A DNA stretch of 64,000 bases from the NCBI GenBank assembly GCA_009777955.1, contig WRKW01000006.1, positions 1 to 64,000 on the forward strand. Reading direction: 5' to 3'. Made by a program: the position numbers and the translations under genes. This DNA comes from Alphaproteobacteria bacterium. GTDB taxonomy: Bacteria > Pseudomonadota > Alphaproteobacteria > Rs-D84. This document shows positions 1-64,000 of the stretch, one piece after another. Every line of letters starts with the position of its first letter. The stretch's first letter is position 1. The notes below the pieces were generated by a model. It saw only the letters and a list, made by a program, of their open reading frames with translations. It was not told the DNA's origin and did not search any database.

Positions 1-77
1 TCTCTCCTTTGGGTATATTTATATTATACCATATACCATGACAAAGGTCAATTTGTATTTAGTCATGTAAAGTGAAC
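1..77 (-). promoter_or_regulatory. Conserved CWCK-cassette promoter/leader (copy at left edge; its gene lies outside the window)
   Basis: Near-identical to the regions upstream of the genes at 8324-8821, 14345-14836 and 51216-51716; minus strand reads TTGACC-17 nt-TATAAT...AAAGGAGAGA. Confidence 0.85.
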
Positions 78-133
78 GCATTCTTAACGGCTCTTTTAAA
101 AGAGCCGGCACAGGCACCCATTGTTCAATAAAG

Positions 134-216
134 CATCGTGCGCAAAGCGCACGATACATACATTATTCATTATTCACTATTCATTATTCATTTAAAAAAC
201 GGAAAACATGACGATG
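134..216. repeat. AT-rich ATTCATTATTC / CGTGCGCAAAGCGCACG hairpin repeat, copy 1
   Basis: Shares hairpin, ATTCATTATTC runs and AAAAAACGGAAAACATGACG tail with loci near 8.0, 25.7, 28.9, 33.0 and 54.5 kb. Confidence 0.7.
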
Positions 217-255
217 GGGTGTGGATTATGATTTGAAATTCGCCATTTTTATCAT

Positions 256-672
256 TCATTTTTCCTTTGAAAAATGCGCCCTATAAACCGAATCCCTGTA
301 TGCGTCCAGCCATGCCTGACCTTGCTTGACCCTTATTTCCATTTTAAGGTACTTAATATCCCGGTTGCATATATTGTCCAGCTTTTTTTGGCGTTCATCT
401 TCTTCCGCTATCCGGGAACATGTCCCGATACCCCAAATAAAAAAACAAGCCATAAACAGCTTCCACCCATGCCTGTCCAGAAATCTGCCGAATTTGGAAA
501 AGAGAAATTTTTCTTTGGTTGGTTTTATATTTTCTATCTCTTCTTTTTTGTCCGTTTCTGTCGGCTTTGTATTTTCTTTTTTTATTTCTTCTTTTTTATA
601 AATTACATCCGCCTGCTTGCCAAAATCGGGATCAAAAACTTTTTTTCTGGGTCTTTTTTTTATTTTATCCAT
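256..672 (-). CDS. Hypothetical single-pass membrane protein with Lys-rich N-terminus
   Basis: ORF 138 aa; hydrophobic segment LFMACFFIWGIG; overlaps the rbfA end, operon-like. Confidence 0.6.
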   Translation of the reverse strand: MDKIKKRPRKKVFDPDFGKQADVIYKKEEIKKENTKPTETDKKEEIENIKPTKEKFLFSKFGRFLDRHGWKLFMACFFIWGIGTCSRIAEEDERQKKLDNICNRDIKYLKMEIRVKQGQAWLDAYRDSVYRAHFSKEK

Positions 673-1045
673 CGTCTTCCCCCGATATAGCGGCCAAAAG
701 TTTATCTATACGTTCTGACTTTTCCAATGTATCGTCATAAGCAAACCGAATATCCGGAACGTATTTCTGGTCTATCCTTTTCGCAAGCTCTTTCCGAATC
801 ATGGGGGTAACAAATGAAAGACGTTTTTGAAATTCCCCCGTACCACTTACGTAATAGAAAATTTTGATGAACTGGGGTGCCCCACTTGCATCCGCGCCGA
901 CTACGGATACACGCGACAACACCGGATCTTCCGCATATTTGTCACGAAGTATTTCCGCAACATGCTTTTGCACGCTGGATGCGATGCGTTCCCCGCGACT
1001 GAAACTGGTTTGCTTTTTAAACACGTTGTTTCTTCTTGCTCGCAC
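665..1045 (-). CDS. rbfA: 30S ribosome-binding factor A
   Basis: RbfA-like sequence (SRGERIASSVQKHVAEIL...DPVLSRVSVVGADAS). Confidence 0.8.
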   Translation of the reverse strand: MRARRNNVFKKQTSFSRGERIASSVQKHVAEILRDKYAEDPVLSRVSVVGADASGAPQFIKIFYYVSGTGEFQKRLSFVTPMIRKELAKRIDQKYVPDIRFAYDDTLEKSERIDKLLAAISGEDDG

Positions 1046-1676
1046 GAAGTGCGGACTTCCAAACCTTTATTACATTATCCTGTTCCGCAATCTGTTGCTT
1101 TAACATGGCTTTTGTTTTCATTTCCTTTTCAATCTCTTTTTTTATATCATCCGCGGTCATATTTTTATCAAATTCATCCGTTGATTTTTTTACCTGTGGC
1201 GGCTGTTTAATTGGAAATTTGGTGGCCGGTATTACCATTTCGGACAGGTCTTTTTCTATACCATAATCCGGAAGCCGTTCCGACTGTTCTTCGTCAGCTA
1301 TATAGGTAGTTACAGGATAAGGAACGCCATTTTCGTTATGCTCTATCCCTATGAAATATACTTTGCAAAATTGATCGGAACTGAATTTAATTACACTATC
1401 AATATCTTTTTTGGTCAGCCGATGGGCATCTTCGATTATGACGTTTCTATAACAGCTTAACTGGGATTTCAGATTTTCGAATGAAAAATCTTTCAGATAT
1501 ATTCTTGAAGTCAATGGCGGATACATATCTATCCCCGGTTTTGGAATTGTCATATTTGCCCCGGGAATGACCAGTTGTACATTTTTATCGCGGGCGCAAA
1601 CTTCCTTGAATTTTTCTTTGACACCTTCTTTGCGGACATCTTTTTTATCATGATGATAGAATTTAAAATCTGGCAT
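1017..1676 (-). CDS. Hypothetical protein with a Walker B-like VIIEDAHRLTKKDID segment
   Basis: ORF 219 aa overlapping rbfA. Confidence 0.6.
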   Translation of the reverse strand: MPDFKFYHHDKKDVRKEGVKEKFKEVCARDKNVQLVIPGANMTIPKPGIDMYPPLTSRIYLKDFSFENLKSQLSCYRNVIIEDAHRLTKKDIDSVIKFSSDQFCKVYFIGIEHNENGVPYPVTTYIADEEQSERLPDYGIEKDLSEMVIPATKFPIKQPPQVKKSTDEFDKNMTADDIKKEIEKEMKTKAMLKQQIAEQDNVIKVWKSALRASKKKQRV

Positions 1677-1837
1677 ATAATTTCCTTTTGCTTTTTCTCT
1701 CTGTTTATTTGGTATTGTATTATACGGAATTATGATTTACAATCGAAATTATGAATCCAGATTGGCCGAAGATTTTCAGACGTATAGCACGGATGTAACG
1801 GCCGAACATTATTTAACCAAAAAAAAGACAAAATCAT

Positions 1838-2410
1838 TTGAAAATTCAACAATATCTTCTTAAAAAATCCGATCACCCCGCGGCATTATGGGTAATATTC
1901 TTCCTTACCATATGCGAATCGATTTTTTTGTTTGTTCCACCCGAAGTATTCATGGCACCGACAATCGTCGCAAACAAAAGAAAGGCACTTGGCGTTGTAA
2001 TCGCCACATCGCTGGGTTCGCTAATCGGCGGGGCCATTGCATATATGATAGGATTTTGGCTTTTTGAAACACTGGGTCAATGGATTATCACAACATTTTC
2101 CACCTTTGAACAATTCGAAACTGCCAAGGCACTTTTCGCAAAGCATGGCATGTTCATAATATTCCTGGCCGCGTTTACGCCCGTGCCCTATAAATTATTG
2201 GCTATTTGCGCGGGATTTTTGGGCTTTAATCCCTTTCTGTTCATCGGGATTTCCGCGATTTTCCGTACTTTGCGATTCGGAATTCTGGGCTTTTTGCTGT
2301 GGCGGTTCCAAGAACAGGCAAATGCGATCGTACGAAAATATTTCTGGCCGTTAACCTTGGCGGCGGTTATTGCGGCAGTATTCGGAATAATTCTGATGGG
2401 AATGTTGTGA
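1838..2410 (+). CDS. DedA/YqaA family membrane protein
   Basis: Multi-TM ORF with DedA-like FTPVPYKLLAICAGFLGFNPFLFIGISAIFRTLRFG; TTG start. Confidence 0.75.
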   Translation: MKIQQYLLKKSDHPAALWVIFFLTICESIFLFVPPEVFMAPTIVANKRKALGVVIATSLGSLIGGAIAYMIGFWLFETLGQWIITTFSTFEQFETAKALFAKHGMFIIFLAAFTPVPYKLLAICAGFLGFNPFLFIGISAIFRTLRFGILGFLLWRFQEQANAIVRKYFWPLTLAAVIAAVFGIILMGML

Positions 2411-2502
2411 TTCAGGATTATGACTGTGGATTGCGGATTTGGTTTGCGTAAATCGGCAATTTTTCACTTCCTTCATCATGATTTTTTTTCTATGATTCAA
2501 TC

Positions 2503-3357
2503 ATGGAATCTCTCCTGGATAATATTGCTACACGGTCGGTAAAGCGAAATGTTATAAGTTTCGCAAATGTAGCCGCGCGGTACGAAGGCGGCCCGGAAAT
2601 CCTGTCCGATGTGTCATTCAACATAAGTTCCCATTCTTTTTATTTCCTTACGGGGGCAAGCGGTGCGGGAAAAACAACCCTGCTGCGATTGATATATCAC
2701 CTGCACCCGCAATCACGTGGGCAGATAAAGCTTTTTGATAAACCCACCTTTGGAATACCACGGAATGATGTCGCCGCCCTGCGCCGCAGGATGGCTATAG
2801 TATTCCAGGAATATTCCCTTATATCACATCTGTCGGTTTTTGATAACGTTGCCCTGCCCCTGCGGGTACGCGGTACAAATGAATCGTATACAAAAAAACT
2901 GGTCGCGCGAACTCTCCAATGGGTTGGCCTGGCATCGTATGCGAACACCCTGCCCCTTAACTTGTCCGGTGGACAACAACAACGGGTTGCGGTTGCGCGG
3001 GCAATCATCACCCAACCGGAAATATTACTGGCAGACGAACCGACTGGAAATCTTGATGATGCGTCGGCCGCAAAGCTTATGGAAATGTTTATCCAGATGA
3101 ACAAAAACTTTGGCACTGCGATCATATTGGCCACACACAGCCAGAAACTTCTTGATACTTATCCGTTTCCAAGAATATTTGTCGAAGATCACAAAGTGAA
3201 TTTTTGCGAGGCCGGAACCGTAAAACGATGCGTACCACCAAAAATGCCGCCGCCGCTTAAACCCCGGGAAGAAGCCAAAAAACAATCATATTTTGCACAA
3301 TTATCGGCAGAGCTGCAATTACAATTCGACAATATCGCGGGGGGCGGTAATAAATGA
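2503..3357 (+). CDS. ftsE: Cell division ATP-binding protein FtsE
   Basis: Walker [32 protein letters not shown]; followed by an ftsX-like gene. Confidence 0.9.
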
Positions 3358-4193
3358 AAGCACCTTTGGTATTTTCTTTTGTAAAAGAACAGCGGACTTT
3401 TTTGATGTTGCTGATGTCGTTGCTTACATTCTTGTCCGTGCTGTGCCTGGGGCTTGCGATCGCGCTTGGCACCGCTGTCACGCGTTGGAACATGCAATGG
3501 AACATGATGGCTACCGTCCAGATTATGCCGGGGGGTGACATAGATGGCACACAGAAAGCATTGGAAGCCATTAAACAAGACATTGCTTCAACAAAAAATA
3601 TTTCAGAAGCGGATTCCGTGCGGATGCTTCGACCCTGGCTGAAAGACAGCGAAGCATTGAAACAATATATCCCAAAAATGATAGAGATCGAATTCAAATC
3701 ACGCACAGGACTTTCACAGGCTGATTCCGTAATAAAAGAAATAAGCGGCGCGCGCTTTATCCGGCATACCGATGGGATGCGCGGCGCGATCGGTGCCGGT
3801 TGGAAAGTAATCGTCTTGGCAGTGGTGGTGCTTGCAATGGTGCTGGGGGCGATTATCGCGTGCATATCGCACATCACGCGAAATATCACGCTTATACACA
3901 GACGGGAACTTGAAATCCTTCACCAAATTGGCGCACGCGACAATTTCATAGCGGGTCAGCTTATGAAAGTCATTGCAAAAATATGCGCCGCCGCCGCGGC
4001 GATCGGATTCACACTTGCATCACCCGCGTTGTTGGTCGTAACGTCAATCGCACATTCGATGCGTGTCGGAATGTTCACACAAATGGCGATACCAAGCATC
4101 GGATGGATAATTCTGGGTGGGCTTTCAATCGGTATAATCCTGTTGTCAGTATTTACCGCAAAGAAAACAGTAATTAAAATACTAAACAAGTAA
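3354..4193 (+). CDS. ftsX: Cell division permease-like protein FtsX
   Basis: Four-TM FtsX-like ORF overlapping ftsE by ATGA. Confidence 0.8.
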   Translation: MKAPLVFSFVKEQRTFLMLLMSLLTFLSVLCLGLAIALGTAVTRWNMQWNMMATVQIMPGGDIDGTQKALEAIKQDIASTKNISEADSVRMLRPWLKDSEALKQYIPKMIEIEFKSRTGLSQADSVIKEISGARFIRHTDGMRGAIGAGWKVIVLAVVVLAMVLGAIIACISHITRNITLIHRRELEILHQIGARDNFIAGQLMKVIAKICAAAAAIGFTLASPALLVVTSIAHSMRVGMFTQMAIPSIGWIILGGLSIGIILLSVFTAKKTVIKILNK

Positions 4194-4203
4194 GATATTC
4201 AAT

Positions 4204-4776
4204 ATGAGACCATATTTGTTTGTTCCACTTTTACTTGTCGCGGGCGGAGTGTTTTTCAAAGTTTCCAGCCCGCGCACATGCCCGCCACTTTCGCGGACAG
4301 AGAATATATTCGTACTTACCGGCGATATACGGCGTATTCCGGCCGGAATCAGATTGCTTGAAAATTACCCAATGCGCAGAATGTATATTATCGGCATCGG
4401 TGGCCACAGCGTACCCGGTGCCACAGCCGGCAATCTTTCTACTATAGACAGCAATGGTATTTCACAGATGATTCCGCCGAAAGAACGCGGCAAAGTTCAT
4501 ATTGAAACCGAATCGCGTTCTACCTATGAAAACGCATTGGCGATACGATCCATTGCGCGCGCACAGAATATAAAAAGGTTCGCGCTGGTCACGACCGCCG
4601 ACCACATGAATCGTTCATTGTTGTTGGTAAAACGCCGAATGCCGGATGCAGAAATTATTGCCTGCCCCGTTCCACTGCACGGCATGCCAGCCAACCGCAG
4701 ACTGGAACGCTGGGGAACCGAATATATGAAATTCCTGGGGACTCTGATCGGAATTGAAAGCAAGAAAATGGAATAA
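4204..4776 (+). CDS. YdcF/SanA-like (DUF218) protein
   Basis: FVLTGDIRRIPAGIRLLEN...ESRSTYENA...LVTTADHMNRSLLLVKR. Confidence 0.7.
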   Translation: MRPYLFVPLLLVAGGVFFKVSSPRTCPPLSRTENIFVLTGDIRRIPAGIRLLENYPMRRMYIIGIGGHSVPGATAGNLSTIDSNGISQMIPPKERGKVHIETESRSTYENALAIRSIARAQNIKRFALVTTADHMNRSLLLVKRRMPDAEIIACPVPLHGMPANRRLERWGTEYMKFLGTLIGIESKKME

Positions 4777-4789
4777 GACGGGGTTTTCA

Positions 4790-5455
4790 ATGTTAAAAAA
4801 AATATTATTTACAATGGCTTTGTCCACCTGGTGGGTTTTGTTTGCACCGCTGCATCTGCTTGCACTGCCTTCCAAATGGTTGTCGCACAAAACAATGGTT
4901 GCCGATGCACGCGGAGTGCTTTTCCTTTTACGGATTGTCGCAGGAATAAAATACAAAATTCATAATTTGCCGACCAATATGCGCGGCCATATCGTCGCGT
5001 CAAAGCACATGTCTATTTTGGAAGTCGCTATCCTGATGGCCTGTGTTCCGGATGCTTTCTTTATAATAAAGCGGGAACTGATGTGGATTCCGATTTATGG
5101 ATGGGCTGTTTGGCGCATGGGTATGCTTTCTGTGAACCGTACCGCGGGCGCGACAAACGTGGCAAATCTGGCGGCGGCGGTAAAGAAAAGAACCGATGCC
5201 GGTATGACCATGATAATATTCCCCGAAGGAACACGAACAAAGCCGGGCACACCAGTAAAAATAAAACGCGGATTGTTATTTATTGCGGAAAGCCTTAAAC
5301 TGCCGATACAGCCAGTTGGTGCGGACACGGGGTTATATTGGCCAAAAAAAGGTTCTATGAAATCCGGCACAGCAAATATATGGTTCGAACCACCATTACC
5401 GTATAACGCATCACTTGAAGAAATCGCAACCGCCATCGCACGTCACAGTGCGTAA
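4790..5455 (+). CDS. plsC: 1-acyl-sn-glycerol-3-phosphate acyltransferase
   Basis: SKHMSILE (HX4D-like motif region) and FPEGTRTKPG motif. Confidence 0.82.
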   Translation: MLKKILFTMALSTWWVLFAPLHLLALPSKWLSHKTMVADARGVLFLLRIVAGIKYKIHNLPTNMRGHIVASKHMSILEVAILMACVPDAFFIIKRELMWIPIYGWAVWRMGMLSVNRTAGATNVANLAAAVKKRTDAGMTMIIFPEGTRTKPGTPVKIKRGLLFIAESLKLPIQPVGADTGLYWPKKGSMKSGTANIWFEPPLPYNASLEEIATAIARHSA

Positions 5456-5459
5456 ATAA

Positions 5460-5882
5460 TCAATCGCACCAGCCGGATCGTTTCCCGCCACCGTATCTTA
5501 CAGAATGTTTTTCGCGTACCATGATTTCGCCGACATCGCGTCCATTTCCATCCGCAACAAATGCGTTGATTCTGCCAAGATATTTGTCGTCTTTTATTTC
5601 TGATAAAGTCACGTGTGTGCCGACCGGAATCAATTCTGCCAACCTGTCTTTTGCCTTTACGGCGGCCTTGGTTTCCGATTCGCATTCCCCCGAAAGTTCT
5701 GGGGCATCGATATTCATAAACCGGACACGGACGGGAATTTCTATTCTGTCGTCCAGAATTACCGTCGCACCGAAAGTATCACCGTCAATAATGTAATCAA
5801 CAACGGCTTTTGCCGTCAGTGTCGGCTTTGCTGCCATCAAAGACAAAGGAAAAATAAACGCAACGAACAAAAATTTCTTCAT
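5460..5882 (-). CDS. Thermonuclease (SNase-like) family secreted protein
   Basis: VVDYIIDGDTFGA...RVRFMNIDAPELSGECES; ATGA overlap with the tolB stop. Confidence 0.8.
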   Translation of the reverse strand: MKKFLFVAFIFPLSLMAAKPTLTAKAVVDYIIDGDTFGATVILDDRIEIPVRVRFMNIDAPELSGECESETKAAVKAKDRLAELIPVGTHVTLSEIKDDKYLGRINAFVADGNGRDVGEIMVREKHSVRYGGGKRSGWCD

Positions 5883-7213
5883 GGCAGTTTTGGCGACCAT
5901 GTGGGTTCCGTACCCCATACGCCCGCGGGCAACTTTATTTCGTAATCGTTCTGGCCGGTTATATCAACTGTACGTATACGGCTTGCGCGGCCTGCTTCGT
6001 CACCCGGAATCCTTTCGGTTTCATAATATACCAACCTGCGGCTGCCGGGTGCCCATGATGGTGCCTCCATAAACCATCCGCTGGCCAATATCTTTTCATT
6101 CTTGCCCCTGGGATTCATTATCCCTATATAAAAAGTATCTTCGGACATTTTTGTAAACGCAATATAATTTCCATCCTGTGAATAAGCGGGTGTCGCATAC
6201 CGTCCGGCACCATAGCTAAGCCTGGATACAGCCAAAGTGCCCAGGTCAATGACATGCAACTGTTGCGACCCGGATCGGTTGGAATTAAATGCCATCTTAG
6301 TACCGTCCGGAAAATACGACGGGGAAGTGTTGATGGTATCGCCAAAGGTCAACTGACGCAAAGTTCTTGCCCCCATATCATATTCGTATATATTTGTCGC
6401 CCCACCGTCAACCATGGAAAGTGCAACCTTATTGCCATCCGGCGACCAACGCGGCGCAAAAGTCATCCCACCGAATCGACCCAAACGACGTTGTTCGCCG
6501 GTGTTCATATCCAGACTCCATATTGTCGGATCGTCGCCCCTGTATGACAAGAATAGTACGGTTTGCATATTCGGCGAAAAATGCGGGGACATTACAAATG
6601 TCTGGCCATCTGAAATATATCGGAATCCATGGCCATCGCTATCCATAATAGCCAGTCGCTTTATGCGGTTGGTAATCGGGCCACTTTCGGCAATAAATAT
6701 TATTTGGGTATCGAAATATCCGATTTCCCCCGTCAGACGTTCGTATATAGCATCAGACATAATATGCGCCAGCCTGCGGGATGATTTTTTTGACGCGACC
6801 AGAACCTGGGCCTCTATCTGTTCTTTTCCATTCACATCCCACACATAGAATTGTAATCTGTAATTATCGCCGGTTGCGGACAGCTTTGCCTGGACCAGAA
6901 CCTGGGCACGTACGGCAGACCAATCGCCGAATTTCGGCATATCGTCCATCTTCACAAATTCGGGATGGGCGGCCTGTCGTATTATGCGAAACAATCCAGA
7001 AGAGCTTAAATTATTTTCAACAACATCGCGCAGTTCTTTTGCAATCTTGTCCAGATTTTTTGGCGCTTCGAATTTCTGGATAGCGATTGGAATCGGTTCT
7101 GCATTACCGGCAATAATATCCACCTTTAATTCCGCGTATGCAGAATTGGAAATCGGCATGATGCAAAATACAAGATAGAAGATACAAAGTTTTAACGACA
7201 ATTTTTTAAGCAT
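5879..7213 (-). CDS. tolB: Tol-Pal system beta-propeller protein TolB
   Basis: Signal peptide; repeated WSPDGNKVA / SPSYFPDGTKMAFNSNRSGSQQ motifs. Confidence 0.9.
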   Translation of the reverse strand: MLKKLSLKLCIFYLVFCIMPISNSAYAELKVDIIAGNAEPIPIAIQKFEAPKNLDKIAKELRDVVENNLSSSGLFRIIRQAAHPEFVKMDDMPKFGDWSAVRAQVLVQAKLSATGDNYRLQFYVWDVNGKEQIEAQVLVASKKSSRRLAHIMSDAIYERLTGEIGYFDTQIIFIAESGPITNRIKRLAIMDSDGHGFRYISDGQTFVMSPHFSPNMQTVLFLSYRGDDPTIWSLDMNTGEQRRLGRFGGMTFAPRWSPDGNKVALSMVDGGATNIYEYDMGARTLRQLTFGDTINTSPSYFPDGTKMAFNSNRSGSQQLHVIDLGTLAVSRLSYGAGRYATPAYSQDGNYIAFTKMSEDTFYIGIMNPRGKNEKILASGWFMEAPSWAPGSRRLVYYETERIPGDEAGRASRIRTVDITGQNDYEIKLPAGVWGTEPTWSPKLP

Positions 7214-7450
7214 GAAAATTCCTTTTATATGTACGTGATTCTAGACACTTGGCAACAAAAAAGCAAGCGAACCAGACAGCAACACAATTGCCATTACAAG
7301 CGTCAATGCAACAGCCACCACAAGATTCAACACAAATGTATTGACAAGCGTAAATACAATGTTATAGTCGATTGTGAATACTGTGGTGTATACGGATGTC
7401 TATTAAATGCGGGGTTGTGCGTGCCAAATGTAATGCAGCAATTGTTTGTT

Positions 7451-7654
7451 ATGAATATAGAATCACTGCTGAAAGAATATGCAGTATTCCGCGCATTCAA
7501 TAAATCCGACTGTGTAATTAACATGCGCATTCCAAAGCCGATTCTGGATAAAATAAAAACACTTGCAGAACAACAGCATGTTCCGTATCAATCGTTGATT
7601 TCATCGGTTTTGTTTTCACTTGCTAATATCGAAGATCCAAAAAATCCCAATTAA
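7451..7654 (+). CDS. CopG/BrnA-type antitoxin-like small protein
   Basis: NMRIPKPILDKIKTLAEQQHVPYQSLISSVLFSLA resembles CopG-antitoxin RHH domains. Confidence 0.6.
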   Translation: MNIESLLKEYAVFRAFNKSDCVINMRIPKPILDKIKTLAEQQHVPYQSLISSVLFSLANIEDPKNPN

Positions 7655-7664
7655 AGGATAAAAA

Positions 7665-7961
7665 ATGGAACAGATAATTCTGGCTGTTGATTCCGGCAAT
7701 GACTTATTCGCACAAAATACCTTTTATATGCCCCGCAATACAATATGTTATGAATGCCGCGATCGAATAAAGCCCAAGATTTGTCTTTCATATAAACTGC
7801 CGGCGGAAAAATATATATGCTGTATGGTTTTTAATAATGGAAAAGAATTAAAACATCTTTTGCGCATTATGGATTTTACCATGGACAATTTTGAAAAAAA
7901 TAATCTGTTTGCCAGACTGTCTTTAAAATATGCGCGATCACGCGGGTATAATGATAATTAA
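7665..7961 (+). CDS. Hypothetical protein directly downstream of the CopG-like gene
   Basis: ORF 98 aa, 10 nt after the preceding stop, with good RBS spacing. Confidence 0.55.
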   Translation: MEQIILAVDSGNDLFAQNTFYMPRNTICYECRDRIKPKICLSYKLPAEKYICCMVFNNGKELKHLLRIMDFTMDNFEKNNLFARLSLKYARSRGYNDN

Positions 7962-7994
7962 TTGCCAATTTGGATGTATCGTTGCGAATCGCAC

Positions 7995-8083
7995 CGTCAT
8001 GCCTTTCATTTTTTTGAATGAATAATGAACAATGAATAATGAATAATTAATGCGTCGCGCAAAGCGCGACACCATCATCATGC
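7995..8083. repeat. AT-rich ATTCATTATTC / CGCGCAAAGCGCG hairpin repeat, copy 2
   Basis: gaatgaataatgaacaatgaataatgaataattaatgcgtcgcgcaaagcgcgac; near-identical to 54491-54570. Confidence 0.75.
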
Positions 8084-8137
8084 CTGTGCCGGAATGACAA
8101 TGCTATGGGAACAATTGTATTCCAATTATAACATTTC

Positions 8138-8306
8138 GTGTCATTGCGAGTCACGCCGTCAGGCGGACGAAGCAATCTTTTATAACGCTTCGTGTCATTG
8201 CGAGTGGTCGAAGACCGCGAAGCAATCTTTTCCAACAGGGGAAGTATAATAATTCCATTGCCTGAAAAGATTGCTTCGTCCGCCTGACGGCGTGACTCGC
8301 AATGAC
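8138..8306. repeat. REP-like hairpin array, cluster 1 (two forward units, spacer, one inverted unit)
   Basis: GTGTCATTGCGAG...GAAGCAATCTTTT units; same family at 14.0, 29.0 and 50.8 kb. Confidence 0.9.
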
Positions 8307-8323
8307 ATTAAACCGCAATGACA

Positions 8324-8821
8324 TTAAAGGCCGAGATCCGCAAACAGCGCCGACCGGAAGTTGGAAACGGTCTGGGCGGCGTACGCGCAATCGTACGCGC
8401 AGCGATACGCGCAAGAGATCGCGCCGAGGTCGCCCCGGAAAACCCAAGCCGACGAAGCGACACTAAACCCAGGAATGCTTGTCAGCTTACACCAACAGTT
8501 GCTTCCGCTGTCGGCAACAGGGTTACCGATATTGGCATAGCCTCCGCTTGTGCTTGAACACAAACTTGTTCCACTGAATTCTGATACATTACTTCCAGTA
8601 CAGCTTCCTACTTTCCAATCGCCAAGGGATAGGTTGGTGCAATCTTGATCCCAACTTAAACCACCAGTGCCACTAGCAGGACATTGATTGACACTACTAC
8701 AACTCGTCGGACTTATGGGTCTTGCCATACACGCAACAGCGGCAATAGACCCATGCAATGGGATTATCGTTAATACAGCAAGGATGCTTGTTATCTTTAT
8801 AGTTTTGTTAAATGTATTCAT
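8324..8821 (-). CDS. Secreted Cys-rich CWCK-family protein, copy 1
   Basis: MNTFNKTIKITSILAVLTIIPLHGSIAAVAC signal peptide; strongly similar to 14345-14836 and 51216-51716; conserved promoter and RBS. Confidence 0.88.
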   Translation of the reverse strand: MNTFNKTIKITSILAVLTIIPLHGSIAAVACMARPISPTSCSSVNQCPASGTGGLSWDQDCTNLSLGDWKVGSCTGSNVSEFSGTSLCSSTSGGYANIGNPVADSGSNCWCKLTSIPGFSVASSAWVFRGDLGAISCAYRCAYDCAYAAQTVSNFRSALFADLGL

Positions 8822-8896
8822 GATACTCTCTCCTTTGGGTATATTATACCATATACCATGACAAAGGTCAATTTGTATTTAGTCATGTAAAGTGAA
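8822..8896 (-). promoter_or_regulatory. Conserved CWCK-cassette promoter
   Basis: -10 TATAAT (8843-8848 complement), -35 TTGACC (8866-8871 complement), 17 nt spacing; 6 nt shorter 5' leader than other copies. Confidence 0.85.
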
Positions 8897-8929
8897 CAAA
8901 AACACAATTAAAAAACACGTACAAAAATA

Positions 8930-8958
8930 TTGACTTTTTTCCTAATTTAATGTATAAT
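8930..8958 (+). promoter_or_regulatory. Sigma70-like promoter for the divergent 8998 gene
   Basis: TTGACT-17 nt-TATAAT. Confidence 0.7.
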
Positions 8959-8997
8959 CATCAGAAATGGAGTTTTTATAAAACGGAGGGAAAAATC

Positions 8998-9501
8998 ATG
9001 GCAAAAATTATACTGACCGGGTGGCAAAAAGTTTTACTTGCAGTACTGACCTTTCTGGTGGGAATACATAAAACAAACGATGGCAAAGCCAGCTTTGAAT
9101 CATGCACAAACGCCGGATATGATAGTTATTTTACATTTTCCTATTGGTGCCCGGGCGCAAGTTCGTGTTCGGGGGGACTGGTTCTTATCGACGGTGTCAC
9201 CAGCGGATGTTGTGTCAATAATACCGGCATCATCTGTCCCAACGGCCCAATATGCGACGGCAACGTATTAACCTGTACCACCGCTGGTACTGGCTGTGCA
9301 TCTTTTAATAGCGGTTGCATAGACAGCACTTGTTATGTATCGGTCAACAGTACCTGTCATAAATGCCCGACAAGCGTCATTGATGGAATAGAAAGACAGG
9401 GCCTGACCTCTACTGTTTTCGCATCAATCGGCGATTGTTATATAAGCTATAGCGGCTCTGACGATCCCGGAAACTTTCAAAATATTTGCCAGTGGTCGTA
9501 A
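8998..9501 (+). CDS. Secreted Cys-rich protein, unknown function
   Basis: Start 8998 preferred (RBS ACGGAGGG; the upstream ATG overlaps the -10 box); signal-like N-terminus and many Cys. Confidence 0.7.
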   Translation: MAKIILTGWQKVLLAVLTFLVGIHKTNDGKASFESCTNAGYDSYFTFSYWCPGASSCSGGLVLIDGVTSGCCVNNTGIICPNGPICDGNVLTCTTAGTGCASFNSGCIDSTCYVSVNSTCHKCPTSVIDGIERQGLTSTVFASIGDCYISYSGSDDPGNFQNICQWS

Positions 9502-10481
9502 AACTGTCCCCTATCGTTTCAATCTTGATAGCAAATTATAATTGCGCCGAATTTTTGTGCACGGCGTTGGATTCAGTTGCCGCACAGACTTTCCGTGATT
9601 TTGAATGCATCATTGTCGATGATGCCAGTATTGATAATTCCATTGATATAATAAAGAAATATGTAAAGCGTGACAAGCGGTTCCATCTGATACAGCACAA
9701 AACCAACCGCGGATTGGCGGCTGTGCGCAATACAGGCCTTGACGCGGCACGGGGGGAATATATTGCTTTTCTGGATTCCGACGATGCTTTTACCGAAAAT
9801 GCAATTAAATCTTTATACATGAATGCAAAAATGTATAATGCGGACATAACCGGTGGGGCGGCCGTTACGGTTCCGTCTGATTTTGTTTTTATAAAATCAG
9901 AAAATCCGCCGCATTTTACCCAGGTTCCAACAATATTTTTTATCGACAATAATCCGGCAGCGATTCTGGTAAACCTTTCACGTGTACATCCATCGCACAA
10001 GCTTCCATGGGTATGGCGCAGACTTTTCAAACGCAAAACCATAGAAACAACACGGTTTGACGAGGCTGTAAAACAACAAAACGAAGACCTTTGCTTTATG
10101 CTGGATGCATTTTTGAATACGGGCAGATATCTAGAAATAAACGACTCTGTCATGTATCACAGGATAAACAAAAACTCCATTACCGGATCGCCGTTTGGTC
10201 AAAGCCATTTTCTGCATTTTCCGGCAACATTGCGACATCTTTACGGACTGCGCGGAAAGTACCCAGAAAATTTGCTATACAAGGGCTATATGCAGTATAT
10301 GTTTAACACCGTGGTTATAACCGCATTAAAGAAAGGGTACGGCGACATTGCCGCACGAACTATGCGCAGGGTTTATAGAACGCCGTATTTACCACTGAAA
10401 TACCTGTCAAAAAAACAAAGGTTGATATTCTGGCTGTTCATGCATTCGTTGATACCATCCAGATATGCGCGGAAAAAATAA
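9486..10481 (+). CDS. Family 2 glycosyltransferase
   Basis: SILIANYNCAEFL...IIVDDASIDNS...NRGLAAVRNTGLDAARGEYIAFLDSDD. Confidence 0.88.
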   Translation: MPVVVKLSPIVSILIANYNCAEFLCTALDSVAAQTFRDFECIIVDDASIDNSIDIIKKYVKRDKRFHLIQHKTNRGLAAVRNTGLDAARGEYIAFLDSDDAFTENAIKSLYMNAKMYNADITGGAAVTVPSDFVFIKSENPPHFTQVPTIFFIDNNPAAILVNLSRVHPSHKLPWVWRRLFKRKTIETTRFDEAVKQQNEDLCFMLDAFLNTGRYLEINDSVMYHRINKNSITGSPFGQSHFLHFPATLRHLYGLRGKYPENLLYKGYMQYMFNTVVITALKKGYGDIAARTMRRVYRTPYLPLKYLSKKQRLIFWLFMHSLIPSRYARKK

Positions 10482-10491
10482 AAACGGATTT

Positions 10492-11058
10492 TTACTTTGC
10501 CCGTTCGACATATTCAAGGGTTTCTGTATTTACAATAATTCTTTCGCCAATTTCGATAAATACCGGAACCTGTACACGGACACCATTATCCAATATCGCG
10601 GGCTTTCCGCCACCAGCCGCGGTTTGACCCTTTAACGCGGGTTCGGTTTCTTCTATTGTGGCAACAACTGTTTTCGGCAAAGATATGGAAACCGGATGGC
10701 CTTCGACAAAATTCGCCGAAACCTTCATTTCCGGCACCAGAAATTTAATCGATTCGCCAAGTGCTTCGCTTGGCATCGCAAATTGTTCATAATCCTTTAA
10801 ATTCATGAAATGCGAATCCGCGCCATCTGAATATAAGAATTGGCATTCTATATCTTCGACCATAAGCTTTTCGACCTTGTCTTCGGAACGAAAGCGTTCG
10901 CCGCCCTTGCTTCCCGAATCGATATCGCGAAGCTCTGTCTGTACGAACGCCCCGCCCTTGCCCGGCTTTACCTTCATTATCGAAGTAACGGAATATCTTC
11001 TGCCATTATGGGAAATAACCCAACCAACCCGAATATCATTTGCAATATATGAAGCCAT
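10492..11058 (-). CDS. efp: Elongation factor P
   Basis: Full-length EF-P-like, KVKPGKGGAFVQTELRDI...GERIIVNTETLEYVERAK. Confidence 0.93.
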   Translation of the reverse strand: MASYIANDIRVGWVISHNGRRYSVTSIMKVKPGKGGAFVQTELRDIDSGSKGGERFRSEDKVEKLMVEDIECQFLYSDGADSHFMNLKDYEQFAMPSEALGESIKFLVPEMKVSANFVEGHPVSISLPKTVVATIEETEPALKGQTAAGGGKPAILDNGVRVQVPVFIEIGERIIVNTETLEYVERAK

Positions 11059-11148
11059 TTTTACACCCTTTTGTTTTCCGCCGGATTATAAGCGGAAAAT
11101 AGCGGATTTCAAGAAAAAATGGTAATCTAATTCAGCCGATGGAAAACT

Positions 11149-12096
11149 TTATGCGGTTCTTGAATAATTTCCGCTTAAAAAATTTACCAGAAATCTATTC
11201 GCAATAGTACCTTTTTCTTTTGCCATATAGCTTAAAGGTAATCTGCAACAGTCATGTTTAATAAGCCCCATACGCATTCCAATATATTTGATTGGTACGG
11301 GGTTCGAATCTATGAATGCCAGCTCTGCAAGTCCGGCAAGCATTTTATTTATTTCCTCTGCCTTTGAAATATCCCCGGCATGCATAGCATCGGTCAAGGC
11401 CTTTACCTGTCTGGGTACGACATTGGATATTACAGAAATAACACCATCACCGCCGGCCTGCATTACTTTGAAAGTCAGACCGTCGTCCCCGGACAAGACA
11501 GAAAACTCCCTGCCCTTTGCAATCATCGGATTTTTAATTTCGTTTATAACACGATCTATATGATCTATGTTGCCAGAGGCCTCTTTTACACCAAATATGT
11601 TTGGAATCTGGACAAGTTCCTTGTATTCTTCGATGGTGATACCACGACCGGTACGACCCGGAACATTATAAATTATGATGGGAATGGGGATTTCCGCAAG
11701 CATCTCGAAGCTTTTTATCAGCCCCGCAGTATTCGGTTTTACATAATAAGGCACCACTACCATGGCGGCGTTTGCACCGGCCTCGTACGCGCGCCAAGTA
11801 TTATCCCGCGCTGTATACGGATTAATATCCCCCGTTCCAATGATAAGTTTTACATCTCTGTCGCTTTCGGCTATGGATTCTTTTGCCGTCTTTACCAGAC
11901 GGTTTTTTTCACGGGTATCCAGTTGCGGGGTTTCGGCCGTGGTACCAAGAACGACCAGTCCGTCTACCCCCCAGTTGATTTGATATTTTAAAAGCTTTTC
12001 AAACCCTGCATAATCCACAGAGAATTCTTTTTTCACACGCGAATTCGGGTTCATAGGGGTAAAAAGGGCGGTATATGTCCCTTGGAACATACTCAT
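11149..12096 (-). CDS. dapA: 4-hydroxy-tetrahydrodipicolinate synthase
   Basis: GTTAETPQL, IIYNVPGRTGRGI, GVKEASGNID motifs. Confidence 0.92.
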   Translation of the reverse strand: MSMFQGTYTALFTPMNPNSRVKKEFSVDYAGFEKLLKYQINWGVDGLVVLGTTAETPQLDTREKNRLVKTAKESIAESDRDVKLIIGTGDINPYTARDNTWRAYEAGANAAMVVVPYYVKPNTAGLIKSFEMLAEIPIPIIIYNVPGRTGRGITIEEYKELVQIPNIFGVKEASGNIDHIDRVINEIKNPMIAKGREFSVLSGDDGLTFKVMQAGGDGVISVISNVVPRQVKALTDAMHAGDISKAEEINKMLAGLAELAFIDSNPVPIKYIGMRMGLIKHDCCRLPLSYMAKEKGTIANRFLVNFLSGNYSRTA

Positions 12097-12154
12097 GGAG
12101 AATCCTTTTGTTTCTCCCTCTCTATCGGGATCTTATACTTATTAAAGATGTATT

Positions 12155-12670
12155 TCAACTGTTTTTCGCACAATGTCTTTTGATGCTTTCTATAATGATT
12201 TTTTCGGCCCTCACCCGGTCGCCCCAACCCATTACTTCCGACCATTTTTTCGGATCCATATCTTTATAATGCTTGAAAAAATATTCTATTTTATGCCGCA
12301 GTATCAATGGTAAGTTTTTTACCGATTTCACATCACGGAAAAAGGGATCTACTGTACCACCCGGAACGCAAATGATTTTTTCATCGCCGCCGGCCTGATC
12401 TTTCATGATAAGGACACCTATGGGACGCACTTCGATAAGGCATCCCGGAATCAGCGCGGCGTTACTTACCACTACTGCATCAAGCGGATCGCCATCGTCA
12501 CCCAGGGTTTCCGTAAAATATCCATAATTGGCGGGATAGGCAAGCGGGGTATGCAAAATCCTGTCAACCCGAAGCAAACCGGACTTTTTGTCGATTTCAT
12601 ATTTGACCTGTCCGTTTTCTGGAACTTCTATGATTACAGTAAGATGTTTTGATAAAATTTTGGCTGTCAT
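12155..12670 (-). CDS. ppa: Inorganic pyrophosphatase
   Basis: VIIEVPENGQVKYEIDKKSG...GDDGDPLDAVV. Confidence 0.93.
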   Translation of the reverse strand: MTAKILSKHLTVIIEVPENGQVKYEIDKKSGLLRVDRILHTPLAYPANYGYFTETLGDDGDPLDAVVVSNAALIPGCLIEVRPIGVLIMKDQAGGDEKIICVPGGTVDPFFRDVKSVKNLPLILRHKIEYFFKHYKDMDPKKWSEVMGWGDRVRAEKIIIESIKRHCAKNS

Positions 12671-12737
12671 GGCAAATTCCTTTAAAGGAACTATACCACA
12701 GATTTCCGAATTTTTCCAGTGGTGGCGAAATAAGACC

Positions 12738-13856
12738 TTACATTCTCATCGGCATAAGTATGAACAAAGAATCTGTTTTTTTATCCGTGGACTGGAACAC
12801 GGTCGGTGCAAGCGGATCCTGCATCGCCAGCTGGAGTTTTTCGCCAGCAACCTGACCAGAAATATCCAAAAGGAATTTTACATTGAATGCGATGTTAAAT
12901 GTTTCGTCGCCATTGTATTCTATATCCAGTTCCTGGGTCGCGGCACCAAAATCAGGACTGCTTGCCGTTGCGACCAGCTTGTTCATTGAAAATGCCAATT
13001 GGACGGACTTTGTCTTGTCCGCAGATGCAACAGATACCAAATCGACCGAAGATATGAATTGCTTTCTGTTAAGGGTCGCTATCTTATCGTTTCCTTTTGG
13101 AATTACTACGCGATAATTCGGATACTGGGCATCGACCAGTTTGGAAGTAAGGGTTGCGGCACCAACGGTAAAGCGCGCCTTGGTATCTGAAAGTTCCACC
13201 GTGACATCGTCGACCGTCGCGTCTTCCAGAAGTTTCGACAATTCCCCGATTACACGGCGCGGAAGTATGACCGCGGGCATTTCGGCCGAACCTTCGGGTG
13301 CGGGCATGGCACATAATGCCATACGCTGGGAATCGGTCGCAACCGCGGTCAGCATTTTTTTGCTGCCCTCTTCTGTTATATGGAAATATATTCCACCCAG
13401 GTGATAACGTACATCATCTGTCGGGATTGCAAACTTTGTCTGGTTTACAAGATGTCCCAAATCGCCGGTAGTCATGGTAAACTTTGTAGTCAAATGCGCG
13501 CCGGCCATCATCGGGAAGTTTTCAGCGGGCAAAGTGGGTAATTTAAATACGGCACGATTGGCAGATATAACAAGCTGATCGCCAGACATCTTGAATTTAA
13601 TTTCAGCATCATCCGGAAGTTTTCGCACTATGTCATACAGCATATGGACGGGTACGGTCGTCTTGCCGCCAAGCGTAATATCGGCGGCAACATGTTCTAC
13701 CAGTTCCAAATCCACGTTGGTCGCGGAAAGAACCAGATCATCCTTTACCTCTAACTTTACATTCATCAAAATCGGAAGGGTTGCCCGCCGTTCCACAATA
13801 GACTGCATGTGGCCAAGAGCCCGTATCAAAACCTGACGAAATACTGAAAATTCCAT
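12738..13856 (-). CDS. dnaN: DNA polymerase III subunit beta
   Basis: Full-length sliding clamp, C-terminal FILMPMRM. Confidence 0.93.
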   Translation of the reverse strand: MEFSVFRQVLIRALGHMQSIVERRATLPILMNVKLEVKDDLVLSATNVDLELVEHVAADITLGGKTTVPVHMLYDIVRKLPDDAEIKFKMSGDQLVISANRAVFKLPTLPAENFPMMAGAHLTTKFTMTTGDLGHLVNQTKFAIPTDDVRYHLGGIYFHITEEGSKKMLTAVATDSQRMALCAMPAPEGSAEMPAVILPRRVIGELSKLLEDATVDDVTVELSDTKARFTVGAATLTSKLVDAQYPNYRVVIPKGNDKIATLNRKQFISSVDLVSVASADKTKSVQLAFSMNKLVATASSPDFGAATQELDIEYNGDETFNIAFNVKFLLDISGQVAGEKLQLAMQDPLAPTVFQSTDKKTDSLFILMPMRM

Positions 13857-14000
13857 GACTTTACCTTTTACTTGTTCCTTTTATTCTCTCTTATATTTGG
13901 AATATTACCAATAATCCCCGATTCGGGGCAAGGGGAAAATCTGGAACAGGGTAAGGCGTGGGTACGTGAGTTACGTAAGGCGTAAGGCGTGAGACGTAAT

Positions 14001-14329
14001 GTGTCATTGCGAGTGGCCAAAGACCGCGAAGCAATCTTTTCCGGCATTCCGTGTCATTGCGAGTGGTCAAAGACCACGAAGCAATCTTTTCAAATATTTT
14101 GTGTCATTGCGAGTGGTCAAAGACCACGAAGCAATCTTTTCAGATATTTTGTGTCATTGCGAGTGGTCGAAGACCACGAAGCAATCTTTTCAGGCAAGGG
14201 AATTATTATACTTCCCCTGTCGGAAACGATTGCTTCGTCCGCCTGACGGCGTGACTCGCAATGACACGAAATGTCGGAAAAGATTGCTTCGTCCGTCACC
14301 GCAAGCGGTGACGCGACTCGCAATGACAC
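14001..14329. repeat. REP-like hairpin array, cluster 2 (four forward units at exact 50 bp period, spacer, two inverted units)
   Basis: Units start at 14001, 14051, 14101, 14151. Confidence 0.92.
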
Positions 14330-14344
14330 CAGACTGCAATGACA

Positions 14345-14836
14345 TTAAAGGCCGAGACCCGCAAACAGCGCCGACCGGAAGACGGAATGGAGCTGGGCGC
14401 GGATCGCGCAATCGCCCGCGCAGTCATACGCGCAATAGGACGGATCGCCGTGGCCGTACGCGAAAACCCAAGCCGACGAAGCGACACTAAACCCAGGAAT
14501 GCTTGTAAGCTTACACCAACAGTTACTGCCGCTGTCGGCAACAGGATTACCAAAGTTAGGGTAGCTTCCAGTAGTATTAGAGCATAGGCTCGTGCCACTG
14601 AACTCTGATACATTACTTCCAGTACAGCTTCCTACTCTCCAATTCCCAAGGGATAGATTATTACAATCACCATCAATACCAAGGGCGGAACAATAGGTCA
14701 TGCCATTACTTGGACAACTGCTCGGGCTATTAGGTTTCGGTACGCACGCCACAGCGGCAATAGACCCATGTAATGGGATTATCGTTAATACAGCAAGGAT
14801 GCTTGTTAGCTTTATTGTTTTGTTAAATGTATTCAT
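14345..14836 (-). CDS. Secreted Cys-rich CWCK-family protein, copy 2
   Basis: Same signal peptide and constant blocks as copies 1 and 4. Confidence 0.88.
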   Translation of the reverse strand: MNTFNKTIKLTSILAVLTIIPLHGSIAAVACVPKPNSPSSCPSNGMTYCSALGIDGDCNNLSLGNWRVGSCTGSNVSEFSGTSLCSNTTGSYPNFGNPVADSGSNCWCKLTSIPGFSVASSAWVFAYGHGDPSYCAYDCAGDCAIRAQLHSVFRSALFAGLGL

Positions 14837-14837
14837 G

Positions 14838-14912
14838 ATACTCTCTCCTTTGGGTATATTTATATTATACCATATTCCATGACAAAGGTCAATTTGTATT
14901 TAGTCATGTAAA
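14838..14912 (-). promoter_or_regulatory. Conserved CWCK-cassette promoter
   Basis: TATAAT (14864-14869 complement), TTGACC (14887-14892 complement), 17 nt spacing. Confidence 0.85.
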
Positions 14913-15036
14913 GTAAGATGAATATAGTCGATAGTAGCTAGTCGAAAGTCGATAGAAACTCTACCGACTATCGACTAACGACTTCCGACTATTACATATT
15001 GACAATATTAAATTTTGCACTATATTGTTTGTCAAG

Positions 15037-15888
15037 ATGAGAATGAAAACTCTATTTTTACGGCTTTTGGTTGGCGCAATCTGTGCCACAGGACAATTTT
15101 TGGCCATTCAACCGGCATGGGCAATCGATAACCATGTCGGACCAACGGGATGGATTCATCTCTACCTGGGCGTAAATCTGGCTTTTTCGAAATATACCGA
15201 ACCAAGCATAGATATATCGCACAAAACCACATATTTTCCCGGATTCATAGCAAAGCTGGCAATTGATAATCCAGAAATACTTCCCTTTTTTGCCATGGCT
15301 CAATACAAGAATCAAAGCGGAACTTATAATTATTATGGATATATCCAAGATCTGCGTGGCAAACGAATGACATATTCCGATAGTGCCCTGCCCGTATCAA
15401 AACAAGATTTTGAATTCATATCTGGCCCTATTTTTGGCATGGTAAAATTATTCAGCGGAATCCAATATGAACATTACACTGACAGGGCATACACCACGAA
15501 CGATTATTTTTATAAAAGAGAACGCCAATCCTGGTACTGGATTGCCGGTGCCGGAATCCGCTATAAGTTAGAAGATTATCGTATCATAGATCTGACCGGA
15601 AAGGCAAAACCATTAATATGGTCGCGGCATGACAGTCATCTATCAAGCCTGGGCGGGGTATGGTCAAATGCACCGACAATAAAGCAAAAACAACCGCACG
15701 GATTCAGATTCGATCTGTCGGCAAAGTATCAATACGAGATGCTTTGGATCGAGCCATATTTCTCGCACACCAGAATCGGTGCAACCGAATTTGAATCATT
15801 TACATTTGGTTCTGGATTCAAAGCAAAGATACAAGAACCCGCAAATAGAACGAACGAGATTGGAATCAATATCGGGATACGGTTCTGA
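15037..15888 (+). CDS. Predicted outer-membrane beta-barrel protein
   Basis: Signal peptide ending PAWA; aromatic alternating strands, terminal IGINIGIRF; promoter TTGACA-16-TATATT at 14999-15026. Confidence 0.65.
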   Translation: MRMKTLFLRLLVGAICATGQFLAIQPAWAIDNHVGPTGWIHLYLGVNLAFSKYTEPSIDISHKTTYFPGFIAKLAIDNPEILPFFAMAQYKNQSGTYNYYGYIQDLRGKRMTYSDSALPVSKQDFEFISGPIFGMVKLFSGIQYEHYTDRAYTTNDYFYKRERQSWYWIAGAGIRYKLEDYRIIDLTGKAKPLIWSRHDSHLSSLGGVWSNAPTIKQKQPHGFRFDLSAKYQYEMLWIEPYFSHTRIGATEFESFTFGSGFKAKIQEPANRTNEIGINIGIRF

Positions 15889-15934
15889 CCAGCAAATAAC
15901 ACAGCCAGTCTTTGATAAATTAAGCCTGTTGGTC

Positions 15935-18031
15935 TTAATAGCTGACGGTTCCCAGCATTTCATCCACCAATATTTCCACCGGTCTATTAAGAAATTCGGG
16001 ATCGCCCTTTTGTGCGGGCGCGCCCCTTTCAAGCGCGGTTTTGCACGGATGGTCATCCGCAAGCCAATTGGTCAAAAGATCACTGGTCAATAATCCAACC
16101 CCCGCACCCGCCGCAATTGATAACCCGCCCGTAAACGGTGCCAAAATCAATCCCACACTGGTCGCGGCAACCGCCCTGTTCATAATCGCACTGCGGTTTA
16201 TCTTTAAATCAGGCTCTGCTATATTACCAGAAAACTCCATCGAATTTATAACATTCCCAGATATGGAAATCTTCAATCCCCGTACCGGTGTCGTGACTAT
16301 CGAAGCTTGCAAACGCTCTGCCCCCAGGTCGACAAAACCCTGGGCGCGAATATTTACTTCCGTGGTCTCGATGGCGACACCGCGTTCGGTTTCCATATTT
16401 CCATTGCGCAGCTTTATGTTGGTCGCGGCACAGTTTATACGCATAGTATCGCGTTTATCCCTGGTAACAATATCAGTGACATTGTGGCGTACCGCGGTAA
16501 GAAAATCTTTGCCATAAAAATATTCCGCCGAATCGGATAACGCATATCCCGAACCGACCGAATAGACTTTTATCGGTCCGGTCACGTTCGACATCAAACC
16601 GGAAAGATCCGCCCCGTGGCTTTCAAGATAAAAATCAAACGAAGCGGGCAATCCAGACAAGAAATTATACTCGCGAATTCCATGCAGTATTCCCATGGTC
16701 ATTATATTTCGTCCCCGGCCGGACGCGCGCGCGCGCAAAACACCCCTGTCATCGTATGCTTTGGCCACTGCGGTTACATCGCCGCCCATGGCCTTGCCCT
16801 TGAAATCGACATCCAGCATCCCATTTTGTATATTAACATCCGCCAATATATTCTGAAAGGCCAGTTCCCGATAAACAATAATATTCCCTATGTCCAAATT
16901 TATTTTGCAATCGCAGGCCCGCAGCATTTCAGAATAAAGCGGCACATCTTTGAATACATTAAGATCCCGGTTCGGCCGCACCCATTTTGATCCGCTGGCA
17001 TACAGTTCTGGAAATACTTCGGTCATCATAAAGTTTTGGGATTTAAGTTTCAATGCCGCGACGGGAATAGAAGCTTTCCAATCAAATTCGCCCGATAGAG
17101 ATAAATCGGTTTGGCCAAATTTTATCGACGATTTATGCAAGGTAAGCTTTTGATGGCCGAACCCACCGGAAATATTTACATTGAATTTCGGCGTTTCCGG
17201 CAAATCCAGATTCAACAATTTCCCCATAGAATGCAAATTCGCAACCGTACCGGTTATTATAAAGTCTATCGGTATCTTGCTGGTCGCTTCCAGTGCGGCG
17301 TTTATAACCAATGGCGATATCCGGCTTGCGATGGCTATACGCACAGGATATACCTTGCGCGCTTCATCCAGCCCTGAAAACGCGGCAATAAATGAATAGT
17401 CTTCCCCGTCTTTTTCTATAAATCCACTATATTCGATTCTTTCGGATGATTTTTTATATTTCACGCGGACGGCGGATAAAGACCATTTTTCATGCGAATC
17501 GGGTGTTATGACGGTAACCTGGGGGTTTATTAATTCCAATATCTCAAGCCCGATGTCAAAATCAAACGGGAATTTGTTATCCGGCGATTCCCAACTTCCA
17601 TCCCCTGATTCCCGGATTATCGACCATTCGCCTTTATCGTTTTGTTCAATATTTACCTGCATATTTATCAGACGCAAATCCTGCATAATCGGACGGTCGG
17701 AAAACACGGAAAACAAATTCAGTGTAACAACAATAGCGTCTATCCGCACGGCATCCGGGTTTTGCGCCCAGTCGGCATTCGCAATTCGCACATCTTGCAA
17801 CGTCGCGCGCGGACGCAGGGAAAGCTTCCATGAAACCTTTCCAGTAATTTCAACCGGCACCCCGGTCGCGACCGACAGCCCGGCGGCTATATCATTACGC
17901 AAAGTTTCAAGGTTAACTTTTGTAAGGGCGATTACAAGCGATACGACCAGCCCGGTAAATGCAAGCCCGAACGCGCGGATAATCAACGGAAAAAGACCGT
18001 ATTTTTTTTTCTCTTTCATGTTCTTTATCAC
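15935..18031 (-). CDS. AsmA family protein
   Basis: N-terminal TM, GLSVATGVPVEITGKVSWKLSLRPRATLQDVRIANADWA. Confidence 0.85.
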   Translation of the reverse strand: MIKNMKEKKKYGLFPLIIRAFGLAFTGLVVSLVIALTKVNLETLRNDIAAGLSVATGVPVEITGKVSWKLSLRPRATLQDVRIANADWAQNPDAVRIDAIVVTLNLFSVFSDRPIMQDLRLINMQVNIEQNDKGEWSIIRESGDGSWESPDNKFPFDFDIGLEILELINPQVTVITPDSHEKWSLSAVRVKYKKSSERIEYSGFIEKDGEDYSFIAAFSGLDEARKVYPVRIAIASRISPLVINAALEATSKIPIDFIITGTVANLHSMGKLLNLDLPETPKFNVNISGGFGHQKLTLHKSSIKFGQTDLSLSGEFDWKASIPVAALKLKSQNFMMTEVFPELYASGSKWVRPNRDLNVFKDVPLYSEMLRACDCKINLDIGNIIVYRELAFQNILADVNIQNGMLDVDFKGKAMGGDVTAVAKAYDDRGVLRARASGRGRNIMTMGILHGIREYNFLSGLPASFDFYLESHGADLSGLMSNVTGPIKVYSVGSGYALSDSAEYFYGKDFLTAVRHNVTDIVTRDKRDTMRINCAATNIKLRNGNMETERGVAIETTEVNIRAQGFVDLGAERLQASIVTTPVRGLKISISGNVINSMEFSGNIAEPDLKINRSAIMNRAVAATSVGLILAPFTGGLSIAAGAGVGLLTSDLLTNWLADDHPCKTALERGAPAQKGDPEFLNRPVEILVDEMLGTVSY

Positions 18032-19035
18032 GATTCTTCAAATCCCAGCAACGCCGTGGCACTTTTCATAAATTCCGGCAACGGGGCACGAATTGTCACA
18101 TTTTTCCCCGTCCGTGGATGCCGAAATGCAAGCCTGTGCGAAAGCAGGAATAATCTATCGCCTTCCATCATCGTTTTCAACCTGTTATCCGTTTTTCGCG
18201 GACGACCATACAATCTATCACCAACTATCGGCGCGCCCAACGACAGGGCTGCATGCATGCGAAGCTGATGTGTACGCCCCGTATCCGGCATGAACTGTAC
18301 CCAAGACAGCGCGCCAAATTTACCATTTTCCCCCGTAACTTCGCCCAGAATTTTGTACCTGGTAACAGCACGATGGGGTTTAAAGCCTGTCTGAGCCTTG
18401 AAAATTTCGGCTTCTTCTGCATCCATAACATGCCCTTTGGATACAAAATTGTCGATTGTACCGCGTTTTTTACCAACAGAACCAGACAGTAAAGCCAGAT
18501 ATTCTTTACCCGCAGTTTTTGATTGGAACTGTCCGGAAAGAATCTGTGCCGCCGATTGATTTTTGGCCAAAACAATCGCTCCGCTGGTTTCCCTATCCAA
18601 ACGATGCACCAAAAGGACAGTACTGTGCGGAAACAAAGCCGCCGCCATCTTGTCCAGGGACTTTGATATTCCTGTTCCACCCTGGCTGGCCAAACCAGCG
18701 GGTTTGTTGAACACTACTATATCATCGTCATCGTGAATTATCCGTTGCCGCAGTTTTTCAAGATCTGCCAAAGAAAAATTTCCGCCGGATCCCGTTCTTG
18801 ATTTTTCATTTCCCGGTTTCAGGGCGGCACCCTGTGCCACAGGCGGCACACGAATCATATCATTCGCATGCAAGATTTCGCCCCCACGGACACGACCGGC
18901 ATTCACGCGTATTTGTCCCGTACGGCAAAGTTTTCTGAATTCTCCCTGGGACAACCGCGGATAGTGCCGCGAAAACCAGCGCATCAATCTGATTCCTTCC
19001 TCTGTCGGGGAAACTTTTGTCGGCTGTATGCTCAC
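18028..19035 (-). CDS. rluC: 23S rRNA pseudouridine synthase, RluC/RluD type
   Basis: S4 domain; VHRLDRETSGAIVLAKN; PDTGRTHQLRMHAA. Confidence 0.85.
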   Translation of the reverse strand: MSIQPTKVSPTEEGIRLMRWFSRHYPRLSQGEFRKLCRTGQIRVNAGRVRGGEILHANDMIRVPPVAQGAALKPGNEKSRTGSGGNFSLADLEKLRQRIIHDDDDIVVFNKPAGLASQGGTGISKSLDKMAAALFPHSTVLLVHRLDRETSGAIVLAKNQSAAQILSGQFQSKTAGKEYLALLSGSVGKKRGTIDNFVSKGHVMDAEEAEIFKAQTGFKPHRAVTRYKILGEVTGENGKFGALSWVQFMPDTGRTHQLRMHAALSLGAPIVGDRLYGRPRKTDNRLKTMMEGDRLFLLSHRLAFRHPRTGKNVTIRAPLPEFMKSATALLGFEES

Positions 19036-19047
19036 TTTGTCTTCTGA

Positions 19048-19533
19048 TTAATTATACATAATCCTTATTGTATTTTTTCCTTCCCCGGCATCACATTCGG
19101 CGGGATCTGCAACTGCGCCCCCCTGTCTGCCGTCAGATATCCGGAACCCTATGGAATCGCCCCATGCCTTTGTCTTGAAATACTGGCAATCGGACTTATT
19201 CAAGCCAGCGATGGAAAGTATGAATTGTCGCGGATCAGACGGATTCGCAGCAAGAATATAATCGCCGTTATATGGATTCTTGCTGGATACGCCGATGGCG
19301 GCAAATATAGTGCTGTTGCTTATCCCGGAATAATCATCATATTCGCCAAGCAATGCACGAACCCCGGTAACTATCTGCGCGACTTCGTCTTGAACCGCCG
19401 TCCTTTTCTGGCTGCGCATAGCGGCCGAAATCATTGCAACCGCACCAACGGTTATTATGCCCATGATGGCCAACACGCCCAGCATTTCTATCATACTGCG
19501 GCCGCTTTCTTGATTATGGATTTTTATATTCAT
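19048..19533 (-). CDS. Type IV(b) prepilin-like protein
   Basis: ESGRSMIEMLGVLAIMGIITVGAVAMI prepilin N-terminus. Confidence 0.8.
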   Translation of the reverse strand: MNIKIHNQESGRSMIEMLGVLAIMGIITVGAVAMISAAMRSQKRTAVQDEVAQIVTGVRALLGEYDDYSGISNSTIFAAIGVSSKNPYNGDYILAANPSDPRQFILSIAGLNKSDCQYFKTKAWGDSIGFRISDGRQGGAVADPAECDAGEGKNTIRIMYN

Positions 19534-19594
19534 TTTTGTCCCCTTGTCTTTTTGTTTCCTTCTTGTATATAATGTTATCATAAACGAAATAATT

Positions 19595-21352
19595 ATGCAA
19601 TTCGCAACGCTTATTGAAAATGTTCCCGGGTTGCCCGGCGTTTATCAGATGATGGACGCGGATGACAGCCTGCTTTACGTGGGAAAGGCAAAAAATCTTG
19701 CCGCCCGCCTTCGCCAGTATATCAATACCGACAGGCTTCCTCATAACATCCGAATGATGCGTTCCAGGGTCGCCCGGATAGAGATAATAACTACGCAAAC
19801 AGAATCCGATGCGCTGATGTTGGAATCGGATCTTATAAAGAACAAAAAACCAAAATACAATATACTGTTGACTGACGATAAGATGTATCCAATGTTGGCA
19901 TTGTCTGTCGAAGAATTCCCACGGCTGTATAAATTTCGCGGGCGCGCCATACCAAAAAAAGACGTATTTGGCCCATATTCATCAGTATCCGCGTTGCATG
20001 ATACCATAAAACTGATACAAAAAGTTTGCCAGTTGCGCACTTGCAGCAATTCTATAATGAAAAATAGAGCGCGACCATGTCTTTTGCATCAAATCGGACG
20101 TTGCAGCGCACCATGTAAAGAACAGCCCGAAAATTATAATGACAATGTAAAGCTTGCACGAAAAATATTATCGGGAGATACCGCTTCGGTAATAACAGAT
20201 TTGTCCGCGCAAATGGATAAAGCCAGTGAAAAACTGGATTATGAAAAAGCCGCCAAATTCCGCGACAGGATACGCGCACTTTCGGAAACCGCGATGCGTG
20301 GAAAAAAAAGCGGCGTATCAGCGGATTTTTTCGCGGGGGATTTCAACAGTTCGCCAGCAATAGCCATTACCCGGGTACGAAACGGACAATATCTATCCAA
20401 TCAGATAATATATCCGAAACAGGCAGATGGAATGACACCGGCCGACATTATGGAACAAACGATACTATGGTTTCATAATCACGAAAACCGCGAACCAAAA
20501 ACCGAAAGCCGGATTCCCGTAATTACAAATATTCCAACCCCGCTGTTGTCAACAGTCTATGATTCAAAAATTATGGTTAATGAATCAGACCCCGAGATCC
20601 AAAAACTATTAAACCAGATTTCAACCAATCGAAAAGTTTTCGGTCACAAAGAAATCAAATGGCGCGAATCGGTAGACTTGCTGTCCGATTGGCTTGGCAT
20701 CCAGATAGAACGCGCGGACGTATTCGATAATTCGCATTTGTCCGGAACAAGCCCCGTTGGTGCAATGATAGCATTCGATTCAAAAGGATTTCTTAAAAAA
20801 GAATACCGGCATTATAAATTAAAAGACAACACAGCCGCAGGAAACGACATAGGAATGATGGAAGAATTTTTAACCCGGCGACTTGCCACAGCAAAACAGG
20901 ATATGCCCTCGCTTTTGATAGTGGATGGTGGAAAATCCCAATGGAACGTGGCGCAACGGGTTTTGAGAAATAAAAAACTGAACATCCCAGTTCTGGGCAT
21001 AACAAAGGGAAAAATCCGCAATGGCGACGAACATTTCATAAAACCGGACAACACAATCGATACATCCGTCCAGAAAGATTCCCCATTGTTCCTTTTGTTG
21101 CGCGCTGTTCGTGATGAAGCACACCGATTCGCCGTAACATTTCATAAAAATATCCGTGCAAAGGGCACAACCGCCAGCGCACTGGAAGAAATTGAAAGCA
21201 TCGGTGCCGGCCGCAGAAAAGCTTTGCTGCGTCATTTTGGCTCTGTTTCCGGTATCTCTGAAGCTACGCGTGCCGCCTTATTAAAAGTGCCCGGCATATC
21301 AAAAGCCACCGCCGAAAAAATCTATTTGTATTTTCACCCGGAAAGTGTGTAG
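19595..21352 (+). CDS. uvrC: Excinuclease ABC subunit C
   Basis: GIY-YIG PGVYQMMDADDSLLYVGKAKNL, UvrC homology domain, C-terminal HhH. Confidence 0.93.
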   Translation: MQFATLIENVPGLPGVYQMMDADDSLLYVGKAKNLAARLRQYINTDRLPHNIRMMRSRVARIEIITTQTESDALMLESDLIKNKKPKYNILLTDDKMYPMLALSVEEFPRLYKFRGRAIPKKDVFGPYSSVSALHDTIKLIQKVCQLRTCSNSIMKNRARPCLLHQIGRCSAPCKEQPENYNDNVKLARKILSGDTASVITDLSAQMDKASEKLDYEKAAKFRDRIRALSETAMRGKKSGVSADFFAGDFNSSPAIAITRVRNGQYLSNQIIYPKQADGMTPADIMEQTILWFHNHENREPKTESRIPVITNIPTPLLSTVYDSKIMVNESDPEIQKLLNQISTNRKVFGHKEIKWRESVDLLSDWLGIQIERADVFDNSHLSGTSPVGAMIAFDSKGFLKKEYRHYKLKDNTAAGNDIGMMEEFLTRRLATAKQDMPSLLIVDGGKSQWNVAQRVLRNKKLNIPVLGITKGKIRNGDEHFIKPDNTIDTSVQKDSPLFLLLRAVRDEAHRFAVTFHKNIRAKGTTASALEEIESIGAGRRKALLRHFGSVSGISEATRAALLKVPGISKATAEKIYLYFHPESV

Positions 21353-21419
21353 AATGTAAAAAGGAAAAGAGAGGGGCATGTTCAGCCGACAATAAAAAAT
21401 TTCAACAAAGGATGTACAG

Positions 21420-21998
21420 ATGAAAATATTCGTAAATTCCCTTACTGCATTCCGTATGATCGCGGCACTTGCATTAATACCATGCTTAATCTATCAATGG
21501 TTTTGGTTGATGTTTATATTGTTCGCTTTGGCTGGCATTACAGATTTCTTTGACGGATGGCTGGCCAAAAAATATAAAGTCACTACGAAATTGGGCGGGG
21601 TCATGGATCATATAGCCGACAAATTGCTGGTCACTATCGGATCGCTTCTTATCGGTGTATTCTTGCAACTGTGGATAGTGTTGCTTCCCGTGATTTTGAT
21701 GATTGCCCGTAATCTTTATATATCGGGTCTTCGCGAATTTCTTGGAACCCAGAAAATCGAAATGCCAGTTCCAAGTCCCCGCATGTCATGGGGCAAAGTT
21801 GCCGCGTTTGCCCAGATGACATCTGTGGGCGCGCTTATGCTGGCCATCAATATTTTACCTTTGGTTCCCGCAAACCAGTTTTTGTACTATTTCCTTATGG
21901 CATCTATCGCCGGTTTGTGGATTTCACTTGCCGCTTCGCTTATATCCGCCGCACAATATACAGTGTCGTTTTTAAGAAAAATAAAAAAGCTGAAATAA
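21420..21998 (+). CDS. pgsA: CDP-alcohol phosphatidyltransferase (PgsA-like)
   Basis: D-x2-D-G-x2-A-R-like DFFDGWLAKKYKVTTKLGGVMDHIADK. Confidence 0.88.
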   Translation: MKIFVNSLTAFRMIAALALIPCLIYQWFWLMFILFALAGITDFFDGWLAKKYKVTTKLGGVMDHIADKLLVTIGSLLIGVFLQLWIVLLPVILMIARNLYISGLREFLGTQKIEMPVPSPRMSWGKVAAFAQMTSVGALMLAINILPLVPANQFLYYFLMASIAGLWISLAASLISAAQYTVSFLRKIKKLK

Positions 21999-22061
21999 TA
22001 CAGGGGCTGTGTATAAAAATAAAAAATTCGTCTGCTTTGCAAGCATGACGGATTTTTTTAT

Positions 22062-23381
22062 TCATTTACACTCTTCTATCATTTGTGCGATTTCCGCGAC
22101 AAGAACCAAATCTGTTGATTTCATTTTTTCAATCTGTGCAAGGCCATATAACACCGTCGCATGATCGCGACCACCGATTACACGACCAATTTCAGACAGC
22201 GACAGGTTTGTCGCAGATTTTAATGCCGCCATCATGATTTGCCGGACACGGACAATTGGGCGGACACGCGATGCCGAAGTTACATCTTCAAATGACACAC
22301 CCAGTTTGGCAGCCATAGCACGCGCCATGGTCAGCGGGGTCTTTTGCTTTTGCAGCGAATCGGCCAAAAGACGTTCCGCGACATCCAACGTAACATCTGC
22401 GTTCATCATTTCACGCCATGCGGAAATTTTTTTGCAAAGACCCGCGACTATATGGCCATTCGATTCCGCACGCGATGCCAAAGCATCGGCGACATCGGCA
22501 CGGACACCGGCACGACCAAGCATGTTTTTGCGAACCGTCTTACTCGGCGCGACCAGATCTACAACCAGACCGGATGCCAGAACAGACTGCATTCGGCGAT
22601 CAAACCCGGTAAGCATTGACGGGGCGGCATTTGCTGTCAGTATGACATTTTTCCCCATACGGACAAGATCAACCAATAGTGCCAAAAATTCTTCGGATGT
22701 CGCACGTTTACCGCACAGAATCTGTACATCATCCAGAATGAAAATATCACAGTTGCGCATAAAATCTTTAAAGGCGAATACTGTACGTTCGGTAATAGCG
22801 CGTTGAAATTCTGAAACAAATTGTGCACCATCAAGACGCAAAGTGCGACCCCCGTCTTTATTTTTCCGGGCTTCATTTTCAACACATTCCATCAATAGTG
22901 ACTTTCCACAACCATCCGAACCATATATGAATAACGGGGAAAAAGTAATTTTGCCAGCAGCAGCTTTTTTTGCCGCAGTGATTGCAAAAGAATTTTCTTC
23001 GGATGCGATGAAATCATCAAAACCGCTGGATGCAACACATGAAACAGTGGATATGGACGGTTTTTCATAATTCTTTATTTCAATATTGTCGTTCACAGAT
23101 ATACGTGGTATTGTCTGGACGGCACGACCCGTGGAAATCGTTGCATTTAAACCAAATTCCGATGCCGCCGCCTGTATAATGTGGATATAAGTACTTTTGA
23201 TAAAATCTGCGGAAAATTGGTTGGCTGCTACAAAATGAATCGCATTATTTTCGATGGCACCTGCCAGCGGGGCGATCCAAGAATCAAAAGCCGTGGGATC
23301 CATTTTTGAGCGGATAACACTTTTGACTGAATCAACACTCACGGACTTTACTGGATCCACACATGCTGCCATCATCGCCAT
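22062..23381 (-). CDS. dnaA: Chromosomal replication initiator DnaA (divergent)
   Basis: Walker A GSDGCGKS, Walker B FILDDVQ, C-terminal NLSLSEIGRVIGGRDHATVLYG; start chosen by RBS AAGGAAGGGAG. Confidence 0.85.
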   Translation of the reverse strand: MAMMAACVDPVKSVSVDSVKSVIRSKMDPTAFDSWIAPLAGAIENNAIHFVAANQFSADFIKSTYIHIIQAAASEFGLNATISTGRAVQTIPRISVNDNIEIKNYEKPSISTVSCVASSGFDDFIASEENSFAITAAKKAAAGKITFSPLFIYGSDGCGKSLLMECVENEARKNKDGGRTLRLDGAQFVSEFQRAITERTVFAFKDFMRNCDIFILDDVQILCGKRATSEEFLALLVDLVRMGKNVILTANAAPSMLTGFDRRMQSVLASGLVVDLVAPSKTVRKNMLGRAGVRADVADALASRAESNGHIVAGLCKKISAWREMMNADVTLDVAERLLADSLQKQKTPLTMARAMAAKLGVSFEDVTSASRVRPIVRVRQIMMAALKSATNLSLSEIGRVIGGRDHATVLYGLAQIEKMKSTDLVLVAEIAQMIEECK

Positions 23382-23550
23382 CTCCCTTCCTTTGATTACC
23401 AGTGTCATTTTATATATTGAAAAGTTAAACCAAAAAAACCGGTTCGCAAGTTTTTCTTGATAGAAATTATTCAATTTTTCTCTTGCCACCGATTCGGTTT
23501 TTACCAGTATTTCCGCGGCCTGTATATACAATGTATGGACAGTTCTATTA

Positions 23551-24555
23551 TCAGATTTTTACGTATCCGCCATCGGTTTTTTTAACGGCTCCGCACAGTT
23601 CAAGCATTACTAGTTCGCGTCTGACATCTGCTATATTTTTTTTGACAAGTTCTGCCAATACAGATTCAGCAACGGGAGTCATTCCCAATTTATCCAACAC
23701 TTCATTTTCTATTTTTTGAACCTTTTTATCTTTTTTCTGACTTTCAAAAAAATCATCGATGCCAAGGCACATTTCGGCCCTGCCATCTTTAATTAGTCGA
23801 TTCGGACCCGCGCTTCGCGAATCGGATGGATGCCCCGGAATAGCGTGCACAATCCGGCCATAACCCAATGCAAATCCAGCGGTAGCCATACTTCCCGACT
23901 TTTCATCGGCTTCCCCCAGAATCAATTTTTCAGAAATTCCCGCAATCCATCTGTTTCGCATTATGAAATTACTGGCAACAGGCGTGGTTCCAACAGGCAG
24001 ATCAGAAACTATCGCCCCACGTTCGATTATCTGGTTATACAAACGTTCGTTTTCGGGGGGCCATACATAATCAACCCCACCGGCCAACACCGCAATAGTG
24101 TTAAGGTTGCCCGGCGCGGCCAACCCCCCGTCGTGCGCGGCGGTATCGGTACCCATAGCCATACCGGAAACAACGATATATCCGCGCGATGCAAATTCAC
24201 GTGCCAGTTCATGAATGAATCGCATACCGGCGGCGGTTGCATGACGCGTACCGACCATACCAACAGCAGGCTTTTGTAAAGCTTTGATATTTCCGCGCAC
24301 GGAAATCACTGGTGGGCGATTTTCTATTAATTTTAAATTGGCAGGATATTCGTCCGAATCATCACATATATAGAAAATACCGCTATGCAATGCACGATCC
24401 ATTTCCCGCAATACCGAATCGATATGTTCCTTTGGATGATTTAATGATTCGCTTGCCGCCTTTGCAGTTCCGAATCCGTCCAACAGTTCTTTGTATCTTT
24501 TCGACCCGATTCCATAAGTACGCAAAATTAATAATTTATGAAAAATATCATCCAT
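23551..24555 (-). CDS. dprA: DNA processing protein DprA
   Basis: GTRHATAAG, SGMAMGTDTAAHDGGL, AGGVDYVWPPEN. Confidence 0.92.
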   Translation of the reverse strand: MDDIFHKLLILRTYGIGSKRYKELLDGFGTAKAASESLNHPKEHIDSVLREMDRALHSGIFYICDDSDEYPANLKLIENRPPVISVRGNIKALQKPAVGMVGTRHATAAGMRFIHELAREFASRGYIVVSGMAMGTDTAAHDGGLAAPGNLNTIAVLAGGVDYVWPPENERLYNQIIERGAIVSDLPVGTTPVASNFIMRNRWIAGISEKLILGEADEKSGSMATAGFALGYGRIVHAIPGHPSDSRSAGPNRLIKDGRAEMCLGIDDFFESQKKDKKVQKIENEVLDKLGMTPVAESVLAELVKKNIADVRRELVMLELCGAVKKTDGGYVKI

Positions 24556-24693
24556 GACACACCATTATATAAAATACCATATAAATCACAAACCGATATT
24601 TTATAACCTGTTTAACAAACACGAATATGTATAAAAAACGATGAATAACAAGATGTGGAATATTTGAAAAATGTATTTTTTAACGCGGGTTTT

Positions 24694-25284
24694 CTATTTT
24701 TTCCACTTCCATTCGACTTTGCTTTCGGTGCCATTAATCAGTCTTTGTATATTCTGACGATGCCCCCAGAATATAATTATAACAGAAATGACAAGGCATA
24801 TAAGCCCGACATTAAAATCCATCGCGAATCCCAAAATCGGAAGCACAGTCAACGCGGTAAGTGCCCCTAGGCTGGAATACCCGGTACCCAATACGATAAT
24901 CAACCATTCAATCGCACACACGACAAAAAACAAGGGATTGATAGCCAACATGAAACCAAATAAAGAGCTTACACCCTTGCCACCCCTGAATCGCAGCCAC
25001 ACAGGAAAAATATGTCCCAATATGGCGACCGCACCGCACAATGCGCCGAATTCTATACCTATAATATAACGACCCAGCAACACCGCTATAATTGCCTTTG
25101 CCATATCCAAAGCCCAGGTCAAGCCCGCCAACTTTAATCCCCCAACACGCATGACATTGGTTGCGCCGGTGCTTTTGCTGCCGACTTTTCGTATATCGCC
25201 CTTGCCCGCCCATTTTGCCAATAAAAGCCCGAATGGAATGCTTCCAAGAAGATAAGATATTATTATAAGTACGGCATATATCAT
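24694..25284 (-). CDS. plsY: Glycerol-3-phosphate acyltransferase PlsY
   Basis: YLLGSIPFG, STGATNVMR, RFRGGKGV motifs. Confidence 0.93.
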   Translation of the reverse strand: MIYAVLIIISYLLGSIPFGLLLAKWAGKGDIRKVGSKSTGATNVMRVGGLKLAGLTWALDMAKAIIAVLLGRYIIGIEFGALCGAVAILGHIFPVWLRFRGGKGVSSLFGFMLAINPLFFVVCAIEWLIIVLGTGYSSLGALTALTVLPILGFAMDFNVGLICLVISVIIIFWGHRQNIQRLINGTESKVEWKWKK

Positions 25285-25362
25285 TTTTTATCCTTATTCA
25301 TTGACTTTTCAACGGACAATATATAAAATACCCGAAAATGCACGAAAATAAAAGGAAAAAAA

Positions 25363-25623
25363 GTGGCAAACCATAAATCATCGAAAAAACGTATTCTGGT
25401 AACTGAAAAAAAGAACCGGGTTAATACCGCCCGCCGATCCGCGGTCAAGACCGAAATAAAAAAAGCTGTAAAGGCAATCGGTTCTGGTGACAAAGCCGTG
25501 GCGGTCACAGCGACCCGTAAAGCCGAATCAAAAATCATGAAATCCGCGGGCAAGACAATGCCGAAAAAGCGCGCAGCGCGCAAGATTTCGCGCCTTTCCA
25601 AGAAAGTCAATAAAATAGCTTAA
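25363..25623 (+). CDS. rpsT: 30S ribosomal protein S20
   Basis: ANHKSSKKRI...S20 sequence. Confidence 0.93.
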   Translation: MANHKSSKKRILVTEKKNRVNTARRSAVKTEIKKAVKAIGSGDKAVAVTATRKAESKIMKSAGKTMPKKRAARKISRLSKKVNKIA

Positions 25624-25644
25624 AATTCTTTTGATTAAAATTTC

Positions 25645-25671
25645 AAAATCCCGCAAATGCGGGATTTTTTT
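25645..25671 (+). terminator. Rho-independent terminator after rpsT
   Basis: AAATCCCGCAAATGCGGGATTTTTT. Confidence 0.85.
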
Positions 25672-25686
25672 CATGTTCTGCTTTGT

Positions 25687-25745
25687 ATCGTGCGCGTTGC
25701 GCACGATACATACATTATTCATTCAAAAAACAGAAAACATGACGG
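25687..25745. repeat. AT-rich ATTCATTATTC hairpin repeat, copy 3
   Basis: atcgtgcgcgttgcgcacgatacatacattattcattcaaaaaacagaaaacatgacg, compare 134-216. Confidence 0.7.
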
Positions 25746-25762
25746 CAAATACAGGAACAATA

Positions 25763-26188
25763 CTAGCGTTTTTTACCAAATACCCAACCATGCCAAATTG
25801 GAACAAAAAGACAATCCCTTGGTTCTTTGAATCCGATTGATTCCTTACTTCCGATTGCAGATAAAACTTGATTTCTACGCTGGATATCCCGAATCGCATC
25901 CATAATCAAAAGACCACGCTTTGCATTGTAACATTCCAGATGCTGTCCATACTGTTTTTCTTTGACTTCGTTTTTCAAATATTCTGAAAAATCAGAAAGC
26001 TGACTGGGCAACATCACTTGCATACAATATTTGGCAGAATCATAAACATCTTGGAAATTCAATATTATATTCAAAAAGTCTTCGGCATACCTGCGGTTTA
26101 TATACACATAATCCCTGATTACCACCGCCGAATCATCGCATCGCATGGTATAAAGATCACAACTTCTTATAGCAGCACCCAGAATCAT
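25763..26188 (-). CDS. Hypothetical protein
   Basis: ORF 141 aa between rpsT and the secretin gene. Confidence 0.5.
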   Translation of the reverse strand: MILGAAIRSCDLYTMRCDDSAVVIRDYVYINRRYAEDFLNIILNFQDVYDSAKYCMQVMLPSQLSDFSEYLKNEVKEKQYGQHLECYNAKRGLLIMDAIRDIQRRNQVLSAIGSKESIGFKEPRDCLFVPIWHGWVFGKKR

Positions 26189-26270
26189 ACTACCACCTCT
26201 TTATTTGACAAGATGATAAAATGATAATATTAGTTTGTCAATATATTAGCGTCGCAACCTTCTGATGCCA

Positions 26271-27860
26271 TCAATTCAAGGGTGCGCCCCAATTCTGCTG
26301 TATACTTCTTTCGGCATCCATCGGCGACACAAGAACCTGGGGTGTCAAGATAACCACAAGCACGTCGCGGGTAGAAGCCGATTCGCGGGAACCACCTATT
26401 CCAATTATATCTGGATCACCCATGCCGAAACGCGTGTCATTGTTCGATTGGCGTTCAAACCCGGACAATACCAACGTCTGACCAGATTCCATGATTACTT
26501 CCTGCATAAAGCTGCGTTCTTCCACTTCTGGCAGCTGCAGAGTTACACCCTGCTCTGTTCCGGTTCCACCGATCGTTTCGGTGCGAATGTTTATAAGCTC
26601 GCGCACGCTCATTCTAAATAAAAGCAATATCCGTCCGTTTTCCAATACGTTCGGCAACAGCTGCATAGAAAATCCGGTTTCCAAATCGTCTTGATCCACG
26701 GTTGTCGATTCCACAGTCGTAAAGTTACGCGATTCGATACGCTTTATATATCCTGTCGTACGGGTATTTGATACCGGTGCAACGCGATTGCTGCGGGTAG
26801 TAACACCGACATTCGTTACCAAAGATATTTTACCCTGTCTTGCCAGGGCGGTAATAAGCGCGTTCGACCCGGCCACGGAAGAAAGTGATCCATCATTGGA
26901 CAATCCCCGTTCGGCCGATGCCACACCCGACAGCACCGCTATATTCATACTGTTCGTATTTGCCAGGCCGCCCAGCGTATTGGATGGATTCGCGGCAATT
27001 GACAACCCAGATGTCGAATTAATAGCCGCCGCCAAATTCAGACCAAATGCCGAATTATTGGATATCGAAACCTGCAGAACCCTTACATCTATTGTTACCA
27101 ATTGGCTCAATCGTCTATTCTGTCTGTCTATATAATCTGAAACACGCGCCTGAACCGACGGGGGGGCGGTAACAGTAATTGTACCCAAAGAACGCGATAC
27201 TGTGAAGCCTGCATTTTCACTGCCCCCGATTATGCTGCCGATTGCTTTTTCGACTTCCTCCCATTCATGAAGATTGGATTCCAGAGCAACCAGATTTCCA
27301 TCATCCGTCTGTATCCGCGACTGATAGCTTACATCGGTGCCAAGGGCATGCAGTGTGAAAGTCTTGGTTTCGGTTTCATAGAAAACTATAGAGCTTTTGT
27401 CGTAATACCAAAGCAAGTCAAGATCGGTGGCTACCTGGGACAACAGACCCGACAATTTGCCGGTATATGCAATATTCATGTTCTTTTTCAATCTTTCGGC
27501 ATTTATCTGGCTGTCGATCTTTACCGGTATTGCCGTTATGGAATGTATATTGTTGGCCAAAACCTGAAGCGAAACCGGATCACCCAAAAGAATTGTCACA
27601 CCCGTATCGGTTTCAAATTCCCGTGGAAGATTGTTTCTGTGTTCCAGAACTATGGATTTGTTTCCCAGCCATATAGATTCCGACACTGATATCGTATCAT
27701 TGGAAACTTTTGCCGATGGCTGTTTCGCCATTTGGAAAGCATCATATGCATTTACGAAATCCTGGTCGACCGCGCTTGCGACCTGTCGCGATTCTTTTTT
27801 TGCACAAGCACAGACGAACAGCAAAGAGCAAAAAGTAAAAAACAAATATAGTTTTCTCAT
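26271..27860 (-). CDS. Type IVb pilus/secretin-family outer membrane lipoprotein (PilN-like)
   Basis: Lipobox LLFVCACAKKES; secretin C-terminal domain with VTLQLPEVEERSFMQEVIMESGQTLVLSGFE. Confidence 0.82.
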   Translation of the reverse strand: MRKLYLFFTFCSLLFVCACAKKESRQVASAVDQDFVNAYDAFQMAKQPSAKVSNDTISVSESIWLGNKSIVLEHRNNLPREFETDTGVTILLGDPVSLQVLANNIHSITAIPVKIDSQINAERLKKNMNIAYTGKLSGLLSQVATDLDLLWYYDKSSIVFYETETKTFTLHALGTDVSYQSRIQTDDGNLVALESNLHEWEEVEKAIGSIIGGSENAGFTVSRSLGTITVTAPPSVQARVSDYIDRQNRRLSQLVTIDVRVLQVSISNNSAFGLNLAAAINSTSGLSIAANPSNTLGGLANTNSMNIAVLSGVASAERGLSNDGSLSSVAGSNALITALARQGKISLVTNVGVTTRSNRVAPVSNTRTTGYIKRIESRNFTTVESTTVDQDDLETGFSMQLLPNVLENGRILLLFRMSVRELINIRTETIGGTGTEQGVTLQLPEVEERSFMQEVIMESGQTLVLSGFERQSNNDTRFGMGDPDIIGIGGSRESASTRDVLVVILTPQVLVSPMDAERSIQQNWGAPLN

Positions 27861-27974
27861 CTCGAACCTTTTAATTGCCGACTTATGACCTTTATGCCAA
27901 ATCTTTGGCAAAAACGGATGTCGATTCTGATTGGGCTTTAACCAGCAATCTTCAACCAACAGTCAGAAATTTTT

Positions 27975-28793
27975 TTATTCCCCTATTGCGGTGCTTACGA
28001 CAAGCACCCGGTTTCCTTTATAGAATTTCGCATAAGGCACCGGATTGGCACGTGAAAAATTCCGCACCAAAGCACTGGACACATCTATGAATCGCCCCTT
28101 GAATACTGCGGATGCTTGTATCGGGTATTCGCGCGACGTGCCCCATACCAGATCCCAACCCTCTCTGTTGCACCATTCTTGCAAAACTTCGCGCAGGGTC
28201 GATCCGCTGGCCACAACCCAAGAACGCACCTGGTCAGGTATTTTTGAATCCGACCCGGATGATTCTGTATCCTCTACTTCCATATCGGGGCATTCGTCAC
28301 ATTCGTCAAAGGGCGCATCCGAACCAAGAAACATTTGTGGTCTGGTATCCGGCTTTTTCCGTCCTGATCGGGACATGGCCAATACCTGTGCGCCGTCGTC
28401 TTCCAACATCGCCTGGTGCATCAATGGCATTTCAGCCTGGTTTTCATATATGTTGAATCCTATCGGGGCCTGATACCCATGTATAAGGTTTGCACCGCCA
28501 GAAAATCCCATTCCATCATTTCCACGCGCGTCCATGCTTATATTATTTTCCACGGTCAAATCCGCGCCAATTTTTGATACTATGCGTATGTTATCACGAT
28601 CATCACCGGCATACCGGACACCGCTATCTTGTGCGGTGGTTGCGATCTGCATATCGGCATCGGATCCGGGTGCGGGCCAAACCGGCGGCTGCGCAAATTG
28701 TTGCGGTGCGTGGTCTTGCAATGCGAACCCATCGGCCCAGCAATAGCCACAACAAGTCGCAAAAAGCGCGAAAATAAAGATTTGTCGGAACAT
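27975..28793 (-). CDS. TcpQ-like/toxin-coregulated-pilus-type domain protein
   Basis: C-terminal RSWVVASGSTLREVLQEWCNREGWDLVWGTSREYPIQASAVFKGRFID resembles TcpQ C-terminal domain; upstream of the secretin gene. Confidence 0.7.
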   Translation of the reverse strand: MFRQIFIFALFATCCGYCWADGFALQDHAPQQFAQPPVWPAPGSDADMQIATTAQDSGVRYAGDDRDNIRIVSKIGADLTVENNISMDARGNDGMGFSGGANLIHGYQAPIGFNIYENQAEMPLMHQAMLEDDGAQVLAMSRSGRKKPDTRPQMFLGSDAPFDECDECPDMEVEDTESSGSDSKIPDQVRSWVVASGSTLREVLQEWCNREGWDLVWGTSREYPIQASAVFKGRFIDVSSALVRNFSRANPVPYAKFYKGNRVLVVSTAIGE

Positions 28794-28913
28794 AGAAAGA
28801 TCCTTCCTTTATAACGTTACAAAACGATTATAACGAGTTTGGAAAAACGACGCAATTAAAAAGTATGCCGTTGCAACACGTTATTTTTGTTTGCTTATAT
28901 GTCATACCGATAA

Positions 28914-28959
28914 TGTGCGCTGTGCGCACGATGCTCTATTCTAAATGAATAATGAATAG
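28914..28959. repeat. AT-rich ATTCATTATTC hairpin repeat, degenerate copy 4
   Basis: gtgcgctgtgcgcacgatgctctattctaaatgaataatgaatag. Confidence 0.5.
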
Positions 28960-28987
28960 CGGACGAAATAATCTTTTCCAACATTTC

Positions 28988-29168
28988 GTGTCATTGCGAG
29001 TGGTCAAAGACCGCGAAGCAATCTTTTCCGGGCATTCCGTGTCATTGCGAGTCACGCCGTCAGGCGGACGAAGCAATCTTTACAGACGATGGAATTCTTA
29101 TACTTTCCCTTTTTGGAAAAGATTGCTTCGTCCGTCACCGCAAGCGGTGACGCGACTCGCAATGACAC
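28988..29168. repeat. REP-like hairpin array, cluster 3 (two forward units, spacer, one inverted unit)
   Basis: GTGTCATTGCGAG...GAAGCAATC units. Confidence 0.9.
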
Positions 29169-29201
29169 CAGACCACAATGACATCAGACCGCCATAACAT
29201 C

Positions 29202-29430
29202 AAAGGCCGAGAGCCGCAAACAGCGCCGACCGGAAGAAGGAATTGCTCAGGGCGATGCCCACGCAAGAACCCGCGCAGTAATACGCGCAACCGGACGGAT
29301 CGCCGTAGTCGACCCCACTGAAAACCCAAGCCAACGAAGCGAAACTAAACCCGGGAATACTTGTTAGCTTACACCAACAGTTACTGCCACCATCTACAAC
29401 TGGGTTGCCGATATTGGCATAGCTTCCGCA
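29202..29430 (-). pseudogene. 5'-truncated CWCK-family gene remnant, copy 3
   Basis: Complement encodes GSYANIGNPVVDGGSNCWCKLTSIPGFSFASLAWVFSGVDYGDPSGCAYYCAGSCVGIALSNSFFRSALFAALGL*; N-terminal half and promoter absent. Confidence 0.8.
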
Positions 29431-29574
29431 CCGCGCACGATACGAATATGTATTCGCGGTCTTTGCCCGCGAATGGCTTATACATTGGATTCCCGCCTTA
29501 CGCAGGAATGATGGCCACTTTGTTGCCGTTATAATTCTTTATATGTTTGCAACCAGATTATGTTACGCCCGCTT

Positions 29575-29606
29575 ATAAAAAACGCGGGCTTTGCCCGCGT
29601 TTTTTG
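29575..29606. terminator. Bidirectional Rho-independent terminator
   Basis: AAAAAACGCGGGCTTTGCCCGCGTTTTTT. Confidence 0.85.
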
Positions 29607-29621
29607 TAAAATGCCTTTTCA

Positions 29622-32600
29622 TTAATCCAAGCTTGTCATCACGGTATCACCAAAACAAGCCACTTTTTGGGTTCCTATATAACAACAGGTCTTGTCTTCC
29701 ATATCATCACGCCATTTTTGTTCTGCCTCGTCTGCTGCTCTCTCGGCACGGTTCTTCATAATTGCCATTGTTGTTCCAAAACCAGCAAGTGTGGCAGCAG
29801 TGGTATTAATACCCATATTCCAAGCTTGATTATTACCACCCACAGTTTTTGTTATTGTTTCAGACTGTTCTCGTAAATTTTGACAAAGTTTTTCCGCAGC
29901 TTCTTTTGCTTTACTGTGCTCATCAGTCTTAGGATGTGCCTCTATATTACAACCCGAATCTCTGCTTATTTCCGAACTAATCTCAAGCCCGGAACTTGGT
30001 ATTTGGCATACATTATTTCCATCGATAGTAACATTTTTTATTTTACCTATAGCACTTTTAATTTTATTAATACAACTATTTGCCACTTCTTTATTTTCGG
30101 CTTCTTTATTGTTATTTAATATGCCACTGCGTTTACCTTTGTTGTTTAGGACATGCGTTGTTATTGCGCCAGCACCACCAGTAAGTGCTGCAACACCTAG
30201 TGATGTTAACCACCTTCTGCCCTTTCCATCATCAAGTTCGTTTTTATGTATTCTTTTTGCAATTTCATTTATTGTATCTTCTGGAATCCAAGAACCACAA
30301 TCAAATGAATCTCCCACGGCAAAAAATCTTGTGGTACCAGCACTATTGATGGATAGATGCCCACTGCCTATCGAAGTTCGATCGGACAGTATTTTTTGGA
30401 TTTCACTATCTGTTGACCGCAGTTCTACAGCTATTGCACAGAAACCATCGCCTGGATCGCGACTTTCTATAAAACTTGTATTAAGCCCATTTAGCGCGTA
30501 GTTCATTCTGTCAAAATTTTTGAAATTGGTGCCCCCCGTATGCTTTACCCATGCATAAGCCAAATTTGTACCTGAATTTCCGGACATACAACGATTGAAC
30601 TCCCTTGTTTTTCTTGCACGGCGTTCTTGCTGTATTGTATCGTTCATTTCACTCAATACATCATTAAATACTTGTCCTACCGCAATTACACCTTTTTCTA
30701 TTTCTACTTCGAGTGCAGGATTATTATAAGTTTCGCAAAGCTCATCCTGGCAACTAGGATCAACTTTTGTTCCACAATCACCTACGATTTTTTTATTATA
30801 ACCGGCTGTACATTGTAGTTTGTTGTCTACTGATATCTGCTGTTGAACACTTATATGGGGGGCGTCAACCGCACTTCTCCAAGCATTATCAATAGAATTC
30901 GAAGTTCCCCAAGAAGGTGTATTTGATTTTGTCCGAAGCGCTTCTAACACGTCAAAATGATCTTTGCATATAGGATCATTTGTGACTGTATCATAGCAAA
31001 GACCAATAACAATCCCCCGATCCAGAGTTCCATCAGCACGTCTGCTGGTATCTATCACTGCTGGAATCCAGTCGTCAACTCCTGTATTAAAGGCACCACC
31101 ACCAGTATAGCACATGTCATAACCACTGCCACATCTATTTGTTATACAGGATTTAACAGTAGAGCGACATTGCTGACGAATCCTGTCTATTGAGCCGGCA
31201 CTGAATGACGACGACAGGCGAGTGTTTAATGAAGCAATGGCTCCTGTCGGATCGCTACCAAGTTTACATGGAGCGGTAGTGCAACAAGCGGGGGAAGTAC
31301 CAGTTGAATTACTGCATTGAAACAAGTTATTGAATACATCCTCTTTATAACTAAATCCATCAAAAACTCCATCTGCGTTTACAAACATTTCCACTTCTAC
31401 AAAACGGCAACTTGGGTCATTACTTATAATTCCTTCACAACCAAGTTTAATTGCTGGACGAGTGCTAATTCCAGCGATGTCAATAGTGCCACTACTTGCC
31501 TGAGCCTGGGCGTAACATGCGGCACCGTTACCTTCGGCACAGCTATTCATTGCACATTGGACAATCGTATCACGGCACTGTGCGCGCGCGTTTTCTACTG
31601 CTTGAGCAATAAGTTCGTCAATTTTCCTTTCCATGTTTGTTTTATTTTGACCAATAAAACGTTCGCTGAACACAAGATCAAAAATATCTTCTCTGTTTTC
31701 CTGTTTTACAAGATCGGATGGTCTTGGCGGACCGGCATCAGGAAATGTCGTCATATAGCATGCCTGGCTGGTACCAACGGTGTCTATGCACGCCCGGCTT
31801 AAAAAATCTTTGATATGTCTCATATTTATAGGTTCTAGATAACAACCCGGAGAATTAAGATCTTCGTTAGTCCTGCAATCTTTACCCTCTAATTTTCCGG
31901 CAACATCAAATGATGTTCCGGATTTGCAATAATATGGATTCGGAGTGCATGCACGCGCAAAACACTGGTCGACCAATTTGTAACATGTTGGTACGGCATT
32001 GTTTGCGGCATATAGATTGCCTTCTCTTATCAGGGCGGCAATCCTGCTATTTGATTCATTTTCTATCGTTAATTCTGTAAGTGTTTTGCGAGTTTTTCCT
32101 TCAAACAGTTTGCGCGCAATTGGTGTCATCACACCATTACAATCGATTTTTTCCGGCTCTTCTTCCCCCAAATTTGATCCGAATAAACCATTAATTGCAT
32201 CAATCGGACATGTGGCAAGCACATCTTGGCACATGATTTTATTCTGATTAAATTCTTTGTATTGGTCGATTCCTGTGCTTTCTGCACAAAGTTCAAAGTG
32301 TTCGCCACAGACATCATCTTTTTTTAAACAATCGGTATATCTGGAAATACAACGTGCAGTAGTGGTGATTTCTGGCATCGGACGATTGCAAGAATATGGG
32401 GTGTCTTTTGGCTCATTTACTGGCACCGGAGTTATCCCTATTGTTCTGCCTATGGTTGCGCCGGCGATAGAACGTCCGCCAACAGAACCCATGGTCGGCG
32501 TTGTTGGTAAACGGCGTGGGTCATATATCAGCTGGCTGGCATCAGCCTGAGTCAGGGCATAAGGCACCAGACAAAGGGCAAATAGCACCGCGCGAAACAT

Positions 32601-32624
32601 CGAACCTGATTTTTTTATAATCAT
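29622..32624 (-). CDS. Very large secreted Cys-rich protein of unknown function
   Basis: RBS AGGAGAGAA + ATG at 32624; signal peptide; repeated QCRxTxxxCxxxxC modules; C-terminal hydrophobic segments. Confidence 0.8.
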   Translation of the reverse strand: MIIKKSGSMFRAVLFALCLVPYALTQADASQLIYDPRRLPTTPTMGSVGGRSIAGATIGRTIGITPVPVNEPKDTPYSCNRPMPEITTTARCISRYTDCLKKDDVCGEHFELCAESTGIDQYKEFNQNKIMCQDVLATCPIDAINGLFGSNLGEEEPEKIDCNGVMTPIARKLFEGKTRKTLTELTIENESNSRIAALIREGNLYAANNAVPTCYKLVDQCFARACTPNPYYCKSGTSFDVAGKLEGKDCRTNEDLNSPGCYLEPINMRHIKDFLSRACIDTVGTSQACYMTTFPDAGPPRPSDLVKQENREDIFDLVFSERFIGQNKTNMERKIDELIAQAVENARAQCRDTIVQCAMNSCAEGNGAACYAQAQASSGTIDIAGISTRPAIKLGCEGIISNDPSCRFVEVEMFVNADGVFDGFSYKEDVFNNLFQCSNSTGTSPACCTTAPCKLGSDPTGAIASLNTRLSSSFSAGSIDRIRQQCRSTVKSCITNRCGSGYDMCYTGGGAFNTGVDDWIPAVIDTSRRADGTLDRGIVIGLCYDTVTNDPICKDHFDVLEALRTKSNTPSWGTSNSIDNAWRSAVDAPHISVQQQISVDNKLQCTAGYNKKIVGDCGTKVDPSCQDELCETYNNPALEVEIEKGVIAVGQVFNDVLSEMNDTIQQERRARKTREFNRCMSGNSGTNLAYAWVKHTGGTNFKNFDRMNYALNGLNTSFIESRDPGDGFCAIAVELRSTDSEIQKILSDRTSIGSGHLSINSAGTTRFFAVGDSFDCGSWIPEDTINEIAKRIHKNELDDGKGRRWLTSLGVAALTGGAGAITTHVLNNKGKRSGILNNNKEAENKEVANSCINKIKSAIGKIKNVTIDGNNVCQIPSSGLEISSEISRDSGCNIEAHPKTDEHSKAKEAAEKLCQNLREQSETITKTVGGNNQAWNMGINTTAATLAGFGTTMAIMKNRAERAADEAEQKWRDDMEDKTCCYIGTQKVACFGDTVMTSLD

Positions 32625-32966
32625 ATTCTTCTCTCCTGGACTTGTCCCAAAAGCACAATGTGCAAAAGGAACCCCAAAAATGGCGCATAACATACATTAT
32701 GTATATTTGCGATTGCGCCAAAACGACCAAAAACCGCTGTTTGGTTCTGGCATGTACATTCCATTCCATATCATTTTATCATATTCAGGGTTATTGCACA
32801 AATGAAAAATAATGAAAAACAAAACAGATATTGAAACCTATTTCTATCGACTCACAATTACATATCGTGCTCTTTTTAACAGAAATTTTAGCAATGGGGT
32901 GGGTATTACCCGTTCTTTCTGCCACACTTTACAACCAAACTGGTGCACTTCAAATCATAATCCACA

Positions 32967-33020
32967 ACGTATTAATTATTCACTATTCATTATTCATTCA
33001 AAAAACGGAAAGCATTACAA
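32967..33020. repeat. AT-rich ATTCATTATTC repeat, copy 5
   Basis: attaattattcactattcattattcattcaaaaaacggaaagcatt. Confidence 0.65.
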
Positions 33021-33121
33021 TGTTGTGCGCAAAAACGTTTAAAATAATTTTTTCTAAATCAGAACACTTATCCATTTGTTATCTGGATTTTTTATGATAT
33101 TATCCGAAAAAGGACACAGGA

Positions 33122-33664
33122 ATGGAATTTTTTGAAATCGCTTTGGCGGTCATGCTTATAGTTTTGGCGGTCAGTATGATATCGCTGTCAGTATCCGCCA
33201 GGGCAAGCCAGCGCATAAAGGCCATGGAACTGTTATTGGCGCGACAATCCGCTGTACTTGTAAAAACCCAGGGAATCTACCGCGCGCGCGCGGCGGCGGA
33301 AATTATCGCGCAAAACGCGGACATGTTATACCAAGACCTATTACAGCACATACTGCCCATTACACGTGCACTTGAAATCCAGCCACGCGACACGGCGGAA
33401 CATCCCCTGTGGCAAACTTTGGGTGGAATGGTCGATGAATATGCGAAAAATCCCTATGTATTGGAAAATTTGCGCAAGATGATAAAGCTTGATCCAGACA
33501 CAGCACGCAGTGCGGATGCGTTTTTGACCCGGGCTGAAAAACTGTTGCGCCATTTGTCGGACAATGATCCAGATGGCTTGTTGGCATCTGCATTTGCCGA
33601 CGGCCTGCTTGGTCAAATCGTGACTTTGCTATTCCAGGCGAAACAACTTGCAAAAGATAACTAG
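33122..33664 (+). CDS. Hypothetical membrane-anchored protein
   Basis: ORF 180 aa with N-terminal TM and helical remainder. Confidence 0.65.
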   Translation: MEFFEIALAVMLIVLAVSMISLSVSARASQRIKAMELLLARQSAVLVKTQGIYRARAAAEIIAQNADMLYQDLLQHILPITRALEIQPRDTAEHPLWQTLGGMVDEYAKNPYVLENLRKMIKLDPDTARSADAFLTRAEKLLRHLSDNDPDGLLASAFADGLLGQIVTLLFQAKQLAKDN

Positions 33665-34062
33665 GCTTTGCCGACGCAATAGTTTTCACAATCAGCCATG
33701 CAATCTTCTGGTAATCCATAATCCCGTAAAAACATCCAGTCGCCGCTTTCATCATATTTGCACCAGCATTTTCCACCCGATTCGTCTTCTGGAATATCTA
33801 TACCTTCATCAGAAATAGAACATGTCGCGAATATTATTTGTTCGTTTGTATTTTCGATCTCATATACCTTTTCCCTGCGATTGCGCGCAATTATGCTTTT
33901 GTACTTATCTTTTATATATTCTGATGTTTTTTCATACAATTGTTCTGCACCCGGAAATTTGTCTGAAAAATAAGCCTGGTTGCCAGATATATAGTTCCAA
34001 ATAACAAACACCCCGCTTGCCAAAGCCAACAGGAAAGAAAGCCTGATTATCAGTTTTTTCAT
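33661..34062 (-). CDS. Membrane-anchored protein with C-terminal CWCK-type motif
   Basis: C-terminus GGKCWCKYDESGDWMFLRDYGLPEDCMADCENYCVGKA. Confidence 0.7.
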   Translation of the reverse strand: MKKLIIRLSFLLALASGVFVIWNYISGNQAYFSDKFPGAEQLYEKTSEYIKDKYKSIIARNRREKVYEIENTNEQIIFATCSISDEGIDIPEDESGGKCWCKYDESGDWMFLRDYGLPEDCMADCENYCVGKA

Positions 34063-34137
34063 ATCTCTCTACCTCTGGCTATATTTTACACGATTTTTTA
34101 GACAAATGCGAATCGTTTTGTTATAATCCCGAACAAC

Positions 34138-35460
34138 ATGTTATCCGAACAAACCATCATATCTATTTCCACAAAACGAACCGAACCAAAATGGCTGCTG
34201 GACTGGCGATTGGCGGCATTCGCACAATGGAAAAAAATGAAAGAACCGCACTGGGCGGAAATCGACTATGAAGCCATTGATTATGATTCGCTTAATTATT
34301 ACAAAGAACCCGCACCAATAGATAACACCGACCTGAAATCGGTTTATGAAAAAATGGGTCTTCCAGAGGCGGAACAACGCGCGCTGATGGGGATGGCGAC
34401 GGACATCGTGGTCGATAGCCGCAGCGTGCATACTTCATATACCGCGGAACTTGAACGTCTGGGCATAATATTCATGCCTTTTTCAGAGGCGGTTGAAAAA
34501 CATCCCGATCTGGTGCGAAAATATCTGGGGAAAGTCGTACCGGCGGCTGATAATTTTTTTGCGGCACTGAATGCGGCCGTATTTTCTGATGGAACATTCG
34601 TATATATCCCGCCAGATACCAAATGTCCGATTGACCTGGCCAGCTATTTCCGCATAGAAACCGCAAAAATAGGTCAATTCGAACGAACGCTTATAGTGGC
34701 CGAAGCTGGATCGGAATTATCATATCTGGAAGGGTGCAGCGCCCCCCGTCGCCCGAATCATCAACTGCACAGCGGGGTCGTCGAAGTCATAGTTATGAAA
34801 GGCGCGACTGTCAAATATGCGACCGTGCAGAACTGGTATGCGGGCGACAAGACCGGAACCGGCGGAATTATTAACTTTGTAACAAAGCGTGGACGGGTTG
34901 ATGCAAACGCACAACTATTGTGGACACAGGTGGAAATAGGCAGCGCGATGACCTGGAAATATCCGTCGTCGATACTCGCGGGGAACAAAGCACACAGCGA
35001 TTTTTATTCGCTATCCATTACCCGGGGAATCCAGCAGGCCGATACTGGAACAAGAATGATTCATATCGGAAACGAATCGACATCCAACATAGTTTCATAC
35101 GGGGTCGCATTGGAAAATTCCCGGCAGACCTTTCGTTCACAGGTTATCTTTGCGCCGGGAACCCGCCTGGCTAAGAATGCAACCAAATGCGACAGCAGAA
35201 TAATAGGCTCTGCGGCGATTGCAAATACTTTCCCAACCATAATTCATAATAATGGCGAAAATGACCAATCGCACGAAGCGACTACCGGGGCGGTGCCGGC
35301 GGATGCCCTGCTCTATCTTTCACAGGCCGGAATTCCGACCGATACGGCCACAGCACTTATAATATCCGGGGCAGCCGCGCCCGTAATATCACGCCTGCCC
35401 ATGGAGTTTTTGGTAGAATCAAAACAGCTTATCCAAATGGCTTTGAACAAAAGAGAATAA
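34138..35460 (+). CDS. sufB: Fe-S cluster assembly protein SufB
   Basis: EPKWLLDWRLAAFAQWKKMKEPHWAEI; C-terminal CDSRIIG...HEATTGAV; followed by sufC. Confidence 0.85.
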   Translation: MLSEQTIISISTKRTEPKWLLDWRLAAFAQWKKMKEPHWAEIDYEAIDYDSLNYYKEPAPIDNTDLKSVYEKMGLPEAEQRALMGMATDIVVDSRSVHTSYTAELERLGIIFMPFSEAVEKHPDLVRKYLGKVVPAADNFFAALNAAVFSDGTFVYIPPDTKCPIDLASYFRIETAKIGQFERTLIVAEAGSELSYLEGCSAPRRPNHQLHSGVVEVIVMKGATVKYATVQNWYAGDKTGTGGIINFVTKRGRVDANAQLLWTQVEIGSAMTWKYPSSILAGNKAHSDFYSLSITRGIQQADTGTRMIHIGNESTSNIVSYGVALENSRQTFRSQVIFAPGTRLAKNATKCDSRIIGSAAIANTFPTIIHNNGENDQSHEATTGAVPADALLYLSQAGIPTDTATALIISGAAAPVISRLPMEFLVESKQLIQMALNKRE

Positions 35461-35461
35461 A

Positions 35462-36130
35462 ATGTTGCTATCGATTAAAAATCTTTCCGTATCACTGGAT
35501 GGCAAAGAGTTGCTGAAAGATATCAATCTTGACATAGCCGCAAATGCACGGCATCTGCTGTACGGACAAAACGGATCCGGCAAGACCAGTCTGGTTCAGA
35601 CCATTGCCGGAAATCCAGATTATAGAACCACCGCCGGCAAGATAATATTTGAAAAGCATAATTTTACGGATATGGCAGCGGACGAGCGTGCAAGAAAAGG
35701 ACTTTTCCTTGGTGCACAACATGTGCCTGAAATTCCTGGTTTATCGGTAACTTCATTTCTGAAACATTCCATGGCGGCACATTACCCAAAATTAACCGCG
35801 GGCGAATTTTTTAAAAAACTGGCAACAGCGCGCGACAGGATTTCTATTCCTGAATCTTGGTTGACCCGCAGCATTAATACAGGTTTTTCAGGCGGGGAAC
35901 GCAAACGCCTTATGTTCATGCACCTTATCCTGGTGCGACCAAAACTTGCAATATTGGACGAACCCGATTCCGGGGTGGATAACGATACCCAAAAGCTATT
36001 CGCGGAAATTATTGCTGAAATGAACCAAAATGGCACAGCTTTTCTTGTAATATCTCACCAAGAAAAATTTACAAAAATCTTCAATCCAACCGCAACTACT
36101 ACTTTATCCGGCGGAAAAATTGTGGTATAA
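35462..36130 (+). CDS. sufC: Fe-S cluster assembly ATPase SufC
   Basis: YGQNGSGKTSL, FSGGERKRLMFMHLI, DEPDSGVDND. Confidence 0.9.
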   Translation: MLLSIKNLSVSLDGKELLKDINLDIAANARHLLYGQNGSGKTSLVQTIAGNPDYRTTAGKIIFEKHNFTDMAADERARKGLFLGAQHVPEIPGLSVTSFLKHSMAAHYPKLTAGEFFKKLATARDRISIPESWLTRSINTGFSGGERKRLMFMHLILVRPKLAILDEPDSGVDNDTQKLFAEIIAEMNQNGTAFLVISHQEKFTKIFNPTATTTLSGGKIVV

Positions 36131-36155
36131 TGCAATATTATCTAAGGAGAAAAAA

Positions 36156-37166
36156 ATGCCAATTAAAAAAGTAATAAAGAAAAGTTCTATCGCAAAGACC
36201 CCGTCTGGCAAGCCCGCCAAAACAACAACCGGATCGCAGACGGTTGCACGGCCGCAAACATTGTCTGCATGGTTATTTAAATGGCCATTGAAATTTTCTT
36301 TGCTGGTGCTGGTATTCGCTATTATAAGTTCTTTGATAATCGGACTTACGGCGACGTTACAAATAAAGGCGGTTACAACCGCAACCACAGTCATAATGCT
36401 TGCGGCCAGTGCGTATATTTTGTTAAGACAATCAATAAAATACGCCGGATCCGATTTGTTGGATCGCCGTGGGTTTCTGATTATAGACATAGGAATCGCG
36501 CTTGTCGCCCTTTGTTATTACACTTTGTTCTATGTGCTGGGTCTGCTTATCAGCAGCGATACCATAATATTTATTGTGTATACCCTTATGGCAAAGTCAG
36601 CATTGTTGTATTACGCAGCACTGATGCCATTTGCGATTATAGCATTGTATATTATCGGTCTTTCAGTTTTCAATGTTATCGCGATTTACAAATATGCGCG
36701 TAATTTTGGTATTCCGAAACTGCCGCTGTTGCTGTCGGTACCATTTGGTATAAGTTTTCTGGGATACCCGGCATACTTTGTGGATTCTCCGAAAGCCGCC
36801 ACATTACCGGTAAAATCAAAGTGGTTCAACAATCTTATTGACTGGGTCATGCGCGCGCCGCTACACGGGTTGGCCGGATTGTTGTTTACAACCCTTGCTT
36901 TCGTGTTTTTTATGAATATTTCCGTTTCCTTGTTGCTTGCGGCATCCCTGGTGGCGTTCTTTATAATGATGCGGATATACGGCCCAAAAAACCTGGCTTC
37001 CAAAGGAACCAAATACCTGATATTCGGGGCAATCGCGGTCAACGTGCTGTATATATTGATATTGTTGTATTCCGCTATGGGTACCCCGGCGGCCAAACAT
37101 ATTGATATTTCAGACATAGTATCCATAGAACAGTCTGAAAATATCGAAGTAATAGATGTAAGATAA
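36156..37166 (+). CDS. Multi-TM hypothetical membrane protein
   Basis: Lys-rich N-terminus then several TM segments; RBS AAGGAG. Confidence 0.7.
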   Translation: MPIKKVIKKSSIAKTPSGKPAKTTTGSQTVARPQTLSAWLFKWPLKFSLLVLVFAIISSLIIGLTATLQIKAVTTATTVIMLAASAYILLRQSIKYAGSDLLDRRGFLIIDIGIALVALCYYTLFYVLGLLISSDTIIFIVYTLMAKSALLYYAALMPFAIIALYIIGLSVFNVIAIYKYARNFGIPKLPLLLSVPFGISFLGYPAYFVDSPKAATLPVKSKWFNNLIDWVMRAPLHGLAGLLFTTLAFVFFMNISVSLLLAASLVAFFIMMRIYGPKNLASKGTKYLIFGAIAVNVLYILILLYSAMGTPAAKHIDISDIVSIEQSENIEVIDVR

Positions 37167-37236
37167 TCGTGCCTGTACCCGCAGACGCGCCCATGGTACC
37201 GGGCGTGGGCGCGGGTACGTACACGGATGCGAAAAA

Positions 37237-38343
37237 ATGAATTCAATTATAATATTTATTGGCGCGATTGGCATATTGTATGTTGGTCGTACGATTTTTA
37301 TTCCATTGCTGATCGCGGCATTTCTTTGGTATCTTTTGAATGCAATTGCCGCATACTATCGGAAAGTCCTTCCCGTTTTTAAAACCGAAATATTACCGCC
37401 GCCAATCCAAAAACGCGGGGTTAAGGCAACATTACGTTCAAAACCGATAATCTGTGCATTATGCAAAACCGGAAATTTCGTTTTTGATTTCCTTTCGTTC
37501 CTTTTGTCTATGGCGACGTTCGGCGGATTTGTTTATGCATTTGTAACGCACATACGACCGGCTTTCGCAGGACTTGTCGCACGACTGCCAGAACTGCAAG
37601 AAAGGTTTTTAATGCTGCAAACCTATGTGTCGGAACAATTCGGATTGGATATAGATACTTCTGTAATGCCCGATACCGGTGCCATGATATCATCTTTGGG
37701 GGCAAGCGTGACGCAATTTTCAACGGTATTGGGTCTGGTTCTGGTCTATATACTTTTCATGTATATAGAACAAAGCACTTTTCCAAAAAAGTTTTCGGCT
37801 CTATTTCCGGAAAAAAATCAATTCAGTAAAATGCGGTACATATTAAAGTCCATTGATGACAACATGAAAAAATACATGTTCGTAAAGACCTTTATATCGG
37901 CTTTGACAGCAGTATCGTCATATTTGTTGATGGATTACATGGGTCTGGAATTCGCAGGCGTATGGGCATTTATAATATTTATAATGAACTATATCCCGAC
38001 ATTTGGAACAATCATAGCGGTGACTTTGCCGATACTGTATTCTCTTATCACGGGAACGGATACGAACCAGACCATCATGATAGCATCGGGTCTTATCGGC
38101 GTTCAGATACTGTTCAGCAATATAATAGAACCAAAAATGACGGGCAAGACACTGAATCTTTCGACACTGGCAATACTTATAAACCTTGTATTCTGGGGAA
38201 TGCTGTGGGGACCGGTCGGAATGTTTTTCAGCGTACCCCTTTTGGTCGCGACATTCATAATCGCATCGCAATTCGATTCTACGCGCTGGGTTGCGATACT
38301 TCTTTCCGCAAATGGGGAAATTCCAGAAAAAAAGGGAGAATAG
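37237..38343 (+). CDS. AI-2E family transporter (PerM-like)
   Basis: Multi-TM, NYIPTFGTIIAVTLPI...GLIGVQILFSNIIEPKMTGKTLNLS. Confidence 0.85.
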   Translation: MNSIIIFIGAIGILYVGRTIFIPLLIAAFLWYLLNAIAAYYRKVLPVFKTEILPPPIQKRGVKATLRSKPIICALCKTGNFVFDFLSFLLSMATFGGFVYAFVTHIRPAFAGLVARLPELQERFLMLQTYVSEQFGLDIDTSVMPDTGAMISSLGASVTQFSTVLGLVLVYILFMYIEQSTFPKKFSALFPEKNQFSKMRYILKSIDDNMKKYMFVKTFISALTAVSSYLLMDYMGLEFAGVWAFIIFIMNYIPTFGTIIAVTLPILYSLITGTDTNQTIMIASGLIGVQILFSNIIEPKMTGKTLNLSTLAILINLVFWGMLWGPVGMFFSVPLLVATFIIASQFDSTRWVAILLSANGEIPEKKGE

Positions 38344-38350
38344 GTAATTA

Positions 38351-38396
38351 ATTTATGATTTAGGGGTCGGATATTTCCGACCCCTAAATCATAAAT
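38351..38396. terminator. Bidirectional hairpin terminator between convergent genes
   Basis: Perfect 21 bp arms ATTTATGATTTAGGGGTCGGA / TCCGACCCCTAAATCATAAAT, 4 nt loop. Confidence 0.8.
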
Positions 38397-39538
38397 CAAA
38401 ACAGTCCGCGCTTTTTTTTCTGCGCAATTTCCGCAAATTCTTCCAGTGCTTTCTTTTGCTTGTCAGAAAGCTTTTTTGGAACTTCTGTTTCAATATCCAG
38501 ATACAAATCGCCACGGTCGGCGGTACCATTTCGGCTTTGGCTTATAATCGGCATGCCCTGGCCGCGCATACGCATGCGTTCGCCTATTTGCGTTCCCGCG
38601 GGAATTTTTACAGCCACTGTCTTTTCTTCTATTGTCTGAACGTCAATTTCCCCACCCAAAGCAAGCGTAGTAAACGGAATATTCGCGCGCATATACAGAT
38701 CATCACCGTCACGTTCAAAAACTTTGTCCGGACGAATCCGCACATCAATATAAAAATCGCCGGGTTTGCCGCCAAGCGGGCTTGCCTCTCCCTGACCTGT
38801 CAAACGCAGTCGCGCACCGTCACTACACCCGGCTGGAATTTTGACTTCTAACTCTCGCTGTTTATGCGTAACACCAGCATCACAATGGCTACACCGGTTT
38901 TTTATTCTGCGGCCAGAGCCATGACATTCATGACAGGGCGATTCCATAGCAAAAATACCATTGCGCGTACGCACAAACCCGCTGCCACCGCAAACTTCAC
39001 AAGCCGGGGCCGACTTTCCATCCGCAGTTCCAAATCCGCCGCATTTTTCACATTTTACGTTGGTAGAAAATTTTACGGTTTCGGTTTTTCCTGTAAACGC
39101 TTCGCGCAGGGAAATAACAACCTGATGAAGCAGGTCACGTCCGCGCATCTCGGGCGCGGCACGCTTGCGCCCCGCCCCTGTCCGACCGGAACCACCGAAC
39201 GCGTTGCGCAACATTTCATCCATCATTTCAGACATATCCACATTGCCGAAACCAAAATTAAAGTTTCCACCCCCGAATGGATTTCCATTAAATCCGCCGC
39301 CGGATCCATTTCCGCCCGCAAACGCCGCATCGCCAAACCGGTCGTACGCGGCTTTCTTTTGGGGATCTTTCAGAATATCAAAAGCATTATTTACTTCTTT
39401 AAATTTTTCTTCGGCCGCCTTGTCCCCGGCGTTTTTATCGGGGTGACACTTTAACACCAGCCTGTGATAGGCTTTTTTAATCTCGGCATCTGACGCATTT
39501 CGCGCCACGCCCAAAACTTCATACGGATTTTTATTCAT
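38396..39538 (-). CDS. dnaJ: Chaperone protein DnaJ
   Basis: J domain with HPDK, G/F region, CxxCxGxG zinc fingers. Confidence 0.95.
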   Translation of the reverse strand: MNKNPYEVLGVARNASDAEIKKAYHRLVLKCHPDKNAGDKAAEEKFKEVNNAFDILKDPQKKAAYDRFGDAAFAGGNGSGGGFNGNPFGGGNFNFGFGNVDMSEMMDEMLRNAFGGSGRTGAGRKRAAPEMRGRDLLHQVVISLREAFTGKTETVKFSTNVKCEKCGGFGTADGKSAPACEVCGGSGFVRTRNGIFAMESPCHECHGSGRRIKNRCSHCDAGVTHKQRELEVKIPAGCSDGARLRLTGQGEASPLGGKPGDFYIDVRIRPDKVFERDGDDLYMRANIPFTTLALGGEIDVQTIEEKTVAVKIPAGTQIGERMRMRGQGMPIISQSRNGTADRGDLYLDIETEVPKKLSDKQKKALEEFAEIAQKKKRGLF

Positions 39539-39637
39539 TGACAGTCACTGGGGTTTATTGCCAGATATATAATAAATCTGGCGCGAAAATCAAGCCACTT
39601 GCAATTTTTTTTATATTCCGTTATATTGTCCCCCGTC

Positions 39638-41614
39638 ATGACAACCCAACCCAAATCTTATTCGGCAAGCGATATCCAGGTTCTGGAAGGGCTGGAGCCT
39701 GTACGTCTGCGTCCCGGAATGTATATCGGCGGTACGGATGAAAAGGCCTGGCACCATCTGCCCATCGAAATATTGGACAATGCTGTCGACGAAGCTGTCG
39801 CCGGATTTGCAAAAAAAATAACCGTATCGCTGATTGATGCCAAAACCATTGAAATATCCGATGACGGTCGCGGAATACCCGTTGACGCACATCCAAAATT
39901 TCCAGATAAATCCGCACTTGAAATCATATTCTCGTCGCTTCACTCCGGCGGAAAATTCGACAACAGTGTTTATAAAACAAGCGGCGGATTGCATGGTGTC
40001 GGATCGGCGGTCGTAAACGCTTTGTCGGCCAGCACGACCGTTACTGTCGCACGCGACGGATATGTGTGGACTATCAATTTTTCACGCGGAAAAACATTGG
40101 GGGCAATTCAGCGGGGCGAAGCCACAAAAAATCGCGGAACCACAGTGCGGTTTACTTTGGACGATCAGATTTTCGGTTCAAACGCGTCTTTCAAACCCGT
40201 AAAAATATATCGTATGGCGCGTGCAAAGGCATTCCTTACCAAAGGTGTCAAGATTGAATGGAAATGCAACCCGGAACTGATTACCGAAGATATGATTCTG
40301 CCCGCAACTGCAACATTCCATTATCCCAACGGCGTTGCTGACTTTCTGGAACAAAAGACCACCAGTAAACCGCGCCTGTTACCAAGGATATTCAGTGGAT
40401 CAGTGGATTTTCCGGATGATTCGGGACACGTTGAATGGGCACTGACCGTATTGACCGATGAAAATGGGGCGGCATCCGACGACGGATTTTTTACAAGTTA
40501 CTGTAACACTATCGCCACAATCGACGGCGGAACGCACGAATCGGGATTTCGTACCGCTATTACCCGCGGATTAAAAAACTATGGCGACAAAATAAACAAC
40601 AAGGCCGCCGCGCAAATTACCGGTGATGATGTATTCGACAGCGCATGCGCAATTGTAAGCGTATTCTATAAATCCCCGCAATTTCTTGGCCAGACAAAGG
40701 AAAAACTTTCCAATCCAGAAGTCGCGCGGTATGTTGAAAAAGCTCTTTCCGACCCATGGGAATTATTTTTGGCATCAGATCCAAAAACAGCAACGGCACT
40801 TTTGGAATTTGTAAATAACCTTGCCGCGGCGCGGATAAAAACAAAACAAGTAAAAGACATCGCGCGGAAAACACCTACAAAACGCGCACGTATGCCGGCA
40901 AAGCTGGCCGATTGCAGCAAGCATGGCATATCAGGAACCGAATTATTCATAGTAGAGGGCGAATCGGCGGGCGGTACTGCCAAACAGGCACGCGACCGCG
41001 CGACCCAGGCTATTATGCCCCTGCGCGGAAAAGTTTTGAATGTCATGTCGAACAGTGATGAAAAATTCGGCGCGAACAAAGAACTGGGCGAACTGATAGA
41101 CATTATCGGCGCAGGAACGGCAAAAGACTGGGACGAATCAAAGTTACGCTATGAAAAAATAATCATCATGACCGATGCGGATGTCGACGGTTCGCACATT
41201 GCATCGTTGCTTATGACCTTTTTTTACCAAGTCATGCCCGGACTTATCCATAATGGACATCTGTACCTTTCCTGTCCGCCGCTTTATAAATTGACCGTCG
41301 GAACCGAATCGGTATATGTTGCCAGCGATGAAGAACTGGAAGAATTGAAAAACGGAAAATACAAAGGCAAAAAACAGGATATCAGCCGTTTCAAAGGTTT
41401 GGGTGAAATGATGCCAAACCAACTGAAAGAAACCACCATGGATCCGAAAACCCGCCGGCTTATCCGTGTAGAGCTTCCACCGCGGACAGAAGATGGTGCG
41501 GAAGACGCGGAAAAAACCCGGGTATTGATAAGCGAGCTGATGGGTAAAAAACCCGAATTTCGATTCCGATTTATTACAGAGCATGCAAAATTTGTAAAAG
41601 ATTTATTTGTATAA
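39638..41614 (+). CDS. parE: DNA topoisomerase IV subunit B
   Basis: GLEPVRLRPGMYIGGTDEKAWHHLPIEILDNAVDEA; EGESAGGTAKQARDR; TDADVDGSHI. Confidence 0.92.
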   Translation: MTTQPKSYSASDIQVLEGLEPVRLRPGMYIGGTDEKAWHHLPIEILDNAVDEAVAGFAKKITVSLIDAKTIEISDDGRGIPVDAHPKFPDKSALEIIFSSLHSGGKFDNSVYKTSGGLHGVGSAVVNALSASTTVTVARDGYVWTINFSRGKTLGAIQRGEATKNRGTTVRFTLDDQIFGSNASFKPVKIYRMARAKAFLTKGVKIEWKCNPELITEDMILPATATFHYPNGVADFLEQKTTSKPRLLPRIFSGSVDFPDDSGHVEWALTVLTDENGAASDDGFFTSYCNTIATIDGGTHESGFRTAITRGLKNYGDKINNKAAAQITGDDVFDSACAIVSVFYKSPQFLGQTKEKLSNPEVARYVEKALSDPWELFLASDPKTATALLEFVNNLAAARIKTKQVKDIARKTPTKRARMPAKLADCSKHGISGTELFIVEGESAGGTAKQARDRATQAIMPLRGKVLNVMSNSDEKFGANKELGELIDIIGAGTAKDWDESKLRYEKIIIMTDADVDGSHIASLLMTFFYQVMPGLIHNGHLYLSCPPLYKLTVGTESVYVASDEELEELKNGKYKGKKQDISRFKGLGEMMPNQLKETTMDPKTRRLIRVELPPRTEDGAEDAEKTRVLISELMGKKPEFRFRFITEHAKFVKDLFV

Positions 41615-41848
41615 ACTTTTACCGGGTCGGGTTCAATTGAACCCGAAGTGTTCATGCTCGGATATACAACATAATTTCCGCATATCAAATCTCTTTCAGA
41701 ATAATTACATTATACCAAAAAACCAACATTAAAAAGTGAGATAATATGCGAATCTATTTTGAATTTGCGACGGATTATATTGCAAGTTCTTTATTGTCAA
41801 TTTTTCTGATATAATATCCACAATAATAATATAAATGGAAGCTATAAC

Positions 41849-42808
41849 ATGCACTATAAAGACATTGGACTTTCGAACACCAAAATAATGCTTTTGGATG
41901 CGTTACGCGGCGGATATGCCGTACCGGCATATAATTTCAGTAATCTGGAACAATTACAGGCAATAATATCCGCCTGTGCGGAAACACAATCGCCAGTTAT
42001 ACTGCAAGTATCATCCAGCGCGCGAAAATATATCGGGGGGGCGATGCTGACCGCATTGGCACGCGGGGCGACCGAATATGCAAAAGAGCTTGGTATGACG
42101 GCACCTATGGCATTGCACCTTGACCACGGTGCAAATTTTCAAATATGCAAGGATGTAATAGATATGGGATTTTCCAGCGTAATGATCGACGGATCCGCCC
42201 TGCCCTTTGAAAAAAATGTCCAACTTTCCGCACAAGTTGTAGAATACGCGCACAAATTCGATGTATCAGTCGAAGCAGAGCTTGGTTCTATTTCAGGAAT
42301 AGAAGATGAAAAAATCGGTACCAAGTCCCATTATACAAATCCCGATGAAGTTGTCCGATTCGTAAATGCAACCGGAATCGACAGCCTTGCCGTATCCATA
42401 GGTACAAGCCATGGGGCTTATAAGATGAAATCACCCACTGATACATTGCGGTTTGATATATTGGAAAATATTGCCCAGCTATTGCCTGATTTACCATTGG
42501 TTCTGCATGGTGCATCAAGCGTACCCCAAGACATTATCGCAGATATAAACAAATATGGCGGAAATATCCCAGATGCGCGGGGAATCCCGGAAAATCAACT
42601 GATTCGCGCGCGCAAAATAAATATTTGCAAAATAAATGTGGATTCCGATACCCGTTTGGCATTTACCGCCGGGTTGCGGAAAATGCTTTCTGAACAACCA
42701 TCGGTATTCGACCCGCGCAATTACCTTTCAGTTTCTCGGGATATGATGAAAACGCTTTTTAAAGATAAAAATTTGAACGTGATGGGATCTGGCAAACTGC
42801 AGAAATAA
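41849..42808 (+). CDS. fba: Class II fructose-bisphosphate aldolase
   Basis: VPAYNFSNLEQLQAII, LHLDHGANFQICKDVIDMGFSSVMIDGS, VSIGTSHGAYK. Confidence 0.92.
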   Translation: MHYKDIGLSNTKIMLLDALRGGYAVPAYNFSNLEQLQAIISACAETQSPVILQVSSSARKYIGGAMLTALARGATEYAKELGMTAPMALHLDHGANFQICKDVIDMGFSSVMIDGSALPFEKNVQLSAQVVEYAHKFDVSVEAELGSISGIEDEKIGTKSHYTNPDEVVRFVNATGIDSLAVSIGTSHGAYKMKSPTDTLRFDILENIAQLLPDLPLVLHGASSVPQDIIADINKYGGNIPDARGIPENQLIRARKINICKINVDSDTRLAFTAGLRKMLSEQPSVFDPRNYLSVSRDMMKTLFKDKNLNVMGSGKLQK

Positions 42809-42890
42809 TGGGTCATGCCTAGATTAGATAGATAAATTTGCCCATAAGGGTATGATTTATCTATCTAATCTAGGCATGACCCGAAATAAT
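42802..42890. mobile_element. Putative 73 bp TIR-only (MITE-like) insertion with 8 bp direct duplication
   Basis: GAAATAAT | 28 bp perfect arm (42810-42837) - 17 nt - arm (42855-42882) | GAAATAAT. Confidence 0.6.
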
Positions 42891-42945
42891 GCTTGCGCAA
42901 TAATTTTTTCATGTGCTAGAATCTTTTTGACAAAAGGAGTCTACC

Positions 42946-43548
42946 ATGGAATTCGGACATGTTAAACGCTCTACTGAAGAATTGATAAACGCATCTGTGG
43001 CACGCCAGAAACTTTGGATGTCCCGCATGCGCGAACGCGGCAAGGCATTGCTTAAATACTTAGCAAAGCATTCTGTCAAAACCATGCAAACCATTGTTGC
43101 CGTGACCCCATTGGTAAATAAATTACAAGACAACGATGTATCACGCCAAAGTTATTGGAACAAGCTGGTATATTTGCTGTCGGTGTTTTCTGTGCTTGCT
43201 GTGATTGCATTGGCTGGCTGGCTGTTGTTTGGTCAAAGTTACGTCCAAACAACCAATCATATAGTGGAAACTGAAATGATATCCGAAGAACAGCCACTGG
43301 AAGCAGAACCAATCGTGCAACCGGTTGAAGAAATAGAACATGTTTCACAACCAGAACCAAAACCGACGGTCAAAACCGTGGCTTTGATTGACGATACAGA
43401 CTATACAGTGCAAAAAGGCGATTGCCTTTGGGATATAGCAGTAATCAAATTCGGTGATGGGTTTAAATACAAAGTTCTGGCGGAATATAACGATATAACC
43501 GATCCAGATCGCATATATCCAGGGCAAGTTTTGAAAATGCCCCGATAA
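42946..43548 (+). CDS. LysM domain membrane protein
   Basis: TM segment; C-terminal YTVQKGDCLWDIAVIKFGDGFKYKVLAEYNDITDPDRIYPGQVLKMP. Confidence 0.85.
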   Translation: MEFGHVKRSTEELINASVARQKLWMSRMRERGKALLKYLAKHSVKTMQTIVAVTPLVNKLQDNDVSRQSYWNKLVYLLSVFSVLAVIALAGWLLFGQSYVQTTNHIVETEMISEEQPLEAEPIVQPVEEIEHVSQPEPKPTVKTVALIDDTDYTVQKGDCLWDIAVIKFGDGFKYKVLAEYNDITDPDRIYPGQVLKMPR

Positions 43549-43556
43549 CTACATTA

Positions 43557-43582
43557 AGCCCCCGATTATCGGGGGCTATTTT
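43557..43582 (+). terminator. Rho-independent terminator
   Basis: AGCCCCCGATTATCGGGGGCTATTTTT. Confidence 0.85.
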
Positions 43583-43626
43583 TCTAATCGGGTCTGTCGT
43601 TTTAATTTACGTCACCCATGTGCAGG

Positions 43627-44313
43627 TTAAAACACTTCATAAACCGCTATGCCACAAAATTTACTGTCTTTCATATATTCAAATAAATTAACGCGGACAA
43701 CGCCCGTATCTTGTCCGGCATGTATCAGGTCGTTACCGAACAAAAATCCCGTATGGGCTATCATATCTCCGCGGACAAATTTGTTATCCACCCCGCACCG
43801 TATAAAAAACACTATTGCATCTTGTGGCATTTTGGCCAGCAGTTCTTGTGTTAAATCCACACGCGGCACATAGGGTACTGACATTTCAAATGGCATCGCT
43901 GCACCATAATTAACACCGGTCTTATCTTTGTACCATTTCTGCAAATCAACCCGCGCAAAGGTTTCAGCATGATGCCCCGTTTTTATCGCCCCAATCAGCC
44001 CCATCGACACAGTATTTGGAATCCAATCGGTTTCCGTCCAATGATTACGTTTGAACCAATCTATATTACCGTCTTTGTATCTGATTTTTTGAAGATCTAA
44101 TCCACTGCTTTCCGAAAGCACGGTTTCGACAAATGTCAGGCAATCGAACGCGTCTGTTCTGTAAACCGGATCGGGATCATATTGCGCGCCCTGCCCCTCG
44201 CCCAGCGGATCCAATACATACGGCACACCTATATACCGCATCGCGGCGGATTCAAGCGATGATTTTTGCATCGCACAACCAGCCAAAAGAATCACAAGAC
44301 AAAGTTTTTTCAT
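43627..44313 (-). CDS. DUF1460-like (NlpC/P60-type) lipoprotein
   Basis: LLAGCAMQ lipobox; YIGVPYVLDPLGEG...DAFDCLTFVETVLS. Confidence 0.75.
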   Translation of the reverse strand: MKKLCLVILLAGCAMQKSSLESAAMRYIGVPYVLDPLGEGQGAQYDPDPVYRTDAFDCLTFVETVLSESSGLDLQKIRYKDGNIDWFKRNHWTETDWIPNTVSMGLIGAIKTGHHAETFARVDLQKWYKDKTGVNYGAAMPFEMSVPYVPRVDLTQELLAKMPQDAIVFFIRCGVDNKFVRGDMIAHTGFLFGNDLIHAGQDTGVVRVNLFEYMKDSKFCGIAVYEVF

Positions 44314-44315
44314 AG

Positions 44316-44942
44316 TTATTTTGGATTATATCCGAATATATCCCGTTCCCCCCAATCCATATCCATCTGGCACCGCGTGGGCAAGAATTCAAAACATTTA
44401 TTTGCCAATTCCAACCGATTTGTATCTGCAAGCATGTCGGTTAAAACACGTTTCAAGTCATGCAGATACAAAACATCAGTCGCTGCATAATTTTGTTGTT
44501 TTTTTGTCAGGGTTCGTGTCCAATCGCTGGTGGTTTCTTCTGCACCACACATTTCTATTTTGAATAATTCTTTCAAAACATTATGCAGCGCGTGCCCTTT
44601 TTTTGGACGTGCCAAAAGCACCGCTATCTTGGTACAGAACACCGGTACTACCCATATTCCCAAACGCTTGTAAATCATCAGCATATCCATACGGGCATAA
44701 TGAAAAATTTTTACAGACTTCGGATTCGCCAACACCTTTGTCAGATTCGGATATGTTTGACCGTCCTTTATCTGTATAAGATAAAAATCAGAACAATCCA
44801 AAGCGCGCAACTGTACAAGGCACAACCGGTCGGATTTCACGTCCAGCCCCGTTAATTCTGTATCTACTGCAAGCTCTTTGGATACCATCAGCGCGCGCGC
44901 CTGTTTATCCGACAAATCATGCTGTTGGTATATTATATTCAT
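44316..44942 (-). CDS. Ribonuclease D-like 3'-5' exonuclease
   Basis: LAVDTELTGLDVKSDRLCLVQL; IFHYARMDMLMIYKRLG; YAATDVLYLHDL. Confidence 0.9.
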   Translation of the reverse strand: MNIIYQQHDLSDKQARALMVSKELAVDTELTGLDVKSDRLCLVQLRALDCSDFYLIQIKDGQTYPNLTKVLANPKSVKIFHYARMDMLMIYKRLGIWVVPVFCTKIAVLLARPKKGHALHNVLKELFKIEMCGAEETTSDWTRTLTKKQQNYAATDVLYLHDLKRVLTDMLADTNRLELANKCFEFLPTRCQMDMDWGERDIFGYNPK

Positions 44943-45379
44943 ACCCCTATCCTTTTAATCATGGAAATTGCGTCTTCAAGGATTATTGCCGCGGCCGCTG
45001 TATCTATCGCAGTTTTTTTATCTTTTCTTTCCTTTGCCTCTGCCGATGTCAGACGTTCATCTATAAATGTGATCGGGATATCCACAGTTTTGGCCAGTAT
45101 GTCTGCAAATAATCGAACCGCATGCGTGGTTTCCGAATCTGTTCCATCCGCATGCTGTGGTAACCCGATAATAATTCCAACGACTTTTTCAAAATTGGCG
45201 TTATCAATGATTACTTTAACCAAATTGTCCGCATCCATAATAACTTTTCTTGGAAATATAAATTCCCTGCTTTCGTCCGATACCGCCAATCCCACACGAC
45301 GCGCCCCCCAATCAATACCAAGCAAGCGTCCTTTGGCGGGCAATTTGGCGACAAAATCCTTGAAATCTGCGAAAATCAT
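44939..45379 (-). CDS. ruvX: Holliday junction resolvase-like RuvX/YqgF
   Basis: LLGIDWGARRVGLAVSDE; IIGLPQHADGTDS; FIDERLTSAEA. Confidence 0.9.
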   Translation of the reverse strand: MIFADFKDFVAKLPAKGRLLGIDWGARRVGLAVSDESREFIFPRKVIMDADNLVKVIIDNANFEKVVGIIIGLPQHADGTDSETTHAVRLFADILAKTVDIPITFIDERLTSAEAKERKDKKTAIDTAAAAIILEDAISMIKRIGV

Positions 45380-45427
45380 AGTATTATTATACGGTAATTT
45401 TAACAAATAGCAAACACGAGCTATAAA

Positions 45428-45721
45428 ATGTCCTTTACCAAACAACAATTGCAAAAATTCGCCCACCTTATACGTATCGAAATAAGCGATGATAAATTGG
45501 ATCAGATGAAAATCGATTCTATAATCGACTGGCTGGATAAATTGAAAAAAATCGATACCACTGGCATCCAACCCATGATTTCCCCCGCGGAGCACACTGT
45601 CAAACTGCGCGACGACATCGTGACAGACGGCAATATCCGTGATGCAGTGCTGGCGAATGCGCCGGATAATACCGGAAAATCCCGCGGATATTTTGCCGTG
45701 CCAAAAGTTATGGATGAATAA
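45428..45721 (+). CDS. gatC: Asp/Glu-tRNA(Asn/Gln) amidotransferase subunit C
   Basis: Small ORF before gatA; FAHLIRIEISDDKLDQM...KSRGYFAVPKVMDE. Confidence 0.9.
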   Translation: MSFTKQQLQKFAHLIRIEISDDKLDQMKIDSIIDWLDKLKKIDTTGIQPMISPAEHTVKLRDDIVTDGNIRDAVLANAPDNTGKSRGYFAVPKVMDE

Positions 45722-45722
45722 A

Positions 45723-47195
45723 ATGATAGATCTAACCCTTGTTCAGGCAATTGAAAAACTTCGCGCGCGGGAAATTACAGCTATAGAACTTACCCGCGCA
45801 TATCTTGATCGTATCGAAAAATTCGGCACGGAATTGAACTGTTATATAACCGTTACCCCCGAAAGGGCACTTTCGGATGCGGCCGAATCAGACCGGCGTT
45901 ATGCAAATGGTACCGCACGACCGCTGGAAGGAATACCACTGGGCATGAAAGATCTGTTCGCCACAAAGGGCATTCGTACTACGGCCGCATCGCGCATGCT
46001 TGAAAACTTTATCCCGGAATATGAATCCACGGTTTCGCAAAAGCTGGCTGATGCCGGATGCGTGCTGTTGGGCAAGACCAATTTGGACGAATTCGCGATG
46101 GGCACAAAGTGCGCGACTTCCTATTTTGGCGCATCTATAAATCCGTACCAACGCGAACAGTGTCTTACGGCGGGCGGTTCTTCCGGTGGCACAACATCTG
46201 CGGTCGCGGGCGGATTGGCGCTTATCGGAACCGGAACCGATACCGGCGGATCCATCCGTTTTCCAGCGGCGGTTACGGGTTTGGTCGGCATGAAGCCGAC
46301 ATACGGCCTATGTTCGCGATTCGGCTGCATCGCATTTGCATCATCGCTTGATAGTCCCGGCCCTATTGTACGCAAGGTTGATGACGCGGCACTGATGTTG
46401 TCAGCAATGGCCGGTTATGACACCAAAGAATCGACAAGTGCCCCGCAAGCGGATGCAATCGCGACTGTATTGCGCGAACCATTAGCCGAACTTTCATTAA
46501 AAGGTTTAAAAATCGGCATCATAAAAGAATTTAAAGATGTGGAAATTTCTGCCGATATGAAAAAACTTTTCGATGCACAAATAGCTAATATAAAATCCGG
46601 CGGTGCGGAAATTATGGAAATATCAATCCCAAATATTTTGGACGCGCTGGCTACATATTATGTCATATCACCGGCCGAAGCGTCCAGCAATCTGGCACGA
46701 TATGATGGGATGAGATACGGTCTTCGTATAGAAGGCACCGGTCTGGAAGATACTTATAAAAAAACCCGTGCAGCAGGGTTCGGAGAAGAAGTCCAGCGGC
46801 GCATGGTTGTCGGTACCGCAGTACTGTCATCCGAATCGTACGAAGTATACTTTATGCAAGCGGCCAGGGTTCGACGCATGATAGACGACGCATTCAACAA
46901 AGCATTTGAAAATTGCGATCTGATTATATGCCCAACCAGCACGATAACGGCATTTTCGCTGTCCGACAATCTTTCAGTGCTTGAAATGTACGCACTTGAT
47001 ATATTTACCGTTCCGTTCAGTTTATCCGGTCTGCCCGCGTGCAGCGTTCCAGCGGGATTTGCCGCAAATAATCTGCCACTGGGCATGCAAGTTGTAGGTC
47101 GCCGTTTCGATGATATTCGCGTATTGCAACTGGCAAAACATATTGAAACTTTTGCTGGTCTTGATAATCGGCCCACGAAAGTGATGGGGGAATAA
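45723..47195 (+). CDS. gatA: Asp/Glu-tRNA amidotransferase subunit A
   Basis: Amidase signature GGSSGGTTSAVAGGLALIGTGTDTGGSIRFPAAVTGLVGMKPTYG. Confidence 0.95.
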   Translation: MIDLTLVQAIEKLRAREITAIELTRAYLDRIEKFGTELNCYITVTPERALSDAAESDRRYANGTARPLEGIPLGMKDLFATKGIRTTAASRMLENFIPEYESTVSQKLADAGCVLLGKTNLDEFAMGTKCATSYFGASINPYQREQCLTAGGSSGGTTSAVAGGLALIGTGTDTGGSIRFPAAVTGLVGMKPTYGLCSRFGCIAFASSLDSPGPIVRKVDDAALMLSAMAGYDTKESTSAPQADAIATVLREPLAELSLKGLKIGIIKEFKDVEISADMKKLFDAQIANIKSGGAEIMEISIPNILDALATYYVISPAEASSNLARYDGMRYGLRIEGTGLEDTYKKTRAAGFGEEVQRRMVVGTAVLSSESYEVYFMQAARVRRMIDDAFNKAFENCDLIICPTSTITAFSLSDNLSVLEMYALDIFTVPFSLSGLPACSVPAGFAANNLPLGMQVVGRRFDDIRVLQLAKHIETFAGLDNRPTKVMGE

Positions 47196-47196
47196 T

Positions 47197-48717
47197 ATGA
47201 CATATACAATAAAAGGAAAAACAGGCGAATGGGAAATTGTAATAGGGTTGGAAATTCATGTCGAAATTCACAGCAATGCAAAGTTGTTTTCCGGCGCATC
47301 CGCCGATTATAATCCGTCGATACCACCCAATACACAGGCATCTTTTATTGATGCGGCGATGCCCGGCATGCTGCCAGTTCTTAATTCTGAATGCGTTAAC
47401 CAGGCAATTCGATTCGGACTTGCGATTAATGCCGAAATTTCCCGCCGGTCGATTTTCGCACGAAAACAATATTTTTATCCAGATCTGCCATCTGGATACC
47501 AGATTTCCCAACCTGCTGGCGAACCACCCGTCATAGGCCGGGGATGGGTCGAAATTATCGGCGATGATGGAAATCCGAAAAAAATCCTTATCGAACGCGC
47601 CCATCTTGAACAAGATGCCGCAAAGAATATGCACGACAAGCATCCGGAAAAGTCATTCGTGGATCTTAATCGGGCGGGGGTGGCATTGCTGGAAATCGTG
47701 GCATTCATAGACATTACCAACAAGGAAAAAAATTCTTTTGTTACCTCGCCGGACGAGGCAGAACGCTATCTTCGCACCATCCGGGAAATAGTCCGTGCGA
47801 CAGGTGTGTCGAATGCCAATATGGAAGAAGGAAGTATGAGAGCCGATGTCAATGTATCGGTTCGACCAAAGGGGGCAACTTTTTTCAATGAACGTTGCGA
47901 AATCAAAAACACGGTGTCATTTAAATTTATAAAGGCGGCGATAGAATACGAAGCCCGTCGCCAGATTGAAATCATTGAAAATGGCGGTACGATAGAACGC
48001 AGCACCATGCGCTTTAACCAGGACAGTGGCACAACCAGCGTTCAGCGCAGTAAAGAAAATGCCCTGGACTATCGGTATTTTCCAGATCCTGATCTGTTGC
48101 CGTTGGTTATCACGGACGAACAGATTGAAAAGATACGCGGCACCATGCCTGAATTGCCAACAGCACGCCGGACACGTTATATACATGAACTGGGTCTTTC
48201 TGAATACGACGCAACGCGCCTTACCGAATCGATGGATATTTCAAAATGGTTCGAAAGTGCCATCGGTGACAAGAAAGAACGCGCAAAGCCCATAGCCAAT
48301 TGGATGATTAGCGAACTTTTTGCCCATCCGGAAAACTGGTCTGCCGATGATTCGTTAACCACAACCCGTGATTCACGGCAAATCACCCCAATAGATTTGC
48401 AAGGGCTGGTTGATATGATCGCATCCGGTGAAATCAGCGGCAAAATAGCAAAAGATATATTTATAAAGATGCTGGACGGCGAATCGGGCAGCCCCTGTGA
48501 TATAGCACAGCGTCACAATCTGCGTCAGGTAAACGATACAGGTGCGATAGAAAAAGCCGTCGATGATGTACTTTCCGCTAATGCCGATTCAGTCACACAG
48601 TACCGCGACGGAAAGATAGGACTTTTTGGATTTTTTGTCGGCCAGGTTATGAAAGCCACCGGTGGCAAAGCCAATCCCGGCACCGTCAATGAAATCTTGA
48701 AAAGTAAACTAAACTGA
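47197..48717 (+). CDS. gatB: Asp/Glu-tRNA amidotransferase subunit B
   Basis: VIGLEIHVEIHSNAKLFSGAS; MEEGSMRADVNVS; C-terminal YqeY-like domain. Confidence 0.95.
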   Translation: MTYTIKGKTGEWEIVIGLEIHVEIHSNAKLFSGASADYNPSIPPNTQASFIDAAMPGMLPVLNSECVNQAIRFGLAINAEISRRSIFARKQYFYPDLPSGYQISQPAGEPPVIGRGWVEIIGDDGNPKKILIERAHLEQDAAKNMHDKHPEKSFVDLNRAGVALLEIVAFIDITNKEKNSFVTSPDEAERYLRTIREIVRATGVSNANMEEGSMRADVNVSVRPKGATFFNERCEIKNTVSFKFIKAAIEYEARRQIEIIENGGTIERSTMRFNQDSGTTSVQRSKENALDYRYFPDPDLLPLVITDEQIEKIRGTMPELPTARRTRYIHELGLSEYDATRLTESMDISKWFESAIGDKKERAKPIANWMISELFAHPENWSADDSLTTTRDSRQITPIDLQGLVDMIASGEISGKIAKDIFIKMLDGESGSPCDIAQRHNLRQVNDTGAIEKAVDDVLSANADSVTQYRDGKIGLFGFFVGQVMKATGGKANPGTVNEILKSKLN

Positions 48718-48731
48718 AAAAGAGAAACATA

Positions 48732-48890
48732 ATGCAACCCGTAAAAACCATAAAATACGAAGCCTATGCGATAACCGGAATACAAGTGTTTGATTTTAAT
48801 CCGGATAACCAATACGATGTTTATAAGAAAACACAGCAAGCACGCGAAGAACAGTCGATAATCAAATATTGCCGGGCAAGACGAAAATAA
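48732..48890 (+). CDS. Small hypothetical protein (52 aa)
   Basis: RBS + ATG; MQPVKTIKYEAYAITGIQVFDFNPDNQYDVYKKTQQAREEQSIIKYCRARRK. Confidence 0.5.
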   Translation: MQPVKTIKYEAYAITGIQVFDFNPDNQYDVYKKTQQAREEQSIIKYCRARRK

Positions 48891-48993
48891 GCGAACCAAA
48901 AGAGAAAATATTCGTCGATAAATATAATTTGAAAAAGGCGCGCCGACCAATCAGAAACAAAGGGAGAGAGAAGCAACCCGAAAGGATCTTATT

Positions 48994-49521
48994 ATGAAGC
49001 AGGCAAACATCAGGCGGAAACTGGAATCCAAATCTAAAAACAGAATGCCGGAAATAACATACCCGATGCTTGAAAAATGCTGGGCAGATTATATTTCTAA
49101 TAGGCATTTGGAAAAAATAAACCCCGATAGTTTTTTACAGTTCGTCCGTCAAAGACATCCGGGGCACAAAGCACTGGGCATGTGGTTCATAAAAACATTT
49201 GTCGAAAAAAGAATCGAATTGCTTCGCAAGACAGATCCAAAAATTTTCCGAACCCCCGAACCCGTCAAAATACCCGAAAAAATTCAACCACAACCCGCAC
49301 CCGTTTTGTTTGAATTGTCTGCGGAATTTATCGAAGAATGCTGGTCATGGTACAGCAGATATAAAGATATATATATGCTTACCGGATTCGGCCTTGCACA
49401 ATATGTAAATAGTGAGGCACGGTTGAAATTCGGCGCGGGAAAATTCACGCTTGCAAACCCGGATCAGATGGATAGTTTTATAGATAAAAAATGGATGGCG
49501 GGAAAAACCAAAACATTATGA
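48994..49521 (+). CDS. Hypothetical protein
   Basis: ORF 175 aa, RBS AAGGATC, overlaps miaB start by ATGA. Confidence 0.65.
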   Translation: MKQANIRRKLESKSKNRMPEITYPMLEKCWADYISNRHLEKINPDSFLQFVRQRHPGHKALGMWFIKTFVEKRIELLRKTDPKIFRTPEPVKIPEKIQPQPAPVLFELSAEFIEECWSWYSRYKDIYMLTGFGLAQYVNSEARLKFGAGKFTLANPDQMDSFIDKKWMAGKTKTL

Positions 49522-50801
49522 AATCATTCTATATAAAGACCTTTGGTTGCCAGATGAATGTTTATGACGGGCAACGGATTTCCGGGATGCTGTGCGGGCT
49601 GGGCATGATGCCGACAGACGACGTTACGACGGCTGATTTAATAATCCTGAATACCTGTGCCGTGCGGGAAAAAGCCAGCAATAAAGTTTTTTCGGAATTG
49701 GGGCGAATTCGCAATCGCAAAAAGCCGGATGCTCTTTTCGGAATTATCGGATGCGTCGCGCGGGAAGAAGGCGCGAATTCTTTTCGCCGCATTCCAGAAT
49801 TGAATTTTGTCCTTGGACCACAATCGTATCACAAGCTGGCCGACATCATAGAAAACCCGGATGCTAAGTTATTGAATATTGATTTATCCGGATTGGAAAA
49901 GTTCGATGCCCTGCCCCCCATGATCGACAACCCGGTTGTCGCATATATACCAATCCAAGAAGGATGCAATCACTGTTGTACTTATTGCATAGTGCCATAT
50001 ACCCGCGGAAGGGAATTGTCACGTTCATTTGATGATGTTATAAATGATGTTCATGCGGCAACCGGTGCCATAGAAATTTGCTTTTTGGGTCAAAATGTAA
50101 ACGGATATAAAGATAAAGACGGCAAAAACCTGGCCGACCTGATCCAGGCAACGGCAAAGATTGAATCAGTCAAACGAATCCGATTCACATCCAGTTATCC
50201 GACCGAGATGTCAGACGGGCTTATAAAGCTGTTCGGGCAAGAACCAAAGCTTTTACCCTTTTTAAACATGCCTATACAAAGTGGGTCGCCCGATGTATTG
50301 ACACGAATGAATCGTCCATATTCGTTGGTACTATATATAGATATTATTGAAAAATTGCGGGATGTATGCCCGAATATACAAATATCCAGTGATTTTATAA
50401 TAGGGTTTCCGGGGGAACTTGATTCAGATTTTGAAATGACCTGTGACATAGCGCGACGAATCGGATATATAAATTCATACAGTTTTAAATATTCGCCCAG
50501 ACCGCATACCGCCGCCGCGACAATGGATAATCAGATTCCGGAAAATATAAAAAAACAGCGTCTTAAAATTCTGGATGATATACTTACGGAAAATAATCGT
50601 ACATTTAACGAAAGCTGTATCGGACACACCATGCCCTGTTTAATCGAGGGCCGGGACAAGACCGGGGGACATCTGCTTGCCCGAACGCCATACATGCAGC
50701 AAGTGATTATCGCAGCAACTTCGGCGGCGGCGGTTGCACCAATACAAAACATTAAAATAACTTCCGCTAATAAATGCTCTCTGCGTGGCAAAATAGTTTG
50801 A
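49518..50801 (+). CDS. miaB: tRNA-2-methylthio-N6-dimethylallyladenosine synthase
   Basis: YIKTFGCQMNVYDGQRI; GCNHCCTYCIVPYTRGRE radical SAM motif. Confidence 0.92.
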   Translation: MKSFYIKTFGCQMNVYDGQRISGMLCGLGMMPTDDVTTADLIILNTCAVREKASNKVFSELGRIRNRKKPDALFGIIGCVAREEGANSFRRIPELNFVLGPQSYHKLADIIENPDAKLLNIDLSGLEKFDALPPMIDNPVVAYIPIQEGCNHCCTYCIVPYTRGRELSRSFDDVINDVHAATGAIEICFLGQNVNGYKDKDGKNLADLIQATAKIESVKRIRFTSSYPTEMSDGLIKLFGQEPKLLPFLNMPIQSGSPDVLTRMNRPYSLVLYIDIIEKLRDVCPNIQISSDFIIGFPGELDSDFEMTCDIARRIGYINSYSFKYSPRPHTAAATMDNQIPENIKKQRLKILDDILTENNRTFNESCIGHTMPCLIEGRDKTGGHLLARTPYMQQVIIAATSAAAVAPIQNIKITSANKCSLRGKIV

Positions 50802-50812
50802 TTGCTGATTGT

Positions 50813-51183
50813 GTGTCATTGCGAGTCGCGTCATCGCATTAGTGTCATTGCGAGTGGTCGAAGACCGCGAAGCAATCTTTTCCAAACATTCCGTGTCATT
50901 GCGAGTCGCGGCACCGCTTGCTGTGACGGACGAAGCAATCTTTTCCAAACATTCCGTGTCATTGCGAGTGGTCAAAGACCGCGAAGCAATCTCTCCAAAC
51001 ATTCCGTGTCATTGCGAGTCGCAGCACCGCAAGCAGTGACGGACGAAGCAATCTTTTCCAGCATTTCGTGTCATTGCGAGTGGTCGAAGACCGCGAAGCA
51101 ATCTTTTTCAAGCAGGGAAGTATAATAATTCCATTACCTGAAAAGATTGCTTCGTCCGCCTGACGGCGTGACTCGCAATGACA
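50813..51183. repeat. REP-like hairpin array, cluster 4 (half unit, five forward units, spacer, one inverted unit)
   Basis: Alternating hairpin types; same outer arms ATTGCGA/GAAGCAAT. Confidence 0.92.
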
Positions 51184-51215
51184 CCAGACCAGAATGACAT
51201 CAGACCGTCATAACA

Positions 51216-51716
51216 TCAAAGGCCGAGACCCGCAAACAGCGCCGACCGGAAGTCGTCACCGGAATCGGACTGGGCGAAGTTCGCGCAATCGTACGCGCAG
51301 CGATACGCGCAATTGGACGGAACGCTGCCGTCGAGCACGAAAACCCAAGCCGACGAAGCGACACTAAACCCAGGAATGCTTGTTAGCTTACACCAACAGT
51401 ATCTACCGCTGTCGGCAACAGGGTTACCAAAGTTAAGGTATGTTCCGCTTGTGCTTGAACACAGGCTTGCGCCACTGAATTCTGATACATTACTTCCGGT
51501 ACAGTTTGTTAATTTCCAATCCCCAAGGGATAGGTTATTACAATCATTACTATAACCACCCGTACCAAGGGCGGAACAATAGGTGTAACTACCGCAACCT
51601 GTTGGGCTATTAGGTTTCGGCACACACGCAACAGCGGCAACAGAATCATGTAATGGGATTATCGTTAATACTGCAAGGATGCTTGTTAGCTTTATTGTTT
51701 TGTTAAATGTATTCAT
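51216..51716 (-). CDS. Secreted Cys-rich CWCK-family protein, copy 4
   Basis: MNTFNKTIKLTSILAVLTIIPLHDSVAAVACVPKPNSP; constant blocks shared with copies 1 and 2. Confidence 0.88.
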   Translation of the reverse strand: MNTFNKTIKLTSILAVLTIIPLHDSVAAVACVPKPNSPTGCGSYTYCSALGTGGYSNDCNNLSLGDWKLTNCTGSNVSEFSGASLCSSTSGTYLNFGNPVADSGRYCWCKLTSIPGFSVASSAWVFVLDGSVPSNCAYRCAYDCANFAQSDSGDDFRSALFAGLGL

Positions 51717-51717
51717 G

Positions 51718-51793
51718 ATACTCTCTCCTTTGGGTATATTTATATTATACCATATACCATGACAAATGTCAATTTGTATTTAGTCATGTAAAG
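51718..51793 (-). promoter_or_regulatory. Conserved CWCK-cassette promoter
   Basis: TATAAT (51744-51749 complement), consensus TTGACA (51767-51772 complement), 17 nt spacing. Confidence 0.87.
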
Positions 51794-51918
51794 TGAGCGG
51801 TTTTTTAACGGCAACTTTGTTGCCGTTAAGAATCTGTCCACGAAATTATTGACTTTTACAATCTCGACGCATGTATATTGTAACTTGACAAACTGTTTTG
51901 CTTGTATTATTCTGTTGC

Positions 51919-53016
51919 ATGAATAGCAAGGCAGAAAATATGAAAAAACAAACCGAAAAACCAGATATTTCGTTAATTATTCCATGTTATAATATAGAAG
52001 GACATATAGATGACTGTATGCAGTCTGTTATGTGTCAAAAAAACATAAGAAAATGCGAAGTAATTCTCGTAAACGACGGCTCTGTTGATTCTACGAAAAA
52101 AAAGCTTATGAAATATGTAAAAAGATACCCAAAGATTGTACAGCTGGTTGAAAACAGATATAATCTTGGCGTATCTGCCGCACGCAATATAGGATTGGAA
52201 AAGGCCAAAGGAAATATTATGTTCGTTGACGGCGACGACATGATAGGTGGCAAGCTGGAATCCGGAATCGACACATATTATTTGGAAAATTTTTTGGATA
52301 CCTTGAACTCTAATCCGGGTGCCAGCATGGTTGTTGGAAACCTGTTGGTGGTTGATCATGACAATACCAGAATGCTTTGTGCCAAACGATTTAAAAATTT
52401 ATTCAATCATTCGACAAAGAAAACAATAGATATCAATTCGGCATTGGATTTATTGGACAAAAGGCTTAGCAGTTGTGCCATCCTTTATCGTGCCGATATC
52501 ATACAGAAATACAATCTGCGATTTATGCCCCAACTTACTTATTTTGAAGATGCCGATTTTGTAATAAGATATGCGTTCAAAGGTGCCCCGAAATACCCAA
52601 GCGTTCTGGAAGTTGTTCCGGACTTTTCACATTCGTATTACATATATCGCCGCAGAACCGATTCGGCCATGACCAAATTGTCTTGCCATTCTGAAAAGTA
52701 TATGCGCCGATTGGAAAGGACACAGAATAAATTGGCATATTATTCCCGGTTTTTATTGCGATGCAATGGATTAATGGGGCCGGATTCCCATATATATAAT
52801 ATAGTTGCGCATCGTTTCAGCCAAACAGTCAAAAACATAAATGTATATAAAAAAGATTCTGATGCCGTTGCCTATGAATCTTTATCCAGAAAATATATCC
52901 CATGGCAGTGTGTGGGATGTACAAAAAACAGATGTATTGCTTGCGGGAACAACGATATATTGCTGGCGACTGCGGAAAGGTGTAAAAACGATTTGTTGCA
53001 TGGTCGGCGGCGTTAA
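51919..53016 (+). CDS. Family 2 glycosyltransferase with C-terminal CxxC-x4-CxxC
   Basis: SLIIPCYNIEGHIDD...VILVNDGSVDSTKKK...NLGVSAARNIGLEKAKGNIMFVDGDD; C-terminus CVGCTKNRCIAC; start ambiguous (51919 or 51940). Confidence 0.85.
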   Translation: MNSKAENMKKQTEKPDISLIIPCYNIEGHIDDCMQSVMCQKNIRKCEVILVNDGSVDSTKKKLMKYVKRYPKIVQLVENRYNLGVSAARNIGLEKAKGNIMFVDGDDMIGGKLESGIDTYYLENFLDTLNSNPGASMVVGNLLVVDHDNTRMLCAKRFKNLFNHSTKKTIDINSALDLLDKRLSSCAILYRADIIQKYNLRFMPQLTYFEDADFVIRYAFKGAPKYPSVLEVVPDFSHSYYIYRRRTDSAMTKLSCHSEKYMRRLERTQNKLAYYSRFLLRCNGLMGPDSHIYNIVAHRFSQTVKNINVYKKDSDAVAYESLSRKYIPWQCVGCTKNRCIACGNNDILLATAERCKNDLLHGRRR

Positions 53017-53088
53017 TAACCGTAATTCCTGCTTGCGCGGGGATTTTTTTTTCGCTATGCTTCCCAAGTCAAAGAGGGGATTTATCAT

Positions 53089-54457
53089 GAAAAAATTACT
53101 AGTATCCGTGCTTTTGTCTGTATCCGTGATGTTTGGCGCGATATCGGCTGAAAAGAAAAAAGAGCCCATAAACCGGCTTACAGACGAAGAAATTTACCGC
53201 GAGCTTAAAAAGTTCGCATTGGTGTTCCAGTCTGCTCGCGATAATTTTGTTGAAGAGGTAGATGAAAAAAAAGCGTTGGAAGCCGCGATGAATGGAATGT
53301 TGGCGGCACTGGATCCTCATTCTTCTTATTTGACCGCCGATGAGATGAAAGATTTTACCGATAAATCAAGTGGCAGTTTTGGTGGCCTGGGCATTCAGAT
53401 TACAGCGGACAAGGGCGTGATTCGCGTGATTTCCCCAATTGATGACACCCCGGCGGAACGTGCCGGAATCAAAGCCGGCGATTATATCACACATATAGAT
53501 GATGAACAGGTTGGTGGATTGACCCTTACCCAGGCTGTGAAAAAAATGAAAGGAAAGCCTGGGACAAAAGTAAAGCTTACAATCATGCAACAGGGAAAAG
53601 AGCCAAAAACTATAACCCTTACACGCGATATTATAAAGGTAAAATCTGTAAAGCATGAACGAAAGGGCAGTGATGAAGATGTCGGATATATACGTATATC
53701 GGATTTTGGTGCGACCACGACAAGAGAATTGCGTGAAGCTATCACGGCTTTGGAAAAAAAGAAAGTAAAAGGTTATATCATAGATGTTCGTAACAACCCC
53801 GGCGGCTATCTGACCGCGGCAATAGGGGCAACGGACGCGTTTCTTGATGGCGGCGACATAGTATCTACCCGCGGGCGCGATAAAAAAGATATGGATGTTG
53901 CGCGCGCAAAGCCGGGCGATTTAACCAATGGAAAACCGATGGTAGTATTGGTAAATCATGGGTCGGCATCGGCATCGGAAATTCTTGCCGGCGCGATACA
54001 GGACAACGGCCGCGGAATTGTTATGGGGACACAGACTTTTGGAAAGGGCAGTGTGCAACAGCAAAAACCTTTTGCCGATGGCACCGCGATTCATATTACC
54101 GTTGCGCGGTATTATACGCCCAGCGGAAACTCGATTCAGGGGGAGGGCATAACGCCAGATATAGAGGTCTTGCATTCAAAAGTGGAAGTCTTGGAAAAAA
54201 GACGCGATTTGTTTTCAGAAGCGACATTGTTGGGCGCATTGAAAAAAGACGACAAAGATAGTGCCAAAAAATCAAAGGACAAGGATAAAGGCAAAGATGA
54301 TGATGTTTCAGATGAAGAGTCCGATGGCAAAGTCGATTATCAGTTGAATCGTGCCATAGATATGGTACACGCGATGGCAAGGTTGGAACAGCGTAAAGCG
54401 GAAAGCGCGAAAAAAGACGCAGAGAAAGAAGAAAAGAAAGACGAAGATAAATCATAG
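53089..54457 (+). CDS. ctpA: Carboxyl-terminal processing protease (S41 family)
   Basis: PDZ GLGIQITADKGVIRVISPIDDTPAERAGIKAGDYI; VVLVNHGSASASEILAGAIQDNGRG. Confidence 0.92.
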
Positions 54458-54490
54458 GGCGTAAATCGTTTTACGTCTTACGAAGATCCG

Positions 54491-54570
54491 CCATGCTTCC
54501 CGTTTTTTTGAATGAATAGTGAATAATGAATAATTAATGCGTCGCGCAAAGCGCGACACCATCTTCATGC
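54491..54570. repeat. AT-rich ATTCATTATTC / CGCGCAAAGCGCG hairpin repeat, copy 6
   Basis: Near-identical to 7995-8083. Confidence 0.75.
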
Positions 54571-54610
54571 TTTCCGACTTTCGGTCGGCATTATTTTCAG
54601 CCCTATCGTT

Positions 54611-55030
54611 TTAATGGTTCTTAGAAAAATTATTCATAAAGGGCGTGGCTATCCGTCGTTCCGCTTCAAGCAGCTTTTTAACCTTTGCTTTAAGGATTTT
54701 CAGTTTTTTCATAGCGGAATTTGGATCGTCATAGTTTTCGTACCAGTCTTTCAAAGCTTTATTAACCGAATCCATTTCTGCATAACCTTCGACCCATTTG
54801 TATTTACCATTTTCATCCACTCGCAGTATAAGACTGTTTGATTCTGGATGTGCTGAAAAATGACGAAATGGGGCGGCCGGTCTAAGATATGCCCATTCTG
54901 AATTCAATCCATATTGTACCGCGTCAAGAATCATGTTGAATGTCTGTTCTTTGTCGGGAAGATCTTTTAATGACATTAAAAGTTGTTTTCGTCTGTTTTT
55001 TGACGAAGTTGTTATTTTTATTTTTTTCAT
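54611..55030 (-). CDS. Hypothetical protein
   Basis: ORF 139 aa, Lys-rich. Confidence 0.5.
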   Translation of the reverse strand: MKKIKITTSSKNRRKQLLMSLKDLPDKEQTFNMILDAVQYGLNSEWAYLRPAAPFRHFSAHPESNSLILRVDENGKYKWVEGYAEMDSVNKALKDWYENYDDPNSAMKKLKILKAKVKKLLEAERRIATPFMNNFSKNH

Positions 55031-55193
55031 TTCTATTATCTTTCGTTGTTTTATTTATCGCAAAATTGGCATCTTGGTATTATTTGCTGTAACACTATAT
55101 TACAAGTGTGTGTTTTGTCAATATTTTGTTTGTTGCTTGTTTTATTTCTTTGGCGTGGTATAATTTGCACCTATTAAGAAAGGTGTTTGTAAA

Positions 55194-58100
55194 ATGGTAA
55201 AAAAGATGGAAAGAATTATAACCGATGGTAATTGGGCGGCGGCAGATGTTGCATATCGTTGCAGCGAATTTTCAGCAATTTATCCGATAACCCCGTCGTC
55301 ATCGATGGGGGAATTGGCCGACGAGTGGGCATTCCAGCACAAGAAAAATATATGGGGTGCGATCCCCGGTGTTATAGAAATGCAGTCCGAAGGCGGTGCC
55401 GCGGGTGCTATTCATGGGGCCTTGCAGATGGGGTCATTGTGTACGACCTTTACATCGTCACAGGGGCTTTTGCTGATGATTCCGAATATGTACAAGATTG
55501 CGGGTGAACAAACACCGTTTGTTATGCACGTAGCGGCCAGGGCCATTGCGACGCATGCTTTGTCTATTTTCGGGGATCATTCCGACGTGATGGGTGTCCG
55601 CGGTGCCGGCTTTGCCATGCTATCCAGCCATAATGTACAACAGGCTCATGATATGGCCGCAATCTCGCATGCGGCGACATTACGTTCGCGAGTGCCGTTT
55701 TTACATTTCTTTGACGGATTTCGCACAAGTCATGAAGAATCGCGCATGGAAAGGCTTTCAGATGATGATCTGCGCGCGCTTGTTCCGACAAAGACTTTGT
55801 TGGCGGCACGTGCGCGCGGCATGACCCCAGATAATCCAACCATCCGCGGTACAGCACAGAATCCGGATGTTTTTTTCCAGGGTCGCGAGGCAGCAAACTT
55901 GTTGTATGATGCCGTGCCAGAAATAGTACAGGGCGTAATGGATGAATTTACAAAGCTGACGAATCGCAAATATGGATTGGTTAATTACTTTGGTGATCCA
56001 AAGGCCGAAAATGTCATAGTTGCGATGGGTTCGGGGGTCGAAACCATAATTGAAACCCTTAACCATCTTCCAAAGGGTGTCGGTCTTGTCGCGGTGCATT
56101 TATACAGACCGTTTCCTGTGGCTGCGTTCCTGTCCGCATTGCCCGACACAGTGAAACACATAGCCGTGCTTGATCGTACAAAGGAACCGGGCAGTATTGG
56201 CGAACCGCTTTATCTTGATGTGGTTGCCGCAATTAATAAGTCATCAGTTGGCAATTCATCGCAGCCCGGGGCGGATCAGCGACCGGCAATTCAAATTTTT
56301 GGTGGTCGGTATGGGCTTGGCTCTAAAGAATTCAAACCCCGCGATGTAAAGGCAATTGTAGAAAATATGATGCTTGGAACTTTGCGGCATAACTTTACCG
56401 TTGGCATCGATGACGATGTGACGAATTTATCATTGAAAACCGATCCTGTATTCGCCAATGATGATAAAGGTTACAAATCCGCCATCCTTTATGGTATTGG
56501 TTCTGATGGCACTGTTGGCGCGGTCAAAAACATAGTGAAGATAGTTGGTGAAAATTCCGATCTGTATCCGCAATCCTATGCCGTATATGATTCAAAAAAA
56601 TCCGGGGGACTGACTGCATCCCATTTGCGTTTTGCGCCCGAACATATACGGTCACAGTATTTGGTAGAATACGCTGATTTCATTTCCGTTTCTAACTTTA
56701 CGATCGCGCAAAGATTCGATGTTTTCAAGGGATTAAAACCCGGTGGCACTGTTATGATAAATACCGGGCTTGCACCGGATGATGCGTTCGCAAATCTTCC
56801 GCGCGATGTCCAAGAACATTTGTTGCGCATGCGTGCGCGTGTTTATTTCCTTGATGCCAACCGTGCCGCGCGGGAATTGGGTTTGGGTAATCGTATCAAT
56901 ACTTTCATAATGTTGAATTTCTTTGGCCTGACCGAAATCATAAATCCGGCGGTTGCGGCAAAGGCCGCAAAGGATGCGATCGAAAAAACTTACAAAAGGA
57001 AAGGTGCGGATGTTGTAACTGCGAACTGGGCTGCGGTTGATCGTGCGGCGGATTTCCTTTTCGAATTCAAATTGCCCGGCAAACCATCGGAATTTGCGCC
57101 GGATTGGATCCCCGCCATGATAGCGGATGCACCGGCAAAAATCGCGGGCGTGCTGGGTGAAATGGCTGCTCAACGCGGTGATGCCTTGCCGGTATCGGCA
57201 TTCACGGATAAAGATGATGTAAATTTCGCATACGGCCAGTATCCTGTTGGCACCAGCAAATATGAAAAACGTTCCATTGCTGAACGTGTCGCTATATGTG
57301 ATTTAAGCAAGTGCATACAGTGTGGAAAATGCTCGATGTTGTGTCCGCATGCGGCAATCAGGATGAATTTGGTAAATAAATCAGCAACGGGCTTTGTGGA
57401 ATCAAAAACCAAAGAGCTTGGCGATGATATGTGGTTTTCGCTGACAATCTCTCCCGCAGACTGCACGGGATGCCAGGTCTGTACAAAAGCATGTCCGACC
57501 GGCGCATTGCGTATGGTGTCCGCAAAAGAAGCCATAGACACGGGTAACCAGGATGCATTCGATGCGGCCAGCAAACTGGCACCATTCCCGCGGGAAAAGC
57601 TGAATCTGAATATTCCAAAGCATATCGAGCTTTGCGAACACATGTTCGAATTTCCCGGTGCCTGTGCCGGATGTGGTGAAACACCGTATATAAAGCTGAT
57701 AACGAAATTGTTCGGCGATCGTATGGTTGTTGCAAATGCCACAGGCTGTTCGTCAATATATTGCGGAAATCTGCCAACTACCCCGTATACTACAAATGCT
57801 GCGGGTCGTGGTCCGGCATGGTCAAATTCATTGTTCGAAGATAATGCCGAATATGGCCTTGGCATGCGTCTTGCGCTGAATCAAAGACAAAATGCTTTGC
57901 GGGCACTGTTGTTCGAACTGGGATATCCGAATGTGGAAAAACTTTTTATAGAAACAGATATCGAGAAACAACGTGAAAACGAATCGGTTGTGCGCAAATG
58001 GTTGGCAAAATCGAAACATCCGCGCGCTGCGGAAGCGATGTCATTGGTGGACGCACTGGTTGAAAAATCTTTGTGGATTATTGGTGGTGATGGTTGGGCA

Positions 58101-58769
58101 TACGACATTGGTTTCGGGGGACTGGATCATATACTGCATAGTGGCCAGAATGTAAATATTCTGGTACTTGATACCGAAGGTTATTCGAACACGGGTGGCC
58201 AGCAATCAAAGGCAACCCCGTTCGGCGCATCTATGAAGTTTGCTGTCGGTGGCAAGGATCAGCATAAAAAAGATCTTGGTCTGATTGCGATGATGTCGGG
58301 TGCATATGTGGCACAGATTGCGATGGGCGCGGATCAGCCCCAAGCGATTCGTGCAATTCGTGAAGCAGAGTCTTTCCCAGGGCCGTCGATTATACTGGCA
58401 TACAGTCCATGTATTTCGCATGGATATGACATGCAGAATGGTTCGGCGCACCAGCGTGCATTGGTGGATGCGGGCGTATGGCCATTGTTCCGATTTAATC
58501 CGTCATTGATAGAGCAGGGCAAAAATCCGCTGATTATGGATTCTGGCGGAAATGTTTGTGTTGGTCCTGATTGCGAATCGGCAGATAATCCGGAACTTGC
58601 GGCATTGGAAAAATTCCTTATGACCGAGGGGCGATTCAAAACGGCCCAGGCCATGAATCCAACGCGGTTTGCGCGGCTGGTGGCGCATGCGGCCAGTGAC
58701 AATGAATACCGCCGTGAACTGAAAAAGCATATTGCATCGTTTGTTTTGCAACGCAAAATATGCGATTAA
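55194..58769 (+). CDS. nifJ: Pyruvate:ferredoxin (flavodoxin) oxidoreductase
   Basis: ITDGNWAAADVAYRCSEFSAIYPITPSS; two 4Fe-4S motifs CIQCGKCSMLCP and CTGCQVCTKACP; C-terminal TPP-binding domain. Confidence 0.95.
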   Translation: MVKKMERIITDGNWAAADVAYRCSEFSAIYPITPSSSMGELADEWAFQHKKNIWGAIPGVIEMQSEGGAAGAIHGALQMGSLCTTFTSSQGLLLMIPNMYKIAGEQTPFVMHVAARAIATHALSIFGDHSDVMGVRGAGFAMLSSHNVQQAHDMAAISHAATLRSRVPFLHFFDGFRTSHEESRMERLSDDDLRALVPTKTLLAARARGMTPDNPTIRGTAQNPDVFFQGREAANLLYDAVPEIVQGVMDEFTKLTNRKYGLVNYFGDPKAENVIVAMGSGVETIIETLNHLPKGVGLVAVHLYRPFPVAAFLSALPDTVKHIAVLDRTKEPGSIGEPLYLDVVAAINKSSVGNSSQPGADQRPAIQIFGGRYGLGSKEFKPRDVKAIVENMMLGTLRHNFTVGIDDDVTNLSLKTDPVFANDDKGYKSAILYGIGSDGTVGAVKNIVKIVGENSDLYPQSYAVYDSKKSGGLTASHLRFAPEHIRSQYLVEYADFISVSNFTIAQRFDVFKGLKPGGTVMINTGLAPDDAFANLPRDVQEHLLRMRARVYFLDANRAARELGLGNRINTFIMLNFFGLTEIINPAVAAKAAKDAIEKTYKRKGADVVTANWAAVDRAADFLFEFKLPGKPSEFAPDWIPAMIADAPAKIAGVLGEMAAQRGDALPVSAFTDKDDVNFAYGQYPVGTSKYEKRSIAERVAICDLSKCIQCGKCSMLCPHAAIRMNLVNKSATGFVESKTKELGDDMWFSLTISPADCTGCQVCTKACPTGALRMVSAKEAIDTGNQDAFDAASKLAPFPREKLNLNIPKHIELCEHMFEFPGACAGCGETPYIKLITKLFGDRMVVANATGCSSIYCGNLPTTPYTTNAAGRGPAWSNSLFEDNAEYGLGMRLALNQRQNALRALLFELGYPNVEKLFIETDIEKQRENESVVRKWLAKSKHPRAAEAMSLVDALVEKSLWIIGGDGWAYDIGFGGLDHILHSGQNVNILVLDTEGYSNTGGQQSKATPFGASMKFAVGGKDQHKKDLGLIAMMSGAYVAQIAMGADQPQAIRAIREAESFPGPSIILAYSPCISHGYDMQNGSAHQRALVDAGVWPLFRFNPSLIEQGKNPLIMDSGGNVCVGPDCESADNPELAALEKFLMTEGRFKTAQAMNPTRFARLVAHAASDNEYRRELKKHIASFVLQRKICD

Positions 58770-58807
58770 ATACTGGGAAAGTTTCATAACCTAAATGTTC
58801 GACGGGC

Positions 58808-59062
58808 TTAATTACATTTGTGGAATTTAACTTTCCATCTGAATTTTGAATCGATTCTGCAACGAATATAGCCTTTTCTGTAATACCATTCCCCGCGTCG
58901 GATATCGGCGCATGGCATAAGTATTTTTGTGCCAAACCCACAGAATATAATGTCGGCACTGGCGGTATGGATTTCTGTCGCTCGCGGTGCATAGATATAT
59001 GAATAATGGGTTTCTGGTCTGTTTATTGCGATCATACTTTCATCTAGTAATTCGATTTTCAT
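58808..59062 (-). CDS. Hypothetical protein
   Basis: ORF 84 aa. Confidence 0.4.
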   Translation of the reverse strand: MKIELLDESMIAINRPETHYSYIYAPRATEIHTASADIIFCGFGTKILMPCADIRRGEWYYRKGYIRCRIDSKFRWKVKFHKCN

Positions 59063-59220
59063 AAATGCCTCTTTTTGTGACTATTTATATTAAATAGAAA
59101 AAGGATGGTTTTGTCAAAAATATTGTCGGCTTGCTTTTTATCCCTTTGCATTGCGAGAAATAAAATGTAAAATGCCAACCTAGGGGCGCGAGAAAAGGAT
59201 AACCAAAAAGGTATGTAAAA

Positions 59221-59463
59221 ATGAATTTTAATTTTAATAAATTATTTGCCCGGAAAAATGTTGTATGTGTTTTAGGTCCTTATTGGGGGGATTCTGCCAA
59301 AGGGAAAAAGCCATATTTTTTTGTTGATGTCAAATTTTGCGGGGATTATGGCCGTTGGAAAAGAACGCGTTTCAGTCACGAAAGTAATGATTTAAATATA
59401 AAACATGTCGCGCGTACAAAGGCGAATACTTATGCCAACATGATGAGAGAGAAGATAAAATAA
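59221..59463 (+). CDS. Hypothetical protein
   Basis: ORF 80 aa directly upstream of a lipoprotein gene. Confidence 0.4.
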   Translation: MNFNFNKLFARKNVVCVLGPYWGDSAKGKKPYFFVDVKFCGDYGRWKRTRFSHESNDLNIKHVARTKANTYANMMREKIK

Positions 59464-59465
59464 AA

Positions 59466-59897
59466 ATGAAAAAAATATTTCCGCTGATTATTTCTTTTGC
59501 CATTTGCGCGTGTACATTTCAGACGAAGCAGCGTGGGTATGTTTTTCCGGAAGATACTGAAGAACGGCTGATGACGGTAAAAAACACCGCAGATCTGGAA
59601 GAAAAGTTTGGAAGTCCTTTGGCGCGTACTGTATACGGGGAATCGATCTGGATATACTATGGTGCGGATGAAAATTATCACGGGCCATTCCCGTTGACTT
59701 GGGATAATCGGAAAGTATTGCTTGTGCGGATAGACGGAAACCGTGTGATGGATACGAAAATCCTGAATGACAAAGATTTGCCCGATGTAAGAATTGCAAG
59801 TGGTGCGACCCCCATACCCGCGGAAATCCAGCTTAATATGCTGGAAGAACTGGTAAACAACATCGGTCGTTTCAGTCCGGCGGGACTGGGGCAGTAA
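59466..59897 (+). CDS. BamE/OmlA-like small lipoprotein
   Basis: FAICACTFQTKQRGYVFPEDTEERLMTVKNTADLEEKFGSPLARTVYGESIWIYYG. Confidence 0.65.
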   Translation: MKKIFPLIISFAICACTFQTKQRGYVFPEDTEERLMTVKNTADLEEKFGSPLARTVYGESIWIYYGADENYHGPFPLTWDNRKVLLVRIDGNRVMDTKILNDKDLPDVRIASGATPIPAEIQLNMLEELVNNIGRFSPAGLGQ

Positions 59898-59965
59898 ATT
59901 GCACTTCGTATATTTGTATGATATAATCAACCGGATAGAGAGAGACGAATCGAAAGGTTTTCGTT

Positions 59966-60526
59966 ATGGTTGCTAAAAAACTAGAGTTTAAGAACGGACA
60001 GTTCGTTGTATATCCGACCCAGGGTGTCGGAAAGGTTACGCGTGTGGAAGAACAAAATATCGGCGGACAAAAAATCCATATGATAGTGATAGAATTTGGC
60101 CAGAACAATATGATTCTGCGCGTGCCGCTTGAAAGGGCAGAAATTTCCGGCCTACGCCCGCTGGTCAGCGCAAGGAAAATGGACGAAGCTATTGACAGCG
60201 CAAAGCGTGCCGCGGGTGCAAAGCGTATGATTTGGGCGCGCCGCGCGGCGGCATACGAAGAAAGCATAAATTCGGGCGATCCGATGAGATTGGCGGAAGT
60301 AGTGCGCGATCTTCAGCGACGGTCGGCAGCGGATACCATGACATTTTCTGGCCGCCAGCTTTATATGCGCGCGCTTGAACGCATGGCCCAGGAGTTTGCC
60401 GCCCTGCATAAAATAGATGTAGAATCGGCATCTGATAAAATTGAAGAAATTTTGGGTGTGCCAAAAGAAATCGACCTTAACGCCGCGGAAGAAGATGGCG
60501 AGGAGCCATTTGAAGAAGAAAAATGA
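59966..60526 (+). CDS. CarD family transcriptional regulator
   Basis: FKNGQFVVYPTQGVGKVTRVEEQNIGGQKIHMIVIEF. Confidence 0.92.
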   Translation: MVAKKLEFKNGQFVVYPTQGVGKVTRVEEQNIGGQKIHMIVIEFGQNNMILRVPLERAEISGLRPLVSARKMDEAIDSAKRAAGAKRMIWARRAAAYEESINSGDPMRLAEVVRDLQRRSAADTMTFSGRQLYMRALERMAQEFAALHKIDVESASDKIEEILGVPKEIDLNAAEEDGEEPFEEEK

Positions 60527-60610
60527 TCTTCAATCTGGTGTAAAAAAACACTTTCAATATCTTTTGTCTTTTACTATTATGCCCTTGAATATAAGCTAAG
60601 GAGAGGCATA

Positions 60611-61201
60611 ATGAAAAAGTTTTTAGTGACTTGTTTTGTGATGTGTATGCTGTCAATTCCAGGCCACGCAGTGTTTCGATGTGTGGACAATAGAAATCCT
60701 GGTAATTGCACTAATATAGGATCCAATCTTTGGAGAGCGCATGGTTGTGCAACACCAGGAGCGTCGGAATTTTTTGGAACTTTTCGGTGTTCAGATACAC
60801 CGGGAACTATGGGTACAAAAGGAACCCCAAGTAATACAGGGGGGGCACATTGTTGGTGCAACCTTACAAGAACTCCTAATGGCGGATGGGTATATGCGGA
60901 TGTTTCTGCTGGAACCGCTCCCGCCAATCTGGTAGCGCCTGCACCGCCTGCTTCCGCCGGGAGTTTTGAAAATTTACCACCAAATGAAGAGTGTAGTACG
61001 CTAGTGAATACCGCTAATTCACGATTAGCTGCCGCCAGAACAGAAATAGACAAAATAGAGCCTGCCATTGCTACGATAAATGGTGCAGATACACTGATCA
61101 AGGCACAAGCTGCTGAAATAAATTGTCTGAAAAAATGTTCAGAGGCCTGTGCAAATGCTGCCAGAAACGCGGGTAGTTTTCGTAACGGATTATGGCAATA
61201 A
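60611..61201 (+). CDS. Secreted protein, diverged CWC-family member with helical insert
   Basis: Signal peptide; SEFFGTFRCSDT...GGAHCWCNLTRTPNGGWVYADV...CLKKCSEACANAARNAGSFRNGLWQ. Confidence 0.75.
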   Translation: MKKFLVTCFVMCMLSIPGHAVFRCVDNRNPGNCTNIGSNLWRAHGCATPGASEFFGTFRCSDTPGTMGTKGTPSNTGGAHCWCNLTRTPNGGWVYADVSAGTAPANLVAPAPPASAGSFENLPPNEECSTLVNTANSRLAAARTEIDKIEPAIATINGADTLIKAQAAEINCLKKCSEACANAARNAGSFRNGLWQ

Positions 61202-61227
61202 TTCTGATATTCTAGAAAGGATGCCCG

Positions 61228-61536
61228 ATGAAAAAACTTATTTTCGGATTTATGTTAATATGTTCCGTGAATGTTGCCTTGGCTTCATCATGGCCGGCCA
61301 ATTGTCCCTCTGGAATGACAATAGAAAATGACAGTAACGCTGTTATCAGGGATTCTAATAATGATTCTAGCTATGATTGTACCCAGGTTGTTTTGTGCAA
61401 TAATTCCGCGGTAGACGGGTGTTTGTTGGGTGAAAGAGGTCTGAACCATACCGATGCAAATACACCATCCAGGGGAACATATAGAATTCCCACCACCGGT
61501 AACAATATAGAAAACGAAGTATGCTGGGCTAAATGA
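61228..61536 (+). CDS. Small secreted Cys-containing protein ending ...GNNIENEVCWAK
   Basis: Signal peptide MKKLIFGFMLICSVNVALA; RBS; directly downstream of 60611-61201. Confidence 0.65.
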   Translation: MKKLIFGFMLICSVNVALASSWPANCPSGMTIENDSNAVIRDSNNDSSYDCTQVVLCNNSAVDGCLLGERGLNHTDANTPSRGTYRIPTTGNNIENEVCWAK

Positions 61537-61754
61537 TAAAACTGAATAGCAAGAATTTATCTTTTCGGTGCTATTATTGTCATTGTTGTAAAGACCAATT
61601 ATCTTTTTAACTGCAACGAAGCTATCGCCATTCCCGTTGCTGGTCGCGCCGTAGCGATAGCAAAGGTGGAAAACAAAATCCCTTGTAAAAAAAAGCTATT
61701 CGCGGGCAAAGCCCGCGAATAAAATTATAATTTCTGCCGATCTGCGATTATCGA

Positions 61755-62210
61755 CTAAAAGGGTATGTCATCGCCTATTTGTGCGACAGATATTTCCTCG
61801 CGCGGTTGTGGGGTTGATTGCGTTTGGCTGTCGCCATAGTTACCACTTTCCCCCGATGACTTTGTTCCGCCCAAAAGTATCATTTGTGCACCCATGTTTT
61901 GCAGAACAACTTCCGTAGTCCAGACATCTTGACCCTGTTGATTTTGCCATTTGCGAGTGCGCAAGGTGCCTTCTACATAAATTTTTGTTCCTTTTTGCAA
62001 GAAACGTTCTGCCACTTCGGCAAGGTTGGGGTTAAAAATTACCACACGATGCCATTCTGTCTGCTCGCGTCGTTCCCCGGTGTTTTTATCTTTCCAAGAT
62101 TCGCTGGTCGCCAGCGAAAAAGTTACGATTTTCCCGGTCTGACTGCTGCGCACCTGTGGATCTTGACCCAAATTTCCCAGCAATGTCACTTTGTTTATAC
62201 TTCCTGCCAT
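61755..62210 (-). CDS. ssb: Single-stranded DNA-binding protein
   Basis: MAGSINKVTLLGNLGQDPQVR...EEISVAQIGDDIPF acidic tail. Confidence 0.95.
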   Translation of the reverse strand: MAGSINKVTLLGNLGQDPQVRSSQTGKIVTFSLATSESWKDKNTGERREQTEWHRVVIFNPNLAEVAERFLQKGTKIYVEGTLRTRKWQNQQGQDVWTTEVVLQNMGAQMILLGGTKSSGESGNYGDSQTQSTPQPREEISVAQIGDDIPF

Positions 62211-62279
62211 GATTCTTCCTTTTTTTGTTTTATCATGTATGAATTAAAGCGAAAAGCATGTGTTAAAGCAAGAAAAAAG

Positions 62280-62483
62280 TTATTTTTTCACCGCCCACCA
62301 AAGTCCCATCAGCCAACCAATGCCTGTCCAGCCGAATACCCAGCTGGAAAATCGAACTTGAGCCATTTGAACCCCGGCAATTTTATTCTGCCGTGCCAAC
62401 CATGCTGGAAACATCCAAATGATCCAGATGATACCGATTGCAAATATGTATTTAATTATCAAAACGGCCAGTTTAAATTCCAT
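62280..62483 (-). CDS. Superinfection-immunity-like small membrane protein
   Basis: 67 aa; [18 protein letters not shown] resembles Imm_superinfect family; start overlaps enolase 3' end. Confidence 0.65.
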
Positions 62484-63732
62484 ACCTTGCCTTTCCACCC
62501 AAATGTTCTTCAATACGCAGCAATTGATTGTATTTTGCCACGCGGTCTGTGCGTGACATACTGCCTGTTTTAATCTGGCCGGCATTTGTTGCGACGGCAA
62601 GATCCGCAATCGCTGTATCTTCCGTTTCGCCCGAACGATGGGATATGATAACCCCGTATCCTGCATCTTGTGCCATTCTTATCGCATCGAAAGTTTCAAT
62701 AAGGCTGCCGATCTGGTTTATCTTTACAAGAATCGCATTGGCTATCCCCGAATCAATCCCGCGTCGCAGACGTTCCGGATTGGTAACAAACAGATCATCG
62801 CCGATCAGCTGGATGCGTGAACCGATTCGTTGGGTCATCAATTTCCATCCGTCCCAATCGTCTTCGGCCAATCCATCTTCGATTGATATAATGGGATAAC
62901 TGGCAATTAAATTTTCGTAAAACTCTATCATCTGTTCAGATGACAGTTTTTTTCCTTCAAATTCGTATTTTCCATCCTTGTAAAATTCCGTTGATGCAAC
63001 ATCCATGCCGAAAGCTATGTCTTTTCCGGCCGTATAACCTGCGGTTGAAATTGCTTCCATAATCGTATCAAGTGCTTCTTTTGTGCTGTTGAAATTTGGG
63101 GCGAATCCACCCTCGTCGCCGACGTTTGTGGAATTTCCGTCTTGTTGTAAAATGGATTTCAAGGAATGAAAAATTTCTGTTCCCATGCGAATTGCTTCGG
63201 ATTCAGTCTTTGCGCCAACGGGGATAATCATGAATTCTTGGACATCCAATCCATTGTCTGCATGCGCGCCGCCATTGATAATATTCATCATTGGTCGGGG
63301 CAGGGTATTTCCATTTGTTCCGTAAATCGTGGCCATGTGTTCGTATAGCGGTCTTCCTGTCTGTATAGCGGCGGCCATTGCCGATGCCATGGATACAGCA
63401 AGTATCGCGTTCGCGCCCAAGCGCGATTTATTTTGCGTTCCATCCAAATCCAGCATTGTTTTATCCAACAGTTTTTGATCGCGTGCGTCAATTCCTTTTA
63501 TCGCCGCTGCGATTTCATTGTTTACGTTGGCAACGGCTTTGGATACCCCTTTGCCCATAAAGATTTTGCCGCCATCACGCAGTTCAAGTGCTTCGTGGGT
63601 TCCGGTTGATGCGCCGCTGGGCACTGCTGCGCGACCGACCGCGCCGCCGCTTAATGTAATTTCTGATTCTATTGTGGGATTGCCACGGCTATCTATAATC
63701 TGCCGTGCGTGCACTTTAAGTATTTCAAACAT
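62473..63732 (-). CDS. eno: Enolase
   Basis: [44 protein letters not shown]. Confidence 0.96.
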
Positions 63733-63855
63733 AATTCCTTCCTTTCTTTAATCGCATTTATAGACGATAGAAAGGGCAAAGGGCAAGGGGAAAAATAATG
63801 GACAGAATTTAGAATTCGTAAAATGTGGGATGATATTCGATTCGCGTACTTTTAT

Positions 63856-64000
63856 TTACATTGCGAAATTTTCGCCAAGATATACTTTGCGTACAACCGG
63901 GTCTTTTACTATTTCCGGTGTCGTGCCATGCTTTAATATTTTTCCATCATGCAATACATAAGATCGGTCTGTAATACCAAGCGTTTCGCGTACATTATGG
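63856..64000 (-). CDS. lptB: LPS export ABC transporter ATP-binding protein LptB, C-terminal part
   Basis: Complement encodes HNVRETLGITDRSYVLHDGKILKHGTTPEIVKDPVVRKVYLGENFAM*; truncated by window edge. Confidence 0.85.
   Translation of the reverse strand, partial: HNVRETLGITDRSYVLHDGKILKHGTTPEIVKDPVVRKVYLGENFAM

Follow-up and report, generated by a model that had tools for sequence, protein, structure and literature searches.

Cassettes in the Window and Their Family

The stretch of DNA analysed here, referred to below as the window, comprises the first 64,000 nucleotides of contig WRKW01000006.1 and derives from a member of Rs-D84, an order of gut Alphaproteobacteria with genomes of about 1 Mb or less (PMC12306168). 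It contains three complete copies of a unit made up of a promoter block, a gene for a small secreted Cys-rich protein (here termed the CWC protein) and a hairpin-repeat array, as well as a 5′-truncated fourth copy and the promoter block of a further copy that is cut by the contig start (Table 1). A sequence-only reading of the window had reported exactly this set of units, and both the coordinates and the shuffle controls agree with it: against 18 copies of the hairpin core GTGTCATTGCGAGT and four of the promoter block in the window, dinucleotide shuffles gave none of either. The promoter ends (n = 4, from the three complete copies and the contig-start copy) are near-identical and agree with sigma-70 at 11 of 12 positions, the spacer being 17 nt long. 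That all units lie on one strand, as the same reading had it, is true of the window, where they are on the minus strand, but not of the genome, where the 25 promoter blocks divide into 15 forward and 10 reverse.

Table 1. Features of the cassettes in the window. A, template adenines; non-A core, other core positions of the template, each given as changed/compared.
Feature	Position	Strand	Remarks
Target gene, copy 1	8324..8821	−	165 aa; signal peptide, CWCK motif
Variable repeat, copy 1	8324..8462	−	139 nt, ends with stop codon; L011: A changed 18/26, non-A core 4/52
Hairpin-repeat array 3′ of copy 1	8138..8280	.	
Conserved promoter block, copy 1	8827..8891	−	
Target gene, copy 2	14345..14836	−	163 aa
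Variable repeat, copy 2	14345..14486	−	142 nt; L001: A changed 17/27, non-A core 1/54
Hairpin-repeat array 3′ of copy 2	14001..14330	.	
Conserved promoter block, copy 2	14842..14912	−	TTGACC-17-TATAAT
Target gene, copy 3	51216..51716	−	166 aa
Variable repeat, copy 3	51216..51363	−	148 nt (6-nt insertion); L009: A changed 16/27, non-A core 1/54
Hairpin-repeat array 3′ of copy 3	50813..51185	.	
Conserved promoter block, copy 3	51722..51792	−	
5′-truncated target gene copy	29200..29445	−	3′ end = 29200
Variable repeat, truncated copy	29200-29344	−	145 nt; L026: A changed 17/27, non-A core 4/54
Hairpin-repeat array 3′ of truncated copy	28988..29169	.	
Promoter block of further copy cut by contig start	1..71	−	

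Several other elements of the window belong to neither the genes nor the arrays of these units. The CWC protein has two divergent relatives (60611-61201, plus strand, and 33661-34062, minus strand), which show the CWC motif and a C-terminal Cys region but fall outside the cassette family, and another, different Cys-rich protein gene (8950-9501, plus strand) stands in divergent orientation to copy 1. There is also a second dispersed repeat family (135-212, 7994-8083, 25687-25743, 32970-33045 and 54488-54570), consisting of AT-rich blocks of the ATTCATTATTCA type that contain small palindromes such as GTCGCGCAAAGCGCGAC.

The assembly to which the window belongs, 1,019,126 bases in 14 contigs and 98.6% complete, returns 34 matches to the CWC protein, which include complete genes, genes left incomplete by a contig end, one truncated copy and more distant matches. 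The family consists of 21 complete genes, seven more that are represented by their 5′ ends where contigs stop, and the one truncated copy, which puts the total for this 1.02-Mb genome at no fewer than 28 genes for small secreted proteins in addition to the truncated copy. This count upholds the earlier suggestion of a lineage-specific expanded secreted family, and the accompanying remark that the protein belongs to no known family is matched by the lack of any convincing hit in Pfam, NCBIfam, PHROGs or PDB. An AlphaFold2 prediction that drew on the window proteins and one relative reached a pLDDT of 37 and is unusable for fold assignment. Alignment of the proteins reveals a constant framework interrupted by variable blocks, the final one of which (SAWVF to FRSALF) differs in every copy. 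The signal peptide, the Cys scaffold and this hypervariable C-terminus suggest that the CWC proteins are secreted or surface binders, and their most likely role would be that of a diversified repertoire directed against variable partners, be they phage, host or neighbours.

A Hypervariable Gene End and Its Template

What the sequence-only reading missed is the hypervariable 3′ end of the gene. This variable repeat (VR) makes up the final ~142 bp of every gene and runs to the stop codon, and within it the DNA follows the pattern NNG NNC GNC NNC GGC GNT CCG TCC NNT TGC GCG NNT NNC TGC GCG NNC NNT TGC GCG NNC NNC GCC CAG NNC NNT TCC GNC, which is the signature expected from the rewriting of AAC and AAT codons. 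A template repeat (TR) whose adenines occupy the codons that vary among VRs is present in the same genome, on contig C5 (L091), where the corresponding block reads ATG AAC GAC AAC GGC GAT CCG TCC AAT TGC GCG AAT AAC TGC GCG AAC AAT TGC GCG AAC AAC GCC CAG AAC AAT TCC GAC. A second TR, shorter by 15 nt, lies on contig C13, and a truncated one is found on contig C3, directly 3′ of a target gene (L005). At the latter locus a leader rich in G and C, which has a 13-bp stem, separates target gene and TR, and the same leader precedes the TR on C13; it is perhaps part of the template RNA.

When 25 VRs, the cores of which are all distinct, are compared with the C5 TR, adenine positions prove to be changed in 407 of 672 cases (60.6%) and other core positions in 124 of 1341 (9.2%; Fisher p = 4e-131). 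The adenines have given way to G (170), T (154) and C (83), and because A is replaced by all three other bases, deamination was rejected as the source of the changes. These fall on both first positions of the AAY codons, and third bases and A-free codons are mostly constant. The cleanest VRs combine 12-18 adenine changes with a single non-A core change, and the freshest include window copies 2 and 3 (16-17 adenine changes, one other core change); the near-absence of non-A changes from several VRs implies recent writing. The most divergent VRs have non-A changes at up to 13 of 54 core positions, which marks those copies as old. With 16 variable codons the TR allows about 6.6e15 possible proteins per gene, and no change to an AAY codon creates a stop. 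The CxxxCxxxC scaffold stays constant because AAC and AAT cannot yield stops and are flanked by codons for Cys, Ala, Ser and Phe/Arg that contain no A.

VR 3′ ends followed by a hairpin array also occur as orphans, with no gene attached, at three sites (L097, C8:36885; L104, C4:42061; L105, C5:10854), and the points at which orphan VRs join unrelated DNA are close to GCGC-rich spots.

We conclude that the cassettes are almost certainly scattered genes targeted by a diversity-generating retroelement (DGR), a reading that explains why each gene ends in a C-terminus of its own although the rest of its DNA framework is nearly the same from copy to copy. Differences at TR adenines, all three substitutions and a VR at the gene 3′ end are seen in the genome itself, and the reverse transcriptase (RT) of the kind with an SQ motif is seen in relatives; the assembly itself holds only a C-terminal remnant of such an enzyme. 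On the evidence of genome sequences, then, we regard the TR, the VRs, their adenine specificity, the copy number, the dispersal and the family-wide link to a DGR-type RT as established. Mechanistically, each VR would be copied from the A-rich TR by way of a cDNA in which adenines are misread as any base, behind a near-identical, predicted sigma-70-type promoter that would serve each secreted Cys-rich protein gene.

One alternative to a retroelement is that these are ordinary paralogues, a secreted or surface protein whose copies diverged through duplication, positive selection and gene conversion. Such a history would sit well with the region upstream of the VR, where the copies look like mosaics in which common blocks appear in varying combinations (e.g., L007/L024, L003/L010 and L004/L014), and it is likely that ordinary paralogue diversification accounts for the variation there. 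As an account of the VR it is extremely improbable, given that the changes sit on TR adenines, that third bases and A-free codons hardly take part, that the genome has a TR with adenines as predicted and that relatives carry the complete system. The blocks that copies share in varying combinations lie at about codons 32-70 of the target genes, suggesting gene conversion.

Reverse Transcriptases in the Genome and in Relatives

No intact DGR-type RT with the SQ motif was found in the assembly, the contigs of which are broken at these very repeats. A remnant of the C-terminal part of an RT lies at C3:43389-43562, immediately after the truncated TR, and this adjacency makes it most likely that a gene-TR-RT locus was once there; we infer that the RT formerly encoded after this TR wrote the VRs in trans. 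The sole full RT of the genome (G000:C2:199852-201250; L085:5853-7250) is of the UG13b type, a DRT defence class unrelated to DGRs, and was rejected as the driver. Among four same-genus genomes searched, none has a DGR RT.

A broader view is provided by 148 genomes of the same family, 119 of which match the CWC protein profile, with at least 10-20 copies per genome in several when no more than 23 candidates were scored in each, and 49 of which match a DGR-RT profile. The relatives' RTs carry the DGR-type SQ motif (GxPxGNxxSQW) and share about 42-50% identity with RTs encoded on viral contigs, their RT family being common in IMG/VR. Neither a CWC relative nor the promoter block was detected in IMG/VR, and phage carriage of the cassette was rejected on that ground. 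Seven relatives have CWC gene, TR and DGR-type RT together, and all 45 of the 45 TR/VR mismatches in them, counted in the best 70-nt windows only, fall on TR adenines. In one genome with an open RT frame (G096), the nearby VR differs from the TR at 13 of 24 adenines and 0 of 104 other positions, and two remote VRs differ at 13 of 24 and 15 of 24 adenines and at 2 of 104 and 4 of 104 other positions, respectively. The fit of these remote copies to the TR supports action in trans; G096 was used for this comparison since the remote VRs of a second genome, G006, have aged too far to be compared cleanly with its TR. In G006, an ORF of ~100 aa (L144:6831-7145, minus strand) between TR and RT is a possible DGR accessory gene.

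Has the system in the window's genome fallen silent? We lean towards the view, which refines the DGR reading and is compatible with it, that the RT has been lost and that the variants are a frozen repertoire. The RT remnant is what such a loss would leave, and a genome of the family that is assembled as one contig and 99% complete (G036) has many CWC genes and an RT fragment only, so the RT can evidently be lost in this family while targets are kept; a similar situation is documented for Treponema denticola, some isolates of which retain leftover target genes and no RT (PMC4891356). Weighing against loss is the fact that many contigs break off within a cassette, a TR or a hairpin array, and thus a second, intact gene-TR-RT locus on a short contig could be missing from the bin, and the VRs with almost no non-A changes speak of recent writing. 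More tentatively, and with the balance tipped somewhat against it, one may envision bursts followed by freezing: one DGR would have written at least 28 similarly promoted secreted proteins in trans, the RT would then have been lost, and the variants would have been kept and recombined, in a cycle that recurs across the family. If this were so, targets would have come to make up a few percent of a small genome's genes, and recurrence would fit the presence of CWC genes in many more family genomes than have a DGR RT (119 vs. only 49).

Hairpin Arrays and the Dispersal of the Cassettes

The hairpin array had been read as one element of a recurring three-part unit. Promoter and gene are indeed dispersed together, but the array is not a constant companion: it follows within 200 bp after 20 of 28 VR ends, and 16 of the 36 arrays in the genome lie elsewhere. 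A same-genus genome (G003) has 30 hairpin cores but neither a promoter block nor a VR end, and the hairpins are accordingly best seen as an independent repeat family. REP-like dispersed hairpin repeats are short palindromic units that form intergenic arrays. The arrays here are like them in both respects and unlike them in being enriched directly after VRs; no Rfam match was found in the window. In the DGR of phage BPP-1 a hairpin just downstream of the VR, a single 8-bp stem, is required (PMC3240598). Perfect stems of 6 bp or more were found soon after the target-gene stop codon in five of seven relatives and at 5 of 25 VR ends in the genome itself (versus 12% in the control), where the arrays that follow 20 of 28 VR ends are of imperfect hairpins. 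By analogy, the arrays may serve a BPP-1-like downstream hairpin role, or they may terminate transcription.

How the cassettes came to be dispersed is a separate matter. Two of them, window copy 2 and L010, lie between genes that are adjacent in G003 with no cassette, a result that answers favourably the search for empty sites suggested by the sequence-only reading, and the 5′ boundary of the cassette is sharp, at TTTACATGAC. Both observations would be expected of a mobile cassette, either MITE-like or mobilised in trans by an insertion sequence, that moves gene, promoter and hairpins as one unit and of which variability is a by-product. As a full account this is unlikely: hairpins are found without genes, and 8 of the 28 VR ends have no array; the flanks, read by eye, display no terminal inverted repeats, target-site duplications or transposase; and the adenine-specific variation is left unexplained. 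The flanks read thus lend no support to the earlier suggestion that the units spread by a transposase acting in trans or by recombination between flanking repeats, and the hairpins are a separate family. A mobile cassette may nonetheless have been the route by which the units were dispersed, apart from the variation of their VRs, which we attribute to the DGR.

Comparison with Known Systems

In the BPP-1 DGR, the target gene (mtd) adjoins the RT. The cassettes share with it adenine mutagenesis between TR and VR and inverted repeats shortly 3′ of the VR, and differ in that BPP-1 has one target and a single stem, versus mostly arrays of a dispersed repeat here. A closer parallel is the T. denticola DGR (TvpA family), with two to seven targets per isolate and eight target proteins named for one isolate (PMC4891356). 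There, too, several targets are remote from the RT, VRs derive from one TR and the proteins are predicted lipoproteins or secreted proteins; the present system stands apart by its 25 VRs and at least 28 gene copies, and by target proteins that have no convincing Pfam or PDB relative.

Other large systems are built differently. Trichodesmium erythraeum is a cyanobacterium with a much larger genome. Its strain IMS101 has TR/VR homology at 18 dispersed loci and two DGR RTs (PMC8867640, PMC7517822), and it resembles the present case in its dispersed loci and remote targets, although those targets carry CLec domains and are served by two RTs, in contrast to the Cys-rich CWC family. In Thiohalocapsa PB-PSB1, nine separate DGR loci and 15 targets are linked to NACHT-type conflict systems (PMC10907252); the targets are again many, and the remote ones are apparently diversified in trans, whereas here one TR family serves one small secreted protein family. 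For a Pseudomonas genome, one survey reports a TR with far more VRs (PMC6642488); its 21 merged VRs are located in one gene, which is a different arrangement from the dispersed genes described here.

The DGR is a known type of system; what is new is an extreme multi-target example of it and a target family without a known domain. Among DGR targets in general, a C-type lectin fold is common, though not universal. Roughly 3% of the genes of a 1-Mb genome, the gene total being estimated from genome size, are targets of hypermutation, and a single bacterial family offers a natural series that begins with complete gene-TR-RT loci and ends with dispersed, RT-less repertoires. Since Roux et al. note that remote targets escaped their metagenomic survey (PMC8144416), systems on this scale may be generally overlooked. 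In terms of numbers, the 25 VRs on one TR family exceed the published 15 targets in Thiohalocapsa, 18 loci in Trichodesmium and seven to eight targets in T. denticola.

Follow-up and report, generated by a model that had tools for sequence, protein, structure and literature searches.

A dispersed REPIN-like palindromic repeat with a core found in both orientations, often behind a family of DGR target genes

Why should the same short spacer lie in opposite directions between hairpin arms at different places on one contig? The question is raised by four clusters of inverted repeats in the window examined here, which comprises 64,000 nucleotides (positions 1 to 64,000 of contig C6, GenBank WRKW01000006.1) of an alphaproteobacterial genome. 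The preliminary description attributed the opposite directions of the spacer, here called the core, to site-specific or recombinational inversion, and speculated that the turning of a TATAAT hexamer within it might switch transcription. The genome is a draft of 1.02 Mb in 14 contigs, ∼98.6% complete, and the analyses were made on searched loci. The sample is this one draft genome with one representative per species, and the flank comparisons reported here are comparisons between paralogues.

Re-reading of the window bears out the positions and sequences given for the four clusters as well as the direction of each core, which is + (orientation B) in clusters 1 and 4 and − (orientation A) in clusters 2 and 3. 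The cluster 1 array (8140–8306) consists of forward units at 8140–8177 and 8194–8227, a 41-nt core at 8228–8268 on the + strand in which the 17-mer GGAAGTATAATAATTCC occupies 8240–8256, and one reverse unit at 8269–8306. In the cluster 2 array (14003–14327), four forward units and two reverse units enclose a core at 14187–14227 on the − strand, opposite in orientation to that of cluster 1, with the 17-mer at 14199–14215 on the − strand. Cluster 3 (28990–29166) has two forward units, a core at 29079–29120 in the same − orientation as cluster 2, and one reverse unit; its core is more diverged, with two mismatches in the 17-mer, a left arm reading TTTACAG, and the variant TATAAG. Cluster 4 (50844–51182) has five recognised forward units, together with a degenerate one at 50814, followed by a core at 51104–51144 on the + strand, oriented as in cluster 1, and one reverse unit. 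When ≤3 mismatches are allowed on both strands, the window contains seven matches to the 17-mer where 0.32 would be expected, a count reached in 0 of 100 shuffles. Of the 41 positions between GAAGCAATC and GATTGCTTC, the cluster 1 core agrees with that of cluster 2 at 38 when inverted and at 29 when uninverted. The latter value is raised by the quasi-palindromic character of the core, the direction of which consequently depends on ∼10 asymmetric positions but can still be assigned at every copy.

The core was first described as lying between inverted hairpin arms. Inverted arms are indeed present, but they exceed the 10-nt hairpin ends and consist of full units of ∼34–46 nt, which are tandem to the left of the core and inverted to its right. 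Each unit runs from GTCATTGCGAG through a small hairpin to GAAGCAATC, the small hairpin being of one of four kinds (GGTCnnAGACC, CGCCGTCAGGCG, CACCGCTTGCGGTG or CACAAAGTGG). The array as a whole is convergent, with left units pointing right and right units pointing left, one to six units on each side, and exactly one core per array, usually separated from the units by 12–13 nt on either side. The mirror-image arms are closely matched over ∼30 nt beside the core and over more across whole units. GGAA/TTCC pairs are present in all 24 of the 24 core copies of 41 nt, and the core with its nearest arms is predicted to form a strong hairpin (z of −4.6 to −6.3 when folded as DNA; −5.6 to −6.5 for the RNA folds of clusters 1 and 2). 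Among the 101 units recognised in the fetched loci, only four have their internal small hairpin reversed; this rarity is suggestive, fitting a dependence of inversion on long mirror arms, in a control that differs from the core in loop length as well as in arm length. A CRISPR array is ruled out by the anatomy, the "spacer" sequence being identical each time and present once per array. An Rfam search of the window matched no known RNA family, and a full-text literature search for the unit GTCATTGCGAG returned unrelated papers only, apparently listing primers.

The occurrence of two core orientations extends well beyond the four clusters, to 29 cores genome-wide on nine of the 14 contigs. Fourteen of these lie 3′ of intact or partial members of one gene family, nine in orientation A and five in orientation B; a fifteenth (C4:41926, orientation B) stands beside a stub of a gene of this family, and three further genes are followed by truncated B cores that have one junction in common. 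Orientations downstream of the gene family are about equal (9 A and 6 B, plus the 3 truncated B), and the remaining 14 cores have locations other than 3′ of an intact or stub family gene. Each of the core variants ATAATAATT, ATAAGAATT and ATAAAAATT, as well as the GTGTAA group, occurs in both orientations relative to the gene. On a weakly supported gene tree calculated from gene bodies (354 columns, variable region excluded), orientation requires six changes compared with a mean of 7.2 after shuffling, and 121 of 500 shuffles are as low; core orientation is unclustered on the gene tree. Three arrays on one contig (C8:277, C8:13301 and C8:21389) share one broken form of the core, with another hairpin (ACGGCTCTCGTAAGAGAGCCGT) after it, which suggests that gene and array were duplicated jointly.

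Whether the core turns alone can be judged from arrays with common flanks. C4:41926 and C8:31905, the array pair with the closest match on both sides (flanks 87% and 92%), carry their cores in opposite directions; these cores agree at 34 of 41 positions when inverted and at 30 of 41 directly. Through the units on both sides, and on into the variable gene's 3′ end, the alignment is unbroken; the core alone is reversed, its arms and flanks being unchanged. Confinement of the flip between the arms, as originally claimed from the window, is accordingly observed in at least one pair, consisting of paralogous loci and not of strains; the two cores also differ by ∼7 substitutions and do not represent a single clean flip. 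In the inverted duplicate pair C2:98811 and C2:120451, core and flank direction are kept together. The tandem set at C12:15011–15385 and the array at C8:32665 resemble by eye the products of crossover between neighbouring arrays, a process that could also yield opposite cores and in this respect counts against passive inversion.

The reading that we consider probable is that the clusters are copies of a REPIN-like dispersed palindromic repeat with a passively inverting core, the orientation of which is near-random and neutral. The quasi-palindromic core of 41 nt would constitute the loop of this extragenic repeat, and its mirror-image arms would allow the polymerase to switch templates and re-insert the core reversed while the surroundings stay unchanged. 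Alternatively, the core might be inverted by homologous recombination between the arms, or by gene conversion from any of the ∼29 other copies paired either way round; since the copies are dispersed and this numerous, gene conversion in either alignment would give the same outcome as arm-based inversion. Orientation would consequently be close to random and selectively neutral. We infer both this neutrality and the choice of molecular routes (template switching, RecA recombination or gene conversion), and in-place inversion and exchange between dispersed copies both appear compatible with the present sequence data. Of the two types of inversion originally proposed, recombinational inversion between the arms is the better reading, given the flank-matched pair with opposite cores, the variants in both directions and the lack of a link to the gene tree, whereas a site-specific process is unsupported, there being no recombinase match on C6. 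Related events have been described elsewhere: template switching between short inverted repeats homogenises arms and inverts spacers (PMC8604942), bacterial rRNA provides examples of inversions limited to the loop (PMC8794818), and in the plastid trnH-psbA spacer inversions associated with palindromes are found within plant species (PMC2903610).

An old insertion or duplication of the whole element in two orientations, with no in-place inversion and with symmetric arms hiding its direction, is an unlikely explanation that nonetheless has several observations on its side. Repeats of this type are mobile elsewhere, as in the case of REPINs (PMC3116915), the C2:98811 and C2:120451 pair retains core and flank direction jointly, and the one junction in the three truncated C8 copies indicates that gene and array can be copied together. 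Such an origin is, however, at odds with C4:41926 and C8:31905, which have opposite cores within common flanks that include gene-side 3′ sequence, with the presence of every core variant both ways relative to the gene, and with the absence of orientation clustering on the gene tree. Inversion is preferred to a fixed direction of insertion because the core is found in both directions with its flanks kept, its variants run both ways, and orientation has no link to the tree.

Genes of a large DGR target family precede many of the hairpins. In the window, the cluster 1 array lies 3′ of a gene for a 165-aa secreted-type protein with a DGR variable region at its C terminus (8324–8821, − strand). The window also contains a 163-aa paralogue (14345–14836, − strand) and a 166-aa paralogue (51216–51716, − strand), each with a DGR variable region, and a 3′ fragment of a paralogue that has kept the variable region and lost its 5′ end (29200–29439, − strand). 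Promoter-like TTGACC-17-TATAAT sequences belong to the 165-aa gene (8843–8871, − strand), where the sequence forms part of an upstream block common to paralogues, and to the 163-aa paralogue (14864–14892, − strand). The upstream block (TTTACATGACTAAATACAAATTGACC...TATAAT..., for example window 8822–8897) is sharply bounded and common to paralogues at unrelated sites, and in variable gene copies that have no array similarity stops ∼10 nt past the stop codon; the variable gene resembles a duplicated cassette whose ends are defined. The family has ∼26 members or fragments in the genome (three window genes and ∼23 other loci) and matched nothing in Pfam. A divergent relative of the family (E 5.8e-9 over its middle part) is located within a larger ORF at window 60704–61195.

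Comparison of 24 variable regions with the template repeat reveals differences at 61% of A sites, against 8.1% of C, 8.0% of G and 4.5% of T sites. These adenine-biased differences are the DGR signature, and the neighbouring genes are DGR targets. From three copies, the DGR template was predicted to have AAY codons at variable positions, and a search with this pattern gave one exact match, at C5:69838–69873. Three template repeats are present, at C5:69787–69930, at C13:152–277, and in truncated form at C3:43369 (locus C3:43350–43590), and two of the three are close to contig ends. Following the truncated C3 template are 51 codons similar to the C-terminal end of a DGR RT from a relative (33% over 42 residues, E 7e-5 in a single comparison). 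A search of the ∼98.6% complete assembly for an intact DGR-type RT found none. The sole RT found in the genome, of 461 aa at C2:200350, is of the UG13b type (candidate defence, DRT) and was rejected as the DGR RT, its best model being RT_UG13b; a search for RVT_1 in four genomes of the same genus gave no match. The DGR RT may have been lost or may lie in an assembly gap. Many genomes of the same family and the same order carry DGR-type RTs with the motif IGNxxSQW, matches to the variable protein family number up to ∼19 per relative genome, and multi-target DGRs seem common in the lineage.

The proximity of arrays and variable genes raises the idea, very doubtful in our estimation, that the arrays are a structural element for DGR retrohoming downstream of the variable region, with core orientation an incidental or tuned feature of the cruciform. 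Homing in BPP-1 requires a hairpin or cruciform close 3′ of the variable region (PMC3240598), and arrays are found within roughly 34–150 nt behind 17 of the ∼25 variable genes that have a visible 3′ flank. The other ∼8 variable genes are without an array, and for this reason no retrohoming role is assigned to the arrays here. Also difficult to accommodate are the 14 cores located away from intact or stub variable genes, the occurrence of the arms in other phyla in unrelated settings, the failure to find an intact DGR RT, and the form of BPP-type hairpins, which have 7–10 bp and a GRNA loop, unlike these arrays. That the arrays and the direction of their cores alter the rewriting or exchange of neighbouring DGR variable genes strikes us as highly improbable; if true, a core flip would change how a surface or secreted protein family of ∼26 members diversifies.

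The transcriptional proposal depends on the hexamer of the core and on a source of recombinase. Among the 29 copies the hexamer reads TATAAT in 13, TATAAG in 9, TATAAA in 3 and TGTAAN in 4, its last T being variable, and a −35-paired promoter was sought at the cores of clusters 1 and 2 and not found. PF00589 and PF00239 have no match on contig C6, and hence no dedicated recombinase is close by. Pfam recombinases, with types assigned by reading their ORFs, are an XerC-like protein of 306 aa, an XerD-like protein of 309 aa, a 452-aa integrase and a 501-aa serine recombinase, all on other contigs, and one further sub-cutoff match is also off the window's contig. In a site-specific switch, a recombinase acting on the arms would point a TATAAT promoter at the neighbouring gene or away from it. 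Such a switch would draw on the inverted arms around an asymmetric AT-rich core with TATAAT and on the serine and tyrosine recombinases of the genome, but is scarcely credible: the hexamer is unconserved, clusters 1 and 2 show no promoter-like pair at their cores, the arrays lie 3′ of genes equipped with promoters of their own, the window's contig has no tyrosine- or serine-recombinase match, and the sites are dispersed and number 29. The suggestion that inversion switches transcription is not upheld.

The occurrence of both core orientations across 29 sites is real, and nothing found suggests a genetic switch; accidental turning, by copying or recombination via the mirror-image arms, is most likely. 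The repeat is a clean natural experiment in spacer inversion: its ∼41-nt core, in 29 copies within one genome, lies both ways in arrays whose own small hairpins rarely flip. It also cautions against taking inverted segments between hairpin arms for promoter switches. Of greater interest, arguably, is the DGR family next to the arrays, in which targets and templates are numerous and a search for an intact RT was negative.

The exact core is absent from the 59 relatives searched, and a longer core pattern was not found in GTDB r220 or IMG/VR. A homologous hairpin with core GGGAAGTATAAAATTCCC is present in G016, a genome of the same taxonomic family but another genus; JAIRZE010000047.1 ("Rickettsiales bacterium Gsp477_bin73") contains this stretch at coordinates identical to those of one G016 match, and the two records probably represent the same genome. 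Hairpins that combine the same arm ends with other cores are present in Omnitrophota, a planctomycete, Ignavibacteria and Pedobacter. The arms thus appear to be a widespread repeat type, of which the 29-copy expansion with a GGAAGTATAATAATTCC-type core is apparently peculiar to this species among those searched. Within the genome, the same arm ends also enclose a different core, GGGTTTTATATTTTCCC, in a hairpin of a second kind that is present as two tandem copies at C1:205489–205735.

In phase-variable invertible promoters of the fimS type, inverted repeats flank a segment that is seen in both directions. The arrays described here differ from such switches in having no adjacent recombinase and no promoter in the segment, in lying downstream of genes, and in their many dispersed copies. 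The associated gene family can be compared with the DGRs of Treponema denticola, which have 2–7 targets per isolate, some isolates having targets but no RT (PMC4891356). Variable regions are C-terminal and differ from the template specifically at adenines in both systems, and the core RT seems lost here; unlike in T. denticola, ∼26 variable genes are present in ∼1 Mb, with three templates, one of them fused to the tail of a deleted RT. As in the template-switch inversions of other systems (PMC8604942, PMC8794818, and trnH-psbA, PMC2903610), a spacer between short inverted repeats is found both ways with its flanks unchanged. Those inversions were compared between strains at one locus, whereas the comparison here is across ∼29 paralogous copies in one genome, with longer arms made of whole units and a core of 41 nt.

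The nearest described class is that of the REPINs and REP palindromes of Pseudomonas and E. coli (PMC3116915). The present repeat has inverted palindromic units around a spacer with a predicted hairpin, and it is extragenic, dispersed and present in many copies. A RAYT-driven REPIN was rejected, as a search for the RAYT (Y1) transposase, PF01797, gave no match in this genome, which is ∼98.6% complete with a gap possible, and matches in 5 of 14 control genomes; the element is for this reason called REPIN-like and not a REPIN. Like REPINs (PMC3116915), it is built of short extragenic palindromic units, forms an inverted pair around a spacer with a hairpin fold, and is dispersed, sometimes in tandem clusters; unlike them, it has one conserved core between one to six units per side, and this core is seen in both directions.
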